Shown here: positions 1-64,000 of the stretch, one piece after another
How positions within the stretch are numbered: the stretch's first letter is position 1
Layout: every line of letters starts with the position of its first letter
Notes under the pieces: generated by a model
The model's database searches: none
The model's input: only the letters and a program-made list of their open reading frames with translations
What the model was told of the DNA's origin: nothing
Translations under genes and position numbers: made by a program
Origin: Bacteroidota bacterium
Lineage (GTDB): Bacteria; Bacteroidota; Bacteroidia; Flavobacteriales_D; Crocinitomicaceae
Direction of reading: 5' to 3'
Assembly (NCBI GenBank): GCA_024280155.1
Contig: JAJRQQ010000031.1
Span: 1-64,000 of the forward strand
DNA: 64,000 nt

Positions 1-924
1 AAGACCTTCAACACCTTCTAAATGATTAATTAATTTTAAACCGTCATCTAAACCTAATACAAAAGTTGTTGTAGCTAGCGCATCTGCAAGTTCTGCATCT
101 CTACACAATATGGTAACACTAGCTAGACCAGTAACCGGCCAGCCAGTTTTCGGGTTTATTATATGGCAATAACGTTTTCCATTTATAACGACATATTTCT
201 CATAATTTCCAGATGTAACTACCGCCATATTATCAACATCTAACCAAAGTGTTGTTTTGTTTTTATCTAAAGGATCAACAATTCCAATTGACCAAAGTTT
301 ATTATTTTGTTTTTTGCCCCAAGCTATTAAGTCACCACCAGCGTTTATCACTCCAGACTTAATATTATAACCTAACATTATTTGTTTGGCTTTATTTGCT
401 GCATATCCTTTCCCTATAGATCCAAAGCCTATTTTCATTCCTTTTTTTGATAAAAATACAGAGGTATCTGATTTGTCTAAAATAATGTTTTTATAGTTGA
501 TTTTTGAAATTGATTTTTGAATTTCATCCTCAGTTGGTATATTGGCAATAGTATCCGAAAAGTTCCAGATTTTATCTATTGAAGCAAATGAAATATCAAA
601 ATAACCGTTAGAAATTTCACTCACTTTTAAACTTCTTTCAATTAAAGAAAACAACTCATAAGAGACATTAACAGGTTTTACTCCTGCCATTGAATTTATT
701 TTAGATGTTTCTGAGTCACTATCCCAAGAAGATATTAGTTTCTCTATCCTTATAACTTCTCTTATTGAGGCACCAACCGATTTCTTTGCAATTTCATAAT
801 CACTATGCAAAGCTGTAAACTTAAATGCAGACCCCATTAATACGGTGTCTTTAGTGTATAGTTTCTGACTAAAAATAGCGGTAGATAAGCTAATGAAAAG
901 AAGGAAGAAGAAGGTCTTTATCAT
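1..924 (-). CDS. apbE: FAD:protein FMN transferase (ApbE family), 3' end outside window
   Basis: The 308 codons present begin with an ATG at 924 and run off the left edge, so the C-terminus is missing. A hydrophobic signal peptide (about residues 1-18) suggests export. Family motifs are visible in order: SSWDSDSETSKIN, GFGSIGKGYAAN, INAGGDL and HIINPKTGWPV, then an Asp/Thr-containing stretch RDAELADALATT that fits the Mg2+/FAD site. ApbE proteins hydrolyse FAD and attach FMN covalently to Thr/Ser of extracytoplasmic redox proteins. The ATG shares one base with the TAA stop of the thioredoxin-like gene upstream (TAATG), so the two are translationally coupled. The flavinylation target is not visible in this window. 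Confidence 0.9.
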   Translation of the reverse strand, partial: MIKTFFFLLFISLSTAIFSQKLYTKDTVLMGSAFKFTALHSDYEIAKKSVGASIREVIRIEKLISSWDSDSETSKINSMAGVKPVNVSYELFSLIERSLKVSEISNGYFDISFASIDKIWNFSDTIANIPTEDEIQKSISKINYKNIILDKSDTSVFLSKKGMKIGFGSIGKGYAANKAKQIMLGYNIKSGVINAGGDLIAWGKKQNNKLWSIGIVDPLDKNKTTLWLDVDNMAVVTSGNYEKYVVINGKRYCHIINPKTGWPVTGLASVTILCRDAELADALATTTFVLGLDDGLKLINHLEGVEGL

Positions 925-1391
925 TATTCAATAATTTCTTTTATATTATTAATATAGTCAGAAGTTGAATTTAATGGATGATTCATATTTCCTAAGACTT
1001 CACCTTTGGAATCAACTATAACTACATTTGGAAACATTCCTTTTTTATTATATTTATCTGCTAATTTATCATTATGATTTTGTTGTTCTTTAGAGAGAGC
1101 ATTTTTCTTTCTTGCAGGAAAATCAACCTTTAATAATACAAGGTTTTTTTTAGCATAATTCTTAAACTCTTCTGTTTGAAAAAGCGTTTTATCTATACGC
1201 ATACAGTTTGCACACCAATCAGAACCGGAAAAATTCATTAATATTTTTTTATCCTGCTTTTCTGCCTGCGCTTTGGCCTGTTCAAAATTAGTCAGCCAAT
1301 TTAATTCTGATTCAACTTCGGTAAAACTTGAATTAATTGTGAATATAATTCCTAAAACAAGTAGGACGGAAATAATTTTATTTTTTTTCAT
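924..1391 (-). CDS. Exported thioredoxin-like protein with WCANC motif
   Basis: A 155-residue protein. The start at 1391 is preferred because it gives a clean signal peptide (MKKNKIISVLLVLGIIFTIN) and lies two bases after the stop of the upstream gene; an upstream in-frame ATG at 1436 would run back into that gene. The mature part has a thioredoxin fold of the Thioredoxin_7/DUF255-like type. Its redox motif WCANC sits at about residues 60-64 and a cis-Pro-like FPNVVIVDSKG segment follows. It probably reduces or isomerises disulfides, or serves cytochrome maturation, in the periplasm. It sits between a dihaem lipoprotein and apbE in a tightly packed operon. The specific partner is not known. 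Confidence 0.82.
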   Translation of the reverse strand: MKKNKIISVLLVLGIIFTINSSFTEVESELNWLTNFEQAKAQAEKQDKKILMNFSGSDWCANCMRIDKTLFQTEEFKNYAKKNLVLLKVDFPARKKNALSKEQQNHNDKLADKYNKKGMFPNVVIVDSKGEVLGNMNHPLNSTSDYINNIKEIIE

Positions 1392-1393
1392 AA

Positions 1394-1858
1394 TTACCAA
1401 TTTATATTTAAAGTACTTGTAGTAGCACCATGACATAAGCTACATTGTCCAACAGATATTTTTGATTTCATATATTTTATGTCGTTGTTTTGATTTCGGA
1501 GACCAACCAAATAAGGAGTTTGATAGTTTATTTCATTTGTTGTATAAAAATTACCTTTTTGATCAACTTCAATTTTATGTACAGGAGGGTTTATTGTGTC
1601 ATAATATAATTCAATTGTTGCCATATAATAATTGCCTTTAGTTGAACCGGCTAGGGTAAACCAGCCTTCTCCATGTCCGGCTGAATGGTGACATTCCATA
1701 CAGTTTTGTCCAAAGTAATGACTTTCATCTTCTGAAGAATTTGAAATGGTTGTTTCATTTTCGGGTATAAATGCTTTGTCGCAAGAACTAACAAAAGTTG
1801 CTGTAACAAATAACAACATATAGGCTATATAATTAATTGTAATTAAGTTTCGTTTCAT
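1394..1858 (-). CDS. Dihaem c-type cytochrome-like lipoprotein
   Basis: A 154-residue protein with an N-terminal hydrophobic segment ending in a lipobox-like FVSSC at about residues 22-26, so it is probably a lipoprotein. Two CxxCH haem c motifs are seen, CMECH at about 53-57 and CSLCH near the C-terminus. The sequence between them is not a recognised cytochrome fold to me. It is likely an outer-membrane or periplasmic electron carrier or sensor. It lies downstream of the Cus efflux genes and directly upstream of the thioredoxin-like gene (gap of two bases), so it is probably co-transcribed with both. No family name is assigned with confidence. Confidence 0.72.
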   Translation of the reverse strand: MKRNLITINYIAYMLLFVTATFVSSCDKAFIPENETTISNSSEDESHYFGQNCMECHHSAGHGEGWFTLAGSTKGNYYMATIELYYDTINPPVHKIEVDQKGNFYTTNEINYQTPYLVGLRNQNNDIKYMKSKISVGQCSLCHGATTSTLNINW

Positions 1859-1885
1859 AATTTATCTACATTCAAATTCCGTTCC

Positions 1886-3037
1886 TTATTCATTTATCAT
1901 ATTAAACGCTCCTTTGGTTAAAAAGGTTGGTAATTTTTCAATTAAATTTTCATTTAAAATTTCAATCATTCCATTTTGCTGATTTCCAATGGTTAACTTT
2001 ATTTTTTCAAAAACATATTCGTTATTATCTTCCTTAACGAGTACTAAAGCATAATATGAATCTTCTATATTAACAATTGTACTTTCTGATAATGAATTCC
2101 CAAGTTTACTTTTTGTTAGAACTTCTGCCTCAATATACATTCCAGGGGTAAACAAATTAGTCTCATTTTCATCTTCAAGATGACAATGGACATTAATTAG
2201 TCTAGTTTCTTTATCAATTACTTTGTTGATTAAATAAATTTTAGCCTTATAAACTGTGGTATTATTTTGTAATTTAAAATTAACCATTTGTCCTATGCTT
2301 ACTTTAGACAGGTCTTGTTCGTAAATATTCAATTCTATATGGATATGTTCCATGTTAACTATTTTTACAGCGATACTAGAGGGAGTTAAAAACATTCCTT
2401 TAGAAATGTTTACTTTAGTTATGTATCCACTAATAGGGGAGGTTACGTTTATGATTGATTTTAGATTTGAACTCGATAGATTAGTAGGATTAATATTCAT
2501 AAGTTTTAATTTCTTTTTTAGAGCTTCAAAATTTACTAAGACTATTTCGTAGTCTGTTTTTGCTTTTAAAAATATTTTTTGAGAAACTACATTATCCTTC
2601 ACTAGTTCTTGTTGTCTTTCAAAATCCAATTTTAAGTATTCTAACTCATTTTTAAACTCTAAAAAGTTTTTTTGAATTTCAATAAAATCAGGATTTTCAA
2701 GTGTAAAAAGCGTTTGACCTTTTTTTATTTTTTGACCTTCTATCAAAGATAAAGTTTTTACATAGCCACCAAAGTAAGCACATACAGAAGCTTGGTTTTC
2801 TGGTTGAACACCTATTTCTCCATTGGTTTTTATAACTTCTGAAAACTGTTGTTGACTCATTTTTCCTAGTTGCATATTACTCGATTCAAACTGAGATTTG
2901 GTTACAGTTATATAATCCAGATTTTTGCTAGATTTATTTTCATCTATATTTGTAGCAGATAATTCTGTTTCATTTCCACTGCAAGAGACAAGAATACTTA
3001 CTGTTACGAATGATATCAATTTTAATATATTTTTCAT
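1886..3037 (-). CDS. cusB: RND efflux periplasmic adaptor (CusB/HlyD family lipoprotein)
   Basis: A 383-residue membrane fusion protein. It has a lipoprotein signal (ILVSCSGN) and a barrel-sandwich/lipoyl-like half around VCAYFGGYVKTLSLIEGQ. A coiled-coil hairpin follows (about residues 115-185, rich in Glu/Leu/Lys), then the second lipoyl half TSPISGYITKVNISKG and beta-barrel segments. It would bridge the inner-membrane CusA pump and the TolC channel for export of Cu+/Ag+ or related divalent cations. The gene starts four bases after the end of the TolC portion of the upstream fused gene, supporting one operon. Metal specificity cannot be read from the sequence. The symbol is by family only. 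Confidence 0.87.
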   Translation of the reverse strand: MKNILKLISFVTVSILVSCSGNETELSATNIDENKSSKNLDYITVTKSQFESSNMQLGKMSQQQFSEVIKTNGEIGVQPENQASVCAYFGGYVKTLSLIEGQKIKKGQTLFTLENPDFIEIQKNFLEFKNELEYLKLDFERQQELVKDNVVSQKIFLKAKTDYEIVLVNFEALKKKLKLMNINPTNLSSSNLKSIINVTSPISGYITKVNISKGMFLTPSSIAVKIVNMEHIHIELNIYEQDLSKVSIGQMVNFKLQNNTTVYKAKIYLINKVIDKETRLINVHCHLEDENETNLFTPGMYIEAEVLTKSKLGNSLSESTIVNIEDSYYALVLVKEDNNEYVFEKIKLTIGNQQNGMIEILNENLIEKLPTFLTKGAFNMINE

Positions 3038-3041
3038 TTTA

Positions 3042-3842
3042 TTATTTTATTAAGTAGTTTATTTCAAGAGCAGTTAAGTTATATAAGTACATACTTTTTA
3101 AGTAACTAGTTTTTAAAGTCATTGCATTGTCGAGTAAATAAGCATAATGTAAAAAATCTATATTGCCTGCTTTATATGATTTATTTGCATTGATAATTGT
3201 TTCATTAGCCAATTCTTTTCCAAATAAATCATAAGTTTCAATCTCATTTTTATTCATTTCTAATTCAGATAATAATATTTTATATGTACTTGTAAGCTGA
3301 TTTATATAATCTTTGTATTGACTATCCTTCATTAGTAGTTCTGTTTTAGATGCGTTAATTTTAGATTTGTCTGATTTGTAAAATAAAGGGATAGCTATTC
3401 CTGCTTGAACTCCCCAGTATCTATTAGGAGAGGCTCCATTATTAACACCTTGAAAAGCCCCTATAGTTATATCTGGCAACAATTGCTGTTTGTTTAATTT
3501 TAGCATCTGTTTTGACTTTTCTATTTCTAACAACTTGTATTTTAACACAGGATTTGAAATAGAGTCTAAGGAATTTACTTCAATTAATTTCAATTCATTG
3601 AGTTTTATGTTGTAAAATGTCTCTCCCTGAATTAAAGTGTTAAATCGAATTAATGATTGACTTAAATTAGTCTTGCTTTTTTCTAGCAGTAGTTTAACTT
3701 CTTTTTGTTTGGTTATAGCTGTAAGTTTCTCCAAATTATTACTTTCTCCTGACTTGTATTTTTTAATTGCATTCAAAGCAAACTTTTGATATATACTATC
3801 TAAATAAGTATAGTTTTCAATTAAGGAATTCCAATATACTAT
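3042..3842 (-). pseudogene. TolC-like C-terminal part of a CusA-TolC fusion, separated by an in-frame TAG
   Basis: This reading frame continues directly after the TAG at 3843-3845 and stays open for 266 codons. It encodes the rest of a TolC/CusC outer-membrane channel: long amphipathic helices (KSKTNLSQSLIRFNTL), a beta segment (WGVQAGIAIPLFYKSDKSKI) and a second helical hairpin. The first ~100 residues of the TolC domain lie upstream of the stop, fused to CusA. Fused CusA-TolC proteins of about 1,440 residues are typical in Bacteroidota, and the combined frame here has 1,441 codons. A TTG at 3776 could in principle start a shorter protein, but it would lack the first part of the channel and a signal peptide. 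It is therefore either a pseudogene part or made by read-through. Confidence 0.8.
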
Positions 3843-6800
3843 CTAGAAGTAAATTTTAGAAACTTCTTTTTTTAACAATGTTTCTTTAATCAGATAGGAT
3901 TGTTCAGATATATTGGTGTTTGTTTTTAAAACACTATTTTGAGCACCATAAACTGTGGGGAATTTGATTGATTGATTTACACCCCAAACATTTAAAGCTA
4001 TATTATTAGGTGCAATATTATTTTGGTCAAAATTGTAATAAACTTCTGTTCTATCTATATCAAAAGCTGTTCCTTCCAGTTGTTTGTTTATTGTTATTTG
4101 ATTTGTTGAAGCCTTTAAAGATTTATTGTTTTCAACAGTTAATTCAATTGCTTTCTCTAGTGAGATTTGATTTTGAGAAAGAACAATATGGCTAGATAGT
4201 AGGAGTAGTACTATAGAACTGCCTATTTTTTTTCCTAATTTAAACCTTGGTTTCTTTATTTTTTTGTCAAATATTGAATATAAAATAGGTAACACAACCA
4301 AAGTTAATAGAGTCGCAGTTATTAACCCACCAATAACTACAGTTGCTAATGGTTTTTGAACTTCTGCACCTGCATTGGTTGAAATTGCCATTGGCAAAAA
4401 ACCTAATGCTGCTGCAGAAGAAGTTAATAAAACAGGTCTTAATCTTTTTCTTGTTCCCACTATAATTCTTCTGTTTATATTTTTTAGACCTTTTTCTTTC
4501 AGTTCTTTAAACTCTTCTATTAATACAATACCATTCAATACTGCAATTCCAAACAAAGCTATAAATCCAACCCCCGCAGAAATACTAAAAGGTAAATCTC
4601 TCATATATAAAAACAAGACACCACCTACTGCCGACAAAGGAATTGCACTATAAATCATTAGTGCTTCTTTTATGGAATTAAAAGCAAAATAGAGTAAGAA
4701 AAATATTAAGATTAAAGCAATAGGTACTGCAATGGTTAATCTTTCTTTAGCTGAGCGTAAATTTTCAAACTGTCCTCCATACTGAACAGAGTAACCAGCA
4801 GGTATTTTAATTTGTGTTTCAACAATATGTTGTACATCTTTTACTACAGATTCCAAATCTCTATTCCTAACATTAACACCTATTACTATTCTACGTTTAG
4901 TGTCATCTCTAGATATTTTAGCAGGACCTTTGGAGTAATTAACTTCTGCAAACTCGCTAAAGGGGAGTTGACTACCATTTGGCAATAAAACAGAAGTTGT
5001 TTTTATACTTTCTAGATCTCTTCTATTTTTATTACCAAATCGTACAACTAAATCAAACTTCTTTTCTCCTTCAAAAACATTTCCTGCTGTTTTTCCTGCA
5101 AAACCCATTGTTAGAATATTGTTTAAGTCCTCAATGTTTAAACCATATTTTGCAATTTTAGCCCTATTATATTTCACTGACATTTGAGGAAGACCAGCTA
5201 CTTTTTCTACGATAATATCAGATGCACCTTCTACATTTTGAATTGCCTGTTCAATTTCTAATGCTTTATTAAATAGAATATCTAAGTCCTCTCCAAAAAT
5301 CTTTATTGCTATATCAGATCTAACTCCTGTTATTAGCTCATTAAATCTCATCTCTATTGGCTGTGTAAATTCGTAATCAATACCAGGGATTTCAAGTAAC
5401 GCTTCTTTAAATTTATCTATTAATCCATCTTTTGTTCCGGCTGTTGTCCAACTAGGTTTTGGTTTTAATTTTACGATAACATCACTTTCTTCCATTGACA
5501 TAGGGTCTGTAGGTACTTCTGCGGCACCTATTCTAGACACAACTTGTTCTACTTCTGGAAATTTTAGTAGAATTTTTTCAATTTCTGTAGTAGTTTCAAT
5601 TGTTTTGGTTAATGATGTTCCTGTTTTAAGTACAGGTTGAATTACTAAATCTCCCTCATCCAATACTGGAACAAATTCCCCTCCCATAGTTGAAAAAAGT
5701 ATTCCTATCCCAATTAATAATGCAACTGAACTACTAAGTATTAACGTCTTTTTTCTCAATGCCCAAATAATAATTGGTTGATATGAATTTTCTAAAAAGG
5801 TTACAAACCTTGTTGATAAATTTCTTTTTCCTGATGTTGGTCTTAAAAATAAAGATGAAACAACAGGAACATAAGTAAAGCACATCAATATAGCGCCTAG
5901 TAAAGCAAAACAAAACACCAAAGCCATTGGAATAAACATCTTACCTTCAACTCCTGAAAGGGAAAGTATTGGAATAAAAACGATTAAAATTATTATTTGA
6001 CCAAATATCGCAGAACGCATCATTTTTGTAGAACCAACAAATGTTATTTGGTCGATATATTCAGCACGTTCTTCTTTTGGTAATTTATTTATAACAAGAG
6101 TCTCAGCTGTTATTTTAAAAGCTATAAATTCGACAATTATAACAGCTCCGTCTATAATTATTCCAAAATCAATTGCACCTAAACTCATTAAATTCGCATC
6201 AACCCCAAAAATATTCATTAAGGAAAGTGCAAACAACATACAAAGTGGTATTACAGAGGCAACAACAAGTCCAGACCTTAAACTTCCAAGTAGTAGTATT
6301 ACAACAAAAAGAACAATTAAAAAACCTAATATTAAATTCTCTGCAATTGTAAAAGTTGTTTTACCTATCAATTCACTTCTTTCTAAAAAAGCATTAATTC
6401 TAACGCCTTTAGGTAAAGACCCTTGAATTTCATCGACTCTTGTTTTTACAGCTTCAATTACTTTTTTAGGGTCAGCTCCTTTTAACATCATTACTTGACC
6501 AAGAACTTTTTCTCCTTGTCCATTTGCTGTTATAGCTCCAAATCTGTTGGCAGCACCATAACCTACTTCCGCAATGTTTTTTATGAAAATAGGAACTCCA
6601 TTTCGGTTGTCAACTACAATATTTTCAATATCTTCTATAGAACCGACCAATCCTTCTCCTCTAATAAAAAAACTTTCATTTCCTTTCTCAATATACCCTC
6701 CTCCGGAAATACTGTTATTTCTTTCTAAGGCATTAAAAATCTGAGTAATAGAAATTTTCATAGCTCTTAACCTTGAAGGGTCGACTGAAACTTCATATTG

Positions 6801-7367
6801 TTTTAAGAAACCACCCCAAGTGTTAACTTCAACCACCCCAGGAATACCAGATAATTGGCGTTTCACTATCCAGTCTTGAATTGTTCTCAGGTCTGTAATA
6901 GAATATTGGTCTTTATATTTAGGGTCAACATCAATAATATATTGATAAATTTCTCCAAGACCGGTAGTTACAGGCCCCATAAAAGGACTTCCAAAACCTG
7001 TTGGTATTTTTTCTTCTGCACTTTTAATTTTTTCAGCTATCAACTGTCTTGGCAAAAAAGTTCCTATCTCGTCATCAAAAACAATAGTTACTACAGATAA
7101 CCCAAACTTTGAAACAGAACGAATTTCTTTAACATTGGGTAAATTTGCCATTTCTAATTCAACAGGAGCAGTTAAAAATTTTTCAACATCTTGTGTTGCT
7201 AAATTTCTTGATGTAGTAATAACTTGAACCTGATTGTTAGTAATGTCAGGAACAGCACCAATAGGTATATTCATTAGTGAATATATCCCGAACCCGACCA
7301 TTACGGAAGTTAATAGTAGTACAATTAACTTATTCTGAATACTAAATTTAATTATCTTATCTATCAT
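3843..7367 (-). CDS. cusA: Heavy-metal efflux RND pump CusA/CzcA, fused to N-terminal part of TolC and cut by TAG
   Basis: 1,174 residues up to the TAG. Residues 1 to about 1040 are a complete HME-RND pump: first TM helix near residues 10-30, the NIPIGAVPDITNNQVQV motif, and the TM4 proton-relay region GAIDFGIIIDGAVI. A second TM block is near 870-1030 (FGIAVLNGIVLIEEF). After about residue 1045 a second export-like segment (SSIVLLLLSSHIVLSQ) leads into a TolC domain. The TolC domain is cut after KKEVSKIYF but resumes in frame. The pump domain itself could still be active alone. It would export monovalent Cu/Ag or divalent Zn/Co/Ni from periplasm or cytoplasm. Located 53 bases after the sensor kinase gene. 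Confidence 0.9.
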   Translation of the reverse strand: MIDKIIKFSIQNKLIVLLLTSVMVGFGIYSLMNIPIGAVPDITNNQVQVITTSRNLATQDVEKFLTAPVELEMANLPNVKEIRSVSKFGLSVVTIVFDDEIGTFLPRQLIAEKIKSAEEKIPTGFGSPFMGPVTTGLGEIYQYIIDVDPKYKDQYSITDLRTIQDWIVKRQLSGIPGVVEVNTWGGFLKQYEVSVDPSRLRAMKISITQIFNALERNNSISGGGYIEKGNESFFIRGEGLVGSIEDIENIVVDNRNGVPIFIKNIAEVGYGAANRFGAITANGQGEKVLGQVMMLKGADPKKVIEAVKTRVDEIQGSLPKGVRINAFLERSELIGKTTFTIAENLILGFLIVLFVVILLLGSLRSGLVVASVIPLCMLFALSLMNIFGVDANLMSLGAIDFGIIIDGAVIIVEFIAFKITAETLVINKLPKEERAEYIDQITFVGSTKMMRSAIFGQIIILIVFIPILSLSGVEGKMFIPMALVFCFALLGAILMCFTYVPVVSSLFLRPTSGKRNLSTRFVTFLENSYQPIIIWALRKKTLILSSSVALLIGIGILFSTMGGEFVPVLDEGDLVIQPVLKTGTSLTKTIETTTEIEKILLKFPEVEQVVSRIGAAEVPTDPMSMEESDVIVKLKPKPSWTTAGTKDGLIDKFKEALLEIPGIDYEFTQPIEMRFNELITGVRSDIAIKIFGEDLDILFNKALEIEQAIQNVEGASDIIVEKVAGLPQMSVKYNRAKIAKYGLNIEDLNNILTMGFAGKTAGNVFEGEKKFDLVVRFGNKNRRDLESIKTTSVLLPNGSQLPFSEFAEVNYSKGPAKISRDDTKRRIVIGVNVRNRDLESVVKDVQHIVETQIKIPAGYSVQYGGQFENLRSAKERLTIAVPIALILIFFLLYFAFNSIKEALMIYSAIPLSAVGGVLFLYMRDLPFSISAGVGFIALFGIAVLNGIVLIEEFKELKEKGLKNINRRIIVGTRKRLRPVLLTSSAAALGFLPMAISTNAGAEVQKPLATVVIGGLITATLLTLVVLPILYSIFDKKIKKPRFKLGKKIGSSIVLLLLSSHIVLSQNQISLEKAIELTVENNKSLKASTNQITINKQLEGTAFDIDRTEVYYNFDQNNIAPNNIALNVWGVNQSIKFPTVYGAQNSVLKTNTNISEQSYLIKETLLKKEVSKIYF

Positions 7368-7420
7368 TTATCAAAGTTTTAACTTACAACAAATGTAGCT
7401 CCGACTGCCTTATATCTCCC

Positions 7421-8149
7421 TTAATTAATCCTTAAGATTTCCTTAAAATTTATTGTAACCTCAGTTCCTTTTCCATACTGACTTGAAATAGTGATATCTG
7501 ATTTTATGGCTTTAGCCGATTTTTTAGCAATAGACAAACCTAAACCACTGCCTTTTATTTGCTTATGATTTAAGGCTTCAGACCTGAAAAAAGGATTATA
7601 AATTAATTCTAAATCTTCTTGTTTTATACCGATACCAAAATCTATGATTTTACAAATCACCTCATTATCGATTAATAATAATTCAACTTTTATTTCTGAA
7701 TTCTCATTAGAATACTTGATTGCATTATCAATTATATTTTCAAGAATTAGGTTAGCATAAAAACTATTTACATTAACAGTATGATTAAAGTTATTAGTAT
7801 CAAATTCAACCTTTAAATTCTTTTCAACCAGAAAAGTGTTTTTTCGCACTAAAATTTGATTTATTACTAAAATTAAAGGAATAGGTATATTTGAATTCAA
7901 ATCTCTATTGTCAAAACGAGCAATTTCAAGCAATTGATCAATTATTTTTGACATACGATCAATTTCAATAAGACTATATTGTATTTTATTTTCGTACTCA
8001 TCTTGTGTCCTAGGCTTTCTTAAAAGAATTTCTAGCGTACCTCTTAATACAGACAATGGTGTTCGTAATTCGTGAGAAGCATCAGAAGTAAATTGTTTTT
8101 CACGATTAATTGTATTTTCGATTCGATCTAATAAATTATTAATTGAACT
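7421..8149 (-). pseudogene. C-terminal (DHp and ATPase) half of sensor histidine kinase, after in-frame TAG
   Basis: The frame after the TAG (8150-8152) remains open for 242 codons plus stop. It starts with SSINNLLDRIENTINREKQF, then the phospho-acceptor motif SDASHELRTPLSV (His conserved), an N-box (ILENIIDNAIKYS), G1 (IIDFGIGIKQEDL) and G2 (GSGLGLSIAKK) motifs. It is a complete HisKA plus HATPase_c core. The only possible internal start that was considered (TTG at 8056) lies after the phospho-acceptor His and would give an inactive piece. The kinase therefore needs read-through of the TAG or is dead. See the partner entry at 8150-8815. Confidence 0.82.
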
Positions 8150-8815
8150 CTAAAGGTCAAATAAAATATCTTTATTTTCAGGCAACTCAACACGTTCATT
8201 TAAATTATTTTTTGTAATTTGATTAGTAGTATTAATAACCGATACAACAGGCATAATACTTCTACCAGCTAAAAAGGATGAAATAAAGAATAATACAATC
8301 AAGATTATAGGAAATAAAATTAATAGCGTAAATTGTAAATTTTTTAAGACCATTAAAGTTGAATCAAGAGACATTGCCGCAACAATGTAAGCTCTAATTT
8401 TTCCGTTTTTTTTGACAGGTATCTGTATTTGGCGTATAATACGGTTGTTTAATTTAGTATTAAAGTGCCCCTCATATATTTCATGATTTTGAAAAGGTAA
8501 TTGGTTTTCTTTTAGATTTGGAGATTTGTCCATTATTTGTCCTGATGCATCAGTAATCTGGATAAATACTGGGTTTACCTGTACCTCTCTATGCTCATTT
8601 TCTTCCCACTCATCTTTATTTATAAAATGAACATTTGTCTCAGTTATTGCAACTTCATTTATATGCTTATTGGCTTCAAATGACAAGTCATTATCTAAAT
8701 TTTGATAAACTGTTTGCTGAACAATAAAATAAACAGTCGTAAATACTACCGCTATGATAATTGCTGTAGCAAGCATAAAACGAGTTGCTATTCTTTTTTT
8801 ATAACTTAAACTCAT
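8150..8815 (-). CDS. N-terminal sensor half of histidine kinase (CusS-like), ends at in-frame TAG
   Basis: 221 residues: TM1 at about 12-32, a periplasmic sensor loop of about 125 residues rich in acidic residues and His (for example ENEHREVQV), TM2 at about 160-180, and a HAMP linker ending DILFDL. It stops at TAG just before the dimerisation helix. Joined in frame with 7421-8149 it makes a normal 464-residue kinase. Its ATG overlaps the TGA stop of the response regulator (ATGA), so both are one transcript. By position it should sense periplasmic metal and control the Cus genes downstream. As it stands, the product without read-through would be a sensor with no catalytic core. Confidence 0.82.
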   Translation of the reverse strand: MSLSYKKRIATRFMLATAIIIAVVFTTVYFIVQQTVYQNLDNDLSFEANKHINEVAITETNVHFINKDEWEENEHREVQVNPVFIQITDASGQIMDKSPNLKENQLPFQNHEIYEGHFNTKLNNRIIRQIQIPVKKNGKIRAYIVAAMSLDSTLMVLKNLQFTLLILFPIILIVLFFISSFLAGRSIMPVVSVINTTNQITKNNLNERVELPENKDILFDL

Positions 8816-9480
8816 AATTCTTTTGCTATGTACCCAACTCCTCTTATGGTTTGTATGTAATTTTCGTCACCTGATAATTTTAATTTTTTTCTAAGTGCAT
8901 TTATATATACATCTATTACTCCAGTATTGTAATCGAAATGAATATCCCATACACTTTCAATTATTCTAGACCTTTTACACACTTTTCCTTTATTTCTAAT
9001 AAGCATTTCAAGTAAAGAAAATTCTTTTTGAGTCAAAGGTATTTCAACATTATTTTTTGTTACCTGATAAGTGTTAAGGTTTAGTTTAATAGATCCTAAT
9101 GTAAGCCCTTCCAACTCTTCTGTATTCGGGCGTAATTGTACCTTTATCCTTTCAAGTAATTCGTCAAAATGAAATGGTTTCTTTATATAATCATTAGCAC
9201 CACTTTGTAATCCTAAAATGGTTTCTTTCATCGTATCTTTTGCCGTAAGAAAAATTACAGGTGTTTTTTTAAATTTTTTTCTAAACTCAGTACAAATTTC
9301 TATACCGCTTTTTTCTGGAAGCATCCAATCCAAAATGAGTATATCATACTCACCAGAAAGAGCCATAATAAGTCCTTCCCCTCCTTCATAGGCAACATCA
9401 ACAACAAAAGACTCTTCTTCTAATCCTTGTTTTAAAAAATTAGCTATACCTATTTCATCCTCAACGATTAAGACCCTCAT
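8812..9480 (-). CDS. OmpR-family response regulator (CusR/CopR-like)
   Basis: 222 residues. The receiver domain (1-120) shows the acidic pair VEDE, the phospho-acceptor Asp in ILDWMLPEKSG, and conserved Thr and Lys in FLTAKD and YIKKPF. A C-terminal winged helix (about 125-222) has LTQKEFSLLEMLIRNKGKV and TIRGVGYIAKEL. It is first in the metal-resistance operon. It overlaps the kinase gene by four bases, and the pump genes follow on the same strand. It likely activates this operon and perhaps itself. The regulator is intact although its kinase is interrupted. Confidence 0.93.
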   Translation of the reverse strand: MRVLIVEDEIGIANFLKQGLEEESFVVDVAYEGGEGLIMALSGEYDILILDWMLPEKSGIEICTEFRKKFKKTPVIFLTAKDTMKETILGLQSGANDYIKKPFHFDELLERIKVQLRPNTEELEGLTLGSIKLNLNTYQVTKNNVEIPLTQKEFSLLEMLIRNKGKVCKRSRIIESVWDIHFDYNTGVIDVYINALRKKLKLSGDENYIQTIRGVGYIAKEL

Positions 9481-9857
9481 AAAACAAAGGTTAAATTTTT
9501 TTAAGGAATAGCGTTATTTTTTTTCTTAAAATATGCTTAAAAATTTATTCTTTTTGACCAAACTCAATGTTTAAAAAATTCAAAATGTTTGAGCTCATTG
9601 AAAACATGTATTAACTCTGTTAATCTATAACAAAACTATTGTTGATAGATAAGAAATTGTTTGAATTTGGAAGAGATGAAGTTTGAACGATTAGAGGTGA
9701 TAAACTGCTACATACATTTCACATTTCGTGTAAACGGTATGAAGACAACTTCTATTCTATCGCAAAATCTGCATCAGATATTTTAGAATATGTGACAGAT
9801 GTGATAAGTGAATTAAATAAATTTGTGGGATAAAACATGGGATAAAAATGATTAAAA
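9481..9857. other. Intergenic stretch with a possible gene remnant, between the metal operon and tmRNA
   Basis: No complete gene was recognised here. The left part is very AT-rich and should hold the promoter for the response regulator, although no clean box was found. A plus-strand open frame without a start (about 9687-9833) would encode a 48-residue tail ending DVISELNKFVG and stop. It has reasonable codon use and looks like the last piece of a lost gene, of unknown family. The stretch lies immediately downstream of the tmRNA 3' end, where integrated elements often leave debris. Confidence 0.4.
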
Positions 9858-9889
9858 AAAGCGCTTATCTCAGTAGAGATAGGCGCTTT
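9858..9889 (-). terminator. Rho-independent terminator of the tmRNA gene
   Basis: An inverted repeat, AAAGCGCTTATCTC and GAGATAGGCGCTTT, with a four-base loop. It lies about a dozen bases after the tmRNA 3' end and is followed on the minus strand by T residues. One C/A-type mismatch interrupts the stem. Confidence 0.8.
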
Positions 9890-9901
9890 AAATTTAAGTT
9901 G

Positions 9902-10299
9902 TGGAGTCGGAGGGTTTCGAACCCTCGTCCAAACGACGAGAAATCTAGCTTTCTACATGCTTATTCTTCGGTTAATTTTCGATGTAATCTCGGACAAAGA
10001 CACCCAATAATTACACTTATCTTCTCAATCTCGAACCAGCTTAGAAGTGTCACTGATCCTATCTTGAAAGAGTTTATCCTTCTTGATCCCTACCTATCAA
10101 GCGGAGGCGTGGGAGAAGGAACTTGTCGGCGTACTATACTTCCGCTCGATTAAGCTTAATTCGTCTAACGAATTAGGCAGCAAGTCTGTATGACGTGTTG
10201 TCAATTATAGTTTGTGACTAGAGATTTACGAGCTTCACCACATTGCTCGACATGCTTGCACTAAACAACTGCTATCGCTGTCAAATCCAATACGACCCC
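9902..10299 (-). ncRNA. ssrA: tmRNA (ssrA)
   Basis: On the minus strand the 5' end GGGGTCGTATTGG pairs with the 3' end CCGACTCCA to form the tRNA-like acceptor stem. The T-arm GAGGGTTCGAAACCCTC is complete. The 398-base span fits bacterial tmRNAs. The proteolysis tag frame is at 10204-10175, starting at GAC and reading DNTSYRLAA followed by TAA, which matches the nine-residue Bacteroidota tag pattern ending in LAA. The 3' CCA is not encoded. The molecule rescues stalled ribosomes with SmpB. The exact ends are inferred from pairing. Confidence 0.93.
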
Positions 10300-10365
10300 A
10301 AAGAACTAATGCAAAGTTAATAACAAATAACGTACCGAAGCGTTAATAAACCGTTAAAAATAAAA

Positions 10366-10395
10366 ATGCCTATCTGTACAATGACAAATAGGCAT
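10366..10395 (-). terminator. Terminator downstream of mscL
   Basis: Inverted repeat ATGCCTAT and ATAGGCAT with a 14-base loop, followed by TTTTTA on the minus strand. It begins about 20 bases after the mscL stop. Confidence 0.72.
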
Positions 10396-10416
10396 AAAAG
10401 TTACTCTTTTAAAAGA

Positions 10417-10827
10417 TTATTTTTTCAATAAATCTCTGATTTCTCCTAATAAAACCTCTTCTTTTGTTGGTGCAGGAGGTGCAGCTGGCTTTTCCTCTTC
10501 TTTTTTCTTCGCTTTATTGTATGCCTTAACAATCATAAACAATACAAATCCTACAATTATTAAATTGATAATTGTATTAATCCATGAACCATACATAATC
10601 GCATTTTCAGGAACAGTAACAACGCCTTCAGCATCCGTAACAGCTTCAGAAAGTACGACTTTTAAAGAAGCAAAATCCATTCCACCTGAGAAATGACCAA
10701 TCAATGGCATCATAACTAAATTAACGAAACCTTTGACAACTCCACTAATTGCTCCGGCAAGGATAACTGCAATTGCTAAATCAACGACATTTCCTGTCAT
10801 GATGAAAGCTTTAAATTCTTTTAACAT
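10417..10827 (-). CDS. mscL: Large-conductance mechanosensitive channel MscL
   Basis: 136 residues, the usual length for the family. It opens with MLKEFKAFIMTGNVVDLAIAV, the conserved N-terminal amphipathic helix and TM1, with the pore-lining GAISGVVKGFVNLVMMPLIG. TM2 (INTIINLIIVGFVLFMIVKAY) is followed by the charged KKKEEEKP linker and a short C-terminal helix (EVLLGEIRDLLKK). It forms a pentameric inner-membrane valve released on hypo-osmotic shock. It stands as a single gene with its own terminator. A second mechanosensitive channel of the MscS type is encoded at 52680-53729. Confidence 0.96.
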   Translation of the reverse strand: MLKEFKAFIMTGNVVDLAIAVILAGAISGVVKGFVNLVMMPLIGHFSGGMDFASLKVVLSEAVTDAEGVVTVPENAIMYGSWINTIINLIIVGFVLFMIVKAYNKAKKKEEEKPAAPPAPTKEEVLLGEIRDLLKK

Positions 10828-11134
10828 AAATATTTGGGTTTTAAGTTATTAATTAACGCAAAAATAAGAAAAGAATTGGATTATCAATTAATTAATTAAT
10901 TAATGTCAATTGGATTGTTATCAGCAACTTATATATCAATACCTATAATGGATGTTAGTGGTGCACTAAGGAAATAAGACCTCGTAAATGCTACATAGCT
11001 ACTTTTTATTCTCAATTTTTCAATCTTTTTTCTTTGTACCTATGAGTAGAATATAAAATGGAAATTAGACGCTTTCTCTGGTGTTCTCAAAAAATTGTTT
11101 CTCTTCGCAACTCAAACCTCCAATACGAAACAAA
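10828..11134. other. Intergenic stretch upstream of mscL
   Basis: No coding region recognised. It contains a run of TTAA repeats near 10888-10904 and would carry the mscL promoter on the minus strand. The rest looks like unstructured spacer up to the terminator of the giant gene. Confidence 0.4.
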
Positions 11135-11166
11135 AAAGCTGAACAATGACATCATTGTTCAGCTTT
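11135..11166 (-). terminator. Terminator after the giant surface-protein gene
   Basis: Perfect inverted repeat AAAGCTGAACAATG and CATTGTTCAGCTTT with a four-base loop and flanking A/T tracts on both sides. It lies about 60 bases after the TGA at 11227 in the direction of transcription. The symmetric tracts could let it work in both directions. Confidence 0.85.
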
Positions 11167-11226
11167 AATTAATAAATTTAATCCCCTCGTAATCTGTCTC
11201 GATTATTCAGGACTAGATATGTGTGA

Positions 11227-14200
11227 TCACTTAATTATATTCACATGACCAAAGATTTTATGTCGCTTATCTGTCATTGTTTCCTTGAATTCGATGGTCC
11301 AAGTATAAGTGCCATCTTGAACCACTTTACCGTGGAAAGTTCCATCCCAACCATATTTATCATCAAAAGATTCAAAAACCATTTCTCCCCAACGATTGAA
11401 AATGGTCATGTGGAAATCAAATGGATCGTAACCTGAATAAAAAATTGGTCTGAAAGTTTGATTAAACTCATCTCCATCTGGTGTAAATGTATTGGGTACA
11501 AAGTAAATCAATACATCTTCTACTGTAATAACATGCAACGCTGTATCACTACAGAATAGGTTAGAGGCAACCAAAGTAACCGTGTAGTTTCCTTCGTTCT
11601 CTCCATAATTATGGGTAGGGTTTTCGATTGTTGATGTTGAATTGTCTCCGAAATTCCAGTTGTAATTTGTTGCAAATTGAGAATTGTTAGAAAATTGCAC
11701 TTCTGTATTTAGAATATCTAAATCATCATCACTTACAGTAAAACTAGCAATAGGTTGTTCGTAAACTGTAATGTAATCTGTGTATGTCAATGAAGAGCTA
11801 CAACCATTTACATCTGTCACGTCCAAAGTCACGCTATAAAGTCCAGCGACATCATAAGTATGAGCTACTGTTGAACAACCTGTTCCTGTGTTACCATCAC
11901 CAAAATCCCAATTACATGAAACTGAATTGTTTCCTGTTGTTTGATTCGTGAAGATGACTTCGAAAGGTGAACATTCCTGTAAAGTGTCAGCAGTAAACAA
12001 CACAGCAGGTAATGAATTTACCGTTACTAGAACAGTATCTGAATTTTGGCAACCATTTCCGTCAATTACACTTGCTATATAATCCATCGTGGTAGTAGGT
12101 GTGAATGCAACGCCATCTGCTACTCCATTATCCCATGATAAACTAGCATTTGAAGGATTATTTGCCGTTAACGTTACAGCATCCCCTTCGCAAATAGATT
12201 GGTCAATACCAGCATTAACTGTTGGTAAAGGATTTACGGTCACAACTACTTGGTCAGTATTCTGACAACCATTTGCATCTGTTCCTGTAACCGTATAAGT
12301 TGCTGTTGCGGTAGGGGAGAACGGTGTGTTATCTGTCACACTGTTGTTCCAGATATAATTTGTTGCCGTTCCACCACCTGCTAAGGTAACACTTACTCCT
12401 TCACATATTGTTTGATCATTTCCAGCATTCACCGTAGGTAGTGGATTTACTGTAATCGTAAGTTGATCTGTATTCTGACAACTATTTGCATCAGTCCCTG
12501 TTACAGTATAGGTTGTTGTGATAGAAGGGGTGAAAGTAGTACCATCAGTCACACTATTGTCCCACGAGTAACTCGTTGCATTACCAGTACCATTTAATAC
12601 GGTATCTTGTCCTGCACAAAGTGCAAAATCATTTCCAGCATTCACGGTTGGCAATGGATTAACAGTTACGGTAATGGTATCACTATTTGGACAGCCATTT
12701 GTGACAGTTGCAGTTACAATATAGTCCATCGTTGTAGTAGGGGAGAATGAAACACCATCCGTTACGCCATTATCCCAAGCAATTGTCGCTCCTGAAGGAT
12801 TTACAGCTGTTAATGTAACCGTTTGACCGATACAGATAGTTTGATCTATACCTGCGTCAATTGATGTTGATGGGCTTATAGTTACAACTACCTGATCTGT
12901 ATTTGAACAACCATTTACATCTGTTCCTGTAACCGTATATGTTGCTGTCGTCGTAGGGGAGAATTGTGTATTATCTGTTACACTGTTGTCCCAAATGTAC
13001 GATGTTGCAGTTCCTGAACCTGTTAGCGTTACATTGTCTCCTTCACATATTGTTTGATCATTACCCGCATTTACTGTAGGTAATGGATTTACTGTAATTG
13101 TAATTTGATCTGTATTCTGACAACCATAAGCATCAGTTCCTGTGACTGTGTATGTCGTCATTGAAATAGGTGTAAATAATGAACCATCAGTAATGCCATT
13201 GTCCCAAGTATAACTCGTTGCAGTTCCTGTACCACTCAATAAAGTGTCTTGTCCAGCACAAACAGCAAAATCATTCCCTGCATTTACAGTTGGTAAGGGG
13301 TTTATAAAAGTTGTATCAGAAATTGTTACAGGGTAAACACAATTTCCATCATCGATAGAATTAATGGTTAAGATTAGGTCAACTAAAGCATTGGGAACAG
13401 AAATTAATGCAGTTCCACCAGTCAATGTTGTAGTTGTGTTACCTGCACCAATATCATAAGTCACGATTAAGCCAGGCGTTCCTGTCAGGGTAAAATCTGC
13501 TTGATTACCTGCGCATAGCGGACCGTTGTTTGCAATTGTCACTGTAGGTGTAGGGTAAACTATTGCCGTTGCTGTAGGCAAAGTCGTGTTTGTGCAGTTC
13601 CCATTGTCCATTAATGTCATTGTTAATGTTGTTGAAGAAATTACATTATATAAAGTGACAATCATTGTGTCTTGAGTAAATAATAAGGTAGAATCCAGTC
13701 CTCCAAAGTTATAAGTTAATGTTGCTCCATCGTCTCCAGTTAATGTGAATACGGCAGAATCTCCAGCACAGAATGGTCCATTCGCAGACACAGTTGCTGT
13801 TGGAATTGGAAATTCTGGCACATTAACTGTTAAACTTGAAGAACAACCAGCGCCATCGGTAACAGTAACTGTGTAATTCCCCGCAGGAAGACCTGTTTGA
13901 GTATCACCCGTTGCTCCATTTGACCACGAATAAGTATAGCCAGGAGAACCACCACTTGTGTTTACTACAATTTCACCATCGGATAATCCTTGGCAAGTGT
14001 TTGTGATTGTTTGCACATAAACAATTGGAGCAGATGCACCGGCATAAACGAATACACTATCAGATGATGCGCAACCAGTAACTGCATCAGTCACCGTAAC
14101 AGAATAAGTTCCTACAGGTAAAGAATTAATTGTTGCAGTTGTACCACCTGTTGACCATAAATAATTGGTCGTTAATCCGTTTGTTACATTTACCGTTGCT

Positions 14201-17200
14201 GTACCATCGTTTGAACAAACAACACTTGTTGAACTCAAAGAAATAGCAGGTGAAGGATTAACTGTTACTACAAAATCAATGGATATTGGACAGGAAACTA
14301 AGTTGTGATTTCCAACGGTCATTGTAGAATATACTGTTGCTGTATAAGTTGTAGTTGTTAAAGGATTTACACTGACATTATTCCCTGTTGCAGGAATTAA
14401 ATTATTTGTTGGACTCCAAACTACAGAATCTGTAGCATTTAGGCCTGTCAGAGAAAGAATTGTAGATTCTCCTTCGCAGATTGCAGTATTTCCAGAACCT
14501 GTTGCAATAGGTAAAGGAACTACGGCTAACCAAACAGTGTCTTCAGGAGTAGTACCACAACAATCCGTTGTCATTGACATTGAAATAGGGTAGAAGCCAG
14601 ACGTATTGAATTGTTCTGTTACTACTTGCGTATTCCCAGGGTTTGCAATAGCACCGTTAAAATTCCAGATGTAATCATCTGCATAATATAAACTCTCAAA
14701 AGAAGTAAAGTCTCCTTCACAAACAAAAAACGTATCTACAGCAATACTAGGTGTAGTAGTTATTATCTCTGGTAAAATATTCGCAAATGCAATGTTATGA
14801 AAACCTGTATAAGTTTCAGGTCCTGCTATTATATCGTAACGATCAATTACTGAAAATTGTGTTGTTACTAATGTCCCTGTAGGATTTTGATTGGTTGCAT
14901 TCGAAGAAAAATTCCATGTTACCGAACTTGGATTCGTGAAATCAACATCTGTTTCCATACAGTTTACGTTCTCTGCTGTAATTATAGGTTGAGCAGCTAA
15001 ATTAAAGTTAGGTAAAGAAACTCCAAGAGGTGTACCAGTTTGTACAATCTGATTCGTTTCTCCGGGTTGGCCATTTCCACCATTACCACCAGCGCCACCA
15101 ACACCACCGTTTCCACCATTACCACCACAACCAACTTCTCCACCACCAGTGTAAGTACTTCCTAAACCACCGTTTCCACCGATTCCACCGATTCCACCAT
15201 TTCCACCGTTTCCACCAGTACCAAAAGAACCTGAATTAAAATTACAGTCAACAACGTTTCCACCAGCACCATTTAAGAATAGGTAAAGTGAATAAGAAGA
15301 TCCACCGCCAGATCCACCCTGACCAGCAATACCTCCTTGGCCGCCGCCACCACCGCCGCCGCCGCCAGATCCAGCCCCATCAACACAAAATAAGCAGTTT
15401 TGTCCACCGCCACCGCCGCCACCGCCACCACCAGCGCCACCGGTACCATTTATCCCGCTTGTTCCTGAAGTTCCAGGTACCCAAAACCCACCTATATGTG
15501 AGCCAGTTGTTCCGTTCGTACCGTTTGTTCCATTTATGCCTGCTTGTCCAGGAGTTCCAGAAGTTCCACAATTTCCTCCGCCTGAACCACCATCATTTCC
15601 GCCAATTCCTGCGTTTCCACCAGAAGCACCAGCGCCACCATTACCACCAGGACCTCCATTTCCTCCGTTATTATCTTCTTCACCACCGGAAGCGCCACCA
15701 CCACCACCACCACCAGCAGTTGAGTTTGTTGCATTTCCTCCAGGAGTCCCAAATCCACCGGTGCTGCAACAGCCTCCAGGGTTTCCAGCCCCTGCACCAC
15801 CGTTTCCAGCCCCTGCGCCTGTACCGTTACCACCATTTCCACCTTCACCTGAATCACTTTGGTCATCATTATCTCCAGCAATTCCAAGACCTCCATTAGC
15901 TCCGTTTATTCCATTTAAACCATTAAATCCACTTGGTCCTTGTGCTGCATTGCCAGGTAAAATCTGACATCTTACAATATCAAAATTTGTACATGCTGAT
16001 AAGTGAACACCATAAGTCGACATTCCAGGTTGATTGGCATTTGCGGTTGTGATTGTTAAATCTTGTAACCTGAATCCTGTTGTTCCATTTCCGTATAGCG
16101 CAACCAATCGTTGACCATTGATAGGTCCTTCTGGGTTTAAAGTTGTTCTATTTATAGTTGTTGCACCAGGCAGACTTGTTTTTTGCCAAGCGCTACCTTG
16201 AATAAATCCACCTTCAATTGTTGAAAAACTACCCAATGAAATTGGATTATCAATGTTGTATGTACCAGTCGCTAGCTTAATTACAGCATTGTTACATGCT
16301 GCTCTGCTGATTGCTTCTTCTAATGTTGTTGGGTCTACTTGAGTTCCTGCACCACCAATAGTTCCTGTTGTAGAAGCATAAATATTTACACAGCTTGGTA
16401 AAGAAGGAGGGGTTCCAACCGTTATAAATGAAGTGTCATAAGAAACACAGCCACCGGGCACACTTGTAACTTCTAAAACGTATGGGTATGTTCCATTTGA
16501 GGTTGGAACTGTGATTGTTAAATTCGTTTGTGGACCAGTAACGGTACCAGCACCAAGCGATGTATTAGAAGGATCAAACCATTGAAAATTGACACTACTT
16601 TGGTCTGAAGTACCTGTAAGGAGAAAGTTTCCTCCACCACAAGCATCAGATGAATCAGGGAATGCATCTGCTGCGGGGTCAGGTAGGATTACAACAGAAA
16701 CTGCGTCTTGAGATGTACATCCGTCAGTATAATTTAGTGTTACAGTATAAGAAGTTGTTGAATTTGGTGTTGCAATAGTCGTAGCCAAGTTTGGTGTTGA
16801 TAGGTTATTAACTGGTGTCCATGAATATCCAGCAATGATTGAAGAATTAGCTGTAGTAGTTGCATTTAATGTGACAGAGTCTCCTAAACAGATATTCAAA
16901 TCACTTCCTGCATATACAGGTGGGTGTGGGTTTGGAATAACATTAATTGTATAAACAGCAGAGCTTTGTCCAATAAAAGGACAAGCATCGTCCTCTGATT
17001 GGATTGTAAATGAATATGTTCCAACGTCATTCAATGTTGAACTCCAGCAAAACGTTCCAGTTAAATTATTTCCACTTCCAGAAGTTGTAAAAGTTGCACC
17101 TGAAACGGTATTTGAATATGTCATTGTAAGGTTTTGTCCTGCATCAATATCTGATGAGGTAACATCAAAACAAATACTTGACCCCGCACAAATAGTTGTG

Positions 17201-18087
17201 TCGTATATCGTAGACGAGCCATTTATCCCTGTAATAGAAGGGATGGTATTACTACAAGGTTGAATGATGAATTGAACATCACGCATGATTGAACCAATAA
17301 GGACACCATTTCTATATTCTTCAATTAAAACTGCAAAAACAGCTATTTGAATTTGAGTAGGTGTAAAAATAATTTCTCCAGTCTGTGGGTTTATTGTTAC
17401 TGGGTCGGTAAAAGGGTTTGTTCCATTGAAACCACCAGCATAATTTACTGATGTTCCAGAAGACTGTAATGCATTTACAAGAGAATAAACAAGAGAATCT
17501 CCATCGACATCTGTAGCGAGTTGTTGAAAATAAATTGTTTGTCCTACACATGCAAACATCTGTGCAGGACTTGCAAATGTTGGAGAACTATTGCAAGGAA
17601 CAATTGTGTTATTCAGATGCGCTTCTACATAAATATTTTGACTACTTGCACCTGATAGATTTGTGATGGCAGCATTTCTACAACAATTACTTGCTGATAT
17701 AACCCAATCTGTACAACCGTTTGGAAGGGTTAAAATCCCTTCAAAAACGACATATTCAACTCCTAAGGTTCCGCCTCCGCCACCGCAAGCACTCGCAGCC
17801 GAAGGACAGAGAGGTGTAATGTCTGTTGTAGAGACTAAATTTAGTGTTATACTAGCATTTACACCACATGAAGCGGATGAGTAATTTACTAAATGTGTAT
17901 TGTCTAGTGAGATTCCGTTACAATCACGGTAAATGTTTAAAGTTATCCTGTATTGATTTGGTCCAATACAACTGTAAGTTAACTCTGCACCCGAATAGTG
18001 TGATGCCGAAGCATTAAATGAAAGGGTAAATAAAAATACAAGAAAAACAGTAAAACGTTTTAGTAATAGGGATAGCGTAGAAGTCAT
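11227..18087 (-). CDS. Giant T9SS type B surface protein with beta-helix, Gly-rich insert, Ig-like repeats and PKD domains
   Basis: 2,286 residues from the ATG at 18087, chosen because it gives the signal peptide MTSTLSLLLKRFTVFLVFLF; in-frame codons further upstream give an unlikely leader. Order of parts: conserved Bacteroidota N-terminal region (HYSGAELTYSCIGPNQYRI), Ig-like modules, and a right-handed beta-helix-like segment from about residue 560. Next comes a Gly/Asn-rich stretch (about 714-1009), then SprB-like modules (SNGATGDTQTGLPAGNYTVTV) and six ~71-residue Ig-like repeats (about 1592-2026). Two PKD domains (CNWDFGDGNTGTG, YNWNFGDNSTS) and a type B sorting domain (FTPDGDEFNQTF ... 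FNRWGEMVFE) close it. Likely exported by T9SS as a cell-surface adhesin or gliding-related protein. Confidence 0.9.
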   Translation of the reverse strand: MTSTLSLLLKRFTVFLVFLFTLSFNASASHYSGAELTYSCIGPNQYRITLNIYRDCNGISLDNTHLVNYSSASCGVNASITLNLVSTTDITPLCPSAASACGGGGGTLGVEYVVFEGILTLPNGCTDWVISASNCCRNAAITNLSGASSQNIYVEAHLNNTIVPCNSSPTFASPAQMFACVGQTIYFQQLATDVDGDSLVYSLVNALQSSGTSVNYAGGFNGTNPFTDPVTINPQTGEIIFTPTQIQIAVFAVLIEEYRNGVLIGSIMRDVQFIIQPCSNTIPSITGINGSSTIYDTTICAGSSICFDVTSSDIDAGQNLTMTYSNTVSGATFTTSGSGNNLTGTFCWSSTLNDVGTYSFTIQSEDDACPFIGQSSAVYTINVIPNPHPPVYAGSDLNICLGDSVTLNATTTANSSIIAGYSWTPVNNLSTPNLATTIATPNSTTSYTVTLNYTDGCTSQDAVSVVILPDPAADAFPDSSDACGGGNFLLTGTSDQSSVNFQWFDPSNTSLGAGTVTGPQTNLTITVPTSNGTYPYVLEVTSVPGGCVSYDTSFITVGTPPSLPSCVNIYASTTGTIGGAGTQVDPTTLEEAISRAACNNAVIKLATGTYNIDNPISLGSFSTIEGGFIQGSAWQKTSLPGATTINRTTLNPEGPINGQRLVALYGNGTTGFRLQDLTITTANANQPGMSTYGVHLSACTNFDIVRCQILPGNAAQGPSGFNGLNGINGANGGLGIAGDNDDQSDSGEGGNGGNGTGAGAGNGGAGAGNPGGCCSTGGFGTPGGNATNSTAGGGGGGGASGGEEDNNGGNGGPGGNGGAGASGGNAGIGGNDGGSGGGNCGTSGTPGQAGINGTNGTNGTTGSHIGGFWVPGTSGTSGINGTGGAGGGGGGGGGGQNCLFCVDGAGSGGGGGGGGGQGGIAGQGGSGGGSSYSLYLFLNGAGGNVVDCNFNSGSFGTGGNGGNGGIGGIGGNGGLGSTYTGGGEVGCGGNGGNGGVGGAGGNGGNGQPGETNQIVQTGTPLGVSLPNFNLAAQPIITAENVNCMETDVDFTNPSSVTWNFSSNATNQNPTGTLVTTQFSVIDRYDIIAGPETYTGFHNIAFANILPEIITTTPSIAVDTFFVCEGDFTSFESLYYADDYIWNFNGAIANPGNTQVVTEQFNTSGFYPISMSMTTDCCGTTPEDTVWLAVVPLPIATGSGNTAICEGESTILSLTGLNATDSVVWSPTNNLIPATGNNVSVNPLTTTTYTATVYSTMTVGNHNLVSCPISIDFVVTVNPSPAISLSSTSVVCSNDGTATVNVTNGLTTNYLWSTGGTTATINSLPVGTYSVTVTDAVTGCASSDSVFVYAGASAPIVYVQTITNTCQGLSDGEIVVNTSGGSPGYTYSWSNGATGDTQTGLPAGNYTVTVTDGAGCSSSLTVNVPEFPIPTATVSANGPFCAGDSAVFTLTGDDGATLTYNFGGLDSTLLFTQDTMIVTLYNVISSTTLTMTLMDNGNCTNTTLPTATAIVYPTPTVTIANNGPLCAGNQADFTLTGTPGLIVTYDIGAGNTTTTLTGGTALISVPNALVDLILTINSIDDGNCVYPVTISDTTFINPLPTVNAGNDFAVCAGQDTLLSGTGTATSYTWDNGITDGSLFTPISMTTYTVTGTDAYGCQNTDQITITVNPLPTVNAGNDQTICEGDNVTLTGSGTATSYIWDNSVTDNTQFSPTTTATYTVTGTDVNGCSNTDQVVVTISPSTSIDAGIDQTICIGQTVTLTAVNPSGATIAWDNGVTDGVSFSPTTTMDYIVTATVTNGCPNSDTITVTVNPLPTVNAGNDFALCAGQDTVLNGTGNATSYSWDNSVTDGTTFTPSITTTYTVTGTDANSCQNTDQLTITVNPLPTVNAGNDQTICEGVSVTLAGGGTATNYIWNNSVTDNTPFSPTATATYTVTGTDANGCQNTDQVVVTVNPLPTVNAGIDQSICEGDAVTLTANNPSNASLSWDNGVADGVAFTPTTTMDYIASVIDGNGCQNSDTVLVTVNSLPAVLFTADTLQECSPFEVIFTNQTTGNNSVSCNWDFGDGNTGTGCSTVAHTYDVAGLYSVTLDVTDVNGCSSSLTYTDYITVYEQPIASFTVSDDDLDILNTEVQFSNNSQFATNYNWNFGDNSTSTIENPTHNYGENEGNYTVTLVASNLFCSDTALHVITVEDVLIYFVPNTFTPDGDEFNQTFRPIFYSGYDPFDFHMTIFNRWGEMVFESFDDKYGWDGTFHGKVVQDGTYTWTIEFKETMTDKRHKIFGHVNIIK
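12010..13310 (-). repeat. Six tandem Ig-like repeats arranged as two copies of a three-repeat block
   Basis: Each unit is about 71 codons, starts near PLPTVNAGNDQTICEG and ends near GCQNTDQVVVTVN. Three unit types follow each other (containing FAVCAGQDT, QTICEGDNV, QTICIGQTV) and then recur in the same order (FALCAGQDT, QTICEGVSV, QSICEGDAV). The period of the larger block is about 640 bases. This shows duplication of a whole triplet inside the giant gene. Confidence 0.85.
15061..15945 (-). repeat. Low-complexity GGN/GGC tract encoding a Gly-rich insert
   Basis: About 295 codons dominated by GGN-GGN-NNN triplets (CCACC/CCGCC on the plus strand), translating to GGNGG, GGGGGG and NGTNGT-like patterns with a few Cys (QNCLFCVD). 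It interrupts a beta-helix-like region. It is clearly richer in G+C than its surroundings. The apparent His- and Pro-rich open frames on the plus strand here are artefacts of the repeat. Confidence 0.85.
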
Positions 18088-18293
18088 AATGTAATGATTA
18101 TAAAGTAGTTTAATTGAAAACGAAAGATATAATAAATGGTTGTCTTTATTGAGTTTTTTAGTAAGAAAAGTTTTTAACAATGATTTTGAATTTAAAGGCA
18201 GGTATTAATTCACCATTAGATGTCTTTATTGACCTATTGTCCTTTTTTTTAATAAATCTATTCGGATTATGAAGGAAAAGAAGATGAAACTTT

Positions 18294-18301
18294 TATATTT
18301 G
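18294..18301 (+). promoter_or_regulatory. -7 promoter box for the M16 peptidase pair
   Basis: TATATTTG matches the Bacteroidota TAnnTTTG box and lies 27 bases before the ATG at 18329. No clear TTG -33 element was found at the usual distance. Confidence 0.45.
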
Positions 18302-18328
18302 ATTAATTAATTTTTTAAACAAAATAGA

Positions 18329-19642
18329 ATGAAGAGAAAAATAGCGTTGGTAGCATTCTTCTTTTTGGCAAGTTTTTCATTTGCACCAGAAGTTGAATTT
18401 GTAGAATACGATCTAGACAATGGCTTACATGTCGTCTTGCATCAAGATAACTCTGCTCCGGTTGTGATTACATCTGTAATGTATCATGTAGGCGCGAAAG
18501 ATGAAGATCCAGACAGAACTGGATTTGCCCACTTTTTTGAACATTTATTGTTTGAAGGGACCGAGAATATCGGTCGTGGAGAATGGTTTAAAATTGTAAG
18601 TTCAAATGGAGGAACAAACAACGCTAACACAACCGATGATAGAACGTATTACTATGAGGTTTTTCCTTCTAATAATCTAGAGCTAGGTCTATGGATGGAG
18701 TCTGAAAGAATGCTTCACCCTGTAATCAACCAAGAAGGTGTAGATACTCAAAATGAAGTTGTAAAAGAAGAAAAACGTTTGCGTGTTGATAATTCTCCTT
18801 ACGGTCATTTTATTGAGCAGATTAAAGTGAATCTTTTCACAAAACACCCTTACCGATGGACAACTATTGGTTCAATGGATGACCTTGATGCTGCAACTTT
18901 AGAAGAATTTCAAGCTTTTAATAAGAAGTTTTATATTCCAAATAATGCTGTATTAGTTGTTGCTGGGGATATTGATTTTGATGAAACAAAAAAAATGATT
19001 CAAGATTATTTCGGGCCAATTCCAAAAGGAGAACCTATTGTAAGAAAACAATTTGTTGAAGATCCAATTACTGAGCAAATTAATGCAGAATACCATGATC
19101 CTAATATTCAATTACCTGCAATTTTAACGGCATATAGAACGCCATCAATGAAAACTCGTGATGCTTATGTGTTGGAAATGATTTCTACTTTATTGAGTGA
19201 TGGGAATAGTTCTCGACTATACCGTAAAATGGTAGATAATAAAAAAGAAGCGCTAAATGTTGGAGCATTCAGTTATGCGGAAGAGGATTATGGAATGTAT
19301 ATTATTTATGCAATGCCGATGGGAGACACTCCTCTGGATACTTTAGTTGCTGATTTTGATGAAGAGATTGTGAAATTGCAAACGGAGTTAATTTCTGAGG
19401 ATGAATTGCAAAAACTGAAGAATAAATACGAAAATTCTTTCGTAAGTTCTAACTCAAGTGTAGAAGGAATCGCAAACTCTTTGGCAAGATATTACATGCT
19501 TTATGGAGATATCAATCTAATTAATACTGAATTGGAAATTTATAACAGCATTACTCCTGAAGAAATTATGGAGGTTGCAAAGAAGTATTTAAACAAGAAT
19601 CAACGTTTGGTTTTAAAATATCTTCCTGTTGAAGGAGAATAA
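18329..19642 (+). CDS. M16 family zinc metallopeptidase, catalytic subunit
   Basis: 437 residues with a signal peptide (MKRKIALVAFFFLASFSFA). The inverted zinc motif HFFEHLLFEGT (HxxEH) is at about residues 68-78, and the downstream Glu lies in the region near NEVVKEEKR. The second M16-like half contains the conserved Arg-Tyr type loop (GNSSRLYRKMV). It is the active member of a pair, with the non-catalytic partner 12 bases downstream. Such pairs degrade peptides in the periplasm or at the outer membrane. The -7-like box at 18294-18301 could drive the pair. Confidence 0.9.
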   Translation: MKRKIALVAFFFLASFSFAPEVEFVEYDLDNGLHVVLHQDNSAPVVITSVMYHVGAKDEDPDRTGFAHFFEHLLFEGTENIGRGEWFKIVSSNGGTNNANTTDDRTYYYEVFPSNNLELGLWMESERMLHPVINQEGVDTQNEVVKEEKRLRVDNSPYGHFIEQIKVNLFTKHPYRWTTIGSMDDLDAATLEEFQAFNKKFYIPNNAVLVVAGDIDFDETKKMIQDYFGPIPKGEPIVRKQFVEDPITEQINAEYHDPNIQLPAILTAYRTPSMKTRDAYVLEMISTLLSDGNSSRLYRKMVDNKKEALNVGAFSYAEEDYGMYIIYAMPMGDTPLDTLVADFDEEIVKLQTELISEDELQKLKNKYENSFVSSNSSVEGIANSLARYYMLYGDINLINTELEIYNSITPEEIMEVAKKYLNKNQRLVLKYLPVEGE

Positions 19643-19654
19643 ATAAAGGAAAAA

Positions 19655-21706
19655 ATGAAAAAAATATTATTTTTAAGTATAACACTTGTTTTTACAAGTG
19701 TTATCTACGGACAGATTGATAGAAGTGTGCAACCTAAACCAGGACCTGCACCAGAAATTAATATAAAAACTCCAAAAGTTTTCACGCTAAAGAATGGATT
19801 GTAGGTTTTAGTGGTGGAAAACCATAAATTACCGACTGTTTCTGTGAACCTGAGAATTGACAACCCACCAATTCTTGAAGGAAAAAAGGCTGGAGTTTCT
19901 TCTTTGATGGGAGGATTATTGGGAACAGGTTCAACAAATGTTTCTAAAACAGATTTTGATGATAAAATTGATTTCTTAGGTGCGAATGTAAGCTTTTACA
20001 GTACCGGAGCTTGGGGACAAACTTTAAGTAAGTATTTTCCAGAAGTTTTTGAATTAATGACTGATGCACTATTAAATCCAAACTTTACACAGGAAGAATT
20101 TGATAAAGCAGTTGAACAAACCATTGAAGGATTAAATTCTGGAGAGAAAAGTGTAGCTAACATAGCTCGAATAGTTCGTGCAGCGATTGCTTATGGAAAA
20201 AATCATCCTTATGGAGAATTTGAAACGGTAGAGTCTGTGAAGAATGTCACATTAGAAGATGTAAAAGCTTCTTATAACACATCTTTTAAACCGAATAATG
20301 CCTATTTAGTTGTAATGGGGGATGTTTCTTTCAAGCAAGTGAAAAAGTTAGCGAAAAAATTCCTAGCGGATTGGGAAAAGGAGATTAACATTACTGAACT
20401 TGCCTCGATTCAACCAGTAAATGTTGAGAAAACAGAAATTGATTTTATCAACATGTCAAATGCTGTTCAGTCTGAAGTATCGGTTGTATATAATATCACA
20501 TTAAAAATGTCAGACCCGGATTATCACGCTGTATTAGTTGCAAATCAAATTTTAGGGGGTGATTTTAACTCTTATTTGAATATGAACTTGAGAGAAGAGC
20601 ATGGCTTTACTTATGGAGCTCGAACAAGAGTTTCTACAGATAAATATGCAGGACTCTTTTCTACAGGTGTTTCTGTTCGGAATAATGTAACTGATAGTAC
20701 TGTAACGGAAACGATGAAAGAAATTAACCGTATTCGTACTGAAAAAGTGGAAGAAGACCGTTTGAAAGATGTAAAAGCAAGTTATGTAGGGAGTTTTGTC
20801 CGTTCTATGGAAAAATCATCTACAATTGCGAATTATGCTCTGAATATTAAAACAAATAATTTGCCAGAAGATTTTTATGCTACATTCTTGCAGAAAATTA
20901 ATGCAGTGACTGTGGAGGATATTCAACGAGTAGCCGTTAAGTATTTTGGATATGATAATGTTAGAATTGTTGTCGTAGGAAAAGCAGTAGATGTTTTACC
21001 TGGATTAATTGCACTCCCTTATCCAGTAAATTATTTTGATAAATATGCAAATCCTACTGAAAAACCAGAATTAATGAAGTCAGCGCCGGATGGAGTAACT
21101 GTTGGGACGGTTGTTAGTGGTTATGTAGAGGCTATTGGAGGTGCTGAAAAGATTGAGACTGTACAGTCTGTAAATCAAGTTATGGAGGCAGAGATTCAAG
21201 GTCAAAAATTAAAAATGACTGTTAAGTTGATGAAACCAAATAAAGAAGCAATGTCTATCGAAATGATGGGGATGGTAATGCAGAAAGGAGTTTTTAACGG
21301 TGAAAATGGATACAACGAGTCTAGAGGGCAAAAAATTCCAATGACGGAAGAAGAGGTTGCTGAGAAAAAAGAATCTTCAGTTCCTTTCGAAGTTTTAGAT
21401 TTAATAAAAAAAGGTGAATTAATTGGTGTTGAGACAATTGATGGAGTAGAGTCTTATGTTGTGAAAACAGAAAACTCGAAATATTATTTTGATATAAAAT
21501 CAGGGTTAATGATTCGTAAAACAGATTCTATGGATGATGGTCAAGGGAACATTACAGTTCAGGTTGTAAATTACGGTGACTATCAAGAGGTGGATGGCGT
21601 AAAGTTTCCTTTTGAAATGAAATCGAAAATGGGACCTATGGATATTGTTTTTAAAACAATCGAATTGAAAGTTAATAGCGACGTCTCTAATGAAGATTTT
21701 GAATAG
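19655..21706 (+). pseudogene. M16 family peptidase partner subunit with in-frame TAG at codon 50
   Basis: The true start is the ATG at 19655, which gives the signal peptide MKKILFLSITLVFTSVIYG. Codon 50 (19802-19804) is TAG in the context LKNGL-stop-VLVVENHKLP, after which the frame stays open to the genuine TAG at 21704-21706 (684 codons in all). Homologues read NGLQVLVVEN here, so a Gln codon has probably become a stop. The protein lacks HxxEH, as usual for the partner. After about residue 440 it has an extra C-terminal domain resembling lipoprotein-binding beta-sheet proteins (EIQGQKLKMTVKLMKPNK). A restart at GTG 19811 would lose the signal peptide. Confidence 0.85.
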
Positions 21707-21730
21707 TTAGATGCTTTAACTTAAGAATGG

Positions 21731-21764
21731 ACACTCAATTGGAAACAGTTGGGTGTTTTTTTTT
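21731..21764 (+). terminator. Terminator after the M16 gene pair
   Basis: Stem ACACTCAATTG with CAGTTGGGTGT (two G-T wobbles), GAAA loop, then a run of nine T. It lies 25 bases after the stop codon. Confidence 0.85.
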
Positions 21765-21822
21765 ACAAAAAATAGAATGTTAGAAATGAATGGGGATTAA
21801 TCGTTTACATGATATATGTCAG

Positions 21823-21852
21823 TTGATAGTCCGTTTAGTTTCTCTATTTTTG
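21823..21852 (+). promoter_or_regulatory. Bacteroidota-type promoter for the decarboxylase gene
   Basis: TTG at 21823-21825 and TATTTTTG at 21845-21852 (TAnnTTTG), separated by 19 bases. This predicts transcription starting near 21857 and a leader of about 18 bases before the ATG at 21875. Confidence 0.6.
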
Positions 21853-21874
21853 CAGAAAATAATCAATAGAAGAA

Positions 21875-23101
21875 ATGTATCAATTCTGGAAGAAAAAAAC
21901 AGGGAAAGAAATTAAAGACATTGTTTTTAATGCTTTGGAGGAAAATGTAAACTACGAAAAGCAGAACATTCTCGGTATCCCAGCGTCTTATTTAGATGAT
22001 AAAATTTTCAATCAAGACAATTCATTCCTACAAGATGCACCTTTTATTTCAACATTGATTCAGAATCCAAATCATATTGGATGTCATACTTTAGGGAAGT
22101 CGGAACCTTTTTTTAAGGGGACACATGATATTGAACGAGAATTGATTAATATTTGTGCAGTTGATATTCTCAAAGGAAAAAAAGGTGAGCAAGATGGTTA
22201 TTTAGCATCAGGGGGTACAGAAGCAAATATTCAGGCAATATGGATTTATCGTAATTATTTCATGCAAGAAATGAATGCTCGTCAAGATGAAATATGTGTC
22301 CTTTGCAGTGAAGACAGTCATTATTCAATGGACAAAGCGGGGAATCTATTGACCTTAAGTGTTAAGAAAGTACCTTTAATTGATGATTCACGAAAACTGA
22401 GCGAGACTGAATTAGATGTAATTCTAGCACAAGCACAAGCTGAGGGTAAAAAATATTGTATTGTTGTTGCAAATATGATGACGACAATGTTTGGTTCGGT
22501 TGATTGTGTAGATACCTATGTCAATGCTCTAAAAAAGCATAATTTATCATACAAAATTCACGTTGATGGTGCCTTTGGAGGGTTTTATTATCCATTCACC
22601 GACCAAGATAGTCGTTTGACTTTTGAAAACAAAGAGATTAATTCTTTTACATTAGATGCTCATAAAATGGCTCAAGCTCCTTATGGGACTGGAATTTTCA
22701 TCATTCGCAAAGGTTTTATGTCATTTGCAAATACTAAAGAAGCCAGTTATGTTGAAGGTGAGGATTTTACATTAATTGGAAGTCGATCCGGTGCAAATGC
22801 TATTGCTGTTTGGATGATTCTAATGAAGAACGGTCCATTCGGTTGGCAAGAGAAAATTTTCATTCTTCAGAAAAGAACAGAATGGATGTGTGAGCAGCTG
22901 AAAGAATTGAATTTCGACTTCTATCGACATGAGAAATCAAATATAATAACAATTCGAAGTCAATTTGTGACAGAAGGAATTGCGCATAAGTTTGGTCTAG
23001 TTCCAGATAATCACAAGCAACCCAATTGGTATAAAATCGTAATTATGGACCACGTAACGATAGAAAAGTTATTGTTGTTACTAGAGGATTTGAGAAAATA
23101 G
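21875..23101 (+). CDS. PLP-dependent group II amino acid decarboxylase
   Basis: 408 residues. It has the fold-type I layout: YLASGGTEANIQAIW (PLP phosphate-binding region), an SEDSHYSMDKA segment stacking on the cofactor, HVDGAFGGFYYP (the Asp that contacts the pyridine nitrogen), and SFTLDAHKMAQAPYGTG with the Schiff-base Lys. This family includes histidine, aspartate-1, tyrosine and glutamate decarboxylases. The short length and N-terminus resemble bacterial histidine/aspartate-type enzymes more than GadB, but the substrate cannot be fixed from sequence alone. It is a single cytoplasmic gene with its own promoter. Confidence 0.83.
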   Translation: MYQFWKKKTGKEIKDIVFNALEENVNYEKQNILGIPASYLDDKIFNQDNSFLQDAPFISTLIQNPNHIGCHTLGKSEPFFKGTHDIERELINICAVDILKGKKGEQDGYLASGGTEANIQAIWIYRNYFMQEMNARQDEICVLCSEDSHYSMDKAGNLLTLSVKKVPLIDDSRKLSETELDVILAQAQAEGKKYCIVVANMMTTMFGSVDCVDTYVNALKKHNLSYKIHVDGAFGGFYYPFTDQDSRLTFENKEINSFTLDAHKMAQAPYGTGIFIIRKGFMSFANTKEASYVEGEDFTLIGSRSGANAIAVWMILMKNGPFGWQEKIFILQKRTEWMCEQLKELNFDFYRHEKSNIITIRSQFVTEGIAHKFGLVPDNHKQPNWYKIVIMDHVTIEKLLLLLEDLRK

Positions 23102-23170
23102 GGAAGAGAATACTTCTTTAGTAATTACGTCCCCTCGTTCCTCGTGACTCAGACCACCATTCTGTCTCTC

Positions 23171-23953
23171 TCAAAAATCTTTCTTTCTTAACTTTCTTCT
23201 CATTCTAAATAAAGGAATTAATATCCAGAAACTCAAAGTAGACATTGAAACAAGTACGCCAAGATATGTACCGTAAAATTGTTTCATAACTGCACCCGTA
23301 TATCCAAGTAGGGCAGATGCATCTAGTTTTAACATGATGAGTATACGTGACAAATCAATCGGATTTGCCATTGTAGCAACCAAAGTAAATTTATCCAATG
23401 GATATTCGTTAAATTTGATTAAAAAAATCATGAATACTGCGTCGTAAACAACTGCAAACATCAGCCACATTAAAATTGCAAATCCAAATCCTTTGATTTT
23501 ATTATCTGTTGAAATGGCAATGTTGTATGCTAAAGCAACAAAAATGAAATTCAGAAAAGCTCCTACTAGAAGAAGTAAAGAGAAATCAAAAATTGCAGAT
23601 GATTTGAATAACCCATAAAAAACGAAAGGGATTCCAATACCTAAAACAAGACTCAATGTCAGTGACAAAGAGATTCCAATGTATTGGCCCATAAATATTT
23701 TACTTCTTTTAATTGGTTGGGCGAGAAGTAACTCTGTAAATTCTTTGGAATTGTAATAATACATCACTCCGAAGATGGTTCCTATTAAAGGGACTAAGAT
23801 TATGATTATGTTCATCAATGTAATAATAGCCTTATCTATATCATTATTTAGAAAGAACAATGAAAAAGAAATTAAAAGGTAAAAAACGAAATAAACATAA
23901 CTCCACCTACTTCGTAATAAATCAAAAATTGAATATTTTAATATTTTAAGCAT
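23171..23953 (-). CDS. nosY: NosY, ABC transporter permease of the N2O reductase maturation system
   Basis: 260 residues with six predicted membrane helices (for example YVYFVFYLLISFSLFFLN and IIIILVPLIGTIFGVMYYY). The conserved LLLAQPIKRSKIFMGQYIG cytoplasmic segment, typical of ABC-2 permeases of the NosY type, is present. It overlaps nosF by eight bases and is last in the nosL-nosD-nosF-nosY order. With NosF and NosD it assembles a transporter needed to build the CuZ centre of NosZ, probably by supplying sulfur or handling copper. Confidence 0.9.
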   Translation of the reverse strand: MLKILKYSIFDLLRSRWSYVYFVFYLLISFSLFFLNNDIDKAIITLMNIIIILVPLIGTIFGVMYYYNSKEFTELLLAQPIKRSKIFMGQYIGISLSLTLSLVLGIGIPFVFYGLFKSSAIFDFSLLLLVGAFLNFIFVALAYNIAISTDNKIKGFGFAILMWLMFAVVYDAVFMIFLIKFNEYPLDKFTLVATMANPIDLSRILIMLKLDASALLGYTGAVMKQFYGTYLGVLVSMSTLSFWILIPLFRMRRKLRKKDF

Positions 23954-24653
23954 ATTGTTTTGAAATTAATTGAGCAATTGCATGTTCTAAATTTTCTTGT
24001 TCTGTTTGTTTCTTGAGCTCATCTACAGATCCTTTGAAATAAATCTTCCCATCAAGTAAAAAAACGATTTCGTCTGCCATTTCATCAACAAAACTCATAA
24101 TGTGTGTCGTAATAAGAATTGTTTTTCCTTTCTCTCTTTCTTTGTTGATTAATTCTTTCAAATAAATCAGTGCAATAGGATCTAGACCAGTCGTAGGCTC
24201 ATCTAATATAATCAAGTCACTTTCAAACATAAATGTCAAGACCAAGTTTACTTTTTGCTTTGTTCCACCCGATAAATGTCCTAATTTCTTCTTCATAAAA
24301 GGCCTTAGCCCAAATAAGTCAATTAATTCTCTCTCTTTTGCTTCTTTTGGTCGCAGGTTTTTAACCATTTCAATTAATTCAGAAACGGATAAGTTTGCTG
24401 GAAAATTTGCGATTTGAGGTAAGTAATTGATGTTATTTCGGTATTCCCATTTTTTTAGAATGCTTTTTCCATCAAGTTCAATATCACCTTTATTTGGAAT
24501 AACCATTCCAAGAATAGATTTAATCAAAGTTGTCTTTCCTGAACCATTTGGACCTAAAATAGCGAAAATCCCCCCTTTTTTAATGTCTAAATCTAGTCCG
24601 TCTAGGACAACTAATTTTCCGAATTTTTTATGTAGGCTTTTAATTGTAATCAT
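23946..24653 (-). CDS. nosF: NosF, ABC transporter ATPase for NosZ maturation
   Basis: 235 residues with Walker A GPNGSGKTTLIKS at about 35-47, signature LSGGTKQKVNL, and Walker B LIILDEPTTGLD with a following switch His (ITTHIM). The order next to nosD and nosY identifies it as NosF rather than a generic ABC-2 ATPase. It hydrolyses ATP on the cytoplasmic face of the NosFY complex. The gap to nosD is 16 bases and it overlaps nosY. Confidence 0.92.
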   Translation of the reverse strand: MITIKSLHKKFGKLVVLDGLDLDIKKGGIFAILGPNGSGKTTLIKSILGMVIPNKGDIELDGKSILKKWEYRNNINYLPQIANFPANLSVSELIEMVKNLRPKEAKERELIDLFGLRPFMKKKLGHLSGGTKQKVNLVLTFMFESDLIILDEPTTGLDPIALIYLKELINKEREKGKTILITTHIMSFVDEMADEIVFLLDGKIYFKGSVDELKKQTEQENLEHAIAQLISKQYA

Positions 24654-24669
24654 TAGTATCTAATTTAAA

Positions 24670-25913
24670 CTATTCTTCTATTTGATTAATTGGTTTCATC
24701 AGTGGTTTCGCATCGACAAGATTATCGGGGGTGAAAACAGGAGAAACTTTTTCGGAAAAATTGATAATGTCCACGAATAAACTTCTCAGAAGGATTAATG
24801 TCTCAGGTGTTTGATTTACGATGTATGAAACAAGTTTCACAGGTCTATGTGGAACATCTCCAATTCCATCTTTATTCAAATCATAGCCAGAATATTCACT
24901 CCAATAATTGGCCTCAAAAAGATTGTCGTTAACTTTGCTATTGTAAGATAAATCAAAAGCATTATGCATAAAGTTATTGTATTCAAAGAGGTTCGTATAA
25001 CATCCTCCAGTAAATTTTAAAGCCCATCCGTTACGAATGAAATGATTGTTCTTATAGGTGATTCTATTGCAGCCATCAATGTTGATTCCAATTGTGTTCT
25101 GTTCAAAAACATTATCAGATATTGTTGCATCATTTATTTCTTTCAAAAGAAGACCGTACGAAGCCATTACCCAATTGTAGTGAAAAGTGTTGTGGTGCAT
25201 TTTAATATGTTAGAAAACATTACGGCTACACCTGCACCATTCCTCATAAATTCATTGTGATGGTATTCATTGTTATCGGAAAACATAAAGTGTAAACCAT
25301 AACGTAAATTGTCAAAACTAGTATTGTGAGATATATGGCTGTAATCAACAAATTCAAGGTAAATTCCATCCCTCATTCCAGAGATTATATTTTCTTCAAT
25401 CCTTAGGTGTGAACTTTTCCATACATGAATACCGTTTCCAGAACTAGATTCTTCTCTAGCATCACCTATAACTGTGTTATTTTTTATAACACCGTATTTT
25501 GAACTTTGGATAATTAAACTGTAAAACACATCTCTAAAATCATTGTCTTTTATGGTGAAATTGCGAGATTTAGAAACAAACACACCAGAAATTTCTTTGG
25601 TGTAACTCATGCCTACATTTCTAAATTTGAATCCGGAAATAGAAAAGTTGTTGCCACTTACAGCAATTATACTTTCTTTTTTATATTGTCCATCGATAGT
25701 AGGCATATCAACACCTACTAATTGAATACCATCATTCATCATGATGATTGTTTCTTTATAAACACCTTTTTTAACCAAAACAGTGTCACCTTCATCCGCT
25801 AAAGAAATACCATTTTTAATCGTTTTAATACTACACGATTTACAAACAGTAATTGTTTTCGAATTAGAGTAGGAGGTAAGTAAAAGGAAGAAAAATATAA
25901 GAGTAGTTTTCAT
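24670..25913 (-). pseudogene. nosD: NosD, periplasmic copper/CuZ maturation protein, with a one-base frameshift
   Basis: The gene starts at 25913 with a signal peptide (MKTTLIFFFLLLTSYSNS) and shows CASH-type right-handed beta-helix repeats (IKNNTVIGD, IEENIISGM, SHISHNTSFDNLRYGLHFMFSDNN). In the run NGAGVAVMFSN the frame breaks near 25205-25216. The first frame ends shortly after in TTIG and stop, and a second frame resumes with KMHHNTFHYNWVMASYGLLL and continues to a C-terminal membrane-anchor-like tail ending QIEE. The total span of 1,244 bases is one short of 415 codons, consistent with a single lost base in an A-rich stretch. This is a mutation or a sequence error. Confidence 0.88.
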
Positions 25914-25915
25914 AT

Positions 25916-26356
25916 TTATTCGGATAGTTCTTCTTTTAATTCATCCCAATTTAATAATTCTCCACCGTATTCCTTCTGAGTTTTAGTGGCTAATTCTAAA
26001 GTCGAAAATGCAGAAAGATTAGCTCCCATTGGACTTTTGATCTCTTCGTTGATCATAAAAGTAGCTTCTTTAGCATTTACTAAAACACCAGGATTAGCAT
26101 AGTCCGCAACAAGAATAAATGCTAAATTATCTTCATTATTCTTTTCATTAATAGTTCTAACCATACATTCGATGGCATCAAAAACAAAAGCTTTTCCTTT
26201 CTTGGTGACATATTCTGCTGCATGACTTCTATCTACAACTGTCATATCACAATGCATACAGTGTACATTTCCATAATCAATTTCAACAGGTTCAACATTA
26301 CAAGAATAAAGTGCTAACACCAATAAAGATGTTAGCACTATGAAAATATTTTTCAT
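25916..26356 (-). CDS. nosL: NosL copper-chaperone lipoprotein
   Basis: 146 residues with a lipobox (VLALYSCNVEP) and the NosL metal motif HCMHCDMTVVD at about residues 33-43. FVFDAIECMVRT follows, as in NosL proteins. It delivers Cu+ to apo-NosZ or NosD on the periplasmic side. The stop is two bases before the nosD start, so translation is coupled. Confidence 0.93.
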   Translation of the reverse strand: MKNIFIVLTSLLVLALYSCNVEPVEIDYGNVHCMHCDMTVVDRSHAAEYVTKKGKAFVFDAIECMVRTINEKNNEDNLAFILVADYANPGVLVNAKEATFMINEEIKSPMGANLSAFSTLELATKTQKEYGGELLNWDELKEELSE

Positions 26357-26380
26357 ATTATAATTTAGTATAAAGTAAGT

Positions 26381-26971
26381 TTACTTCTTTTTTGCTTCTT
26401 TCTTACCTACAAAGAAAGCAATAAAAGTTAAAAGAATACCAACAAACATAAAATAAGCACCTGTTCTCGGGTAAGAATGAGCTGTAAAGTTGAGAATATC
26501 CTTCGACCCAAAGAGTGGAGGTTGGAACCCCATTACTGAACCATCAGGATTTTTAAAAATCATAATGGCATTAGGATCTAAATTATGTCCATAATCGTAT
26601 TCCCATAAATAGAAATCATACATCCCTGCAATTCCTAGTAACGAAATAAGAATGAACCAAACCAAATATAGCTTGTATTTCCCTATAAATCCAAATATTA
26701 TACCTAACGCAGCCATAAATCCAATGACAATTGGGAAAATTTTAAATTCAGGAATTGTTTCTGGAATATACTGCATACCAACATAATGATTCATTAAATT
26801 GATATTTTTAATATCGAATTCATGTGTGTCAGAAAATTTATTGATATGAATATCCATCCCTAGTGGAATAGGGTATTGTGGAGCTTCTAAAGTGATGTTC
26901 CACAATGGGAAAGCAAATAGACCGAGAATTAATAATGATCCAATAATCATTAATACTTTTGACTTTTTCAT
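26381..26971 (-). CDS. Nos-cluster membrane protein of unknown function
   Basis: 196 residues. One N-terminal TM helix (VLMIIGSLLILGLFAFPLWNI) is followed by an extracytoplasmic loop with His and Met residues (MDIHINKFSDTHEF, NLMNHYVGMQYI). Two more helices are near 85-125 and one is near the C-terminus (GAYFMFVGILLTFIAFFVG). It is first in the second nos transcript, directly upstream of nosL. Similar small membrane proteins occur in Bacteroidota nos clusters; their role is not established. The Met/His-rich loop could fit copper handling, which is inference only. Confidence 0.75.
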   Translation of the reverse strand: MKKSKVLMIIGSLLILGLFAFPLWNITLEAPQYPIPLGMDIHINKFSDTHEFDIKNINLMNHYVGMQYIPETIPEFKIFPIVIGFMAALGIIFGFIGKYKLYLVWFILISLLGIAGMYDFYLWEYDYGHNLDPNAIMIFKNPDGSVMGFQPPLFGSKDILNFTAHSYPRTGAYFMFVGILLTFIAFFVGKKEAKKK

Positions 26972-27010
26972 GACATTTTTTATTTAATTATTTTCATCTG
27001 TTTAATACTC

Positions 27011-27018
27011 CAAAGTTA
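27011..27018 (-). promoter_or_regulatory. -7 box of the second nos promoter
   Basis: On the minus strand TAACTTTG fits TAnnTTTG. It predicts transcription starting near 27006, about 35 bases before the gene at 26971, with the operator centre 41.5 bases upstream of that start. Confidence 0.55.
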
Positions 27019-27034
27019 TAAAAATTTGCACCTT

Positions 27035-27060
27035 TTTTATGTGAGGTATGTTACATAAAA
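27035..27060. promoter_or_regulatory. CRP/FNR-family operator upstream of the nosL-D-F-Y transcript
   Basis: A 26-base near-palindrome: TTTTATGTGA, six bases, TTACATAAAA, with a single mismatch between arms. The core TGTGA-N6-TTACA is the CRP/FNR superfamily layout. The centre (27047.5) lies 29.5 bases from the first base of the -7 box. Confidence 0.65.
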
Positions 27061-27088
27061 CTGTCTGAATTTCAATTGTTTGGGTATT

Positions 27089-27127
27089 AAAAAAGCGAGT
27101 AATCATTACAAGATTACTCGCTTTTTT
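27089..27127 (-). terminator. Terminator after nosZ
   Basis: Strong hairpin: AAAAGCGAGTAATC and GATTACTCGCTTTT with a seven-base loop and an A/T tract on each side. It separates the FAS1-cytochrome-nosZ unit from the downstream accessory genes. Confidence 0.88.
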
Positions 27128-27145
27128 TTAATCTAATAGTTCAGC

Positions 27146-29128
27146 TTATAATTCTTCTTCTTCACCTGGTACGTCTCCGTCCAATGTGTAAGAAATTTCA
27201 ATATTTGAGCTTGCTGGAGAAACTCTAATGTATCCTTGCATTTCTTGGTGAAGTGCAGAACAGAAATCTGTACAATAGAATGGCCAAACACCAACTTGTT
27301 TTGGTTCCCATGTGAAAGTAGTTGTTCTACCTGGCATGATTAACAATTCAGAAGTTTGTGCGCCAATCATTGAGATACCGTGAGGTACATCATAATCTTG
27401 CTCTAAGTTAGTAACGTGGAAATAAACTTTGTCACCAACTTTTACACCTTCAATATTATCTGGTGAGAAGTGAGAACGAATCATAGACATATAAATATGT
27501 ACTTCTTTTCCTTTACGAACTACTTTAGTTTCAGCTTCATTTTGAACAGCATAAGGATGTTTATTGTCCTCTAATCTGAATATTTTAACTGAGTTAGCAG
27601 CAATTTTATCAGCAGCAATACCTGCAGCGTAATGAGGCTCACCAATTGTTGGGAAATCTAACAATAATTCCATTTTCTCTCCAGAGATATCAAATAATTG
27701 TGCAGATTGACAAACTTCAGGACCTGTTGGTAAATAACGGTCTTTTGTAATTTTGTTCATTGCAACTAAGTATTTATCATCTGGAGTTTGAGAGTTACCA
27801 CCTGGGATCATTAAATGACCTACAGAATAGTATACTGGATGTCTATCAATGATTTTCAAATCTTTAATATTCCATTTCACAACCTCAGAAGAGATAAAGA
27901 AAGTAGTATAACCATTTCCTCTTGTATCAAATTCAGTATGAAGAGGTCCTAGTCCTGGTTGTTCTAAAGTACCGTAGTTTACAGCATCAAATTTAATGAT
28001 TGGAATACCATAAGCATCTCCATCAAAAGCTTTGTCTTCAATCGCTTTAAGCATTTTCGTAAACGAGTGAATAGTCATTTGTGCAGCTAATTTACCATTA
28101 CCAATAATGTATTCACCTGTTGGATCAACATCACAACCGTGAGGTGATTTTGCTGTAGGTAAGAAGAAAATAGCACCAGGAACCTCAGAAGGCTCGATTA
28201 CTAAAACTTCATCTTCCATAACTGTTTTAGCAGTATGCTCATCATCATTCCATGTATTGTGAGCATAGTTAGCTGGAACTTTAGTTCCACCACCATTTGC
28301 TACATACTCCTCAATTTTTTTCCAGTTAATCGCTGCAATAAAGTCTTTGTCATTTTGAGAAGCATTTACTTCCATCAATGTATTAGACTCTTCAGTGTTG
28401 TATGTTGAGAAAAAGAACCAACCGTGTGATTTACCACGACCTGGGTGAGATAAATCATAGTTGAACCCTGGCATTCTCAATTGAAAAGCGATGTCCATAT
28501 GTCCTTCTTCTTTGTCAACACTTAAAAATGTTAAAGCTCCTTTAAAGTTACCTTTCATTTCGCTGATAGGCATGTCCTTTTGAGGAAAAGGAACAGCAAA
28601 ACGTGTACCTGCAACAACGTACTCTGTGTTTTCAGTTACGAAAGAAGAACTATGGTTACCCGCAGAATTAGGGATTTCGATGATTTCTTCAGTCTCGAAA
28701 GTTTCTAAACTAATACGAGCAATACGAGGAGTATTATTTTCATTGATAAATACCCAACGTCCATCAACAGAACCTGCAGTTTGCGAGATGTCTGGATGGT
28801 GAGAATCACCCCAAGGAATTAATCCATGAGAAGTCATCAACATTGGTTTAGTCTCTTCACTGTACCCATATCCTTTCTCTGGATCTTGAGAGAAAACTGG
28901 GATAACTCTGAATAAACGTCCTGATGGTAAACCGTAAACAGCTAATTGTCCACTGAAACCACCTGAGATAAATGCATAATGAGAATCGTGCTCTCCTGGA
29001 GCAATGTATACTTTTTCGGCGGCATTTCCTGAAATGGCACCTTTTTTTCCTTTTTCAGCACCACCACAACTCACCACAAGTGAAGAAGTAATTGCTAATA
29101 AGAAAATTGATTTGAAAATTCTTTTCAT
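27146..29128 (-). CDS. nosZ: Nitrous oxide reductase NosZ, clade II type
   Basis: 660 residues. The N-terminus is a lipoprotein signal (ITSSLVVSCGGAEKG) rather than a Tat signal, as in clade II enzymes. The beta-propeller holds CuZ ligand regions (GDSHHPDISQTAG, SPHGCDVDPTGEYI, GPLHTEFDTRGNGYTTFF). The C-terminal cupredoxin domain has the CuA motif CTDFCSALHQEM. It reduces N2O to N2 in the periplasm, taking electrons from a cytochrome c, probably the product of the gene just upstream. It is the last gene of its transcript and is followed by a terminator. Confidence 0.96.
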   Translation of the reverse strand: MKRIFKSIFLLAITSSLVVSCGGAEKGKKGAISGNAAEKVYIAPGEHDSHYAFISGGFSGQLAVYGLPSGRLFRVIPVFSQDPEKGYGYSEETKPMLMTSHGLIPWGDSHHPDISQTAGSVDGRWVFINENNTPRIARISLETFETEEIIEIPNSAGNHSSSFVTENTEYVVAGTRFAVPFPQKDMPISEMKGNFKGALTFLSVDKEEGHMDIAFQLRMPGFNYDLSHPGRGKSHGWFFFSTYNTEESNTLMEVNASQNDKDFIAAINWKKIEEYVANGGGTKVPANYAHNTWNDDEHTAKTVMEDEVLVIEPSEVPGAIFFLPTAKSPHGCDVDPTGEYIIGNGKLAAQMTIHSFTKMLKAIEDKAFDGDAYGIPIIKFDAVNYGTLEQPGLGPLHTEFDTRGNGYTTFFISSEVVKWNIKDLKIIDRHPVYYSVGHLMIPGGNSQTPDDKYLVAMNKITKDRYLPTGPEVCQSAQLFDISGEKMELLLDFPTIGEPHYAAGIAADKIAANSVKIFRLEDNKHPYAVQNEAETKVVRKGKEVHIYMSMIRSHFSPDNIEGVKVGDKVYFHVTNLEQDYDVPHGISMIGAQTSELLIMPGRTTTFTWEPKQVGVWPFYCTDFCSALHQEMQGYIRVSPASSNIEISYTLDGDVPGEEEEL

Positions 29129-29156
29129 GTTATTTGTTTTAGTTAAAATTTGAAAA

Positions 29157-29651
29157 TTATTCTTTTGTTCTAAAGAATTCTAAGATTGCTCTTGCATCCT
29201 CTTCAGATAATTGTTGATTCGACATTGGAGCATTGTACTCTGCTAGTAGAGCCATTGCAATTGGATCTTCAACAACCATTCCATCAGGATTTAAAATCAT
29301 ATTCATAATCCATTCTGGAGAACGACGAGTTGTAACACCCTTTAATGCTGGTCCGATATATCTTTTACCGAATTTATGACAAGCTGTACAATTTGTTTTG
29401 TACAATTCTTTACCTGAATCTGCTAAAGCATTATCAATTTCACCTAACTCAATACTAGAAATTGGCCCAACACCTTTGTTGTCCATATTATCATTTGCTG
29501 ATGTTTCTGGAGCTTCTTCTGCTACAGTTTCTTCTTCAACAACCGTTGTCTCAGTTTCGTTAGTCGTTGCTGGCTCAGATTTTTCACCACCACCACAACT
29601 TACTACTGCAAATGAGATTGCCACTACTAATGTTAAATGTTTAATTTTCAT
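29157..29651 (-). CDS. Monohaem cytochrome c lipoprotein, probable NosZ electron donor
   Basis: 164 residues: lipobox (AISFAVVSCGGGE), a Glu/Thr-rich flexible linker (about 22-60), then a class I cytochrome c with CTACHKFG haem motif and a distal Met in the region NAPMSNQQLSEEDA. It is 28 bases upstream of nosZ on the same strand. Lipoprotein cytochromes next to nosZ commonly carry electrons from the quinol pool or cytochrome bc/Alternative Complex III to N2O reductase. Confidence 0.88.
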   Translation of the reverse strand: MKIKHLTLVVAISFAVVSCGGGEKSEPATTNETETTVVEEETVAEEAPETSANDNMDNKGVGPISSIELGEIDNALADSGKELYKTNCTACHKFGKRYIGPALKGVTTRRSPEWIMNMILNPDGMVVEDPIAMALLAEYNAPMSNQQLSEEDARAILEFFRTKE

Positions 29652-29673
29652 CTTTTGTTTTATTTATTTATTG

Positions 29674-30261
29674 TTATTCACTTACTGGTACAATTACATC
29701 ATTAACAACGTGAACCCATCCGTTACTAACCTTTACTGACTGCAAAACTTCAGTACCACCTACAAATACTTTTCCGTCTCTATTTTCAACTTCAAGATAT
29801 TTACCGGATGCCATGTACAATTTACGTCCTTTTTTAGCTTCTTTCTTCAATTGCTTGATTGGGTAGTTAGCCGGAGCAACATGATTAATCAAAATCATTG
29901 TCAAATCCGCTTTACTTTCTGGTTTTAACAAAGTCTCAACAGTTCCTTCAGGAAGTTTGTCAAAAGCAGAGTTTAATGGAGCGAAAACAGTCAACGGACC
30001 AGCGTTAACTAAAGCATCTTCAACGCCTGCAGTTTGCACAGCAACAACTAGTGTTGAGAAATCTTCCATTGAAAGTGCTAATTGAAGAACGTTCATTTCT
30101 TCTCCTTCAACGGCTGCAACACCTGATTGACCATGAGATTTATTTTCAATTGGAGCGCTTTCAGATTCACTCGTGTTAGAATCTGTCGTTTCTGAACTCC
30201 CACCACATGATGTAAGTGCAAAAACAATACTTGCTGATAAAAAGATGTGTTTAATTTTCAT
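29674..30261 (-). CDS. FAS1 (fasciclin) domain lipoprotein in the nos transcript
   Basis: 195 residues with a lipobox (VFALTSCGGSSE), a low-complexity Ser/Glu linker and one FAS1 domain from about 55. The H1/H2 motifs are visible (DFSTLVVAVQTAGVEDAL, GPLTVFAPLNSAFDKLP, VHVVNDVIVPVSE). It is first in the transcript with cytochrome c and nosZ. Its contribution to N2O reduction is unknown; adhesion or docking of the cytochrome is a guess. A CRP/FNR-type site and a -7 box lie upstream. Confidence 0.88.
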   Translation of the reverse strand: MKIKHIFLSASIVFALTSCGGSSETTDSNTSESESAPIENKSHGQSGVAAVEGEEMNVLQLALSMEDFSTLVVAVQTAGVEDALVNAGPLTVFAPLNSAFDKLPEGTVETLLKPESKADLTMILINHVAPANYPIKQLKKEAKKGRKLYMASGKYLEVENRDGKVFVGGTEVLQSVKVSNGWVHVVNDVIVPVSE

Positions 30262-30290
30262 TGTTATTTGTTTTAGTTATAAATATATTA

Positions 30291-30298
30291 CAAATATA
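30291..30298 (-). promoter_or_regulatory. -7 box of the FAS1-cytochrome-nosZ promoter
   Basis: TATATTTG on the minus strand, matching TAnnTTTG; it predicts a start near 30286 and a leader of about 25 bases. Confidence 0.6.
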
Positions 30299-30320
30299 CA
30301 ATGAGTTAGCAATTGTTAAC

Positions 30321-30334
30321 ATGACGAAAGTCAG
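30321..30334. promoter_or_regulatory. FNR/HcpR-like operator upstream of the nosZ transcript
   Basis: ATGACGAAAGTCAG holds the perfect palindrome TGAC-N4-GTCA, as in the FNR/DNR/HcpR branch of the CRP family. Its centre (30327.5) is 29.5 bases from the first base of the -7 box, i.e. about -41.5, the classic activating position. Confidence 0.6.
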
Positions 30335-30368
30335 TTTTATAAAAAAATGTTAATTTGTTGTTAACTTT

Positions 30369-32273
30369 TTATTGTTTATCGATAATTTGTTGAATGGTTG
30401 ACCGTGTGACAAAGTGGTAATTCTTTTTTGCTTTCTCAAATGTTTCTCTGGCAAATTGATGATCTATTTCTTCACTAGATTTCATTAAATTGGAATAGAT
30501 ACCTTCGACTAACCATCTTCTGCCTATTAATTGAAGATATTCGCTCATCTGCGGGTAAACTTCACGATATTGTGTGTTTGCAACTAACTTGAACCAATCA
30601 GATTTTATAATCGCATTTGCTTCTGTTGAAAAATGAAATTGGTCATCGATTTTCTTCATTTTATCTGCGGATAGATTTTTGTCTAGATTTCGAATGAAAG
30701 ATAACCATTCTTGCGTGATTCTATCCTTTCTTTTTAGATGTAAATACTCGCCAGTGAAAGTTTCTTTATCATTGTTTATTCGTTTTGCCATCGAAATCAT
30801 CCTTTCTAAACGAACTGAATGAATTTCCACATGGTTTTTCGGAATTCCAGGTTCATAAATCCATTCCTTATAGTTAAAGGTTGAATTGTTGGGCTGAAGT
30901 AGATTGTCTTCAAGGTCTTTGGTGAATATTTCTGTTGTAATTGATTCAAATGCGTGGTCAATGAAATATTGTTTAAGAAATTGGTCTAATTTTTCACGAC
31001 CGACTTCTTTTTCAAGTGTTCTGAGAAATAACGCACCTTTAACATAAGCAATATCAGTCATTCCTTCATCTGGATTTCTTTCGTTGAGTTCTAATTTTAG
31101 TTTTGAATCTTCCGGGAATGAACTGTCCTCGATCTCTCCTATAGATGCTTTTAAATCTTGGTACTCTATTGTAGTCATAATGTCTGCAATTTCTTTTCCA
31201 TAAATTTCTTCCATTATTCTATTCTCAAAATAAACCGTAAATCCTTCGTTCAGCCAGAAGTCATTCCATGTTGAATTTGTGACAAGGTTTCCTGACCAAG
31301 AGTGAGCAAGTTCGTGCGCTATTACAGTTGTTGAACTTCTGTCACCAGTGAGTAAGGTTGGGTTTGCAAAAGTTAAGCGTGGATTTTCCATTCCACCAAA
31401 TGGGAATGAATAGGGGAGGACAATAATATCGTATTTCTCCCATAAATATGGTCCATATAAATTGGATGCTGCATCAATCATTTTGGGTAAATCTCCAAAT
31501 TCATAAGCGCTAGCATCAGCAAGTTCTTTTTCTGAATATACACCACAAATCTCATTGATTGGTGTGTAAACTAAATCACCTGCGGCAAGAGCAATAAGAT
31601 AAGAAGGGATTTTTTGATTCATTTCAAAATGATATTCTCTGCTTTTATTCTTTGTTGTTGGATTTGAAGCACTCATTAACACGAGAACATCTCTATTTGT
31701 CTTAATGTCAGCAGAATAAGTAATCCTATTTGCTGGGGAATCTTGGAGAGGAATCCAAGAACGAGTTAATATAGCTTGACCTTGTGTGTATAAGAATGGT
31801 TCTTTCTTGCCTGAAGTCAATTCGGCAGGTAACCAATCGAGTGCTTCACATTTGTCAGTAGTACTATAATATATATTGACATATTCTGTTTCTGGCGTGA
31901 TGTAAACGGTTAGCGCTTGTCCTAAAAGTTCATCTTCTACTCCTAAATCAAAATCAGCTTCGGTTTCTGGGACTTTTCCTAAAGTGACTTTTTCAATTTT
32001 TAATGCTTTTGAATCAAAAATGATTTTGTTTGTAGAGTGTTCGGAAATCTTATGTCGTGCAATACCAGATATGATTTTTTGATCAAAATTAATTTCTAAT
32101 GCTAAATGAATGTGTTCTGTCTGAACATCCGAAATATTAGAGAATGAATGTGAATCTTCAACGTTTGTTTCGCTAATAGCGAGAGAATTTTCCTCAACAA
32201 CTTTGGTGTTGTTATTTTCGCAGGAAGTTGTACTTAATAGAATTGAAAAAAAGAGAAAGAAAAATTGTTTCAT
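30369..32273 (-). CDS. M1 family aminopeptidase (lipoprotein)
   Basis: 634 residues from the ATG at 32273, which yields a lipoprotein signal (FFSILLSTTSCEN). Further upstream in-frame codons would add an implausible leader. It has the M1 exopeptidase motif FGGMENP, the zinc site HELAHSWSGN with the third ligand Glu in WLNEGFTVYFE, and a C-terminal helical ARM-like domain as in leukotriene A4 hydrolase-type enzymes. It would cleave N-terminal residues of peptides outside the cytoplasmic membrane. The peptide-uptake POT transporters are divergently encoded next to it, which fits a peptide-scavenging role. Confidence 0.92.
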   Translation of the reverse strand: MKQFFFLFFSILLSTTSCENNNTKVVEENSLAISETNVEDSHSFSNISDVQTEHIHLALEINFDQKIISGIARHKISEHSTNKIIFDSKALKIEKVTLGKVPETEADFDLGVEDELLGQALTVYITPETEYVNIYYSTTDKCEALDWLPAELTSGKKEPFLYTQGQAILTRSWIPLQDSPANRITYSADIKTNRDVLVLMSASNPTTKNKSREYHFEMNQKIPSYLIALAAGDLVYTPINEICGVYSEKELADASAYEFGDLPKMIDAASNLYGPYLWEKYDIIVLPYSFPFGGMENPRLTFANPTLLTGDRSSTTVIAHELAHSWSGNLVTNSTWNDFWLNEGFTVYFENRIMEEIYGKEIADIMTTIEYQDLKASIGEIEDSSFPEDSKLKLELNERNPDEGMTDIAYVKGALFLRTLEKEVGREKLDQFLKQYFIDHAFESITTEIFTKDLEDNLLQPNNSTFNYKEWIYEPGIPKNHVEIHSVRLERMISMAKRINNDKETFTGEYLHLKRKDRITQEWLSFIRNLDKNLSADKMKKIDDQFHFSTEANAIIKSDWFKLVANTQYREVYPQMSEYLQLIGRRWLVEGIYSNLMKSSEEIDHQFARETFEKAKKNYHFVTRSTIQQIIDKQ

Positions 32274-32464
32274 TTTGTTTTTTTGAAGAAATACAAATAT
32301 AGCAACAGAATTGATAACTATAGCAGAAAGCAAAGGTATTTTTTCAGCTTTTTTAGTCTTGATAAACAGGAGATTATGATATGTATATAATAAGTGCATG
32401 AGTTTAATGTATAATATTTGTTAAAAAATTACTACATTCACAATCTTAAAAATAATTCTAAAAT

Positions 32465-34267
32465 ATGAGTCAAGATATTAGTTTAAAAAACGAAGATACA
32501 TTATTCGGTCACCCAAAGGGCTTATTCGTGTTGTTTTTTACCGAAATGTGGGAACGTTTTTCTTATTATGGAATGCGTGGATTGCTTATTCTTTATATAG
32601 CAACATCAGCAACTTCTTCTGGTGCTGAAGGGCCAGGGTTAGGTTGGACTACGAAAGATGCTATTTGGATTTATGGCTGGTACACTATGCTTGTTTATGT
32701 TATGTCAATTCCAGGAGGAATTATTGCAGATAAATGGTTGGGACAGAAAAAAACGGTGTTAATTGGAGGTTTACTTTTATGTGCAGGACACGGGATTTTA
32801 GCAATCCCTAATAAAACTGCTTTTTTTACAGGTTTAGCATTAATTATATTAGGAGTAGGTTGTTTGAAACCAAATATATCGACTATGGTTGGTGCGTTGT
32901 ACCAACCTGGAGACATTAGAAGAGATAAAGGCTTTACCATTTTTTATATTGGGATAAATATAGGAGCTTTTTTAGCTGGGATTACAGTTGCTATTGTGTC
33001 ATATAAATGGGGATGGCACGCAGGATTTGGATTAGCTGGAATAGGGATGGCAATTGGACAAATTGTTTATATGTCATTTCAGAAGCATTTAACTCATGTA
33101 GGGAATTTTATTGGAAAAATTGAAGACCCTAAAATTAAAGAAGCTTCGAAAAAATCGTTAACTAAGATTGAGAAAGACAGAGTTGTTGTTTTGTTACTGT
33201 CTTTTTTAATCATTATTGTGTTTTGGGCAGCCTTTGAACAAGCAGGTGGTTTGATGAGCTTGTATACTGATGTTAAAGTAAATAGGTTTGTCGGTAATTG
33301 GGAAATTCCTACAGCTGTTTTTCAATCATTAAATGCTGGGTATATTATTTTATTTGGAACTCTCGTTGCTGGGTTTTGGGTTTGGTGGTCTAAAAAAGGG
33401 AAAGAATCATCTTCATTGTTTAAAATGGCTATAGGGACCATTATAATGGGGTTTGGGTTTGTGTTTATGATGTTTGCTTCTAAGGAAGCGTCAGCAGAAA
33501 CTTTTGGAAAAGCATCTTTGATTTGGATTTTTCTAGCTTATTTCTTTCACACAATTGGAGAACTATGTACTTCTCCTGTTTCTCTTTCATTTATCACAAA
33601 ATTAGCACCTTTAAAATATGCCTCAATTATGATGGGTATTTATTTTGCAGCTACGGGATTTGGTAATAAACTTGCAGGTACAATTGGAGAATCGTCTCAA
33701 ATTGAAGCTTATAAAGGGGATATGATTAGTGATGTTTCAATGATGAATCAGTTTAGTGATAAAACTGATATTGAAGTGAGTAAAAATGAAATAATTAAAG
33801 ATTATCCTATAAATCATGATAAAAACATTGAATTTAAAACTTCTGTTTATGAAGTTAACGGTTCAGCTGTGTTTATTAAATTAGATGATAATCAAGATGT
33901 TAGTAGTTTATTTGTGTTAGATAGTGAAAGTTCTAAAAGTTTAATGGCTGAATTAAAAGGATATAATGCCAAAAAAAGTTCACCTGTACATGCTAAAATT
34001 CTATTTGAAAAGGATGAGGAGGCTGTTAAAAATGAAATAAACAAAGGTGATGGTAAAGACTACAGTGTTTCTTTTAAAATTGAAGAAACGCAGAATGCTC
34101 AAGAATATAAAACATTCATGTGGATTACAATATTTACTGTCGTTTTTGGATTATTACTAATTATCTTCCTGAAAAAATTAAAAGCACTTACACACGGAGC
34201 AGAAGATAATGAAGGGACCAATTTTGAAGAAGCGGAAGGTTTTGAATTAGCTGACGAAACAAAGTAA
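32465..34267 (+). CDS. POT/PTR family proton-dependent peptide transporter (first of a tandem pair)
   Basis: 600 residues with an MFS fold. The signature FFTEMWERFSYYGMRGLLILY (residues about 21-41) carries the E-x-x-E-R-like proton motif, and FYIGINIGAFLAG matches the PTR2 signature. An unusual hydrophilic insert of about 130 residues (from about 415 to 550) sits before the last helix (WITIFTVVFGLLLIIFL). It imports di- and tripeptides with protons. It has a paralogue 37 bases downstream. Confidence 0.92.
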   Translation: MSQDISLKNEDTLFGHPKGLFVLFFTEMWERFSYYGMRGLLILYIATSATSSGAEGPGLGWTTKDAIWIYGWYTMLVYVMSIPGGIIADKWLGQKKTVLIGGLLLCAGHGILAIPNKTAFFTGLALIILGVGCLKPNISTMVGALYQPGDIRRDKGFTIFYIGINIGAFLAGITVAIVSYKWGWHAGFGLAGIGMAIGQIVYMSFQKHLTHVGNFIGKIEDPKIKEASKKSLTKIEKDRVVVLLLSFLIIIVFWAAFEQAGGLMSLYTDVKVNRFVGNWEIPTAVFQSLNAGYIILFGTLVAGFWVWWSKKGKESSSLFKMAIGTIIMGFGFVFMMFASKEASAETFGKASLIWIFLAYFFHTIGELCTSPVSLSFITKLAPLKYASIMMGIYFAATGFGNKLAGTIGESSQIEAYKGDMISDVSMMNQFSDKTDIEVSKNEIIKDYPINHDKNIEFKTSVYEVNGSAVFIKLDDNQDVSSLFVLDSESSKSLMAELKGYNAKKSSPVHAKILFEKDEEAVKNEINKGDGKDYSVSFKIEETQNAQEYKTFMWITIFTVVFGLLLIIFLKKLKALTHGAEDNEGTNFEEAEGFELADETK

Positions 34268-34304
34268 TTACAATAAAATTTTATAATCAGAAAATAAATA
34301 TATA

Positions 34305-36458
34305 ATGTCAAATCAAGTTACAAAAAATCCAAACTTTTTTGATTCTCAAGTATTAGGACATCCAGCAGGGTTGTTTGTTCTTTTCTTTACAGAAATGTGG
34401 GAGCGTTTTTCATTCTACGGAATGCGAGTGCTCTTAGTTCAGTTTTTAACAATGGCCGTTATTGGGTATAATCCAGGTTGGGAATGGTCGGCAGAGAATG
34501 CTACGGCTCTTTTTGGAACATATGCAGGTCTTTTGTATTTAACTCCAATTGTCGGTGGAATTATCGCAGATAAAATGATTGGTTATCGCTGGGCAGTTGT
34601 TGTTGGAGCATTATTAATGACTGCTGGACATGCGTCAATGGCTTTTGAAACAGAATTTTCACTCTATTTTGGACTTGGATTATTAGTTATTGGTACAGGT
34701 TTCTTTAAGCCAACCATGACTTCAATCATTTCTGAAATGTATAAAGATACACCTAAAAAGAAAGATGGTGCTTATACTATTTTTTACATGGGAGTTAATG
34801 CAGGAGCATTCTTTGGAATGATGCTTTGTGGTTATTTAGCTGAGAAAATTGGTTGGTCTTATGGTTTTGGATTAGCAGGTGTGTTTATGTTATTAGGTAC
34901 ACTTCAGTTTTGGTTATCTAAACCTTTGTTTGGAAATATTGGAGGTGTTCCAAATAAAAACAAAAAAGAAGGAGTCATTGAGGAAATCGAATCTGTACAA
35001 GATGCAAATGGTGAAGTTGAAGATTTAGTTGAAAACGTAAACAAAGAAGAAGAGCCAAAAGCGAATCCTTTCACAATGGTGGACAAAATTCTGATTGTTA
35101 TCACTTCAATTATTGGTTTTATGTACCTTATTAATGATCCAATGTCAAGAATTGCGGGAATTAACCTTTTTCCATTCTCGGTAGGTGCACTGGAAGGTCA
35201 ATATTTTTCAATTTTACTAGGTTTACTTCTGTTTCTTATTCTTGTAATTTCTAGAATTTCTAGATATGATAGAGTGACTCGTGACCGAATGATTGCTTTC
35301 GTAATTTTTGCATTCTTCACCGTATTCTTTTGGTTGTCATTCGAGCAAGGTGCAACTTCATTGGTTTTGTTTGCGCGTGATAGCGTAGATAGGGTAATGA
35401 CTGGTAATGCAGCAACAATCTATAATGTAGTTAATACTCTTTTAACAATTGTTCCTTTACTATTTATCTCTTATGTTTTAATTCTTTTATGGAAAAAAAC
35501 ATACAAAATCATTCCAGGTTCAAACATTGTTCTTGTGATTTGTTTCGCAGGTATGTGGTCAATTGTTGGGTGGATGCTGAACAGAGATTTCAGTACAATT
35601 TCGTATGAAGTTGGATATTCTGCAATTCAAGGTGAGCCTCTTATGGATGAAAAAACAAAAGAGCAAAGAAAAAATGAAGCAGGGGAATTACTCTTTGCTT
35701 ATACACCTATTACTGAGCAAATGGAAGTTCCAAACGGAGCAAAAGTGGTTGATAGAAAGATTAATATTGGGGAAACGAAAGAGTTTTCTGTCGGTGATAA
35801 AGTAGAGATTATCACAATGAATAATGAACATACCGCTTTTGGATTTCTTGATGAAAATAGTTTAGCTAGAGCGCGTGAAGATGGAGATAATTATCAAAGA
35901 GATAATGGAATTATTTTAGCTTCTGTAAAACAAATAAATGAAAACGAAGTGACGATTACCGTTTCTTGGTTCAGTATTTTGAATTCTTTCTTTATCATTG
36001 CATTTGCATCTATTTTCTCTAAAATATGGGAGTCTAAATACAATCCTTCAGTTACAGGAAAGTATGCTTTAGGATTGATCATTATGGCAATTGGATTTGG
36101 TCTGTTGGCATGGGGTTCATACGGAATGCAAGAGGGTGTTAAAGTGAGTATGATGTGGTTGGTTTTTGCCTACTTATTCCATACACTTGGAGAATTATGT
36201 ATCTCTCCAGTTGGTTTGTCTTATGTAAGTAAACTTGTTCCGGCAAGAATGATTGCATTCATGTTCGGTATGTGGTACTTGGCTATTGCAATTGGAAACA
36301 AATTAGCTGCTGTTCTCGGTGGACAAATTGAAAACATTACGGAACAATATTCTTTATCAACGTTTTTCTTAATTTTTACAATTGTTCCTTTAGTCGCTGG
36401 GTTGTTAATTCTAGCACTTACACCGCTGATTAAAAGATTAATGCATGGTGTGAAATAA
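34305..36458 (+). CDS. POT/PTR family proton-dependent peptide transporter (second of a tandem pair)
   Basis: 717 residues. It shares FFTEMWERFSFYGMR and the FYMGVNAGAFFGM signature with the upstream copy. It has a charged cytoplasmic loop near 210-255 (EEIESVQDANGEVEDLVENV) and a hydrophilic insert near 440-550 (KTKEQRKNEAGELLFAY). The last helices are intact (VPLVAGLLILALTPLIK). Likely co-transcribed with the first and then terminated at 36481-36520. Confidence 0.92.
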   Translation: MSNQVTKNPNFFDSQVLGHPAGLFVLFFTEMWERFSFYGMRVLLVQFLTMAVIGYNPGWEWSAENATALFGTYAGLLYLTPIVGGIIADKMIGYRWAVVVGALLMTAGHASMAFETEFSLYFGLGLLVIGTGFFKPTMTSIISEMYKDTPKKKDGAYTIFYMGVNAGAFFGMMLCGYLAEKIGWSYGFGLAGVFMLLGTLQFWLSKPLFGNIGGVPNKNKKEGVIEEIESVQDANGEVEDLVENVNKEEEPKANPFTMVDKILIVITSIIGFMYLINDPMSRIAGINLFPFSVGALEGQYFSILLGLLLFLILVISRISRYDRVTRDRMIAFVIFAFFTVFFWLSFEQGATSLVLFARDSVDRVMTGNAATIYNVVNTLLTIVPLLFISYVLILLWKKTYKIIPGSNIVLVICFAGMWSIVGWMLNRDFSTISYEVGYSAIQGEPLMDEKTKEQRKNEAGELLFAYTPITEQMEVPNGAKVVDRKINIGETKEFSVGDKVEIITMNNEHTAFGFLDENSLARAREDGDNYQRDNGIILASVKQINENEVTITVSWFSILNSFFIIAFASIFSKIWESKYNPSVTGKYALGLIIMAIGFGLLAWGSYGMQEGVKVSMMWLVFAYLFHTLGELCISPVGLSYVSKLVPARMIAFMFGMWYLAIAIGNKLAAVLGGQIENITEQYSLSTFFLIFTIVPLVAGLLILALTPLIKRLMHGVK

Positions 36459-36480
36459 ACATTCATAATTAAACTATTTT

Positions 36481-36520
36481 AAAACATCCTTTTCTCGTTC
36501 TTCGATGATTAGGATGTTTT
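36481..36520 (+). terminator. Terminator after the POT transporter pair
   Basis: AAAACATCC and GGATGTTTT with a long loop, followed by T-rich DNA. It lies 22 bases after the stop. Confidence 0.65.
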
Positions 36521-36539
36521 TTCTTTTTAAAATAAAACA

Positions 36540-38171
36540 ATGAAAAAAATACTTTCTTTATTATTTCTACTTGTTGCTACATTTTCTTTTTCGCAGAATA
36601 TTCAATTAGTTGACAGTGCTTTTATGCAAACGTTAGAGCCTGACTCTTTTGAATATGTTAATATTAGCGCTCATGATGATTTGATTCTAGAGAAAAAATC
36701 ATCCATTTTGATTGATTTTAACATGATGGATGTTCCTAGTCATGTGGATTCTGTTCAGGTAAAACTTCATAAAGAAAATTTCACGCAATTAGTAACACTG
36801 GAGAAAATTCAACCTATTCTCTTGAAAGACATGGATTCTTCAGTGAATGTCTCAATGCTCATGTTTTATAATGGAGATACTTTGAAAATGCAATCAAGTC
36901 AATCCAATCATTTAACTTTTAAAGTAGATTATCGAAAACGTCCTACTTTTGTGTCGGATACCATTGTTTTTGGTGTATTGGCAATTATTCTTGCCTTAAT
37001 TTTTTACACTTCCAGTTTGCAGTCGAAAGGATGGAAAAAGTTTTATATGTTCGTTCCTGCTCTTTTACTGTGCTATCTTGTTCCTGCTATCCTTAGTTCA
37101 TTTGGATTAATTTCAAAAGAATATTCAGAGCTCTATACAATGGCAAAAAATTATTTATTACCAGGAGCATTGATTCTAATGACGATTGGGATAGATTTTA
37201 AAGCCATTATCAAGCTTGGACCGAAAGCAATCATTATGTTTTTGACAGCAACCGTAGGAATTATAATCGGTGGACCAATTGCGATTTACGTTTATTCGTT
37301 TATTGATCCAGAGGTTGTTGGTGGAATAGGAGATCAAGCAGCATGGAGAGGATTTGCAACTTTAGCCGGTAGTTGGATTGGTGGTGGTGCAAATCAAGCG
37401 GCAATGCTCGAAACATATCATTATAATCCTGATTTTTATGGGAAAATGGTAACTGTAGATATCGTTGTCGCCAACCTTTGGATGGCTTTTCTTCTGTGGG
37501 GAGCCGCAAGAGCTGAAAAATTTGATAAGTGGTTGAAAGCGGATACTTCTTCCATTGAAGAACTGAAAGTGAAGATGAGTAACTTTCAAAAAAAGACGGA
37601 AAAAGTACCTACATTAACAGACTATATGGTGTTGGCAGGAATCACTTTTGGTGTGGTTGGGTTTTCTCATTACGCAGGGAAATGGTTGTCAGGAATTATG
37701 ACTAATTGGCTCGGAAGTGAATCGCCTTTCAGTAGTTCGTTCTTTTGGTTAGTAGTTCTAGCAACAACAGGTGGGTTAATTATTTCAACGACAAAATTAA
37801 AAAAATACGAGGGAGGGGGAGCTTCGAAAATTGGGAGTGTATTTATTTATATTTTGGTTGCGACCATTGGAATGAAAATGGAATTGGAAAAAGCCATCGA
37901 AGAACCTCAGTTGATTTTGGTTGGAATTATTTGGATGCTTGTGCACATCGGAATCTTATTTTTCGTTGCAAAATTGATAAAAGCACCATTTTTCTTTGTA
38001 GCAGTAGGCTCTAAAGCAAATATTGGAGGAGCAGCATCCGCACCAATTGTAGCGGCAGCTTTTCATCCATCTTTGGCAAGTGTTGGAGCAATCTTAGCCG
38101 TCTTAGGTTATGCATTGGGGACGTACGGCGCAATTGCTTGTGCTGAAATGATGGCATGGGTAGCACCTTAA
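36540..38171 (+). CDS. DUF819 family membrane protein with N-terminal exported domain
   Basis: 543 residues. A signal peptide (MKKILSLLFLLVATFSFSQ) and an extracytoplasmic beta-rich region (about 20-140) precede about ten membrane helices. The DUF819 glycine motifs LAGSWIGGGANQAAMLE and KANIGGAASAPIVAAAF are characteristic. DUF819 proteins resemble sodium/solute carriers, but the substrate is not known. The long N-terminal region is not part of the usual family core. rlmF follows after four bases. Confidence 0.85.
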   Translation: MKKILSLLFLLVATFSFSQNIQLVDSAFMQTLEPDSFEYVNISAHDDLILEKKSSILIDFNMMDVPSHVDSVQVKLHKENFTQLVTLEKIQPILLKDMDSSVNVSMLMFYNGDTLKMQSSQSNHLTFKVDYRKRPTFVSDTIVFGVLAIILALIFYTSSLQSKGWKKFYMFVPALLLCYLVPAILSSFGLISKEYSELYTMAKNYLLPGALILMTIGIDFKAIIKLGPKAIIMFLTATVGIIIGGPIAIYVYSFIDPEVVGGIGDQAAWRGFATLAGSWIGGGANQAAMLETYHYNPDFYGKMVTVDIVVANLWMAFLLWGAARAEKFDKWLKADTSSIEELKVKMSNFQKKTEKVPTLTDYMVLAGITFGVVGFSHYAGKWLSGIMTNWLGSESPFSSSFFWLVVLATTGGLIISTTKLKKYEGGGASKIGSVFIYILVATIGMKMELEKAIEEPQLILVGIIWMLVHIGILFFVAKLIKAPFFFVAVGSKANIGGAASAPIVAAAFHPSLASVGAILAVLGYALGTYGAIACAEMMAWVAP

Positions 38172-38175
38172 TTAA

Positions 38176-39132
38176 ATGATAATGAAGAAAGAAAACACAA
38201 CTAAATTTCGTTTGCATAAACGCAACAAGAATAGAGAGCGTTATGATTTAGAAGCATTGATAAAAGGAATGCCTGAGTTAGCGAATTTCGTGATTGAAAA
38301 TAGATACGGAGACGAAACCATTGATTTTTCCAATCCAAAAGCAGTAAAGAAATTGAATCAAGCTTTATTGCAAGATTCTTATGGAATTGATTTTTGGGAA
38401 TTTCCTGATGAGAATTTATGCCCACCAATTCCTGGGAGAGCCGATTATATCCATTATGTGGCAGATCTTTTGACTGAAAGTAATTTTGGAAAAATTCCGG
38501 AAGGAGAAAAAATTACTTGTTTAGATATAGGAACAGGAGCAAGCTGTATTTATCCAATTATTGGTGTAACAGAATACGGATGGCGATTTATTGCAACGGA
38601 TAATGATTCTAAATCACTGGAGGTTGCGAAAAATATCATTCAAAAGAACAGTGTATTGACAAATCAGATAGGTTGTCGAATTCAACCAAACAAGAATAAT
38701 ATTTTTAAAGGCATCCTCACGAAGAAAGATAAAATTGACATGACCATCTGTAATCCTCCTTTTCATTCTTCAAAAGAAGAAGCAGAGAGTGGCACAAAAC
38801 GGAAGAATAAAAATTTAGCAAATAAATCACCTGATGAAAAAGCATTGAATTTTTCAGGATTGGAGAGTGAACTCATTTATGAAGGTGGCGAAAAACAATT
38901 CATCCAAAATATGGTATTGGAAAGTAAAGAATTCGCAAAAAATTGTTTGTGGTTTTCTACATTGGTTTCAAAACAATCGAATTTAAAAGAAATCTATAAA
39001 GTATTGGATGAAGTTGAAGCTAAAGAAATCAGAACAATCCCAATGGGAACTGGAAATAAGAGCTCACGAATCGTTGCTTGGTCATTTTTATCGCTTAAAG
39101 AAGAAAAAGAATGGGCAATGAAATGGAAATAG
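38176..39132 (+). CDS. rlmF: 23S rRNA (adenine-1618-N6)-methyltransferase RlmF
   Basis: 318 residues. It has the RlmF N-terminal block (LHKRNKNRERYDLEALIKGMPEL is seen in pieces at about 13-35), the SAM-binding CLDIGTGASCIYPIIG, and the catalytic amino-MTase motif NPPFHSSKEEA. It methylates A1618 of 23S rRNA in the cytoplasm. An alternative start two codons downstream (second Met) is equally possible. It ends inside the start of a degraded T9SS fragment. Confidence 0.93.
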   Translation: MIMKKENTTKFRLHKRNKNRERYDLEALIKGMPELANFVIENRYGDETIDFSNPKAVKKLNQALLQDSYGIDFWEFPDENLCPPIPGRADYIHYVADLLTESNFGKIPEGEKITCLDIGTGASCIYPIIGVTEYGWRFIATDNDSKSLEVAKNIIQKNSVLTNQIGCRIQPNKNNIFKGILTKKDKIDMTICNPPFHSSKEEAESGTKRKNKNLANKSPDEKALNFSGLESELIYEGGEKQFIQNMVLESKEFAKNCLWFSTLVSKQSNLKEIYKVLDEVEAKEIRTIPMGTGNKSSRIVAWSFLSLKEEKEWAMKWK

Positions 39133-39284
39133 GAGAGGGATTTGTCAACCAATTAGGGCAAGAGCAAGAAGTTTTAATTGCGCACCAAAATGATTTTTCT
39201 ACGATAATCAAAGCCAGTTAATTAGAAAATGGAATTTACTTCGTAATCATTGAGGATAAAGTTTTTCGCTTAATTAAACAATAG
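39123..39284 (+). pseudogene. Remnant of a T9SS C-terminal sorting domain
   Basis: An ATG at 39123 opens a frame reading FVNQLGQEQEVLIAH, then DFSTIIKAS, a TAA at 39219-39221, and LENGIYFVIIEDKVFRLIKQ before a second stop at 39282. The tail pattern LENGIYFV...KVFRLIK is the type A sorting-domain ending. No upstream cargo domain exists because rlmF occupies the preceding DNA. It is a leftover of a lost secreted-protein gene. It is short and overlaps the rlmF end. Confidence 0.6.
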
Positions 39285-39322
39285 CAAATTCTCAACCTCT
39301 AGTCCTCTAACAATCTATCCCT

Positions 39323-40453
39323 CTAAATCAACTTCCCACCATCAATCATCGTTACCCAATGCTTCATCTTTTTCTGAATAACTCTAAAATGATGCTTATC
39401 TTCTTCGGTAACAAATGTAATTGCTTCACCTGGGTTTTCTGCACGTCCCGTTCGACCAATTCTATGAATGAAATCTTTTGGAGATCTTGGAAGTTCGTAA
39501 TTGATTACAAAAGGCAAGAATTCAATATCAATTCCACGAGCTAATAAATCTGTGGCAACTAAAATAGGAAGATTACCTGCTTTAAAAGTTCTCAATGCTT
39601 CTTGACGTGCACCTTGACTTTTTTTACTGTGAATTGCACGTGCATTGAATCCATTCTTGCGAAGTTTCACCGTCAATTGGTCGGCTTTAAATACTGAGGA
39701 TGTGAAAATTAAAACTTGTTGCATCTCTTTATCTTTTAATAAAAAACGCAATAACGGTCCTTTTTTTTCTGCATCAATAAAATAACCCACTTGATTGAGT
39801 AATTCTACCGTTTCTACCTCTGGAATGATGTTTACAACAGTTGGATTGTCCAATAATAGTTCGTTGATACGTTCAATTTCTGGATTCAATGTTGCTGAAA
39901 AGAGAATGTTTTGACGTTTTTTCGGCAACAAAGCGAGAATTTCATCCACCTCTTCTTTAAAACCTAAATTCAACATCTTATCGGCTTCATCCAAAACTAA
40001 GGTTGAAAGAGAAGAAAGATGAACGGCTTTTGAACGAATCAATTCTAATAATCTCCCGGGAGTAGCAACCAAAACGGAAACATTGTTCATCGTTTTCATC
40101 TGAGGATTGATAGATACACCTCCGTAAACTGCTTTCGATTTTGCAGGATAATCTAGACCTTGCCCAAATACTTTAAAAACTTCTTCAACTTGGATTGCCA
40201 ATTCTCTCGTCGGAACAAGAACTAAAACAGGAATATGTCTATTTTTTAATTCTTTCTGATCTTTTAATAATTGTAGAATAGGAAGAACATAAGCTACTGT
40301 TTTACCAGAACCTGTTTTCGCAACACCTAAAACATCTTTTTTTTCAAGAATGGAAGGAATCGCTTTTTCTTGTATAGGATAGGGAGATTCATACCCTTGA
40401 TTGTGTAATTCTTTTACGAAAGATTTTGAAATTCCGAGTGAAGTAAATGTCAT
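39323..40453 (-). CDS. DEAD-box ATP-dependent RNA helicase, RhlE-like
   Basis: 376 residues: Q motif (PIQEKAIPSI), Walker A (GVAKTGSGKT), VLDEADKML (DEAD), SAT (LFSATLN), and motifs V and VI (ATDLLARGID, HRIGRTGRA). It consists of the two RecA-like domains with almost no C-terminal tail, shorter than RhlE of Proteobacteria. Roles in ribosome assembly or cold adaptation are usual for the family. Ten bases downstream of the ABC exporter gene on the same strand. Confidence 0.93.
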   Translation of the reverse strand: MTFTSLGISKSFVKELHNQGYESPYPIQEKAIPSILEKKDVLGVAKTGSGKTVAYVLPILQLLKDQKELKNRHIPVLVLVPTRELAIQVEEVFKVFGQGLDYPAKSKAVYGGVSINPQMKTMNNVSVLVATPGRLLELIRSKAVHLSSLSTLVLDEADKMLNLGFKEEVDEILALLPKKRQNILFSATLNPEIERINELLLDNPTVVNIIPEVETVELLNQVGYFIDAEKKGPLLRFLLKDKEMQQVLIFTSSVFKADQLTVKLRKNGFNARAIHSKKSQGARQEALRTFKAGNLPILVATDLLARGIDIEFLPFVINYELPRSPKDFIHRIGRTGRAENPGEAITFVTEEDKHHFRVIQKKMKHWVTMIDGGKLI

Positions 40454-40462
40454 AGTTTTTAT

Positions 40463-42286
40463 TTAATCGATGATGTCAAAACCTTGTAAATTTACAAGTT
40501 TAGCGTAAGTTCCATCTTGAGAAAGCAATTCTTCGTGTTTGCCATTCTCAATGATTTGTCCATTTTCCATTACAAAAATAGTATCTGCATTTTTAATGGT
40601 AGAAAGTCGGTGTGCAATCACAAAAGATGTTCTCCCTTTCATTAGAGTATTCAGAGCATCTTGAACCAATCTTTCTGATTCAGAATCCAATGCAGAGGTT
40701 GCTTCATCCAAAATTAAAATTTTAGGGTCTTTCAATATCGCTCTGGCAATCGCAATACGTTGTTTCTGTCCACCAGAAAGTTGAATACCTCTGTCTCCAA
40801 CTTCAGTTTCCATTTTTTCTGGAAAAGAATTGATGAATTCCAATGCGTTTGCTTTCTTAGCAGCATTGATTACTTCTTCATCCGTTGCATCCGTATTTCC
40901 AAAAAGAATATTCTCTTTGATACTTCCTGCAAATAAAATAACCTCTTGCGGTACGATGGCAATGTGAGAACGTAAATGATGTGTATCAATGTTATTTGCA
41001 TTTTCTCCATTGTAAAGAATTTCTCCGTTTGTTAAAGGGTAATAATTCAATAGGAGAGAGGCAATGGTTGATTTACCTGCTCCAGAAGAACCGACCAATG
41101 CAATGGTTTTGTTTTCATCTACATCAAAAGAAATATTTTTCAATACTTGAATGTCATTTCTTTGTGGATAACTGAAGTTTACAGCTTTAAATTCAACTTT
41201 TCCTGAGATGACAGGTTTAGAAGAACCTTTGTGTAATTCAATTTCGCTTTCTGTCTCAATGATATTCATTAAATTCTCCGTTGCTCCAATTGCTTTTTGA
41301 ATGTTGGCATACATGTCCGGAACAGAACCGAAAGAAGCTCCCATCATTACGGTAAACATAACGAATGAAAAGAAATCTCCCCGTGATAATTCTGGGTTTG
41401 GTCCTTGCGTCATTAATAATCCTTGCCAGATAATAAAAACAATGGCACTGAACATGGTGAAAATAACGAAGGATATAAATACACCTCTCCATAAACCACT
41501 TTTCACTTGAAGGTTTCGGATAGAATCAACAATCTTAGTGTATTTCCCGAGCATGAATGTTTCATTCGTGAAAGATTTTACATTTGGAATCCCCATCAAT
41601 GATTCTTCGATAATAACATTGGAAGCAGCGGCTTCATCTTGTGCCGCTTTTGATAGTTTCTTGATGAATTTCCCAAAAACAATTGCGATAATGATAATGA
41701 CTGGTAATGACGCTAACATTATCAAAGCCAACTTAATCGAGATAAATGCTAGAAATGCAATACCTCCAAAAATAATGACCAATTGTCGAAAGAATTCAGC
41801 AACGGTTGTTCTAAGTGTTTCTTGAATTTGAGTAATGTCCGAAGAAATTCGACTGGTTAATTCACCCACTTTATTCTGGTTGAAGAAATCCATAGGCATA
41901 TAGACTAACCTTTTGAAAGCATCTTTTCGAATGTCTCGAAGGGTGTTTTCTGTCACATTTGTAAAAATAACTACTCTGAAAAATGAAAAGATCGATTGAA
42001 AAGCAAAAACGAGAAATAAGGCAAAAGCAAAAGAATTGACGTTATTCATGTTCATTTTTTCGAAAAGTGAAGACATTGAACTTTCATTTCCGGATTCACC
42101 GCCCAATAATTGACCCAATAGAAGGGGGAAAAGTAAACCGATAAATGTAGAAAGGAATAAGAAAATCCATCCTATAAAGAATTGGCCTTTATAGGGTTTC
42201 ATATAGGTGAAGATGCGTTTTGCTTTCTGAATACTTTCTTTAGAAAGCTTAATTCGTTCTTCTTTTTTCTTTTTTGGTTTGAGCAT
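40463..42286 (-). CDS. ABC exporter with fused membrane and ATPase domains (MsbA-like)
   Basis: 607 residues. An ABC transmembrane type 1 domain (about 35-335, six helices) is followed by the ATPase domain. The latter has Walker A VGSSGAGKSTIAS, signature LSGGQKQRIAIARA, Walker B ILILDEATSALD and an H-loop (IAHRLSTIK). The half-transporter would homodimerise in the inner membrane. MsbA-type lipid A flippases and multidrug exporters share this form, and sequence here does not decide between them. Confidence 0.9.
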   Translation of the reverse strand: MLKPKKKKEERIKLSKESIQKAKRIFTYMKPYKGQFFIGWIFLFLSTFIGLLFPLLLGQLLGGESGNESSMSSLFEKMNMNNVNSFAFALFLVFAFQSIFSFFRVVIFTNVTENTLRDIRKDAFKRLVYMPMDFFNQNKVGELTSRISSDITQIQETLRTTVAEFFRQLVIIFGGIAFLAFISIKLALIMLASLPVIIIIAIVFGKFIKKLSKAAQDEAAASNVIIEESLMGIPNVKSFTNETFMLGKYTKIVDSIRNLQVKSGLWRGVFISFVIFTMFSAIVFIIWQGLLMTQGPNPELSRGDFFSFVMFTVMMGASFGSVPDMYANIQKAIGATENLMNIIETESEIELHKGSSKPVISGKVEFKAVNFSYPQRNDIQVLKNISFDVDENKTIALVGSSGAGKSTIASLLLNYYPLTNGEILYNGENANNIDTHHLRSHIAIVPQEVILFAGSIKENILFGNTDATDEEVINAAKKANALEFINSFPEKMETEVGDRGIQLSGGQKQRIAIARAILKDPKILILDEATSALDSESERLVQDALNTLMKGRTSFVIAHRLSTIKNADTIFVMENGQIIENGKHEELLSQDGTYAKLVNLQGFDIID

Positions 42287-42379
42287 TGTCTTTATTTGCT
42301 AAATTTGTGCTGCAAAAATAAGAGTATCCTTTTGATTAATTGGAAAAAACTTTTTTTTTGATAAAAAATAGGAAAGCTT

Positions 42380-42408
42380 TTGTAGAATAGAAAAAATGAT
42401 TACATTTG
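42380..42408 (+). promoter_or_regulatory. Promoter for rpmH
   Basis: TTG at 42380-42382 and TACATTTG at 42401-42408 with an 18-base spacer, matching the Bacteroidota -33/-7 consensus; leader of about 34 bases to the ATG. Confidence 0.65.
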
Positions 42409-42446
42409 CAGACCAAAAAAATTGACAATTAGATAAAAAATATATC

Positions 42447-42608
42447 ATGCCAAAAAGAACATTTCAGCCCTCAGTAAGAAAAAGAAGAAACAAACACGGT
42501 TTCCGTAGTAGAATGGCGACAAAAAACGGTCGTAGAGTATTAGCTGCTCGTCGTCGTAAAGGAAGAAAGAAAGTTTCTGTTTCTTCTGAAGGAATGCACA
42601 AACGTTAG
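42447..42608 (+). CDS. rpmH: 50S ribosomal protein L34
   Basis: 53 residues beginning [18 protein letters not shown] and continuing [20 protein letters not shown], the invariant L34 pattern, with a short C-terminal extension ending GMHKR. It is basic and located in the large ribosomal subunit. It has its own promoter and terminator. In many bacteria rpmH sits with rnpA and dnaA, but here it stands alone, as is common in Bacteroidota. Confidence 0.97.
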
Positions 42609-42638
42609 TCAATTCTTTCTTTTCTTGTAAAAGAATTT

Positions 42639-42668
42639 AACCGATGCTCTTTGAGTGTCGGTTTTTTT
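42639..42668 (+). terminator. Terminator after rpmH
   Basis: Stem AACCGATGCTC with GAGTGTCGGTT (two wobble pairs), three-base loop, and then seven T. 30 bases after the stop. Confidence 0.82.
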
Positions 42669-42686
42669 ACGTTGAGATATTTTTTG

Positions 42687-42716
42687 AAAAAAAAAACGCC
42701 CATCTTTCGATGAGCG
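42687..42716 (-). terminator. Orphan terminator-like hairpin facing left
   Basis: On the minus strand GCGCTCATC, GAAA loop, GATGGGCG, followed by ten T. It has the form of a strong terminator, but no minus-strand gene lies to its right before the plus-strand gene at 42892. It may end an unseen small RNA or simply back up against transcription. Confidence 0.5.
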
Positions 42717-42859
42717 CATTCTAGTTTAGCTATAGAGTAGTTTAGCTTCAAAAACAAAAACAAATCAGAATTAACTGACAATTATCTACTATTATAACGA
42801 ATCATATTTATAATTGGTTGGTTATTTATAAGTACTTTTTTTAACACATCAATTTTGTT

Positions 42860-42867
42860 TATATTTG
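42860..42867 (+). promoter_or_regulatory. -7 box for the T9SS protein gene
   Basis: TATATTTG matches TAnnTTTG and is 24 bases before the ATG at 42892. No clear -33 TTG at the standard distance. Confidence 0.45.
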
Positions 42868-42891
42868 TTGCAAACAAAAACAACCTTAATT

Positions 42892-43845
42892 ATGAATATG
42901 AAAAAAATTTTACTTTTTACATTATTGACATCAACATCTGTTTTCTCTTTTGGACAAACACAAGTTGGAAATAGTGATTTTGAAAACTGGGAAGCAGTTG
43001 CAGGAGATGAAGAACCTGTGAATTGGAACAGTTTTTTAACTGCTGAGGGGACTTGGAATACTTTTGCACAAAATCAGATTGAATCATCAACAGATGTAAG
43101 GCCTGGGACGTCAGGGACTAAAAGTTGCCGTATTTTTGCTAAAATTATTGTAACGACACTAGCAAATGGTAATGTTACTCTAGGTCAAATTGAAATGGGA
43201 AGTACGACACCTACAAGTTCTTCTAATTATAACTCTACATTAACAGCAGATCCAAATTTCTCAGAAGCAATTACAGACCAACCGGATTCTATCGTTTTTT
43301 GGGTGAAATTTAATCCAGGAAATACAAGTCATAATGCACGAATGAAAGCAACTTTGCATACCAATTACGATTACAGAGACCCAGAAGATGCAGGTTCGTC
43401 TGCAGAAGTTGTGGCAACAGCTGTTTTGAACTTTCCTTCTACAAATGGAAACTGGGTGAGAATGTCTGTACCTTTTGATTATTCAGGACCTCAAACTGTT
43501 AATGCTTTTATTTTAGTGACTTTTACTACGAATGAGAATGCAGGTGTTGGCTCTAGTTCTGATGAACTTTTTATTGATGATATGGAACTAATATACAATC
43601 CTGTAGGAATCAACGAAGTAGAATCAAATGATTTTACTGTTTCTTTGAATAATGAATCAAACACAATCAATATTCAATCTGATGTTACAATGGAAGGTGA
43701 ATATGTAGTTTATTCTACAACAGGTCAATCTGTGCAGTCAGGAACTTTGTCTTCATCAATTGATTTTAATCAAAAACCAGGTGTTTATTTTGTGAAAATT
43801 ATTGCAAATAATAAATCATACAGCTACAAGGTAATGAAAAACTAA
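42892..43845 (+). CDS. T9SS type A secreted protein, carbohydrate-binding-like
   Basis: 317 residues from the ATG at 42892 (the next Met two codons later is also possible; an earlier TTG lies in the promoter). It has a signal peptide (KKILLFTLLTSTSVFSFG) and a jelly-roll-like beta domain (GNSDFENWEAVAGDEEPVNW ... LFIDDMELIY), similar to putative carbohydrate metabolism (PCMD-like) or CBM folds. A type A sorting domain (NNKSYSYKVMKN) ends it. It is exported through T9SS. It is a single gene with promoter and terminator. Confidence 0.82.
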   Translation: MNMKKILLFTLLTSTSVFSFGQTQVGNSDFENWEAVAGDEEPVNWNSFLTAEGTWNTFAQNQIESSTDVRPGTSGTKSCRIFAKIIVTTLANGNVTLGQIEMGSTTPTSSSNYNSTLTADPNFSEAITDQPDSIVFWVKFNPGNTSHNARMKATLHTNYDYRDPEDAGSSAEVVATAVLNFPSTNGNWVRMSVPFDYSGPQTVNAFILVTFTTNENAGVGSSSDELFIDDMELIYNPVGINEVESNDFTVSLNNESNTINIQSDVTMEGEYVVYSTTGQSVQSGTLSSSIDFNQKPGVYFVKIIANNKSYSYKVMKN

Positions 43846-43871
43846 TTGTTATTAAAATAATAACTATTTCC

Positions 43872-43900
43872 CTGGCTCATTCATTTGAGCCAGCTTTTTT
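43872..43900 (+). terminator. Terminator between the T9SS gene and the TonB receptor gene
   Basis: Perfect stem CTGGCTCA and TGAGCCAG with a six-base loop and a T run. Confidence 0.88.
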
Positions 43901-43920
43901 ATGTGCATGAAATTTAACGT

Positions 43921-44829
43921 ATGAAATCAATTTTACTCTTTACTTTTATTTTAGTCTCTTTTACGACATTTTCTCAAATTGGAAAAGTAACAGGGAAAGT
44001 GATTGATGAAAGTGGTGAACCTGTGATGGGAGCATCAGTGATTTATCGAAAAGATATTACTGTGGGTAATGTGACGGATGAAAATGGGAATTATTTACTC
44101 GAACTTCCGGTGGGACAGGCAAAAATCATTTGTCGTTACACCTCATACGTCACTGATACCTTTGAAATAAATATTCTTGAACATCATACATTGACACATA
44201 ACATAGTTTTAAAGCAAGTTGTTCAAGAACTTGAAGGAGTTGAAGTTCGTGTAGGTAAATTTGATAAGAGAATTGAAGATCAAACGGTTTCAATGGAGGT
44301 TATTCGCCCTGAAATTATTGAAAATAAAAATACAAGAAGCATTGAGACTGCTTTGGATCAAACGCCCGGGTTAAATATTCTCGATGGAGAACCTCAAATT
44401 CGTGGCGGTTCTGGATTTACTTTCGGAGTAGGTTCAAAAGTGGCCGTAATCGTTGATGATATGCCAATGCTTTCTGGTGATGCTGGTCGACCAGAATGGG
44501 GGTTTATTCCTGTGGAGAACATTCACCAAATAGAAGTAATTAAAGGTGCTGCATCAGTATTGTCTGGTTCTTCTGCTTTGTCTGGTTCTATTCATATTCG
44601 TACAGCTTACCCAAAAGCGAAACCCAAAACAAAAGTGAATGTTTATTCAGGTTTCTATTCTCGACCAAACGAAACAGGGGCAACTTGGTGGAATGATGTA
44701 CCATTAATTGCAGGAGTAAATTTCTTGCATTCTCGAATGATTGACAATATTGATGTAGTCGTTGGTGGAAACGTAAACTATGATCATGGATATATCGGAC
44801 CGCCAGTAACGGGGGAATTTGTGTACTAA
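43921..44829 (+). CDS. TonB-dependent receptor, N-terminal part ending at in-frame TAA
   Basis: 302 residues: signal peptide (KSILLFTFILVSFTTFSQ), carboxypeptidase-regulatory-like domain (GKVTGKVIDESGEPVMGASV) and plug domain (TRSIETALDQTPGLNILDGE, VDDMPMLSGDAG). It stops at TAA 44827-44829 in the first strands of the beta-barrel after GPPVTGEFVY. The rest of the barrel follows in the same frame to 46320 (800 codons in total). By itself this piece cannot form a receptor. Confidence 0.83.
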   Translation: MKSILLFTFILVSFTTFSQIGKVTGKVIDESGEPVMGASVIYRKDITVGNVTDENGNYLLELPVGQAKIICRYTSYVTDTFEINILEHHTLTHNIVLKQVVQELEGVEVRVGKFDKRIEDQTVSMEVIRPEIIENKNTRSIETALDQTPGLNILDGEPQIRGGSGFTFGVGSKVAVIVDDMPMLSGDAGRPEWGFIPVENIHQIEVIKGAASVLSGSSALSGSIHIRTAYPKAKPKTKVNVYSGFYSRPNETGATWWNDVPLIAGVNFLHSRMIDNIDVVVGGNVNYDHGYIGPPVTGEFVY

Positions 44830-46320
44830 GATACAATCTCTAATTTTTCCAACGCCCAAATGGCTTCTACTCGTGCAAGAATGAATTTCAATACACGTGT
44901 GCGTTCGAAGAAGTTCAAAGGAGTGAATTATGGAGTGAATGGAAATGTAATGTATTCTGAATCTAACTTAACCTTCGCATGGTTAGATGATACTTCCGGA
45001 TTGTTTCGTGCATATCCTGGGGCTGTTTTTCTTCGGAAACAATTTATATTCAACATAGATCCTTATGTGAATATTTTCACAGATACAGACGGGAAACATT
45101 CTTTTAGAGCAAGAGTTTTGTACGCTGACAATGATATGACTGCAGGGCAATCGAGTAGAGCAACCACTTATTATGGGAATTATAATTTTCAGAAAACATA
45201 CAAGAATTTGAATAATCTCGATTTTATTGGTGGTTTAACAGGAACTTATACAAACTCTTATGCTCAGCTATATGCAGGAGGCGGTTCACCTAACAATAAT
45301 CTTTTAAATGTTTCAGGTTATGGACAGATAGAAAAGAAAATACGAGAATTAGTCAACGTTTCTGTCGGTGGTAGAATAGAATATTTTGCTTTAAATGACA
45401 CGATTACTCAAATTAAACCAATTTTTAGAGCAGGAGCAAGTATAAAATTGTACCAAGAGACTTATTTAAGAGGTTCGTATGGACAAGGGTTTCGTTTCCC
45501 AACAATTACAGAACGTTATATAAAAACAGGTGTGGGTAATTTTGGCGTTTTTCCAAATCCAGAGATTCAACCTGAAACAAGTTGGAATGCTGAAATAGGA
45601 ATTAAACAAGGTCTGAAGTTCGGTAAAATTTATGGATATTTTGATATCGCTGCTTTTTGGCAAGAATACCAAAATACGATAGAATACCTCTTTGGTTTTT
45701 GGGGAGACCCAAGTGTTAATCCAAATTCTGTTTTTGGGTTTAAGTTTGTGAACACAGGAGAAACGAGAGTTCTTGGTATAGATGCGTCTTTTACGGGGAA
45801 AGCAAAAATTGCGAAGAATGTTGATTTAACTTTTATGGCTGGTTATAACTATATTGTGCCAACTACATTGAATCCGGATTACATCTATACTTACGATAAA
45901 TTAAATAGACCTTACAGTTACAATTCAACTTCATTGGATTCCACTTCAAAAATTCTAAAATATAGATTCTTACACAATGTAAAAGGAGATTTTGAATTTA
46001 AACTTTACAAGAAAATTGCAATAGGAGTGAGTGTGAAATATTTTAGTAAAATACTCAATATGGATGCGGCAATTGAAGAATTTGAAAATGGTACAACCGG
46101 ACCCTACATTCAAGATATTCGCTACATGGATTATTATAATTCTCACCGTTTTGGAAATTGGATTTTTGATGCAAGAATTTCGTATGATATTTCTAAAAAA
46201 CATAAAATTGCCATTATAAGTACAAACATCGGAAATAGAGTTTATTCTTTACGACCTTTGAAAATAGAACAACCTCGTACTATAATGCTGCAATACACGT
46301 TTAATTTAGATAAGAATTAA
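44830..46320 (+). pseudogene. TonB-dependent receptor, beta-barrel part after in-frame TAA
   Basis: The frame runs on without change: DTISNFSNAQMASTRARM and so on, through barrel strands with alternating aromatic residues (YLRGSYGQGFRFPTITERY, typical TonB-receptor box) and ends in a strand (PRTIMLQYTFNLDKN). An internal ATG at 44860 lacks a signal peptide. The whole gene is intact apart from one stop codon. The ligand is not evident; it is separate from the B12 locus that follows the riboswitch. Confidence 0.83.
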
Positions 46321-46478
46321 GAATTTTTCATTTTAATTTTCGTATTCTTCTTATAAAATGTTACATAAAGAATGAGAGATTACACATAGAAATAGGAAGG
46401 TTAACCAATTCTTCATTCTTCATTTTTCATTTTATATTCTTCATTCTATATTCTCCATCCATAATCACTATTTTTACC
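46321..46478. other. Pyrimidine-rich spacer upstream of the riboswitch
   Basis: No gene seen. Between about 46410 and 46460 there is a run of short imperfect repeats of TTCATTCTTC and TATATTCTTC type on the plus strand. It may have arisen by slippage. Confidence 0.4.
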
Positions 46479-46486
46479 TATCTTTG
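46479..46486 (+). promoter_or_regulatory. -7 box of the cobalamin riboswitch transcript
   Basis: TATCTTTG, matching TAnnTTTG, eight bases before the riboswitch P1 stem. Confidence 0.6.
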
Positions 46487-46493
46487 CAAAGAA

Positions 46494-46650
46494 TTTTAGG
46501 TTCACAAGGGTGAATAAAAAGGAATTCGGTGTAAATCCGAGACTGTGTCTGCAGCTGTAAGCACTATAAGTCATTTTTAATTAGTCACTGGTTATACAAT
46601 AACTGGGAAGGCGAAAATGATAAGGTGTAAGTCAGAATACTTGCCTAAAA
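46494..46650 (+). ncRNA. Cobalamin riboswitch
   Basis: A P1 stem forms between TTTTAGG (46494-46500) and CCTAAAA (46644-46650). Inside are the conserved elements: the GGTGTAAATCCGAGACTG-type B12-box region, CTGCAGCTGTAAGC, and AGTCAGAATACTTGCC at the 3' side. It binds adenosyl- or aquocobalamin and normally shuts off B12 uptake genes. A weak hairpin ATATTAG/CTAATAT (46689-46714) after it could serve as the expression platform. It heads the DUF4465-BtuB-BtuG locus. Confidence 0.93.
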
Positions 46651-46765
46651 ATATTTTTTAATGAAGACTTCAGATTAAAGTCGGACTTATATTAGAATGC
46701 TTTTTTTCTAATATCTTTCTCTTAACTGATTTTTTCAACGTTTAACTTTTTTAACTTTTTCAACG

Positions 46766-47737
46766 ATGAAAAAAATTTACATTTTGGCTACGGCCTTATT
46801 TTTAGGTGCAAATGTACAAGCACAACAATTAATTGATTTTGAATCATTCACAATGCCAGCTACAGCAGATACTATGGTGAATGGTTCTGATTTTTTAGGT
46901 GATTTTACAATTGATTATGCAACATTCTCCAATTCTTATGACACAACTGGTGGTTACGTCTCTTGGTCTGGTTTTGCAGTTTCCAATTATACAGATGTTG
47001 TAACTGCTGGGTTTTCAAACCAATATTCTAGCTATGTTGGTACAGGAGCAAATGCTTCTTCAACTTATGGGGTGTTTTATGCAAATGGTTCTATAACAAC
47101 AGATGCAAGTCATAAACTGAATTCAATAAAAGTAACCAACACAACTTATGCTGCCATTTCAATGCGTGACGGTGATTCTTTTGCGAAGAAATTTGGAGAA
47201 ACGGTTGATGCTTCGGGTGCTGATGATGGAACAAATGGAGAAGATTTCTTTATTTTATATGTTGTTGCTGAAGATTTGATTGGAAACAATAAGGATTCTG
47301 TTGAATTTTACCTAGCAGATTATCGTTTTGCTGATAATACACAAGATTACATTGTTGACGCATGGACCACAATTGATTTAACAAGCTTTAATTTTGAAGT
47401 TCAAAAGTTAACCTTTCATTTAACGTCTTCTGATGTTGGACAATGGGGAATGAATACACCAAACTATTTTGCAATTGATGATATTGATGCTATGACGGTA
47501 GGTGGTTTGAATGAAAATACTTTATCTATTGCTGCTTATCCAAATCCTGTTGAGAATATGTTGACAGTTAACGGAGAATACGGAACAATCACATTGACAA
47601 ACATGAATGGTCAAGTAGTTTATTCTGCAAAACACAACGGAAATTCTCAAATTGACATGAGCAAACTCGATAAAGGTGTTTACTTCTTAAGATTAGTGAA
47701 TGAGAATGGTTCTGCTGTTCAGAAAATCATTAAATAA
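46766..47737 (+). CDS. DUF4465 domain T9SS-secreted protein under B12 riboswitch control
   Basis: 323 residues: signal peptide (MKKIYILATALFLGANVQAQ), DUF4465 beta domain (IDFESFTMPATADTMVNGSD, WSGFAVSNYTD, NYFAIDDIDAM) and a type A sorting domain starting AAYPNPVENMLTVNG and ending VQKIIK. DUF4465 genes are repeatedly found behind cobalamin riboswitches in Bacteroidota, which suggests surface corrinoid binding. The biochemical role is inference. A terminator follows at 47747. Confidence 0.87.
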   Translation: MKKIYILATALFLGANVQAQQLIDFESFTMPATADTMVNGSDFLGDFTIDYATFSNSYDTTGGYVSWSGFAVSNYTDVVTAGFSNQYSSYVGTGANASSTYGVFYANGSITTDASHKLNSIKVTNTTYAAISMRDGDSFAKKFGETVDASGADDGTNGEDFFILYVVAEDLIGNNKDSVEFYLADYRFADNTQDYIVDAWTTIDLTSFNFEVQKLTFHLTSSDVGQWGMNTPNYFAIDDIDAMTVGGLNENTLSIAAYPNPVENMLTVNGEYGTITLTNMNGQVVYSAKHNGNSQIDMSKLDKGVYFLRLVNENGSAVQKIIK

Positions 47738-47746
47738 TTAATGCAG

Positions 47747-47778
47747 AAAAGGGAGGATGTTTTATTCTCCCTTTTTTT
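47747..47778 (+). terminator. Terminator after the DUF4465 gene
   Basis: AAAAGGGAG and CTCCCTTTT with an 11-base loop, ending in a T run, nine bases after the stop. It separates the first gene of the B12 locus from btuB. Confidence 0.78.
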
Positions 47779-47856
47779 ATGAATTAGAATTAGAAGAAAA
47801 TTGTTTAAGTTGATTACATCAAATAATAACTTTTACGAAGAACTAAAGAGTGCATT

Positions 47857-47975
47857 CATAAATTTAGCGGGCACCAAAACACCGCAAAATTCGTGAATTT
47901 AAACAATTGTTTGAGGAGGTACGACGAGTTTTGTTTCAATTAGAATTGAGGATGGTTTTGGTCGTTAAATTTATG
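47857..47975. repeat. Long imperfect inverted repeat, candidate small mobile or REP-like element
   Basis: In the 365-base gap before the BtuB gene. CATAAATTTA followed by GCGGGCACCAAAAC (47857-47880) is mirrored by GTTTTGGTCGTTAAATTTATG (47955-47975). Inside is a second palindrome AAATTCGTGAATTT. No coding capacity was recognised in the gap, and no promoter or riboswitch for the BtuB gene was seen in the rest of it. Confidence 0.5.
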
Positions 47976-48102
47976 ACAGCACTAGACTTTTACATCGACT
48001 ACGCTCAGCATAAATTTTCTTTCTTTTTTTTGGCAATGAAAAAAAGGAAAATAAATAAAAAATTCTCTGAATAAAAAAAAGTAAAATAATTATTATAAAC
48101 GA

Positions 48103-50049
48103 GTGAAAAAAATATTCGCCATATTACTTTTTAGTCCAATTCTATACGGACAGCAGGACACGATTCAAGTCGTGGAAGAAGTTGTGGCAAATCAATCGGT
48201 TTTTCATTATTCAGAAAATAGTTCCATCAATGCAAAAGATATCGAAGAACTATCTCCAGTTGATATCGGAGATGTACTGATGAAAATATCTGGTGTAAAT
48301 CTGAAATCTTACGGTTCCCTCGGAGGATTGAAAACGGTTTCCATGCGTGGTCTGGGTAGTAATCATTCCACAATAGTAAAAGATGGTTTTACTGTGAGTA
48401 ATACACAAACAGGTCAGGTAAATTTGGGACAGATTGAAGTGGATAATGTTGTTGGTGTTGTAAGTTCTATTGGAAATAGGTATAATACGGTTCTTCCTAT
48501 TTCAGCACAAGTTTCAGGAAGCAATTTCTTAATCAAAACGTTTGAGAATACATTCTCGTCAGATACTTTGCAGATTCGTTGCTCAGTGAAATACGGGTCT
48601 TTTAATCAGCAATTTGCCTATTTAGGTGTGAAATATCAACCCAATAAATGGTTTTTCAGTGCAACAGGTGCTTTTCGTAAATCTGTGGGAGATTACAATT
48701 ATTCATACCAAAATGGATTGTTGCAAATCAATGACAAACGATTGAATAACGATTATCAAGATTATAATTGGGGGGTATCCATCGGTCGAAAATGGAAGAG
48801 GAAGAATTTTAGATTTGGTTATAAAAATACAGCCATCGATCAAGGTTTACCAGGGGCAGTGATTCTCTATAATGCAACACAAGATGAAAGAATGACAACG
48901 AATAATCATTCATTCTTCGCTGATTTTCAGAACAATAGTAAGAAATTGGTTACAAGAGTTTATGCGAATGGTAGAATGAATCATTTACGCTACACCGACC
49001 CAACCTTTTTGAATACAAGTGGTGGAATTGATGTTACTTATTTCAATCGAAATATTACAGGCGGTCTTGCTTTGAAAACAATAGGCGAAAAATTATTTTT
49101 TAACGGAGGAACAGAATTTATTCTCAGTGATTTAACGGAAGATGGGCAGAATTTTGACCACCCTTCTCGTTTGCATAATATCAGTTTGCTCGGAGCGAAT
49201 TATCAATTGAAATCATTCACTTTCGTTGCACAACTTTCATCACAAATGGTTTTTGAAGAGAATCCAAATGGGTTGAGTGGAAAAGACCGTTTCAGAATCA
49301 ATCCTTTCATTTCGATTGAACAACAAGGACAAGGGAAAATGAAATTGAAACAAAGTTTGTGGTATCGAAATTCTTTCAGAATGCCTTCTTTTAATGAGTT
49401 GTACTACAATAATATTGGAAATAATTTACTCGAACCTGAGGATGCAAATCAAATCAATTACGGAGTTTCATTTCTTCCAATTGATAAGAAATTATCTGTT
49501 TTTGTACGAAGCAACGTTTACTTTAATAAAGTGAAGAACAAAATTGTCGCCGTACCAACGAAGAATCTGTTTGTGTGGTCCATGCAGAATGTGGGTACAA
49601 CAAATATTTACGGATTTGAACTTATTCTCGATGCGAACTACTCCTTTTCGAAGAATTGGAAATCGTCTATTACAGGAAATTATTCTTACCAGAGAACAAT
49701 CGATGTTACGGACAAAAATTCTCCAACTTATAAGAATCAAATTGCCTATATCCCATTGCATACGGTGAATTTTGATGCTTCTTTGTCTTATAAAAAAATA
49801 GGTGCTCGTTTTTCCAATTATTTTGTGTCAGAACGCTATTCTTTGAATGAAAACGTTATTGCAAATCGTGTCGATGCATTTTTACTATCCGATTTAACCG
49901 TTTTTTATCGTCTGATTTTAAAAGACAAATATTCTTTAAAACTTCAATTCACAGCAAAAAATATTTTTAACCAATCTTATGCCTACATTCGTTCTTATGC
50001 GATGCCAGGTAGAAATTATTTAATATCTCTTCATTATGCGTTTAATTAG
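48103..50049 (+). CDS. btuB: BtuB-like TonB-dependent cobalamin receptor
   Basis: 648 residues, GTG start at 48103 with signal peptide (KKIFAILLFSPILYGQ). The plug domain (DIGDVLMKISGVNLKSYGSLGGLKTVSMRGLGSNHSTIVKDG) and 22-strand-type barrel follow, including NSFRMPSFNELYYNNIG (TonB-receptor box), and the last strand is YLISLHYAFN. The BtuB identification is based on the riboswitch upstream and the BtuG-like gene overlapping its 3' end by 14 bases. It would import corrinoids across the outer membrane using TonB energy. Confidence 0.85.
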   Translation: MKKIFAILLFSPILYGQQDTIQVVEEVVANQSVFHYSENSSINAKDIEELSPVDIGDVLMKISGVNLKSYGSLGGLKTVSMRGLGSNHSTIVKDGFTVSNTQTGQVNLGQIEVDNVVGVVSSIGNRYNTVLPISAQVSGSNFLIKTFENTFSSDTLQIRCSVKYGSFNQQFAYLGVKYQPNKWFFSATGAFRKSVGDYNYSYQNGLLQINDKRLNNDYQDYNWGVSIGRKWKRKNFRFGYKNTAIDQGLPGAVILYNATQDERMTTNNHSFFADFQNNSKKLVTRVYANGRMNHLRYTDPTFLNTSGGIDVTYFNRNITGGLALKTIGEKLFFNGGTEFILSDLTEDGQNFDHPSRLHNISLLGANYQLKSFTFVAQLSSQMVFEENPNGLSGKDRFRINPFISIEQQGQGKMKLKQSLWYRNSFRMPSFNELYYNNIGNNLLEPEDANQINYGVSFLPIDKKLSVFVRSNVYFNKVKNKIVAVPTKNLFVWSMQNVGTTNIYGFELILDANYSFSKNWKSSITGNYSYQRTIDVTDKNSPTYKNQIAYIPLHTVNFDASLSYKKIGARFSNYFVSERYSLNENVIANRVDAFLLSDLTVFYRLILKDKYSLKLQFTAKNIFNQSYAYIRSYAMPGRNYLISLHYAFN

Positions 50050-51091
50050 TTTATTTTTTATTCTCACATTCTTATTTTCTTGTAAAAAGAAAGAAGAAAA
50101 ACCAGTAGTTGTTTCGGATATGTTATCCAATGGAATGGTTGTTCTTTGTGAAGGACTTTTTCAACAGAATAATTCAACCGTTTCTTTTATCAATAATGCA
50201 GATGGTTCCATTTCTAATACACTTTTTCAAGATAAAGCAGGGCGAATGTTAGGAGATACAGGAAATGATATTCAAAAATACGGAGGTAAAATTTACATCG
50301 TTGTGAATGTTTCGAGTACCATTGAAGTGTTGGATGCTCGTACGTTTAAACCAATCACTCAAATTTCTATGATTGAGAATAGCGTTGCGAAACAACCTCG
50401 GAGCATTGTTTTTAATGGAAGCAAAGCTTATGTAACATGTTATGATGGTTATGTAGATGTAATTGATACGACTGCTTTGGTTGTAGAACAAAGAATTCAA
50501 GTCGGTCGAAATCCTGAAGGAATGGCAATCGCAAATAATAAATTGTATGTAGCAAATTCGGGTGGATTAAGTTCACCGGATTATGATTCAACATTGTCTG
50601 TGATAGATTTAACTTCGCATGTAGAATTATTGAAAATTAATATTGGTTTAAATCCAAGTGCTTTAATTGCAGATAATTCAGGAGAAATCTATGTAATTAA
50701 TCGTGGAGATTATGGTGCTATTCCTTCATCAATTTCTCGTGTAAATTCTTCGACTGATACAGAAATTGAAGAAATAAATATCAATGCTACGCATATTGTA
50801 AAAATGAATAATGATTTTTTGGTAGCAAATTATAATTACACGACTCAAACTAGTGGTGTTACTTTGTTCAATCCACAAACAGAAACAGTAACCAATTCTG
50901 CATTTATTGGAGATAATGGAATTACAACTTTATATGGTTTGCAATATAATCCAACAAATGATAATATTTACATCTCTGATGCAATGGGATTCACCAACAC
51001 AGGTTACGTTAGAGAATATTCAAGTACAGGAACTTTTATCCAATCTTTTCACGTCGGATTAAATCCGAATAAAATTATTTTTTATGATTAA
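50036..51091 (+). CDS. BtuG-like surface lipoprotein, YncE/DUF5074 beta-propeller
   Basis: 351 residues with a lipobox (FILTFLFSCKKKE). The rest is a seven-bladed-type propeller with YncE-like repeats (GGKIYIVVNVSSTIEVLDART, GSKAYVTCYDGYVDVIDTTA, NNKLYVANSGGLSSPDYDST). BtuG in Bacteroides is such a lipoprotein that caps BtuB and binds B12 with very high affinity. The coupling here (overlap with btuB, overlap of 8 bases with the next gene) supports the same role. Confidence 0.85.
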   Translation: MRLISLFFILTFLFSCKKKEEKPVVVSDMLSNGMVVLCEGLFQQNNSTVSFINNADGSISNTLFQDKAGRMLGDTGNDIQKYGGKIYIVVNVSSTIEVLDARTFKPITQISMIENSVAKQPRSIVFNGSKAYVTCYDGYVDVIDTTALVVEQRIQVGRNPEGMAIANNKLYVANSGGLSSPDYDSTLSVIDLTSHVELLKINIGLNPSALIADNSGEIYVINRGDYGAIPSSISRVNSSTDTEIEEININATHIVKMNNDFLVANYNYTTQTSGVTLFNPQTETVTNSAFIGDNGITTLYGLQYNPTNDNIYISDAMGFTNTGYVREYSSTGTFIQSFHVGLNPNKIIFYD

Positions 51092-52046
51092 GAAAATAGC
51101 TTTCATTTTATTCGTTGCTCAACATGCATTAGGGCAATCTTATGCGCCACCAGCAGGTCAATCGGGGTCAACGGCAATTCACAAAGATTCTTCAATTATT
51201 ATTGACTGGGCAACAAATGCGACAATAATAAGAGGTTATCAAAATATTGCAGACCAAAGTTTGGGAGTTGCAACCTATGGTGATTCTACTGCTGTACCAG
51301 GAGTTGCTGATGGCTCTAATGTTGTTTCTTTGGGAGATGGAGGAGTTGCAATCGTAACTTTTTCTACTCCAATCACAAACGGAGCAGGACCAGATTTTGC
51401 TGTGTTTGAAAACAGTTTTAGTGAAACTTTCTTAGAATTGGCTTTTGTAGAAGTGAGTTCCGACGGTGTGAACTACTATCGTTTTCCTGCGGTGTCAGAA
51501 ACGCAAACAGCTACTCAAATTGGAGGGTTTGGTGCTGTAGATTGTCGATACATTCATAATTTAGCAGGAAAATATAAATCTCAATACGGAACTCCATTTG
51601 ATTTAGACGAATTAATCGATCCTTTTGGATTGGATATGAATGCCATAACTCATGTGAAAATAATAGATGTAGTTGGAAGTATTGATGCACAATATGGAAC
51701 ACAAGATCATCTCGGAAATATGATTAACGATCCTTTTCCAACGCCATTTGCTTCGAGTGGATTTGATTTAGATGCAATTGGTGTAATTCATCAAGCGACA
51801 CAAGGAGTTAATGAGATTCAAGAGAATGTTGTTTCAATTTATCCTAATCCAACGAAAGGAAAAGTTGTCATTCAATCAGAAATTCAAGGAAAATATATTT
51901 TATTTGATTCTATGGGGAGAACTGTTGCTCAGGGAGAAGTAATAGAGAATGTAATTTCGGATATTTCCGAAGAAAATAATGGTGTATATTTGTTGAAAGT
52001 AATTTCAGAAGATGGAATTTCAGTTCAACGAATAATGAAACGATAA
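51084..52046 (+). CDS. T9SS-secreted cell-surface protein of the B12 locus
   Basis: 320 residues: signal peptide (MIKKIAFILFVAQHALGQ), a beta-domain with GDGGVAIVTFSTPITNGAGPD, FAVFENSFSETFLELAFVEV and ASSGFDLDAIGVIH (the conserved pattern of putative surface proteins next to Bacteroides btuB), and a type A sorting domain (SIYPNPTKGKVVIQ ... SVQRIMKR). Overlaps the BtuG-like gene by eight bases, so is co-translated. Probably a further corrinoid-capturing surface protein, by context only. Confidence 0.8.
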   Translation: MIKKIAFILFVAQHALGQSYAPPAGQSGSTAIHKDSSIIIDWATNATIIRGYQNIADQSLGVATYGDSTAVPGVADGSNVVSLGDGGVAIVTFSTPITNGAGPDFAVFENSFSETFLELAFVEVSSDGVNYYRFPAVSETQTATQIGGFGAVDCRYIHNLAGKYKSQYGTPFDLDELIDPFGLDMNAITHVKIIDVVGSIDAQYGTQDHLGNMINDPFPTPFASSGFDLDAIGVIHQATQGVNEIQENVVSIYPNPTKGKVVIQSEIQGKYILFDSMGRTVAQGEVIENVISDISEENNGVYLLKVISEDGISVQRIMKR

Positions 52047-52621
52047 TGGAACATTTGTCAACAGAATTTTGGAGCAGTCGCTATGAAAACGAACAAACAG
52101 GTTGGGATTTAGGAGCAGTTTCCCCACCAATTAAGGCCTATTTTGACCAAATCGAAGACAAGAGTGTGAAAATTCTCATTCCAGGATGCGGAAATGGCTA
52201 TGAAGCAGAATATCTACATCGAAATGGTTTTACGAATGTAAACGTTATTGACTTAGTTGATTATCCATTGAATAAATTATTAGAACGCAATACAGATTTT
52301 CCAAAAGAACACATATTTGTTGGCAATTTTTTTGAGCATCATGGAGAATATGATTTTATCGTAGAACAAACCTTATTCTGTGCGATAAATCCTCAGTTAC
52401 GTGAAAATTATGCAAAAAATGTCCGTCGATTATTGAAAGATAAAGGCAAGCTGATCGGACTTCTATTTGATGCAGATTTTGATGGCGGACCTCCCTACGG
52501 TGGATGTAAAGGAGAATATTTGACTTATTTCAAAAAGTATTTTGGCAAAGTTGAAATGGAACCTTGTTATAATTCAATTCCACCAAGAATGGGGAAGGAG
52601 TTGTTTATAGTGGTGCAGTAA
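52046..52621 (+). CDS. SAM-dependent methyltransferase, TPMT family
   Basis: 191 residues. It has the TPMT-family pattern FWSSRYENEQTGWDLGAVSPPI at the N-terminus (in two pieces), the SAM motif ILIPGCGNGYEAEYL, and VEQTLFCAINPQLRENY. It methylates S- or Se-containing small molecules in the cytoplasm. Its ATG shares one base with the upstream stop (TAATG), so it belongs to the end of the B12 operon. The link to corrinoids is not clear. Confidence 0.88.
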   Translation: MEHLSTEFWSSRYENEQTGWDLGAVSPPIKAYFDQIEDKSVKILIPGCGNGYEAEYLHRNGFTNVNVIDLVDYPLNKLLERNTDFPKEHIFVGNFFEHHGEYDFIVEQTLFCAINPQLRENYAKNVRRLLKDKGKLIGLLFDADFDGGPPYGGCKGEYLTYFKKYFGKVEMEPCYNSIPPRMGKELFIVVQ

Positions 52622-52679
52622 AAAGTTGCTAAGAACCTAAAGACTTTAGTCTGTCCTCCGTTCTCCGTGTTCTAGACTC

Positions 52680-53729
52680 TTACTTTCTATAAATCGTCTG
52701 AGTTGGGAAAGCAAATTCTAAACCTTCTGCATTGAAACGCTTGAGAATTTCCAAATTCACTTCTGATTGAGTTTCTAAAATATCAGCATCTTTTTTAATG
52801 TAATAGATGAATAAAATTCCCATAGAAAAATCACCCCAATTATTGAAGGAAATTAAAACTTTATCTTCTGTACCAGTGTGGTTTTTTGAAATTCCTTTTA
52901 ATAGATTCATCGCTTTCTCCATTCCTTCTGGAGTTGTGTCGTAAGTTAGACCTAAATTTAAAACAACTTTCCGCGTTGGTTCCAGTGTAACATTCTCAAC
53001 AGCATGATCCGAAAATTGTCCATTCGGTATGGTAACTAAACGTCCTTCGAGTGTTCTTAATCGGGTACTTCTAATTCCAATTTCTTCAACAGTACCATCC
53101 CATCCATTGATTTTTATTCGATCTTTCATTTTGAAGGGTTTGTCAAGAAAAACCATGATTCCTCCGAAAATATTTTTGATCGTATCTTGAGCAGCAAATG
53201 CAAATGCTAAACCACCAATTCCAAGTCCTGCGAGTAATGCTCCAACATCAAAACCTGCATTGTTTAGACCGATAATAATTCCCATAATCCAAATAATCAC
53301 CTTGAGAACTTTACGAATTACAGGAAGAAGTTGATCATCCAAGTCACTTTCAGATTTTTCAACCAATGGAACAATGTATTCTACAATTAAAGAGTCTAAT
53401 AAACGTGCTATAAACCAAGTGACATTTAAAGTGATGAGAATGATGAAAACATGTGCGAAAAAATTATCAATACCTTCTCCAAAATGCAGACGATTAAATC
53501 CCCAATAAAAACCAACTAGACCAATTCCATATAAAACAGGCTCTTCAAACTCATCAATAAGAATGTCATCAATATTGGTTTTCGTCTTTGCTGTAAGTTT
53601 TTTAATGTATTTTCCAATTGCCCAGTAAAGGATTTTTGCGATTATTATCCCCCCTAAAACAATAGCAAATGATATTGCCCAATTTTGGATTGTATTTCCA
53701 TAAAAAGTTTTGTTCAAGAAATCAGTCAT
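52680..53729 (-). CDS. MscS-family small-conductance mechanosensitive channel
   Basis: 349 residues: four to five N-terminal membrane helices (for example TIQNWAISFAIVLGGIIIAKILY), the pore-lining helix GALLAGLGIGGLAFAFAAQDTIKNIFGG and the MscS beta-domain (MKDRIKINGWDGTVEEIGIRSTRLRT), with a C-terminal alpha/beta domain. It releases solutes on osmotic downshock. Longer than E. coli MscS (286) because of extra N-terminal helices. Convergent with the TPMT gene. Confidence 0.94.
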   Translation of the reverse strand: MTDFLNKTFYGNTIQNWAISFAIVLGGIIIAKILYWAIGKYIKKLTAKTKTNIDDILIDEFEEPVLYGIGLVGFYWGFNRLHFGEGIDNFFAHVFIILITLNVTWFIARLLDSLIVEYIVPLVEKSESDLDDQLLPVIRKVLKVIIWIMGIIIGLNNAGFDVGALLAGLGIGGLAFAFAAQDTIKNIFGGIMVFLDKPFKMKDRIKINGWDGTVEEIGIRSTRLRTLEGRLVTIPNGQFSDHAVENVTLEPTRKVVLNLGLTYDTTPEGMEKAMNLLKGISKNHTGTEDKVLISFNNWGDFSMGILFIYYIKKDADILETQSEVNLEILKRFNAEGLEFAFPTQTIYRK

Positions 53730-53810
53730 TGTATTTAGTATTAAGTTGAGTGCAAAAATAATGATTATAATGAAAAATAGTATTTATAATAAGTTATGAT
53801 TTCGATATCA

Positions 53811-53842
53811 TTGAATTAGATTCCCCATTTTCATTATCTTTG
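53811..53842 (+). promoter_or_regulatory. Promoter of the M23 peptidase gene, apparently leaderless
   Basis: TTG at 53811-53813 and TATCTTTG at 53835-53842 (21-base spacer). The box ends six bases before the ATG at 53848, so the transcript would start at or next to the start codon. Confidence 0.55.
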
Positions 53843-53847
53843 CATTC

Positions 53848-54819
53848 ATGTCAAAGCAGAAGTATAAATATAATCCAGATAAGTTATCCTATGAGGTTGT
53901 CCAAACTTCTTTGGGAAAGAAGATTTTACGTATGTTTCTTTTTTTAGCACCGAGTATATTACTTGCACTTGTATTGGCTGTTTTCTTTACTTCAAGAATT
54001 GATTCACCAAGAGAAAGACAATTGGGAGAGGAGTTAAATAGAACGAACAATGAGCTAAAAAGAATGCAAGATGACATTCAATTGGCCAATCAAATGCTCA
54101 ATGTAATTGAGAAAAGAGATGAAGAATTATATCGAGCAGCATTGTATGCAGACAAATTCCCGGATGAACTACGACTAATGGGAACGGGGGGAAGTGACCG
54201 TTATGCTTACCTGAATGGTCTTTCAAATTCTGAACTTTTAAAAAATACTGCACAACAAATTGATCAACTCGAAAAAAGATTGCAAGCACAAAGCTTGTCT
54301 TTTAGAGAGTTATTAAAGTTAGCCAAAGAAAAAGAAAAGATTTTAGTATGTATCCCTGCAATTCAACCGATCAGAAATTCTGATTTAAAAAAACGCATTG
54401 GCGGCTATGGTTGGAGAATTGATCCAATTTATAAAACGCGAAGAATGCATACTGGAATGGATTTTACAGCTGATAGGGGAACCGAAGTCTATGCAACTGG
54501 TGATGGAGTGGTTGAGGAAATCGAAAAGAAACGTTGGGGATATGGAAAAAGTATCATTATCAATCACGGATATGGTTACAAAACAAGATATGCTCATTTG
54601 AGTGATTTCAAGGTTAAAAAAGGACAAAAAGTTAAACGAGGAGAGCTGATAGGACTTGTTGGTTCTACAGGGAAATCAACCGGACCTCATTTACACTATG
54701 AAGTTGTTGTTAATGGTGAAAAAGTTAATCCTATCGGTTACTATCATTCTGACTTAACTCCGGAACAATACGAGCAACTATTAGAAATGAGTGAGAATTC
54801 ATACCAAGCATTGGATTAA
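53848..54819 (+). CDS. M23 family metallopeptidase with membrane anchor and coiled coil
   Basis: 323 residues. The cytoplasmic N-terminus (KYKYNPDKLSYEVVQ, conserved in Bacteroidota homologues, so the start is firm) is followed by a TM helix (MFLFLAPSILLALVLAVFF), coiled coil (about 55-160) and a LytM domain. The latter shows zinc ligands HTGMDF and HLHYEV (HxH), with GGYGWRIDPIY upstream. It cleaves peptidoglycan crosslinks in the periplasm. Confidence 0.93.
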   Translation: MSKQKYKYNPDKLSYEVVQTSLGKKILRMFLFLAPSILLALVLAVFFTSRIDSPRERQLGEELNRTNNELKRMQDDIQLANQMLNVIEKRDEELYRAALYADKFPDELRLMGTGGSDRYAYLNGLSNSELLKNTAQQIDQLEKRLQAQSLSFRELLKLAKEKEKILVCIPAIQPIRNSDLKKRIGGYGWRIDPIYKTRRMHTGMDFTADRGTEVYATGDGVVEEIEKKRWGYGKSIIINHGYGYKTRYAHLSDFKVKKGQKVKRGELIGLVGSTGKSTGPHLHYEVVVNGEKVNPIGYYHSDLTPEQYEQLLEMSENSYQALD

Positions 54820-54865
54820 TTAGATTGCATTGTTTGAATGTTTTCTGATATTCTGACACACCATA

Positions 54866-54958
54866 AAGACAATTTGTAATTATTCACCTCCATTTCTAGT
54901 TCGAAAATGACAATTTGTCATAGTTTTTTAAAGAATTTTCAATGGCATAAAGATTGAC
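54866..54958 (+). promoter_or_regulatory. dnaK regulatory region: two palindromic sites and a sigma-54-like promoter
   Basis: Perfect palindrome ATGACAATTTGTCAT at 54907-54921 and a degenerate copy AAGACAATTTGTAAT at 54866-54880, 41 bases apart (about four helical turns). Then TGGCATAAAGATTGAC at 54943-54958 has the GG-N10-G spacing of -24/-12 promoters, with GA in place of GC. No TAnnTTTG box was found before dnaK. Confidence 0.5.
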
Positions 54959-55023
54959 TAAAGGAAATCGAATTTGAGATTCAGAAAATTAAACAAAGAA
55001 TAAAATAAACAGTTAAATAAGTT

Positions 55024-56919
55024 ATGGGAAAAATAATAGGAATTGACTTAGGGACAACCAACTCATGTGTTTCAGTAATGGAAGGGAATGAGCCAGTTGT
55101 AATTGAGAATGCAGAAGGGAAAAGAACAACTCCTTCAATTGTAGCATTTGTTGAAGATGGTGAAAGAAAAATTGGTGATCCAGCGAAAAGACAAGCGATT
55201 ACTAATCCAGAAAAAACAATTTCTTCAATCAAACGTTTCATGGGTACATCTTTTGATGACGTGAAAAAAGAGATTGAAAGAATGCCATATAAAGTGGTAA
55301 AAGGAGATAACAATACTCCAAGAGTAGTTATAGGTGATCGTAAATATTCGCCACAAGAGATTTCTGCAATGATTCTTCAAAAAATGAAGAAAACAGCAGA
55401 AGATTATTTAGGTCAAGAAGTAACAGAGGCAGTTGTAACTGTACCAGCTTACTTTAATGATTCACAACGTCAAGCGACGAAAGAAGCAGGTGAAATTGCT
55501 GGATTAACAATTAAGAGAATTATCAATGAGCCAACTGCAGCAGCATTAGCTTATGGATTGGATAAAAAAGGTATTGACCAAAAAATTGTTGTTTTTGATT
55601 TCGGTGGAGGAACACATGATGTTTCTATCCTAGAATTAGGAGATGGAGTTTTTGAAGTACTTTCTACAGATGGTGATACTCACCTTGGTGGAGATGATGT
55701 TGATCATGCAATCATTACTTGGTTAGCAGATGAATTTAAAAAAGACGAAGGATTGGATTTAAGAAAAGATCCAATGGCTCTACAAAGATTAAAGGAAGCA
55801 GCAGAAAAAGCAAAAATTGAATTGTCTTCTTCTTCTTCAACAGAAATCAACTTGCCATATATCATGCCTGTTGACGGTGTGCCAAAACACTTAGTTAGAA
55901 CTTTACAAAGATCAAAATTTGAGCAATTAATTGCTGATATCGTTGAAAGAACAATCGCTCCTTGTCGTTCTGCATTGAAAAATGCAGGATTGTCAACAAG
56001 TGATATCGATGAGATTATCTTAGTAGGTGGTTCAACTCGTATTCCAGTGATTCAAGATGCAGTGAAAAACTTTTTCGGAAAAGATCCTTCTAAAGGAGTT
56101 AATCCAGATGAGGTAGTTGCAGTAGGTGCAGCAATTCAAGGTGGAGCTTTAACAGGTGAAGTAAAAGATGTTCTTTTATTAGATGTTATTCCTCTTTCTT
56201 TAGGGATTGAAACAATGGGTGGAGTATTGACTAAATTAATTGAAGCTAATACAACTATTCCAACGAAGAAATCAGAGACTTTCTCTACTGCTTCAGATAA
56301 TCAACCTTCAGTTGATATTCACGTGTTGCAAGGTGAAAGAGCAATGGCAGCTGATAACAAGACATTGGGTAGATTCCAATTGACTGATATTCCACCAGCA
56401 CAAAGAGGAGTTCCTCAAATCGAAGTAACTTTCGATATTGATGCAAATGGTATCATGCACATTTCTGCAAAAGATAAAGGAACAGGTAAAGAGCAATCAA
56501 TTAAAATTGAAGCTTCTTCTGGGTTGTCTGACGCTGAAATCGAAAGAATGAAAGCAGAAGCAGAAGCAAATGCAGAAGCAGATATTAAGAAAAAAGAAGA
56601 AGTTGAGTTGATCCACAAAGCAGATTCTTTAATCTTCCAAACGGAACGTCAATTGAAAGAGTATGGAGATAAAATTCCTGCGGATAAAAAACAACCAATC
56701 GAAGATGCTTTGGCTGAATTGAAAAAAGAATTCGAAGCAAAGAATATGGAGAATTTAGAACCAGCAATGGAAAAACTAAACCAAGTATTCTCTGCAGCTT
56801 CTGAAGATATGTACAAAGATGCTAACGCTGAAGGTGGAGATGCAGGTGCGCAAGCAGATGCAGGGAATCCTGAAGATGAAGTAACAGATGTTGACTTCGA
56901 AGAAGTAGAAGAAAAATAA
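55024..56919 (+). CDS. dnaK: Hsp70 chaperone DnaK
   Basis: 631 residues. The ATPase domain has [16 protein letters not shown], the phosphate 2 motif [15 protein letters not shown] and [10 protein letters not shown]. The substrate-binding domain begins after the linker [11 protein letters not shown]. The C-terminus ends in an acidic tail ([14 protein letters not shown]). It folds and protects proteins with DnaJ and GrpE, which are not adjacent here. It is a single gene with its own terminator at 56973-57003, about 100 bases downstream of which a convergent gene ends. Confidence 0.98.
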
Positions 56920-56972
56920 TTATTGATTCTTTGACTATAACAGGTCAAGAAGAAATAAGAAGTTTATTTGTG

Positions 56973-57003
56973 AAAAAGGGACGATGAAAATCGTCCCTTT
57001 TTT
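56973..57003 (+). terminator. Terminator after dnaK (bidirectional)
   Basis: Perfect stem AAAAAGGGACGAT and ATCGTCCCTTTTT with a GAAA tetraloop. It is symmetric, so also serves the convergent lipoprotein gene. Confidence 0.92.
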
Positions 57004-57021
57004 GATGCGTAAAACTATAGA

Positions 57022-57579
57022 CTAGCATTTTGGAGAAAACATTTTATATTCTCCATTTTCATACTTTATTCCAAAAGGAATTGTCTCAAAAGTACAGCGA
57101 GGTTCGATTGTAAATTGTACTCTACCCAAAACTTCAAAATTCTTGTCTGTCTTAAGTGTCAATTCTTGTTCATAAGTTGTATTGGTTTTAACAGCCCAAC
57201 TTGGCTCGAGAATATTCTCTTTAACATTTTTGCTTTGTGGAGATATTGGATTCTCAATCACTTCTTGATGAAACTCAAGATTTACGTATTCTCCAAAATC
57301 GTAGAAAAATTTTCCTTTTAAATCAACATTAGTTAATGGAGAAGCATAGTAAGAATCATTCTTCAATTCCATAGACATCTTTAATGTTGGGTGCTCTGAT
57401 TTCTGATTGATAACTTCAATCTTTATGGAATAGTCAGGCTTCTCAATGGTTAGTGATTCACTGTATTTAATTTCATCTTGCATAGAGATACCTTTGTTTT
57501 TAGTTGGTTCTACGGTTGTTTCGTTTGTGTTGCAAGAAAGACAAAAAAACAAAGTGGTTGTGATAATTAAATTGTACAT
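57022..57579 (-). CDS. Hypothetical lipoprotein
   Basis: 185 residues. It has a lipobox (TTTLFFCLSCNTNE) and a beta-rich mature part with two late Cys (RCTFETIPF and KMFSPKC) that could form a disulfide. Not matched to a known family by eye. Single gene, convergent with dnaK and divergent from the membrane regulator, with about 120 bases between the two starts. Confidence 0.7.
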   Translation of the reverse strand: MYNLIITTTLFFCLSCNTNETTVEPTKNKGISMQDEIKYSESLTIEKPDYSIKIEVINQKSEHPTLKMSMELKNDSYYASPLTNVDLKGKFFYDFGEYVNLEFHQEVIENPISPQSKNVKENILEPSWAVKTNTTYEQELTLKTDKNFEVLGRVQFTIEPRCTFETIPFGIKYENGEYKMFSPKC

Positions 57580-57729
57580 AATTAAAATAAGTTTTGATTG
57601 ATAATAATAGAATCCTTCCCTTTTTGGAATTGATGCTAAAATTAGCTTAGTTTAGCCTGTCTATTGGTTTAAAATGTGTCAAAAAAGTGTTAAAAGTCTG
57701 TGAATAGGAGCTTTGTTCCATATAATATC

Positions 57730-58611
57730 ATGTTATTTACATCCATGAATTTAAGTAAAAGTAAAAAATATTTCATTTTAAGTTTAGTTCTAACTGTTTT
57801 TTTGGTTTGGAATCAATCTACTATTTCTTCGAGTAAAATTAATTCTGACGGTGTAGCTAAAATTGTATTGAGAGATGTCGGCCATCAACTGCTTTTATCG
57901 AATAATGATTCAATTTCTCGAATTCTTCCAGTTGTTTCTAATAATGACAACAAATTCACATTATCATTTGAATCTAAATTATCATTTTTACCTCAAGATT
58001 TACTTTCGATTTCTCAAAAGAAGATTGAGGAATCGAGTCTTCAACAACATTATAGAATTGAAGTTGTACAATGTGATAATCATGAGACTGCTTATAGTAC
58101 AGAGGTAGATGAACAGACTGATTTCTCGTTGATTCCTTGTAAAACTAGACGGTTGCCTGAGAATTGTTATCAAATCCTTTATACTTTCTTTGAAGTTGAT
58201 TCTCAGAGTTCCATTTTTATTATCGTCATTTATATTCTATTACTCATTTCTATTATTTTATTTGTGGTTAGTTTAATTAAAGCTAAAAGAATAGAACCTA
58301 AAAATATAAAAGAAGTTTTAACCCTTGGAATTTTTGAACTTCATTTAGACCAAAATATATTAATTCAGAAAGGAGAAGAAATTAGCTTGTCAAAAAAGGA
58401 ATGTGAAATTTTACATGTTTTTGCGACTCAGCCCAATCAAATTATCAAAAGAGAAGAATTGATGAAGAAAGTTTGGGAAGACAATGGAGTAGTGGTGAGT
58501 AGAAGTTTAGATACCTATATTTCTAAATTGCGAAAAAAACTAAAAAATGATGAAAATATTAAGCTAATTAATATTCATGGTGTAGGTTATAAGCTTGAAG
58601 TTAAGAAGTAA
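57730..58611 (+). CDS. Membrane-anchored one-component regulator with C-terminal winged helix
   Basis: 293 residues from the ATG at 57730; a GTG at 57700 and an ATG at 57745 are alternatives. TM1 (YFILSLVLTVFLVW), a ~125-residue periplasmic domain with two to three Cys (VVQCDN, IPCKTRRLPENCYQ), TM2 (SIFIIVIYILLLISIILFVV), then an OmpR-type DNA-binding domain (LSKKECEILHVFATQPNQII ... INIHGVGYKLEV). The order is the reverse of ToxR/CadC, where the DNA-binding domain is N-terminal. No receiver domain is present. The signal and target genes are unknown. Confidence 0.8.
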   Translation: MLFTSMNLSKSKKYFILSLVLTVFLVWNQSTISSSKINSDGVAKIVLRDVGHQLLLSNNDSISRILPVVSNNDNKFTLSFESKLSFLPQDLLSISQKKIEESSLQQHYRIEVVQCDNHETAYSTEVDEQTDFSLIPCKTRRLPENCYQILYTFFEVDSQSSIFIIVIYILLLISIILFVVSLIKAKRIEPKNIKEVLTLGIFELHLDQNILIQKGEEISLSKKECEILHVFATQPNQIIKREELMKKVWEDNGVVVSRSLDTYISKLRKKLKNDENIKLINIHGVGYKLEVKK

Positions 58612-58713
58612 TTCTTCTTTAGAAGTGTATAATTTAAGTTGAATTTAGATTCTTTTAAAGAAAATCATAATTGTTATACTGTAATTTAGTCGTATCAACT
58701 TAATACTACAATT

Positions 58714-60336
58714 ATGAAAACAACAATGACCTTTTTGTTCTTGGCTTTCTGCGCCAACGTTACATTTTCTCAATCACCAACAACTAAATACATCGATTTT
58801 AACAATACTTCGGGAAGGATTGATAATGATGCAGGTTTCTTTAATAGTGCGTCTTTAAGTGTTGCATCTTATACAGTCCCTAAGAATTCTCAAAAAACAA
58901 CGTTCTATCTTGTAACTCCTTGGTTGGCTGCATTGGATGTAAATAATCAAGTTCGAATAATCAATCGGATGTATATGAATGCTAACGATCCTCAAATAGG
59001 GGACTATACACCTGGTCCTTGGTCTTCAACTGGGCAGTACCAAGAAAATGATTACTTGTTCAACTATTTTTATTCTTTATGGGAGGTGACTAAATCAGAG
59101 ATTGATTATCATATAGCCAATTACATGAATGCAGGGTATGTTATTCCTCTTTCAATTTCTGATTGGCCTGGGAATGGTGAGGTTTCTGTTGGTGTTTCTC
59201 AACAATTAGCGCCCTACGTGGATTTGAATGGCAATGGGGTTTATGAACCAGATTTGGGAGAATATCCAGATATTCCAGGTGGTAAAGCAGTCTATTTAAT
59301 TACAACGGATAGAACTTCATATCCTAATGCTGGCATGGGACTGGAGATGCATTTTATGTTCTATCAATTCAATTACAATAATGTATTGGCTAACACTACA
59401 TTCTTAAATTTAAAAGTAATCAATAAAAGCACAATGAATTATCACGATTTAAAAATGTCATTCTATGTTGATCCAGATATTGGTGGTTTTACTGATGATT
59501 TTATTGGTTCTGATACTCTGCTAAATATGTCTTATGCGTACAATGGTGATGATTTAGATGAAAATGGAATTGCTGCAATTGGTTACGGTGCTAACCCACC
59601 AGCTCAAGGAATTATGTCTTTAAGTCACAAAATGAGTGCTTCAATGTATTACATAGGCGTAGGTCCTTACCCTTATAATGACCCAGAGTCGATTACGGAA
59701 TTTTGGAATCAAATGAATGGCCTTTGGAGAGATGGTAGTCCGATGGGATATGGTGGTGGAGGGTTTTATGTTGATTCCTTGCATCCTCAAACAACCTATA
59801 TGTTTACTGGAGATCCGGAGACAAGCGTTGGGTGGAGTGAGTTGAATTTTGAACCGATTAACAATCCTGGTCAAGGATTTCCTCCAGGAGATAGAAGATT
59901 TCTTATGACAATGGATTTAGGAGATTTGAGCATAGGCGAGTCGAAGTGTTCAGACTTTGCTTTTGTGACGAGTTATACGGGAGGTGACCATTTGGCAAAT
60001 GTGACCAGTTTAAAAAGTGCATGTACTTATATCAAACAGTTATATGATGCTGACGAATCTTTTCCGTGTAGAAAGTTTTATTTGTCAACGGATGAAATAG
60101 AAATGGTAGATTTTTCAATAAAACCAAATCCAAATACTGGAACTTTTACAATTGATACAAAGAATGTTGGCGGAAAAACTGCTGTGCAAGTCATTTCATT
60201 AACGGGGGAAGTTGTGTATAGTGCAGAAATTTCTCAACAATCCCATAAAATTCAACTGAATGTTGAAGCAGGATTATATTTAGTGCGTATTCAAACGGAG
60301 AATGGACAAATCACAAAAAGAATCGTTATTGAGTAA
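58714..60336 (+). CDS. T9SS type A secreted protein of unknown function
   Basis: 540 residues: signal peptide (MTFLFLAFCANVTFSQ), a large beta-rich region conserved in Bacteroidota surface proteins (FNNTSGRIDNDAGFF, YVDLNGNGVYEPDLGEYPD with Ca-binding-like Asp/Asn loop), and a C-terminal sorting domain (FSIKPNPNTGTFTID ... NGQITKRIVIE). Its 3' end overlaps the convergent peroxidase gene by 11 bases. Confidence 0.8.
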   Translation: MKTTMTFLFLAFCANVTFSQSPTTKYIDFNNTSGRIDNDAGFFNSASLSVASYTVPKNSQKTTFYLVTPWLAALDVNNQVRIINRMYMNANDPQIGDYTPGPWSSTGQYQENDYLFNYFYSLWEVTKSEIDYHIANYMNAGYVIPLSISDWPGNGEVSVGVSQQLAPYVDLNGNGVYEPDLGEYPDIPGGKAVYLITTDRTSYPNAGMGLEMHFMFYQFNYNNVLANTTFLNLKVINKSTMNYHDLKMSFYVDPDIGGFTDDFIGSDTLLNMSYAYNGDDLDENGIAAIGYGANPPAQGIMSLSHKMSASMYYIGVGPYPYNDPESITEFWNQMNGLWRDGSPMGYGGGGFYVDSLHPQTTYMFTGDPETSVGWSELNFEPINNPGQGFPPGDRRFLMTMDLGDLSIGESKCSDFAFVTSYTGGDHLANVTSLKSACTYIKQLYDADESFPCRKFYLSTDEIEMVDFSIKPNPNTGTFTIDTKNVGGKTAVQVISLTGEVVYSAEISQQSHKIQLNVEAGLYLVRIQTENGQITKRIVIE

Positions 60337-61315
60337 TGCTTTTTCCAGTTAAGCTTCTTAAAAAAGCAATCAATTGTTGTTTTTCATGTGCTGAAATTTC
60401 AAAAGGAGTTATTTTCTCTGATTGATTGACTGAGTGGTATCCTCCTTGGCTATACAAAGTGATAATTGTGTCTAAAGAAGTGATAGAACCATCGTGCATG
60501 TAAGGTGAAGTCAGTGCTACATTTCGTAAAGTAGGAATTTTAAACTTCCCATAATCACTCGAGTCTTTGGTTACACGAAAACGACCATAATCTTCTTGAT
60601 ATTCTCTAATTAAACCATTGTTCTCTGCTTTAAAAGTGGTAAAAAATGGAAGTGAGTGACATGTAGTACAGTTGAATTTTTCTGAGAATAGAAGCCATCC
60701 TTTCTTTGCATCATCTGAAAGGGCAGTAGTATCGTGTTCATAGTAGAAATCATCAAACGGACTATCGAGAGAAATTAACGAACGCTGGTAGGCTGCTAAA
60801 CTTCTCGTCAAAACGAACGCATCAAAATCTCGACCAAATATCTCTAGCGATAGTTGTTGATAATCTTCTATTCTTCTGAGTTTTTGTATTAAATCACCCA
60901 TTCTTATTCCCATTTCATTGGTGTCTTGAATCGGAACAATGGCCTGCATTTCTAGGGTTTTAATATGTGCATCTGCCATAAAAGTCGGAGCAAATCCAAC
61001 ATTCAAAAGAGTAGGGGCGTTTCGCATGGAATGATTGCCTCTTATGCCTATAGATTTAACTTCGCCATCTGTAAAAGCAAGATGAGGTAAATGACAACTT
61101 GAACAGGATATTGTTTCTGTAACTGATAAACGCTTATCAAAAAATAATTGTTTACCGAAAGAAATTTTTTTATTCGTTTGTGGATTGTCGTCTGGGAAAG
61201 ACATTTTTTCAACGAAAGATGATTTTTTATTTTCTTTTAGCTTAGCGTAGATTAAACCAATAATACTTAGTGATAGAATGGCAAGTAAAACATAGATTAA
61301 CTTTTTATTACTCAT
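60326..61315 (-). CDS. Dihaem cytochrome c peroxidase / MauG family protein
   Basis: 329 residues with an N-terminal membrane anchor (LIYVLLAILSLSIIGLIYA). Two haem c motifs, CSSCH at about 75 and CTTCH at about 217, fit the CCP/MauG family, as do KQLFFDKRLSVTETISCSSC and SPYMHDGSITSLDTIITLY. It reduces H2O2 with electrons from small cytochromes, or performs MauG-like oxidation, in the periplasm. The gene is single. Confidence 0.9.
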   Translation of the reverse strand: MSNKKLIYVLLAILSLSIIGLIYAKLKENKKSSFVEKMSFPDDNPQTNKKISFGKQLFFDKRLSVTETISCSSCHLPHLAFTDGEVKSIGIRGNHSMRNAPTLLNVGFAPTFMADAHIKTLEMQAIVPIQDTNEMGIRMGDLIQKLRRIEDYQQLSLEIFGRDFDAFVLTRSLAAYQRSLISLDSPFDDFYYEHDTTALSDDAKKGWLLFSEKFNCTTCHSLPFFTTFKAENNGLIREYQEDYGRFRVTKDSSDYGKFKIPTLRNVALTSPYMHDGSITSLDTIITLYSQGGYHSVNQSEKITPFEISAHEKQQLIAFLRSLTGKSITQ

Positions 61316-61339
61316 GTACTAAAAGTAATAAAAAAAACT

Positions 61340-62110
61340 TTACTTCGAAACGATATAGAGAATCTCTTTTGGGTCCAAACGATATCGGTCTAACGTTTCC
61401 TTGTCGTAATTGTCTTCTTTGATGAAAGGTGTGACAGTAAAACCAGCTTTTTCTAACCATTGAGGATAATCTTTTCCAAACAATCGAACGTGGTCTTTTT
61501 GCCAGAAATGTTTTTCTCTGTCTTCTTCTGAAGTTATGCTAGGGTCTTCGTACGTTTCTTCACGTGTGAAATCTTGTGGTACTTGCATAATCCCAAATCC
61601 ACCAGGTTTCATTACTCGATGCAATTCTTTCATGCATTGCATTGCATCGTCAACGTGTTCTAAAACATGATTGCAAAAAACAATATCAAAACGATTATCT
61701 TCTAAAGGAATCTCATGTAAATCAAAATGAATGTCTGCCAATGGCGAAACCAAATCTCCCGTTAAGTATTTTATATTCTCTTGTGCTCGAAATCTTTTGT
61801 AAAAGCATTGTTCTGGAGCAATATGGAGTACTTCAGAACCCTTTTTTGTGAAGAAATCTGAATGACCTTTTAAATAAAGCCACATCAAACGGTGTCTTTC
61901 GAGGGTTAAATCATGTGGACAAAGAACATTTTCTCTGTGTGCAATATCAGAACCGTAGGATAGAAATTTAGAGAATTTTTTTTCACAAACCGGACATTCT
62001 ACCTTATTTCCTTTGTATAAAAGTGGAGCAATCAATTTAAAAGGATAACTCAAACGAATTAATAAAGGACGAGGTAATTTATTTAAAAGGTATTTATAGA
62101 TTTTCTTCAT
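61340..62110 (-). CDS. Class I SAM-dependent methyltransferase
   Basis: 256 residues from the ATG at 62110; an ATG at 62131 is possible but the MKKIYKYLLNKLPRPL start looks natural. A Cys pair region (CPVCEKKF ... LCPHDLTLERH) precedes the Rossmann domain. The domain has EVLHIAPEQCFYKRF, an acidic loop 2 (LTGDLVSPLADIHFDLHEI) and motif FDIVFCNHVLEHVDDAMQC with ELHRVMKPGG. The substrate is not recognisable. Confidence 0.82.
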   Translation of the reverse strand: MKKIYKYLLNKLPRPLLIRLSYPFKLIAPLLYKGNKVECPVCEKKFSKFLSYGSDIAHRENVLCPHDLTLERHRLMWLYLKGHSDFFTKKGSEVLHIAPEQCFYKRFRAQENIKYLTGDLVSPLADIHFDLHEIPLEDNRFDIVFCNHVLEHVDDAMQCMKELHRVMKPGGFGIMQVPQDFTREETYEDPSITSEEDREKHFWQKDHVRLFGKDYPQWLEKAGFTVTPFIKEDNYDKETLDRYRLDPKEILYIVSK

Positions 62111-62166
62111 GCTAAAATATTGCGAAGACAAATATAAGTAAAGTAAATGATAGCGCCAATGTTCTT

Positions 62167-62745
62167 TTACGTGTTCGGAGAATTTAGAACAACTACTTCA
62201 CCAACATTCATTCCTTCAATGGTGAAATCATCGATAGAATAACGTATCAAACGAAGTGTAGGGAAACCAACAGCAGCAGTCATTTTTCGAACTTGCCTGT
62301 TTTTACCTTCGGTAATTTTTAATTCAATCCAAGAAGTCGGTATGTTTTTTCGAACTCGAATTGGAGGAGTTCTTTCAGCAATTGTAGGGGCGTCCATTCT
62401 TTTACATTGTGCACGAGCAACTCGATGACTTTTTCCTTTGTGCTTGATTGAAATTGTACCGGATTCTAGTTTTTTTATGGATTCGTCAGTGATTTCTCCG
62501 TCCACTTGTACCCAATACGTTTTCCATTTATTGGAAGAAGGAAGGAGGAGTTTTGTTTTGAAATTATTGTCATTCGTAAGGAGAAGAAGTCCTTCGCTAT
62601 CTTTATCTAAACGCCCCACAGAATAAACATCTTTTGGGAAATTATACAATTGACCTAAAAGTAAATCGTCTTTTTCTCCTGTAAATTGAGAAAGGTATCC
62701 GTAAGGTTTATAAATTTTGAAATAACTTTTTTTCACTTTAGACAA
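62167..62745 (-). CDS. rRNA/tRNA pseudouridine synthase, RsuA/RluE family
   Basis: 192 residues. Starts FKIYKPYGYLSQF, catalytic Asp in VGRLDKDSEGLLLLTND, and later motif GKNRQVRKMTAAVGFPTLRLIR. No S4 domain, so closest in form to RluE (23S U2457) but family-level assignment is safer. Overlaps the upstream methyltransferase by 13 bases. Confidence 0.9.
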   Translation of the reverse strand: MSKVKKSYFKIYKPYGYLSQFTGEKDDLLLGQLYNFPKDVYSVGRLDKDSEGLLLLTNDNNFKTKLLLPSSNKWKTYWVQVDGEITDESIKKLESGTISIKHKGKSHRVARAQCKRMDAPTIAERTPPIRVRKNIPTSWIELKITEGKNRQVRKMTAAVGFPTLRLIRYSIDDFTIEGMNVGEVVVLNSPNT

Positions 62746-63284
62746 GTATAAATAAAAGCAGGAGGTAGATTTTTGAATGTAAAATTGATGGAAATTGAAT
62801 TAAAGTATTTAGACAACATTCTTTTTGATTGCAAGGTGTATTGAAATTGTATGAACTTACCGTTATCACTCAAGCAATCATGCGCTTCAGTTACCAGTGC
62901 ATGTCTAAGTTTCGAAGGGAAATTCATTAAGGGCAATGAAGAAATAACAGCATCAACTTTTAAATGATTTTCGATGTGTTTTTGAATATGTTCTGCAGAA
63001 TCGTGAATGATGTGTACACGTGGGTCGTTTATTCTCTTGTTGAGCACCTCAAAAAAGTGATCGTTTAACTCAAACACATATAATTGAGCATCTTCAGCTA
63101 ATTCTTCAATGATTAAATCGGTAAAAACCCCCGTTCCAGGTCCTAGTTCTACGATGATTTTATCTTTTTCAAAATCCACGTGTTGCAACATTTTTTTACC
63201 CAAAAATTTTGATGATGGTTTGATTGCACCAACGGTTTTCTTTTCTTTGAAAAATTGTTTAATAAAATGTCGTTTTGTAGTCAT
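62733..63284 (-). CDS. SAM-dependent methyltransferase (phospholipid or rRNA-dimethylase-like)
   Basis: 183 residues. The pattern FIKQFFKEKKTVGAIKPSSK followed by IIVELGPGTGVFTDLII is shared by phosphatidylethanolamine N-methyltransferase-like (PmtA-type) proteins and KsgA relatives; AVISSLPLMNFPS replaces the NxPY motif of KsgA. It therefore probably methylates a small amine or lipid. It is three bases downstream of the dihydroorotase-like gene. Confidence 0.8.
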   Translation of the reverse strand: MTTKRHFIKQFFKEKKTVGAIKPSSKFLGKKMLQHVDFEKDKIIVELGPGTGVFTDLIIEELAEDAQLYVFELNDHFFEVLNKRINDPRVHIIHDSAEHIQKHIENHLKVDAVISSLPLMNFPSKLRHALVTEAHDCLSDNGKFIQFQYTLQSKRMLSKYFNSISINFTFKNLPPAFIYTCLK

Positions 63285-63287
63285 GGG

Positions 63288-64000
63288 TTAATTCTTCAAT
63301 GCTAATTTACCATTATTTATGACTCCGACAATATTTCCTGTTAATTCTTGATTTATCAATGGTGTGTTGAAAGTGAAAGAACTAATGTCTTCTTTTTTTA
63401 ACGTCCATTTTTCAGAAGGAGAGAATAAGGTAAGATCGGCAGGTTGGTTTAAGTCGATTGAATGTTTCGGCAAGTTTAAGATTTTTCGAGCGCCAGTCGT
63501 TAAAGCATTTAAAACAATACTCAAATCAAATTCCTTTGCCATTTTCAGTTCAGCAAAAACAGTTTGAAGATTGATGGTTCCAAATTCTGCTAAATCAAAT
63601 TCTAAATCTTTCTCTTCTTTATCTTTTGGACGATGATTGGAAACGATGGCATCGATTGTTCCATCTTTTAATCCTTTCCAAAGTGCTTTTCTGTCTTCTT
63701 CAAATCGGAGGACAGGCATTAATTTATAGTTAGAATCGAATCCAAACAGATTTTCTTCGTTATAAACTAAGTTGGCAGAATGAACATCGGCTGAAATGTT
63801 TAGCCCTCTTTTCTTAGCTTCTCGAATTAATCGAACGCCTTCTGCGGTAGAAACACCTGTGAAATGAATATTACCTTCTGTATATTCAACCAATCGAATG
63901 TTTCTTTCAATCTCAATGATTTCAGCAATCGAAGGGTCTGCTTTCATGCCTGTTTTTGTAGAAGCCATTCCTTCATTTACAATTCCTTTTCCAGCAATGG
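63288..64000 (-). CDS. Dihydroorotase-like protein, 5' end outside window, altered active site
   Basis: The frame is open to the right edge (about 237 residues visible; the N-terminal metal motif is missing). It resembles class I dihydroorotase: HFTGVSTAEGVRLIREAKKRG, LMPVLRFEEDRKALWKGLKDGTID, and EFGTINLQTVF with the C-terminal LNLPKHSIDLNQPADLTLF. Where active enzymes have an SDHxP or TDHAP motif, this has SNHRPKDKEEK, and the PPLR and metal-His regions are also changed (MPVLR, ADVHSANLV). It may be the non-catalytic homologue that pairs with aspartate transcarbamoylase. pyrC is a possible name but is not assigned. Confidence 0.75.
   Translation of the reverse strand, partial: IAGKGIVNEGMASTKTGMKADPSIAEIIEIERNIRLVEYTEGNIHFTGVSTAEGVRLIREAKKRGLNISADVHSANLVYNEENLFGFDSNYKLMPVLRFEEDRKALWKGLKDGTIDAIVSNHRPKDKEEKDLEFDLAEFGTINLQTVFAELKMAKEFDLSIVLNALTTGARKILNLPKHSIDLNQPADLTLFSPSEKWTLKKEDISSFTFNTPLINQELTGNIVGVINNGKLALKN

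Follow-up and report, generated by a model that had tools for sequence, protein, structure and literature searches.

Among the closest described systems to the promoters considered here are those of the FNR/DNR/NnrR group, for which a TTGAT-N4-ATCAA-like palindrome is reported before nirS, nor and nosZ (PMC1274295), a source that also ties certain recognition-helix positions to the operator sequence within the CRP/FNR family. The CuZ site of nitrous-oxide reductase is sulfide-bridged, with NosL as its copper chaperone and NosDFY suggested as its sulfide supplier (PMC6530538). On the sulfur side, the review PMC9774590 does not contain "Fnr", and has "Crp" in two reference titles and nowhere else. 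Among the matches listed, the open-licence literature describes no nos or sulfur regulon of the kind set out below.

The window analysed, a stretch of 64,000 nucleotides, carries a minus-strand nos cluster that we propose forms two transcription units, both headed by a class II-like promoter of the CRP/FNR family (predicted operator at about -41.5, TAnnTTTG -7 box). We consider it likely that an FNR/DNR-type regulator controls the first unit and that a separate, sulfur-linked regulator of the P0001 type controls the second. The features are as follows:

30322..30333, minus strand: operator 1, TGACTTTCGTCA, FNR/DNR type, centre 30327.5
30291..30298, minus strand: -7 box TATATTTG of the nosZ unit, first base 30298, predicted start about 30286
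29674..30261, minus strand: FAS1 (fasciclin-domain) gene at the head of the nosZ unit, PF02469
29157..29651, minus strand: c-type cytochrome gene, PF00034
27146..29128, minus strand: nosZ, Sec-dependent (clade II) nitrous-oxide reductase, TIGR04246
27089..27127, minus strand: terminator-like stem-loop of 16 bp with a T run at its end, in the gap between nosZ and the accessory unit
27035..27060, minus strand: operator 2, TTTTATGTAACATACCTCACATAAAA, sulfur-regulon type, core 27040-27055
27011..27018, minus strand: -7 box TAACTTTG of the accessory unit, first base 27018, predicted start about 27006
26381..26971, minus strand: gene for a 196-aa membrane protein at the head of the accessory unit
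25916..26356, minus strand: nosL, copper chaperone, PF05573
25167..25913, minus strand: nosD part one, reading frame broken, PF05048
24670..25200, minus strand: probable nosD part two in a different frame, assigned by position and overlap
23946..24653, minus strand: nosF, ABC ATPase, PF00005
23171..23953, minus strand: nosY-like permease, assigned by its position 3' of nosF
21810..21852, plus strand: a further site-1-type operator and box, 5' of a pyridoxal-dependent decarboxylase gene

NosZ matches TIGR04246 with 919 bits (cut-off 625), which places it in clade II. Scans of Pfam and NCBIfam gave no family match for the nosY-like permease or for the 196-aa protein, a relative of which lies downstream of nosZ in 78 of 80 loci. 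When the predicted structure of the latter (mean pLDDT 82) was compared with the PDB, the top matches, all with E values of 0.004 or more, were four-helix membrane proteins of claudin-like type and receptor complexes containing such subunits; they were taken as indicating topology only. The stem-loop after nosZ has a folding energy of -21.8 kcal/mol (z -7.0); a consensus terminator scan listed nothing at its position.

The centre of operator 1 lies 29.5 bases from the first base of its TAnnTTTG box TATATTTG, and the centre of operator 2 (27047.5, in the core TGTAACATACCTCACA at 27055..27040 of the minus strand) lies 29.5 bases from that of TAACTTTG. This equality had been claimed in a sequence-only reading of the window and is confirmed. 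The spacing recurs outside the window: 102 of 124 TGA-N6-TCA/TAnnTTTG pairs from 80 relatives fall at 29.5 (range scanned 15.5-44.5). With the box placed at -12 to -5, its position in Flavobacterium psychrophilum (PMC9723704), both operators would be centred at -41.5, as that reading had also supposed, and each is a palindrome of TGA or TGT half-sites at the predicted position of a class II-type promoter. The form that it gave for site 2, TGTGA-N6-TTACA, is present on the plus strand only; the site lies within two ten-base arms that match at 9 of 10 positions (27060..27035).

TGAC-N4-GTCA alone is at chance level (one place, or two counting both strands, against 1.6 expected). Combined with a box at 29.5, TGA-N6-TCA was seen twice against a mean of 0.07 per 64 kb in 60 Markov-1 simulations, and TGTRA-N6-TYACA once against a mean of 0.0. 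A whole-genome search for more sites with this spacing, which the earlier reading had suggested, returned 13 matches to the site-1 composite and three to the site-2 composite, with none for either reversed pattern. When one mismatch was allowed, the site-2 scan gave 24 matches and its reversed control 25, so that this longer list carries no evidential weight.

Site 1 (TGA-N6-TCA with its box) is conserved upstream of the nosZ unit: 65 of the 77 relatives that could be tested have it, which bears out the assignment of the half-sites to the CRP/FNR type. In the source genome it also lies upstream of cytochrome d1, norCB-like, cco and RIC genes (the norB-like protein has a Pfam COX1 match and none in NCBIfam), so that one operator stands before nir, nor and nos genes. 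By its gene content this set fits an FNR/DNR-like regulon, and for site 1 the earlier label of FNR/HcpR-type is refined to FNR/DNR-type. We propose an FNR/DNR-type activator for unit 1, with the FNR-like P0002 as the most likely candidate; unit 1 would thereby be co-regulated with other denitrification and low-oxygen genes. P0002 has four cysteines within its first 39 residues, most of its relatives have a CxxC close to the N-terminus, and in 10 of 30 loci an operator of its own kind lies near the gene (eight of these on the divergent strand, seven at 28.5). For both P0002 and P0003 the best NCBIfam match is the FNR model, under its cut-off. P0003 was considered as chief regulator of site 1 and set aside: outside the source genome, 21 of its 22 matches are genes also matched by P0002, only one of the 21 (G034:C23) scoring higher with P0003, so true P0003 orthologues look rare. 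Within the source genome, P0003 may still act as a site-1 regulator; there its gene adjoins a NorB/oxidase-like gene (named by eye).

P0001, P0002 and P0003 are the three CRP/FNR-family genes that two family models detect in the source genome; at 88.8% completeness and 3.6% contamination, the assembly may lack another such gene. Their number, together with the distinct gene sets behind the two kinds of site, agrees with the earlier proposal of two different regulators. When the helices were aligned by eye to CRP numbering, P0001 (SSRVVISRLL) had Arg-Val at the operator-linked positions, and P0002 and P0003 had Glu in the second. Ser-Arg-Val-Val, Ser-Arg and Cys83 are invariant in P0001 and its 30 relatives (31/31), with Cys89 in 20 of the 31 and Cys90 likewise in 20. 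Although the CRP model is its best NCBIfam match, P0001 scores 52.9 bits against a cut-off of 266, and with the NtcA model 49.8 against 244.95. When each regulator type's own kind of site was sought, 18 of 30 relatives' loci had a site-2-like operator no more than about 1.5 kb from the P0001-type gene. The co-occurrence of site 2 with a P0001-type gene was uninformative because the gene is nearly everywhere (35 of the 36 genomes searched, from 37 of the 80 loci).

What kind of genes, then, does the site-2 operator serve? When the distance was left free, 66 of 87 GTAAC-N4-GTTAC/TAnnTTTG pairs fell at 28.5 or 29.5, and the reversed pattern gave 14 matches altogether. The 56 proteins behind these 66 sites include 23 with rhodanese, 11 with metallo-beta-lactamase, six with 4Fe-4S, five with NrfD, three with sulfate-permease and three with pyridine-nucleotide-oxidoreductase domains; in the relatives, then, operators of this type stand 5' of rhodanese and other sulfide/sulfane-sulfur genes. 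The exact promoter occurs in 31 of 37 genomes but not in the source genome, where operator 2 differs from GTAAC-N4-GTTAC at two places and the other sites at one, so that the link to this operator class rests on near matches. There, a site precedes three of ten rhodanese proteins, a thioredoxin and a TauE. Genes behind 8 of the 21 one-mismatch hits were inspected, and the rhodanese (L106) and TauE (L118) hits were kept after their genes had been seen; as that scan equals its control, both depend on those genes. The L118 site overlaps the end of the upstream frame and lies nearly on the TauE start.

Because operators of the site-2 class go with sulfur genes, nosL-nosDFY seems wired to a sulfur regulon. 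Unit 2 (the 196-aa membrane protein, nosL, nosD, nosF and nosY), which sits behind the strong hairpin, would be turned on by P0001 (helix SSRVVISRLL, Cys83), whose kin appear to go with a TGTAAC-N4-GTTACA operator and sulfide/sulfane-sulfur genes. CuZ assembly would then be coupled to cellular sulfur status, since NosL supplies copper and NosDFY is proposed to supply sulfide. The sites, their spacing and conservation, the two sets of genes and the proximity of regulator genes to operators are observed; from them we infer that the regulators bind, that they activate and do not repress, what the signal is and where transcription starts. More tentatively, an undescribed CRP/FNR sulfur sensor of the Flavobacteriales (Cys83, TGTAAC-N4-GTTACA at -41.5) may directly activate nosL-nosDFY, such that CuZ is built only if sulfur is available, separately from NosZ synthesis. 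If true, marine bacteria would have a regulatory tie between sulfur state and maturation of the N2O-removing nitrous-oxide reductase, and a CRP/FNR protein, together with its defined operator, a set of target genes and a cysteine as candidate sensor, would take its place among the sulfur regulators. Testing this would take only short DNA and one protein of 216 residues.

Could site 2 instead be a repressor site, through which a P0001-type regulator silences the accessory unit and the sulfur genes until a signal arrives? Operator 2 lies just 5' of the -7 box, and two persulfide regulators, CstR and SqrR, are described as repressors (PMC9774590). A position of -41.5 would suit a repressor as well. 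We nevertheless regard repression as unlikely, because the spacing is that of the FNR-type promoters, class II activation demands this spacing, and a repressor would tolerate varied positions, yet 66 of 87 pairs fall at 28.5 or 29.5.

Another improbable explanation is that site 2 arose by chance or is a decaying remnant, with the accessory genes transcribed by read-through from nosZ and the hairpin serving only to protect the nosZ message. At the accessory unit, seven of 79 loci have a site scoring at least 11 of 14, and 72 fall below this cut-off, while the stem-loop 3' of nosZ is kept in 59 of 76 relatives (strict rule), so in relatives with the stem-loop and without site 2 the accessory genes must be transcribed some other way. 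Among the four genomes of the source organism's genus that carry nos, one (L279) also lacks the site, and the sulfur wiring is thus not general. Yet the source genome's own site scores 13 of 14. Six loci within a single NosZ clade keep operator and box 29.5 apart, and one Lutibacter keeps them at 28.5, the distance seen in Lutibacter litoralis. With a consensus drawn up after the window's site and its relatives had been inspected, scores of at least 12 occurred four times in 12.2 kb of accessory-unit intergenic sequence and nowhere else in the 2.15 Mb scanned; at a score of 11 there were seven intergenic sites, yet 11 elsewhere, mostly palindromes of the site-1 type.

It is also doubtful that an HcpR2-like nitrosative-stress regulator reads site 2, with both nos units answering nitrogen oxides through two sensors, although the accessory unit is part of denitrification and HcpR2 is predicted to read GTAACnnnnGTTAC in genomes including Bacteroides (PMC1274295). 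HcpR2 is described as always accompanied by hcp, but hcp (PF03063) was found in none of 37 genomes (5 of 14 control genomes were positive). Further, it has Pro where P0001 and its relatives have Val (31/31; equivalence to CRP 181 by eye), the predicted contacts of Bacteroides thetaiotaomicron HcpR being Pro187, Ser188 and Arg191 (PMC13370916), and the genes behind GTAAC-class sites are largely sulfur genes. Given these genes and a regulator with the helix Ser-Arg-Val-Val-Ile-Ser-Arg, cAMP-CRP and HcpR are both poor fits, and the earlier "CRP-type" label holds for site 2 in its half-site alone. That a single regulator reads both sites, as the same spacing and common family might suggest, is very improbable, since the half-site register differs (TGAY versus TGTRAY), the gene sets behind the two kinds of site in the source genome do not overlap, and near each type of regulator gene its own kind of site was found (P0001-type 18/30 loci, P0002-type 10/30).

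How, then, do the two proposed regulators compare with known ones? P0001 resembles NtcA in the Arg-Val of its aligned recognition helix, and the NtcA structure 2xgx (E 5e-9) is second to 3dv8 among its best solved structures by sequence. The operator of NtcA, TGTA-N8-TACA, is a further likeness, but NtcA differs in being a cyanobacterial nitrogen regulator. The site-1 system resembles FNR/DNR/NnrR in having TGAY-N4-RTCA before cytochrome d1, norCB-like, cco, RIC and nosZ genes and Glu in the recognition helix, but the outer bases of site 1 are mostly TA instead of TT or CTT, and its promoters have the Bacteroidetes -7 box. HcpR2, whose operator GTAAC-N4-GTTAC (PMC1274295) is approached by site 2 with two departures, shares with P0001 the lack of Glu at the CRP 181 equivalent, whereas in the proposed P0001-type regulon sulfur genes replace hcp. 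Finally, CstR, SqrR/BigR and FisR exert a cysteine-based control of sulfide-handling genes (PMC9774590) like that proposed for P0001, but they belong to the CsoR, ArsR and Fis families, whereas the candidate described here is a member of the CRP/FNR family.

The two nos promoters of the window share one geometry, the palindrome centre and the first base of a TAnnTTTG box lying 29.5 bases apart both before the nosZ unit (unit 1) and before the accessory unit (unit 2). The cluster is transcribed leftwards, on the minus strand of the window; its main features and one further promoter are:

30322..30333, minus strand: TGA-N6-TCA operator of unit 1 (site 1)
30261..29674, minus strand: FAS1 gene, first gene of unit 1
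29651..29157, minus strand: cytochrome c gene, unit 1
29128..27146, minus strand: nosZ, unit 1, for a Sec-dependent clade II reductase
27127..27089, minus strand: 16 bp stem-loop ending in a T run, 3′ of nosZ (-21.8 kcal/mol, z -7.0)
27040-27055, minus strand: core of the TGTRA-N6-TYACA operator of unit 2 (site 2)
26381-26971, minus strand: gene for a 196-aa membrane protein, unit 2
24670-25913, minus strand: nosD, unit 2, in two overlapping frames
21810-21852, plus strand: site-1 operator and box at 29.5, before a pyridoxal-dependent decarboxylase gene (21875-23101)

Unit 2 encodes, in order, the 196-aa protein, NosL, NosD (frames of 248 and 176 aa), NosF and a NosY-like permease. The break in nosD may reflect a mistake in sequencing the bin, or it may be a genuine frameshift; an oxidase/NO-reductase-like gene (so labelled by eye) adjoining the CRP/FNR gene P0003 in locus L001 (1692-3114, minus strand) also appears split in two frames. 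The 196-aa protein received no Pfam or NCBIfam name, has 45 invariant columns across 26 members, and in a predicted model bears a weak claudin-like resemblance. A simple terminator scan did not return the stem-loop 3′ of nosZ. The word GTTTTAGTGTTTAT, a putative conserved element, is present in 21 of 76 nosZ-accessory intergenic regions of relatives, where, by eye, short inverted arms flank it immediately 5′ of the GC-rich stem-loop after nosZ.

Because the box of Flavobacterium psychrophilum occupies -12 to -5, according to excerpts of one study (PMC9723704), both operators are predicted to sit at -41.5, and with the same placement the predicted leaders are 25 bases long in unit 1 and 35 in unit 2. 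The equal spacing, which the sequence-only reading had pointed out, recurs widely among the 80 NosZ relatives searched: TAnnTTTG boxes were sought at spacings of 15.5 to 44.5 from exact TGA-N6-TCA palindromes of the nosZ strand, and 102 of the 124 resulting pairs had a spacing of 29.5. Three loci were too short to judge; of the other 77, 65 have such a pair within 400 bases 5′ of the nosZ unit (spacing 29.5 in 63 of them, 28.5 in one and 30.5 in another), and 12 have none, two of these (L027, L042) starting inside the unit. That both promoters are real, as that reading held, is supported by the genome of the window, in which the site-1 composite has 13 matches versus none for the reversed pattern and the exact site-2 composite (box TAnnTTT) has three versus none in its control.

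Which genes do these further sites precede? The 13 site-1 matches represent 11 promoters, one match lying inside coding sequence and two being one site at two contig ends. Besides the nosZ unit and the decarboxylase, they stand before gene pairs for cytochrome c with cytochrome d1 (nirS-like) and for cytochrome c with COX1 (norCB-like by eye; NCBIfam gave no match), before ccoS-ccoN, before genes for the iron-sulfur repair protein RIC, tryptophan dioxygenase and a fatty-acid desaturase, and before three genes that matched no family; judged from sequence, this set is an FNR/DNR-like regulon. At their ends, contigs C37 and C63 (L087, L089) have the same site and a 43-base match in common, which may mean that the assembly is broken or duplicated at this point. 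Exact site-2 promoters precede nos unit 2, a rhodanese and a thioredoxin. One-mismatch sites also precede one rhodanese and one TauE, the latter almost on the start codon, although the one-mismatch list as a whole was not above its control. Scanning all rhodanese loci found (10 proteins, 12 domains) added one operator at 28.5, so that three of the ten rhodanese genes have site 2.

Two family models retrieved three CRP/FNR proteins from this genome, the family that had been proposed to read both sites. With CRP numbering assigned by eye, the residue matching CRP 181 is Glu in P0002 and P0003, and P0001 has Arg-Val at 180-181, aligning with the Arg-Val of NtcA; passages of one paper tie positions 180-181 to operator sequence and associate a lost Glu181 with the motif GTAACnnnnGTTAC (PMC1274295). 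Relatives of the FNR-like P0002 occur in 34 of 37 genomes, this one counted, and a site-1-type site lies near the P0002-type gene in 10 of the 30 loci listed (eight on the divergent strand, seven at 28.5). P0001, the candidate reader of site 2, has relatives in 35 of 36 genomes searched, and its helix Ser-Arg-Val-Val, a Ser-Arg and Cys83 are invariant in it and the 30 relatives examined. In 18 of those 30 loci the P0001-type gene has, no more than about 1.5 kb away, a site-2-like operator whose box is spaced at 28.5 or 29.5; by eye, the genes 3′ of such sites include ones for YeeE-like transporters, TauE, persulfide-dioxygenase-like and iron-sulfur proteins, and in two loci a DUF983 gene just 5′ of the regulator follows one. 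Conservation, distinct gene sets and the three CRP/FNR genes support, as far as sequence tells, the two different regulators originally suggested.

The link to sulfur extends across 37 genomes. A scan for GTAAC-N4-GTTAC in which the box could stand at 31 different distances gave 87 matches in 31 genomes versus 14 for the reversed pattern, 49 at 29.5 and 17 at 28.5; this genome has no exact match, its operators being near matches. Past the box, 56 of the 66 sites at 28.5 or 29.5 have an open frame within 250 bases, and one site lies inside a frame. Counted from the commonest 25 of 49 families, with several domains possible per protein, the 56 downstream proteins include rhodanese (23), metallo-beta-lactamase (11), 4Fe-4S (6), NrfD (5), outer-membrane efflux (5), sulfate permease (3) and pyridine-nucleotide oxidoreductase (3, SQR-like by eye); the remainder are mixed, LacI-type regulators and DUF2202 proteins included. 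Since these are the downstream domains, and no hcp gene was found in the 37 genomes searched, the operator class goes with sulfide/sulfane-sulfur handling and not with an HcpR regulon.

The nos wiring itself is narrower. In the nosZ-accessory regions of 79 loci, window included, scored with a consensus written after seeing site 2, the promoter is present in seven (the window, L004, L005, L006, L007, L014 and, at 28.5, L019 of Lutibacter litoralis). Four sites in the 12.2 kb of intergenic sequence score at least 12 of 14, with none found outside it in the 2.15 Mb scanned; a cut-off of 11.5 gives six versus two, and one of 11 gives seven versus eleven, most of the eleven being site-1-type palindromes. 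L011 has a palindrome at 30.5 (hand count) and L009 one without a box. On the NosZ tree, a group of nine rows with support 91 contains six of the seven loci; its other three rows are L021, whose sequence stops short of the region, and L008 and L010, which have no site. The remaining locus with the site, from Lutibacter, stands away from this group. Three changes suffice to explain the presence or absence of the site on the tree, and all 500 shuffles needed more. The accessory gene occurs in 12 of 240 genomes of the family: among the four of the same genus, the site stands at 29.5 in three (this genome, L277, and L278, which is identical to L004 in this region) and is lacking in L279, and operator plus box was found in none of the other eight. 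The wiring, seen mostly in one lineage, is therefore mainly a lineage trait and does not hold in general. Several genomes of this set are metagenome bins with names suggestive of deep-sea vents.

Why would nos genes join a sulfur regulon? In the CuZ centre sulfide bridges four copper atoms; NosL acts as the copper chaperone of this centre, and the sulfide has been suggested to come from NosDFY, as set out in one paper (PMC6530538). Placing nosL-nosDFY in the regulon would match CuZ assembly to sulfur supply; alternatively, it would boost copper delivery when sulfide ties up copper. Our search of open-licence papers found no published description of the site-2 sulfur regulon or its nos link. 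One review devoted to sulfur regulators in bacteria mentions, in the sections consulted, members of the CsoR, ArsR and Fis families and no Fnr, and Crp occurs only in two reference titles (PMC9774590). The operator class of the second regulator equals the motif of HcpR2, the CRP/FNR-family regulator of the hybrid cluster protein gene, but neither the gene set nor the helix fits HcpR2, and the likeliest reading of the second regulator is a CRP/FNR protein linked to sulfur.
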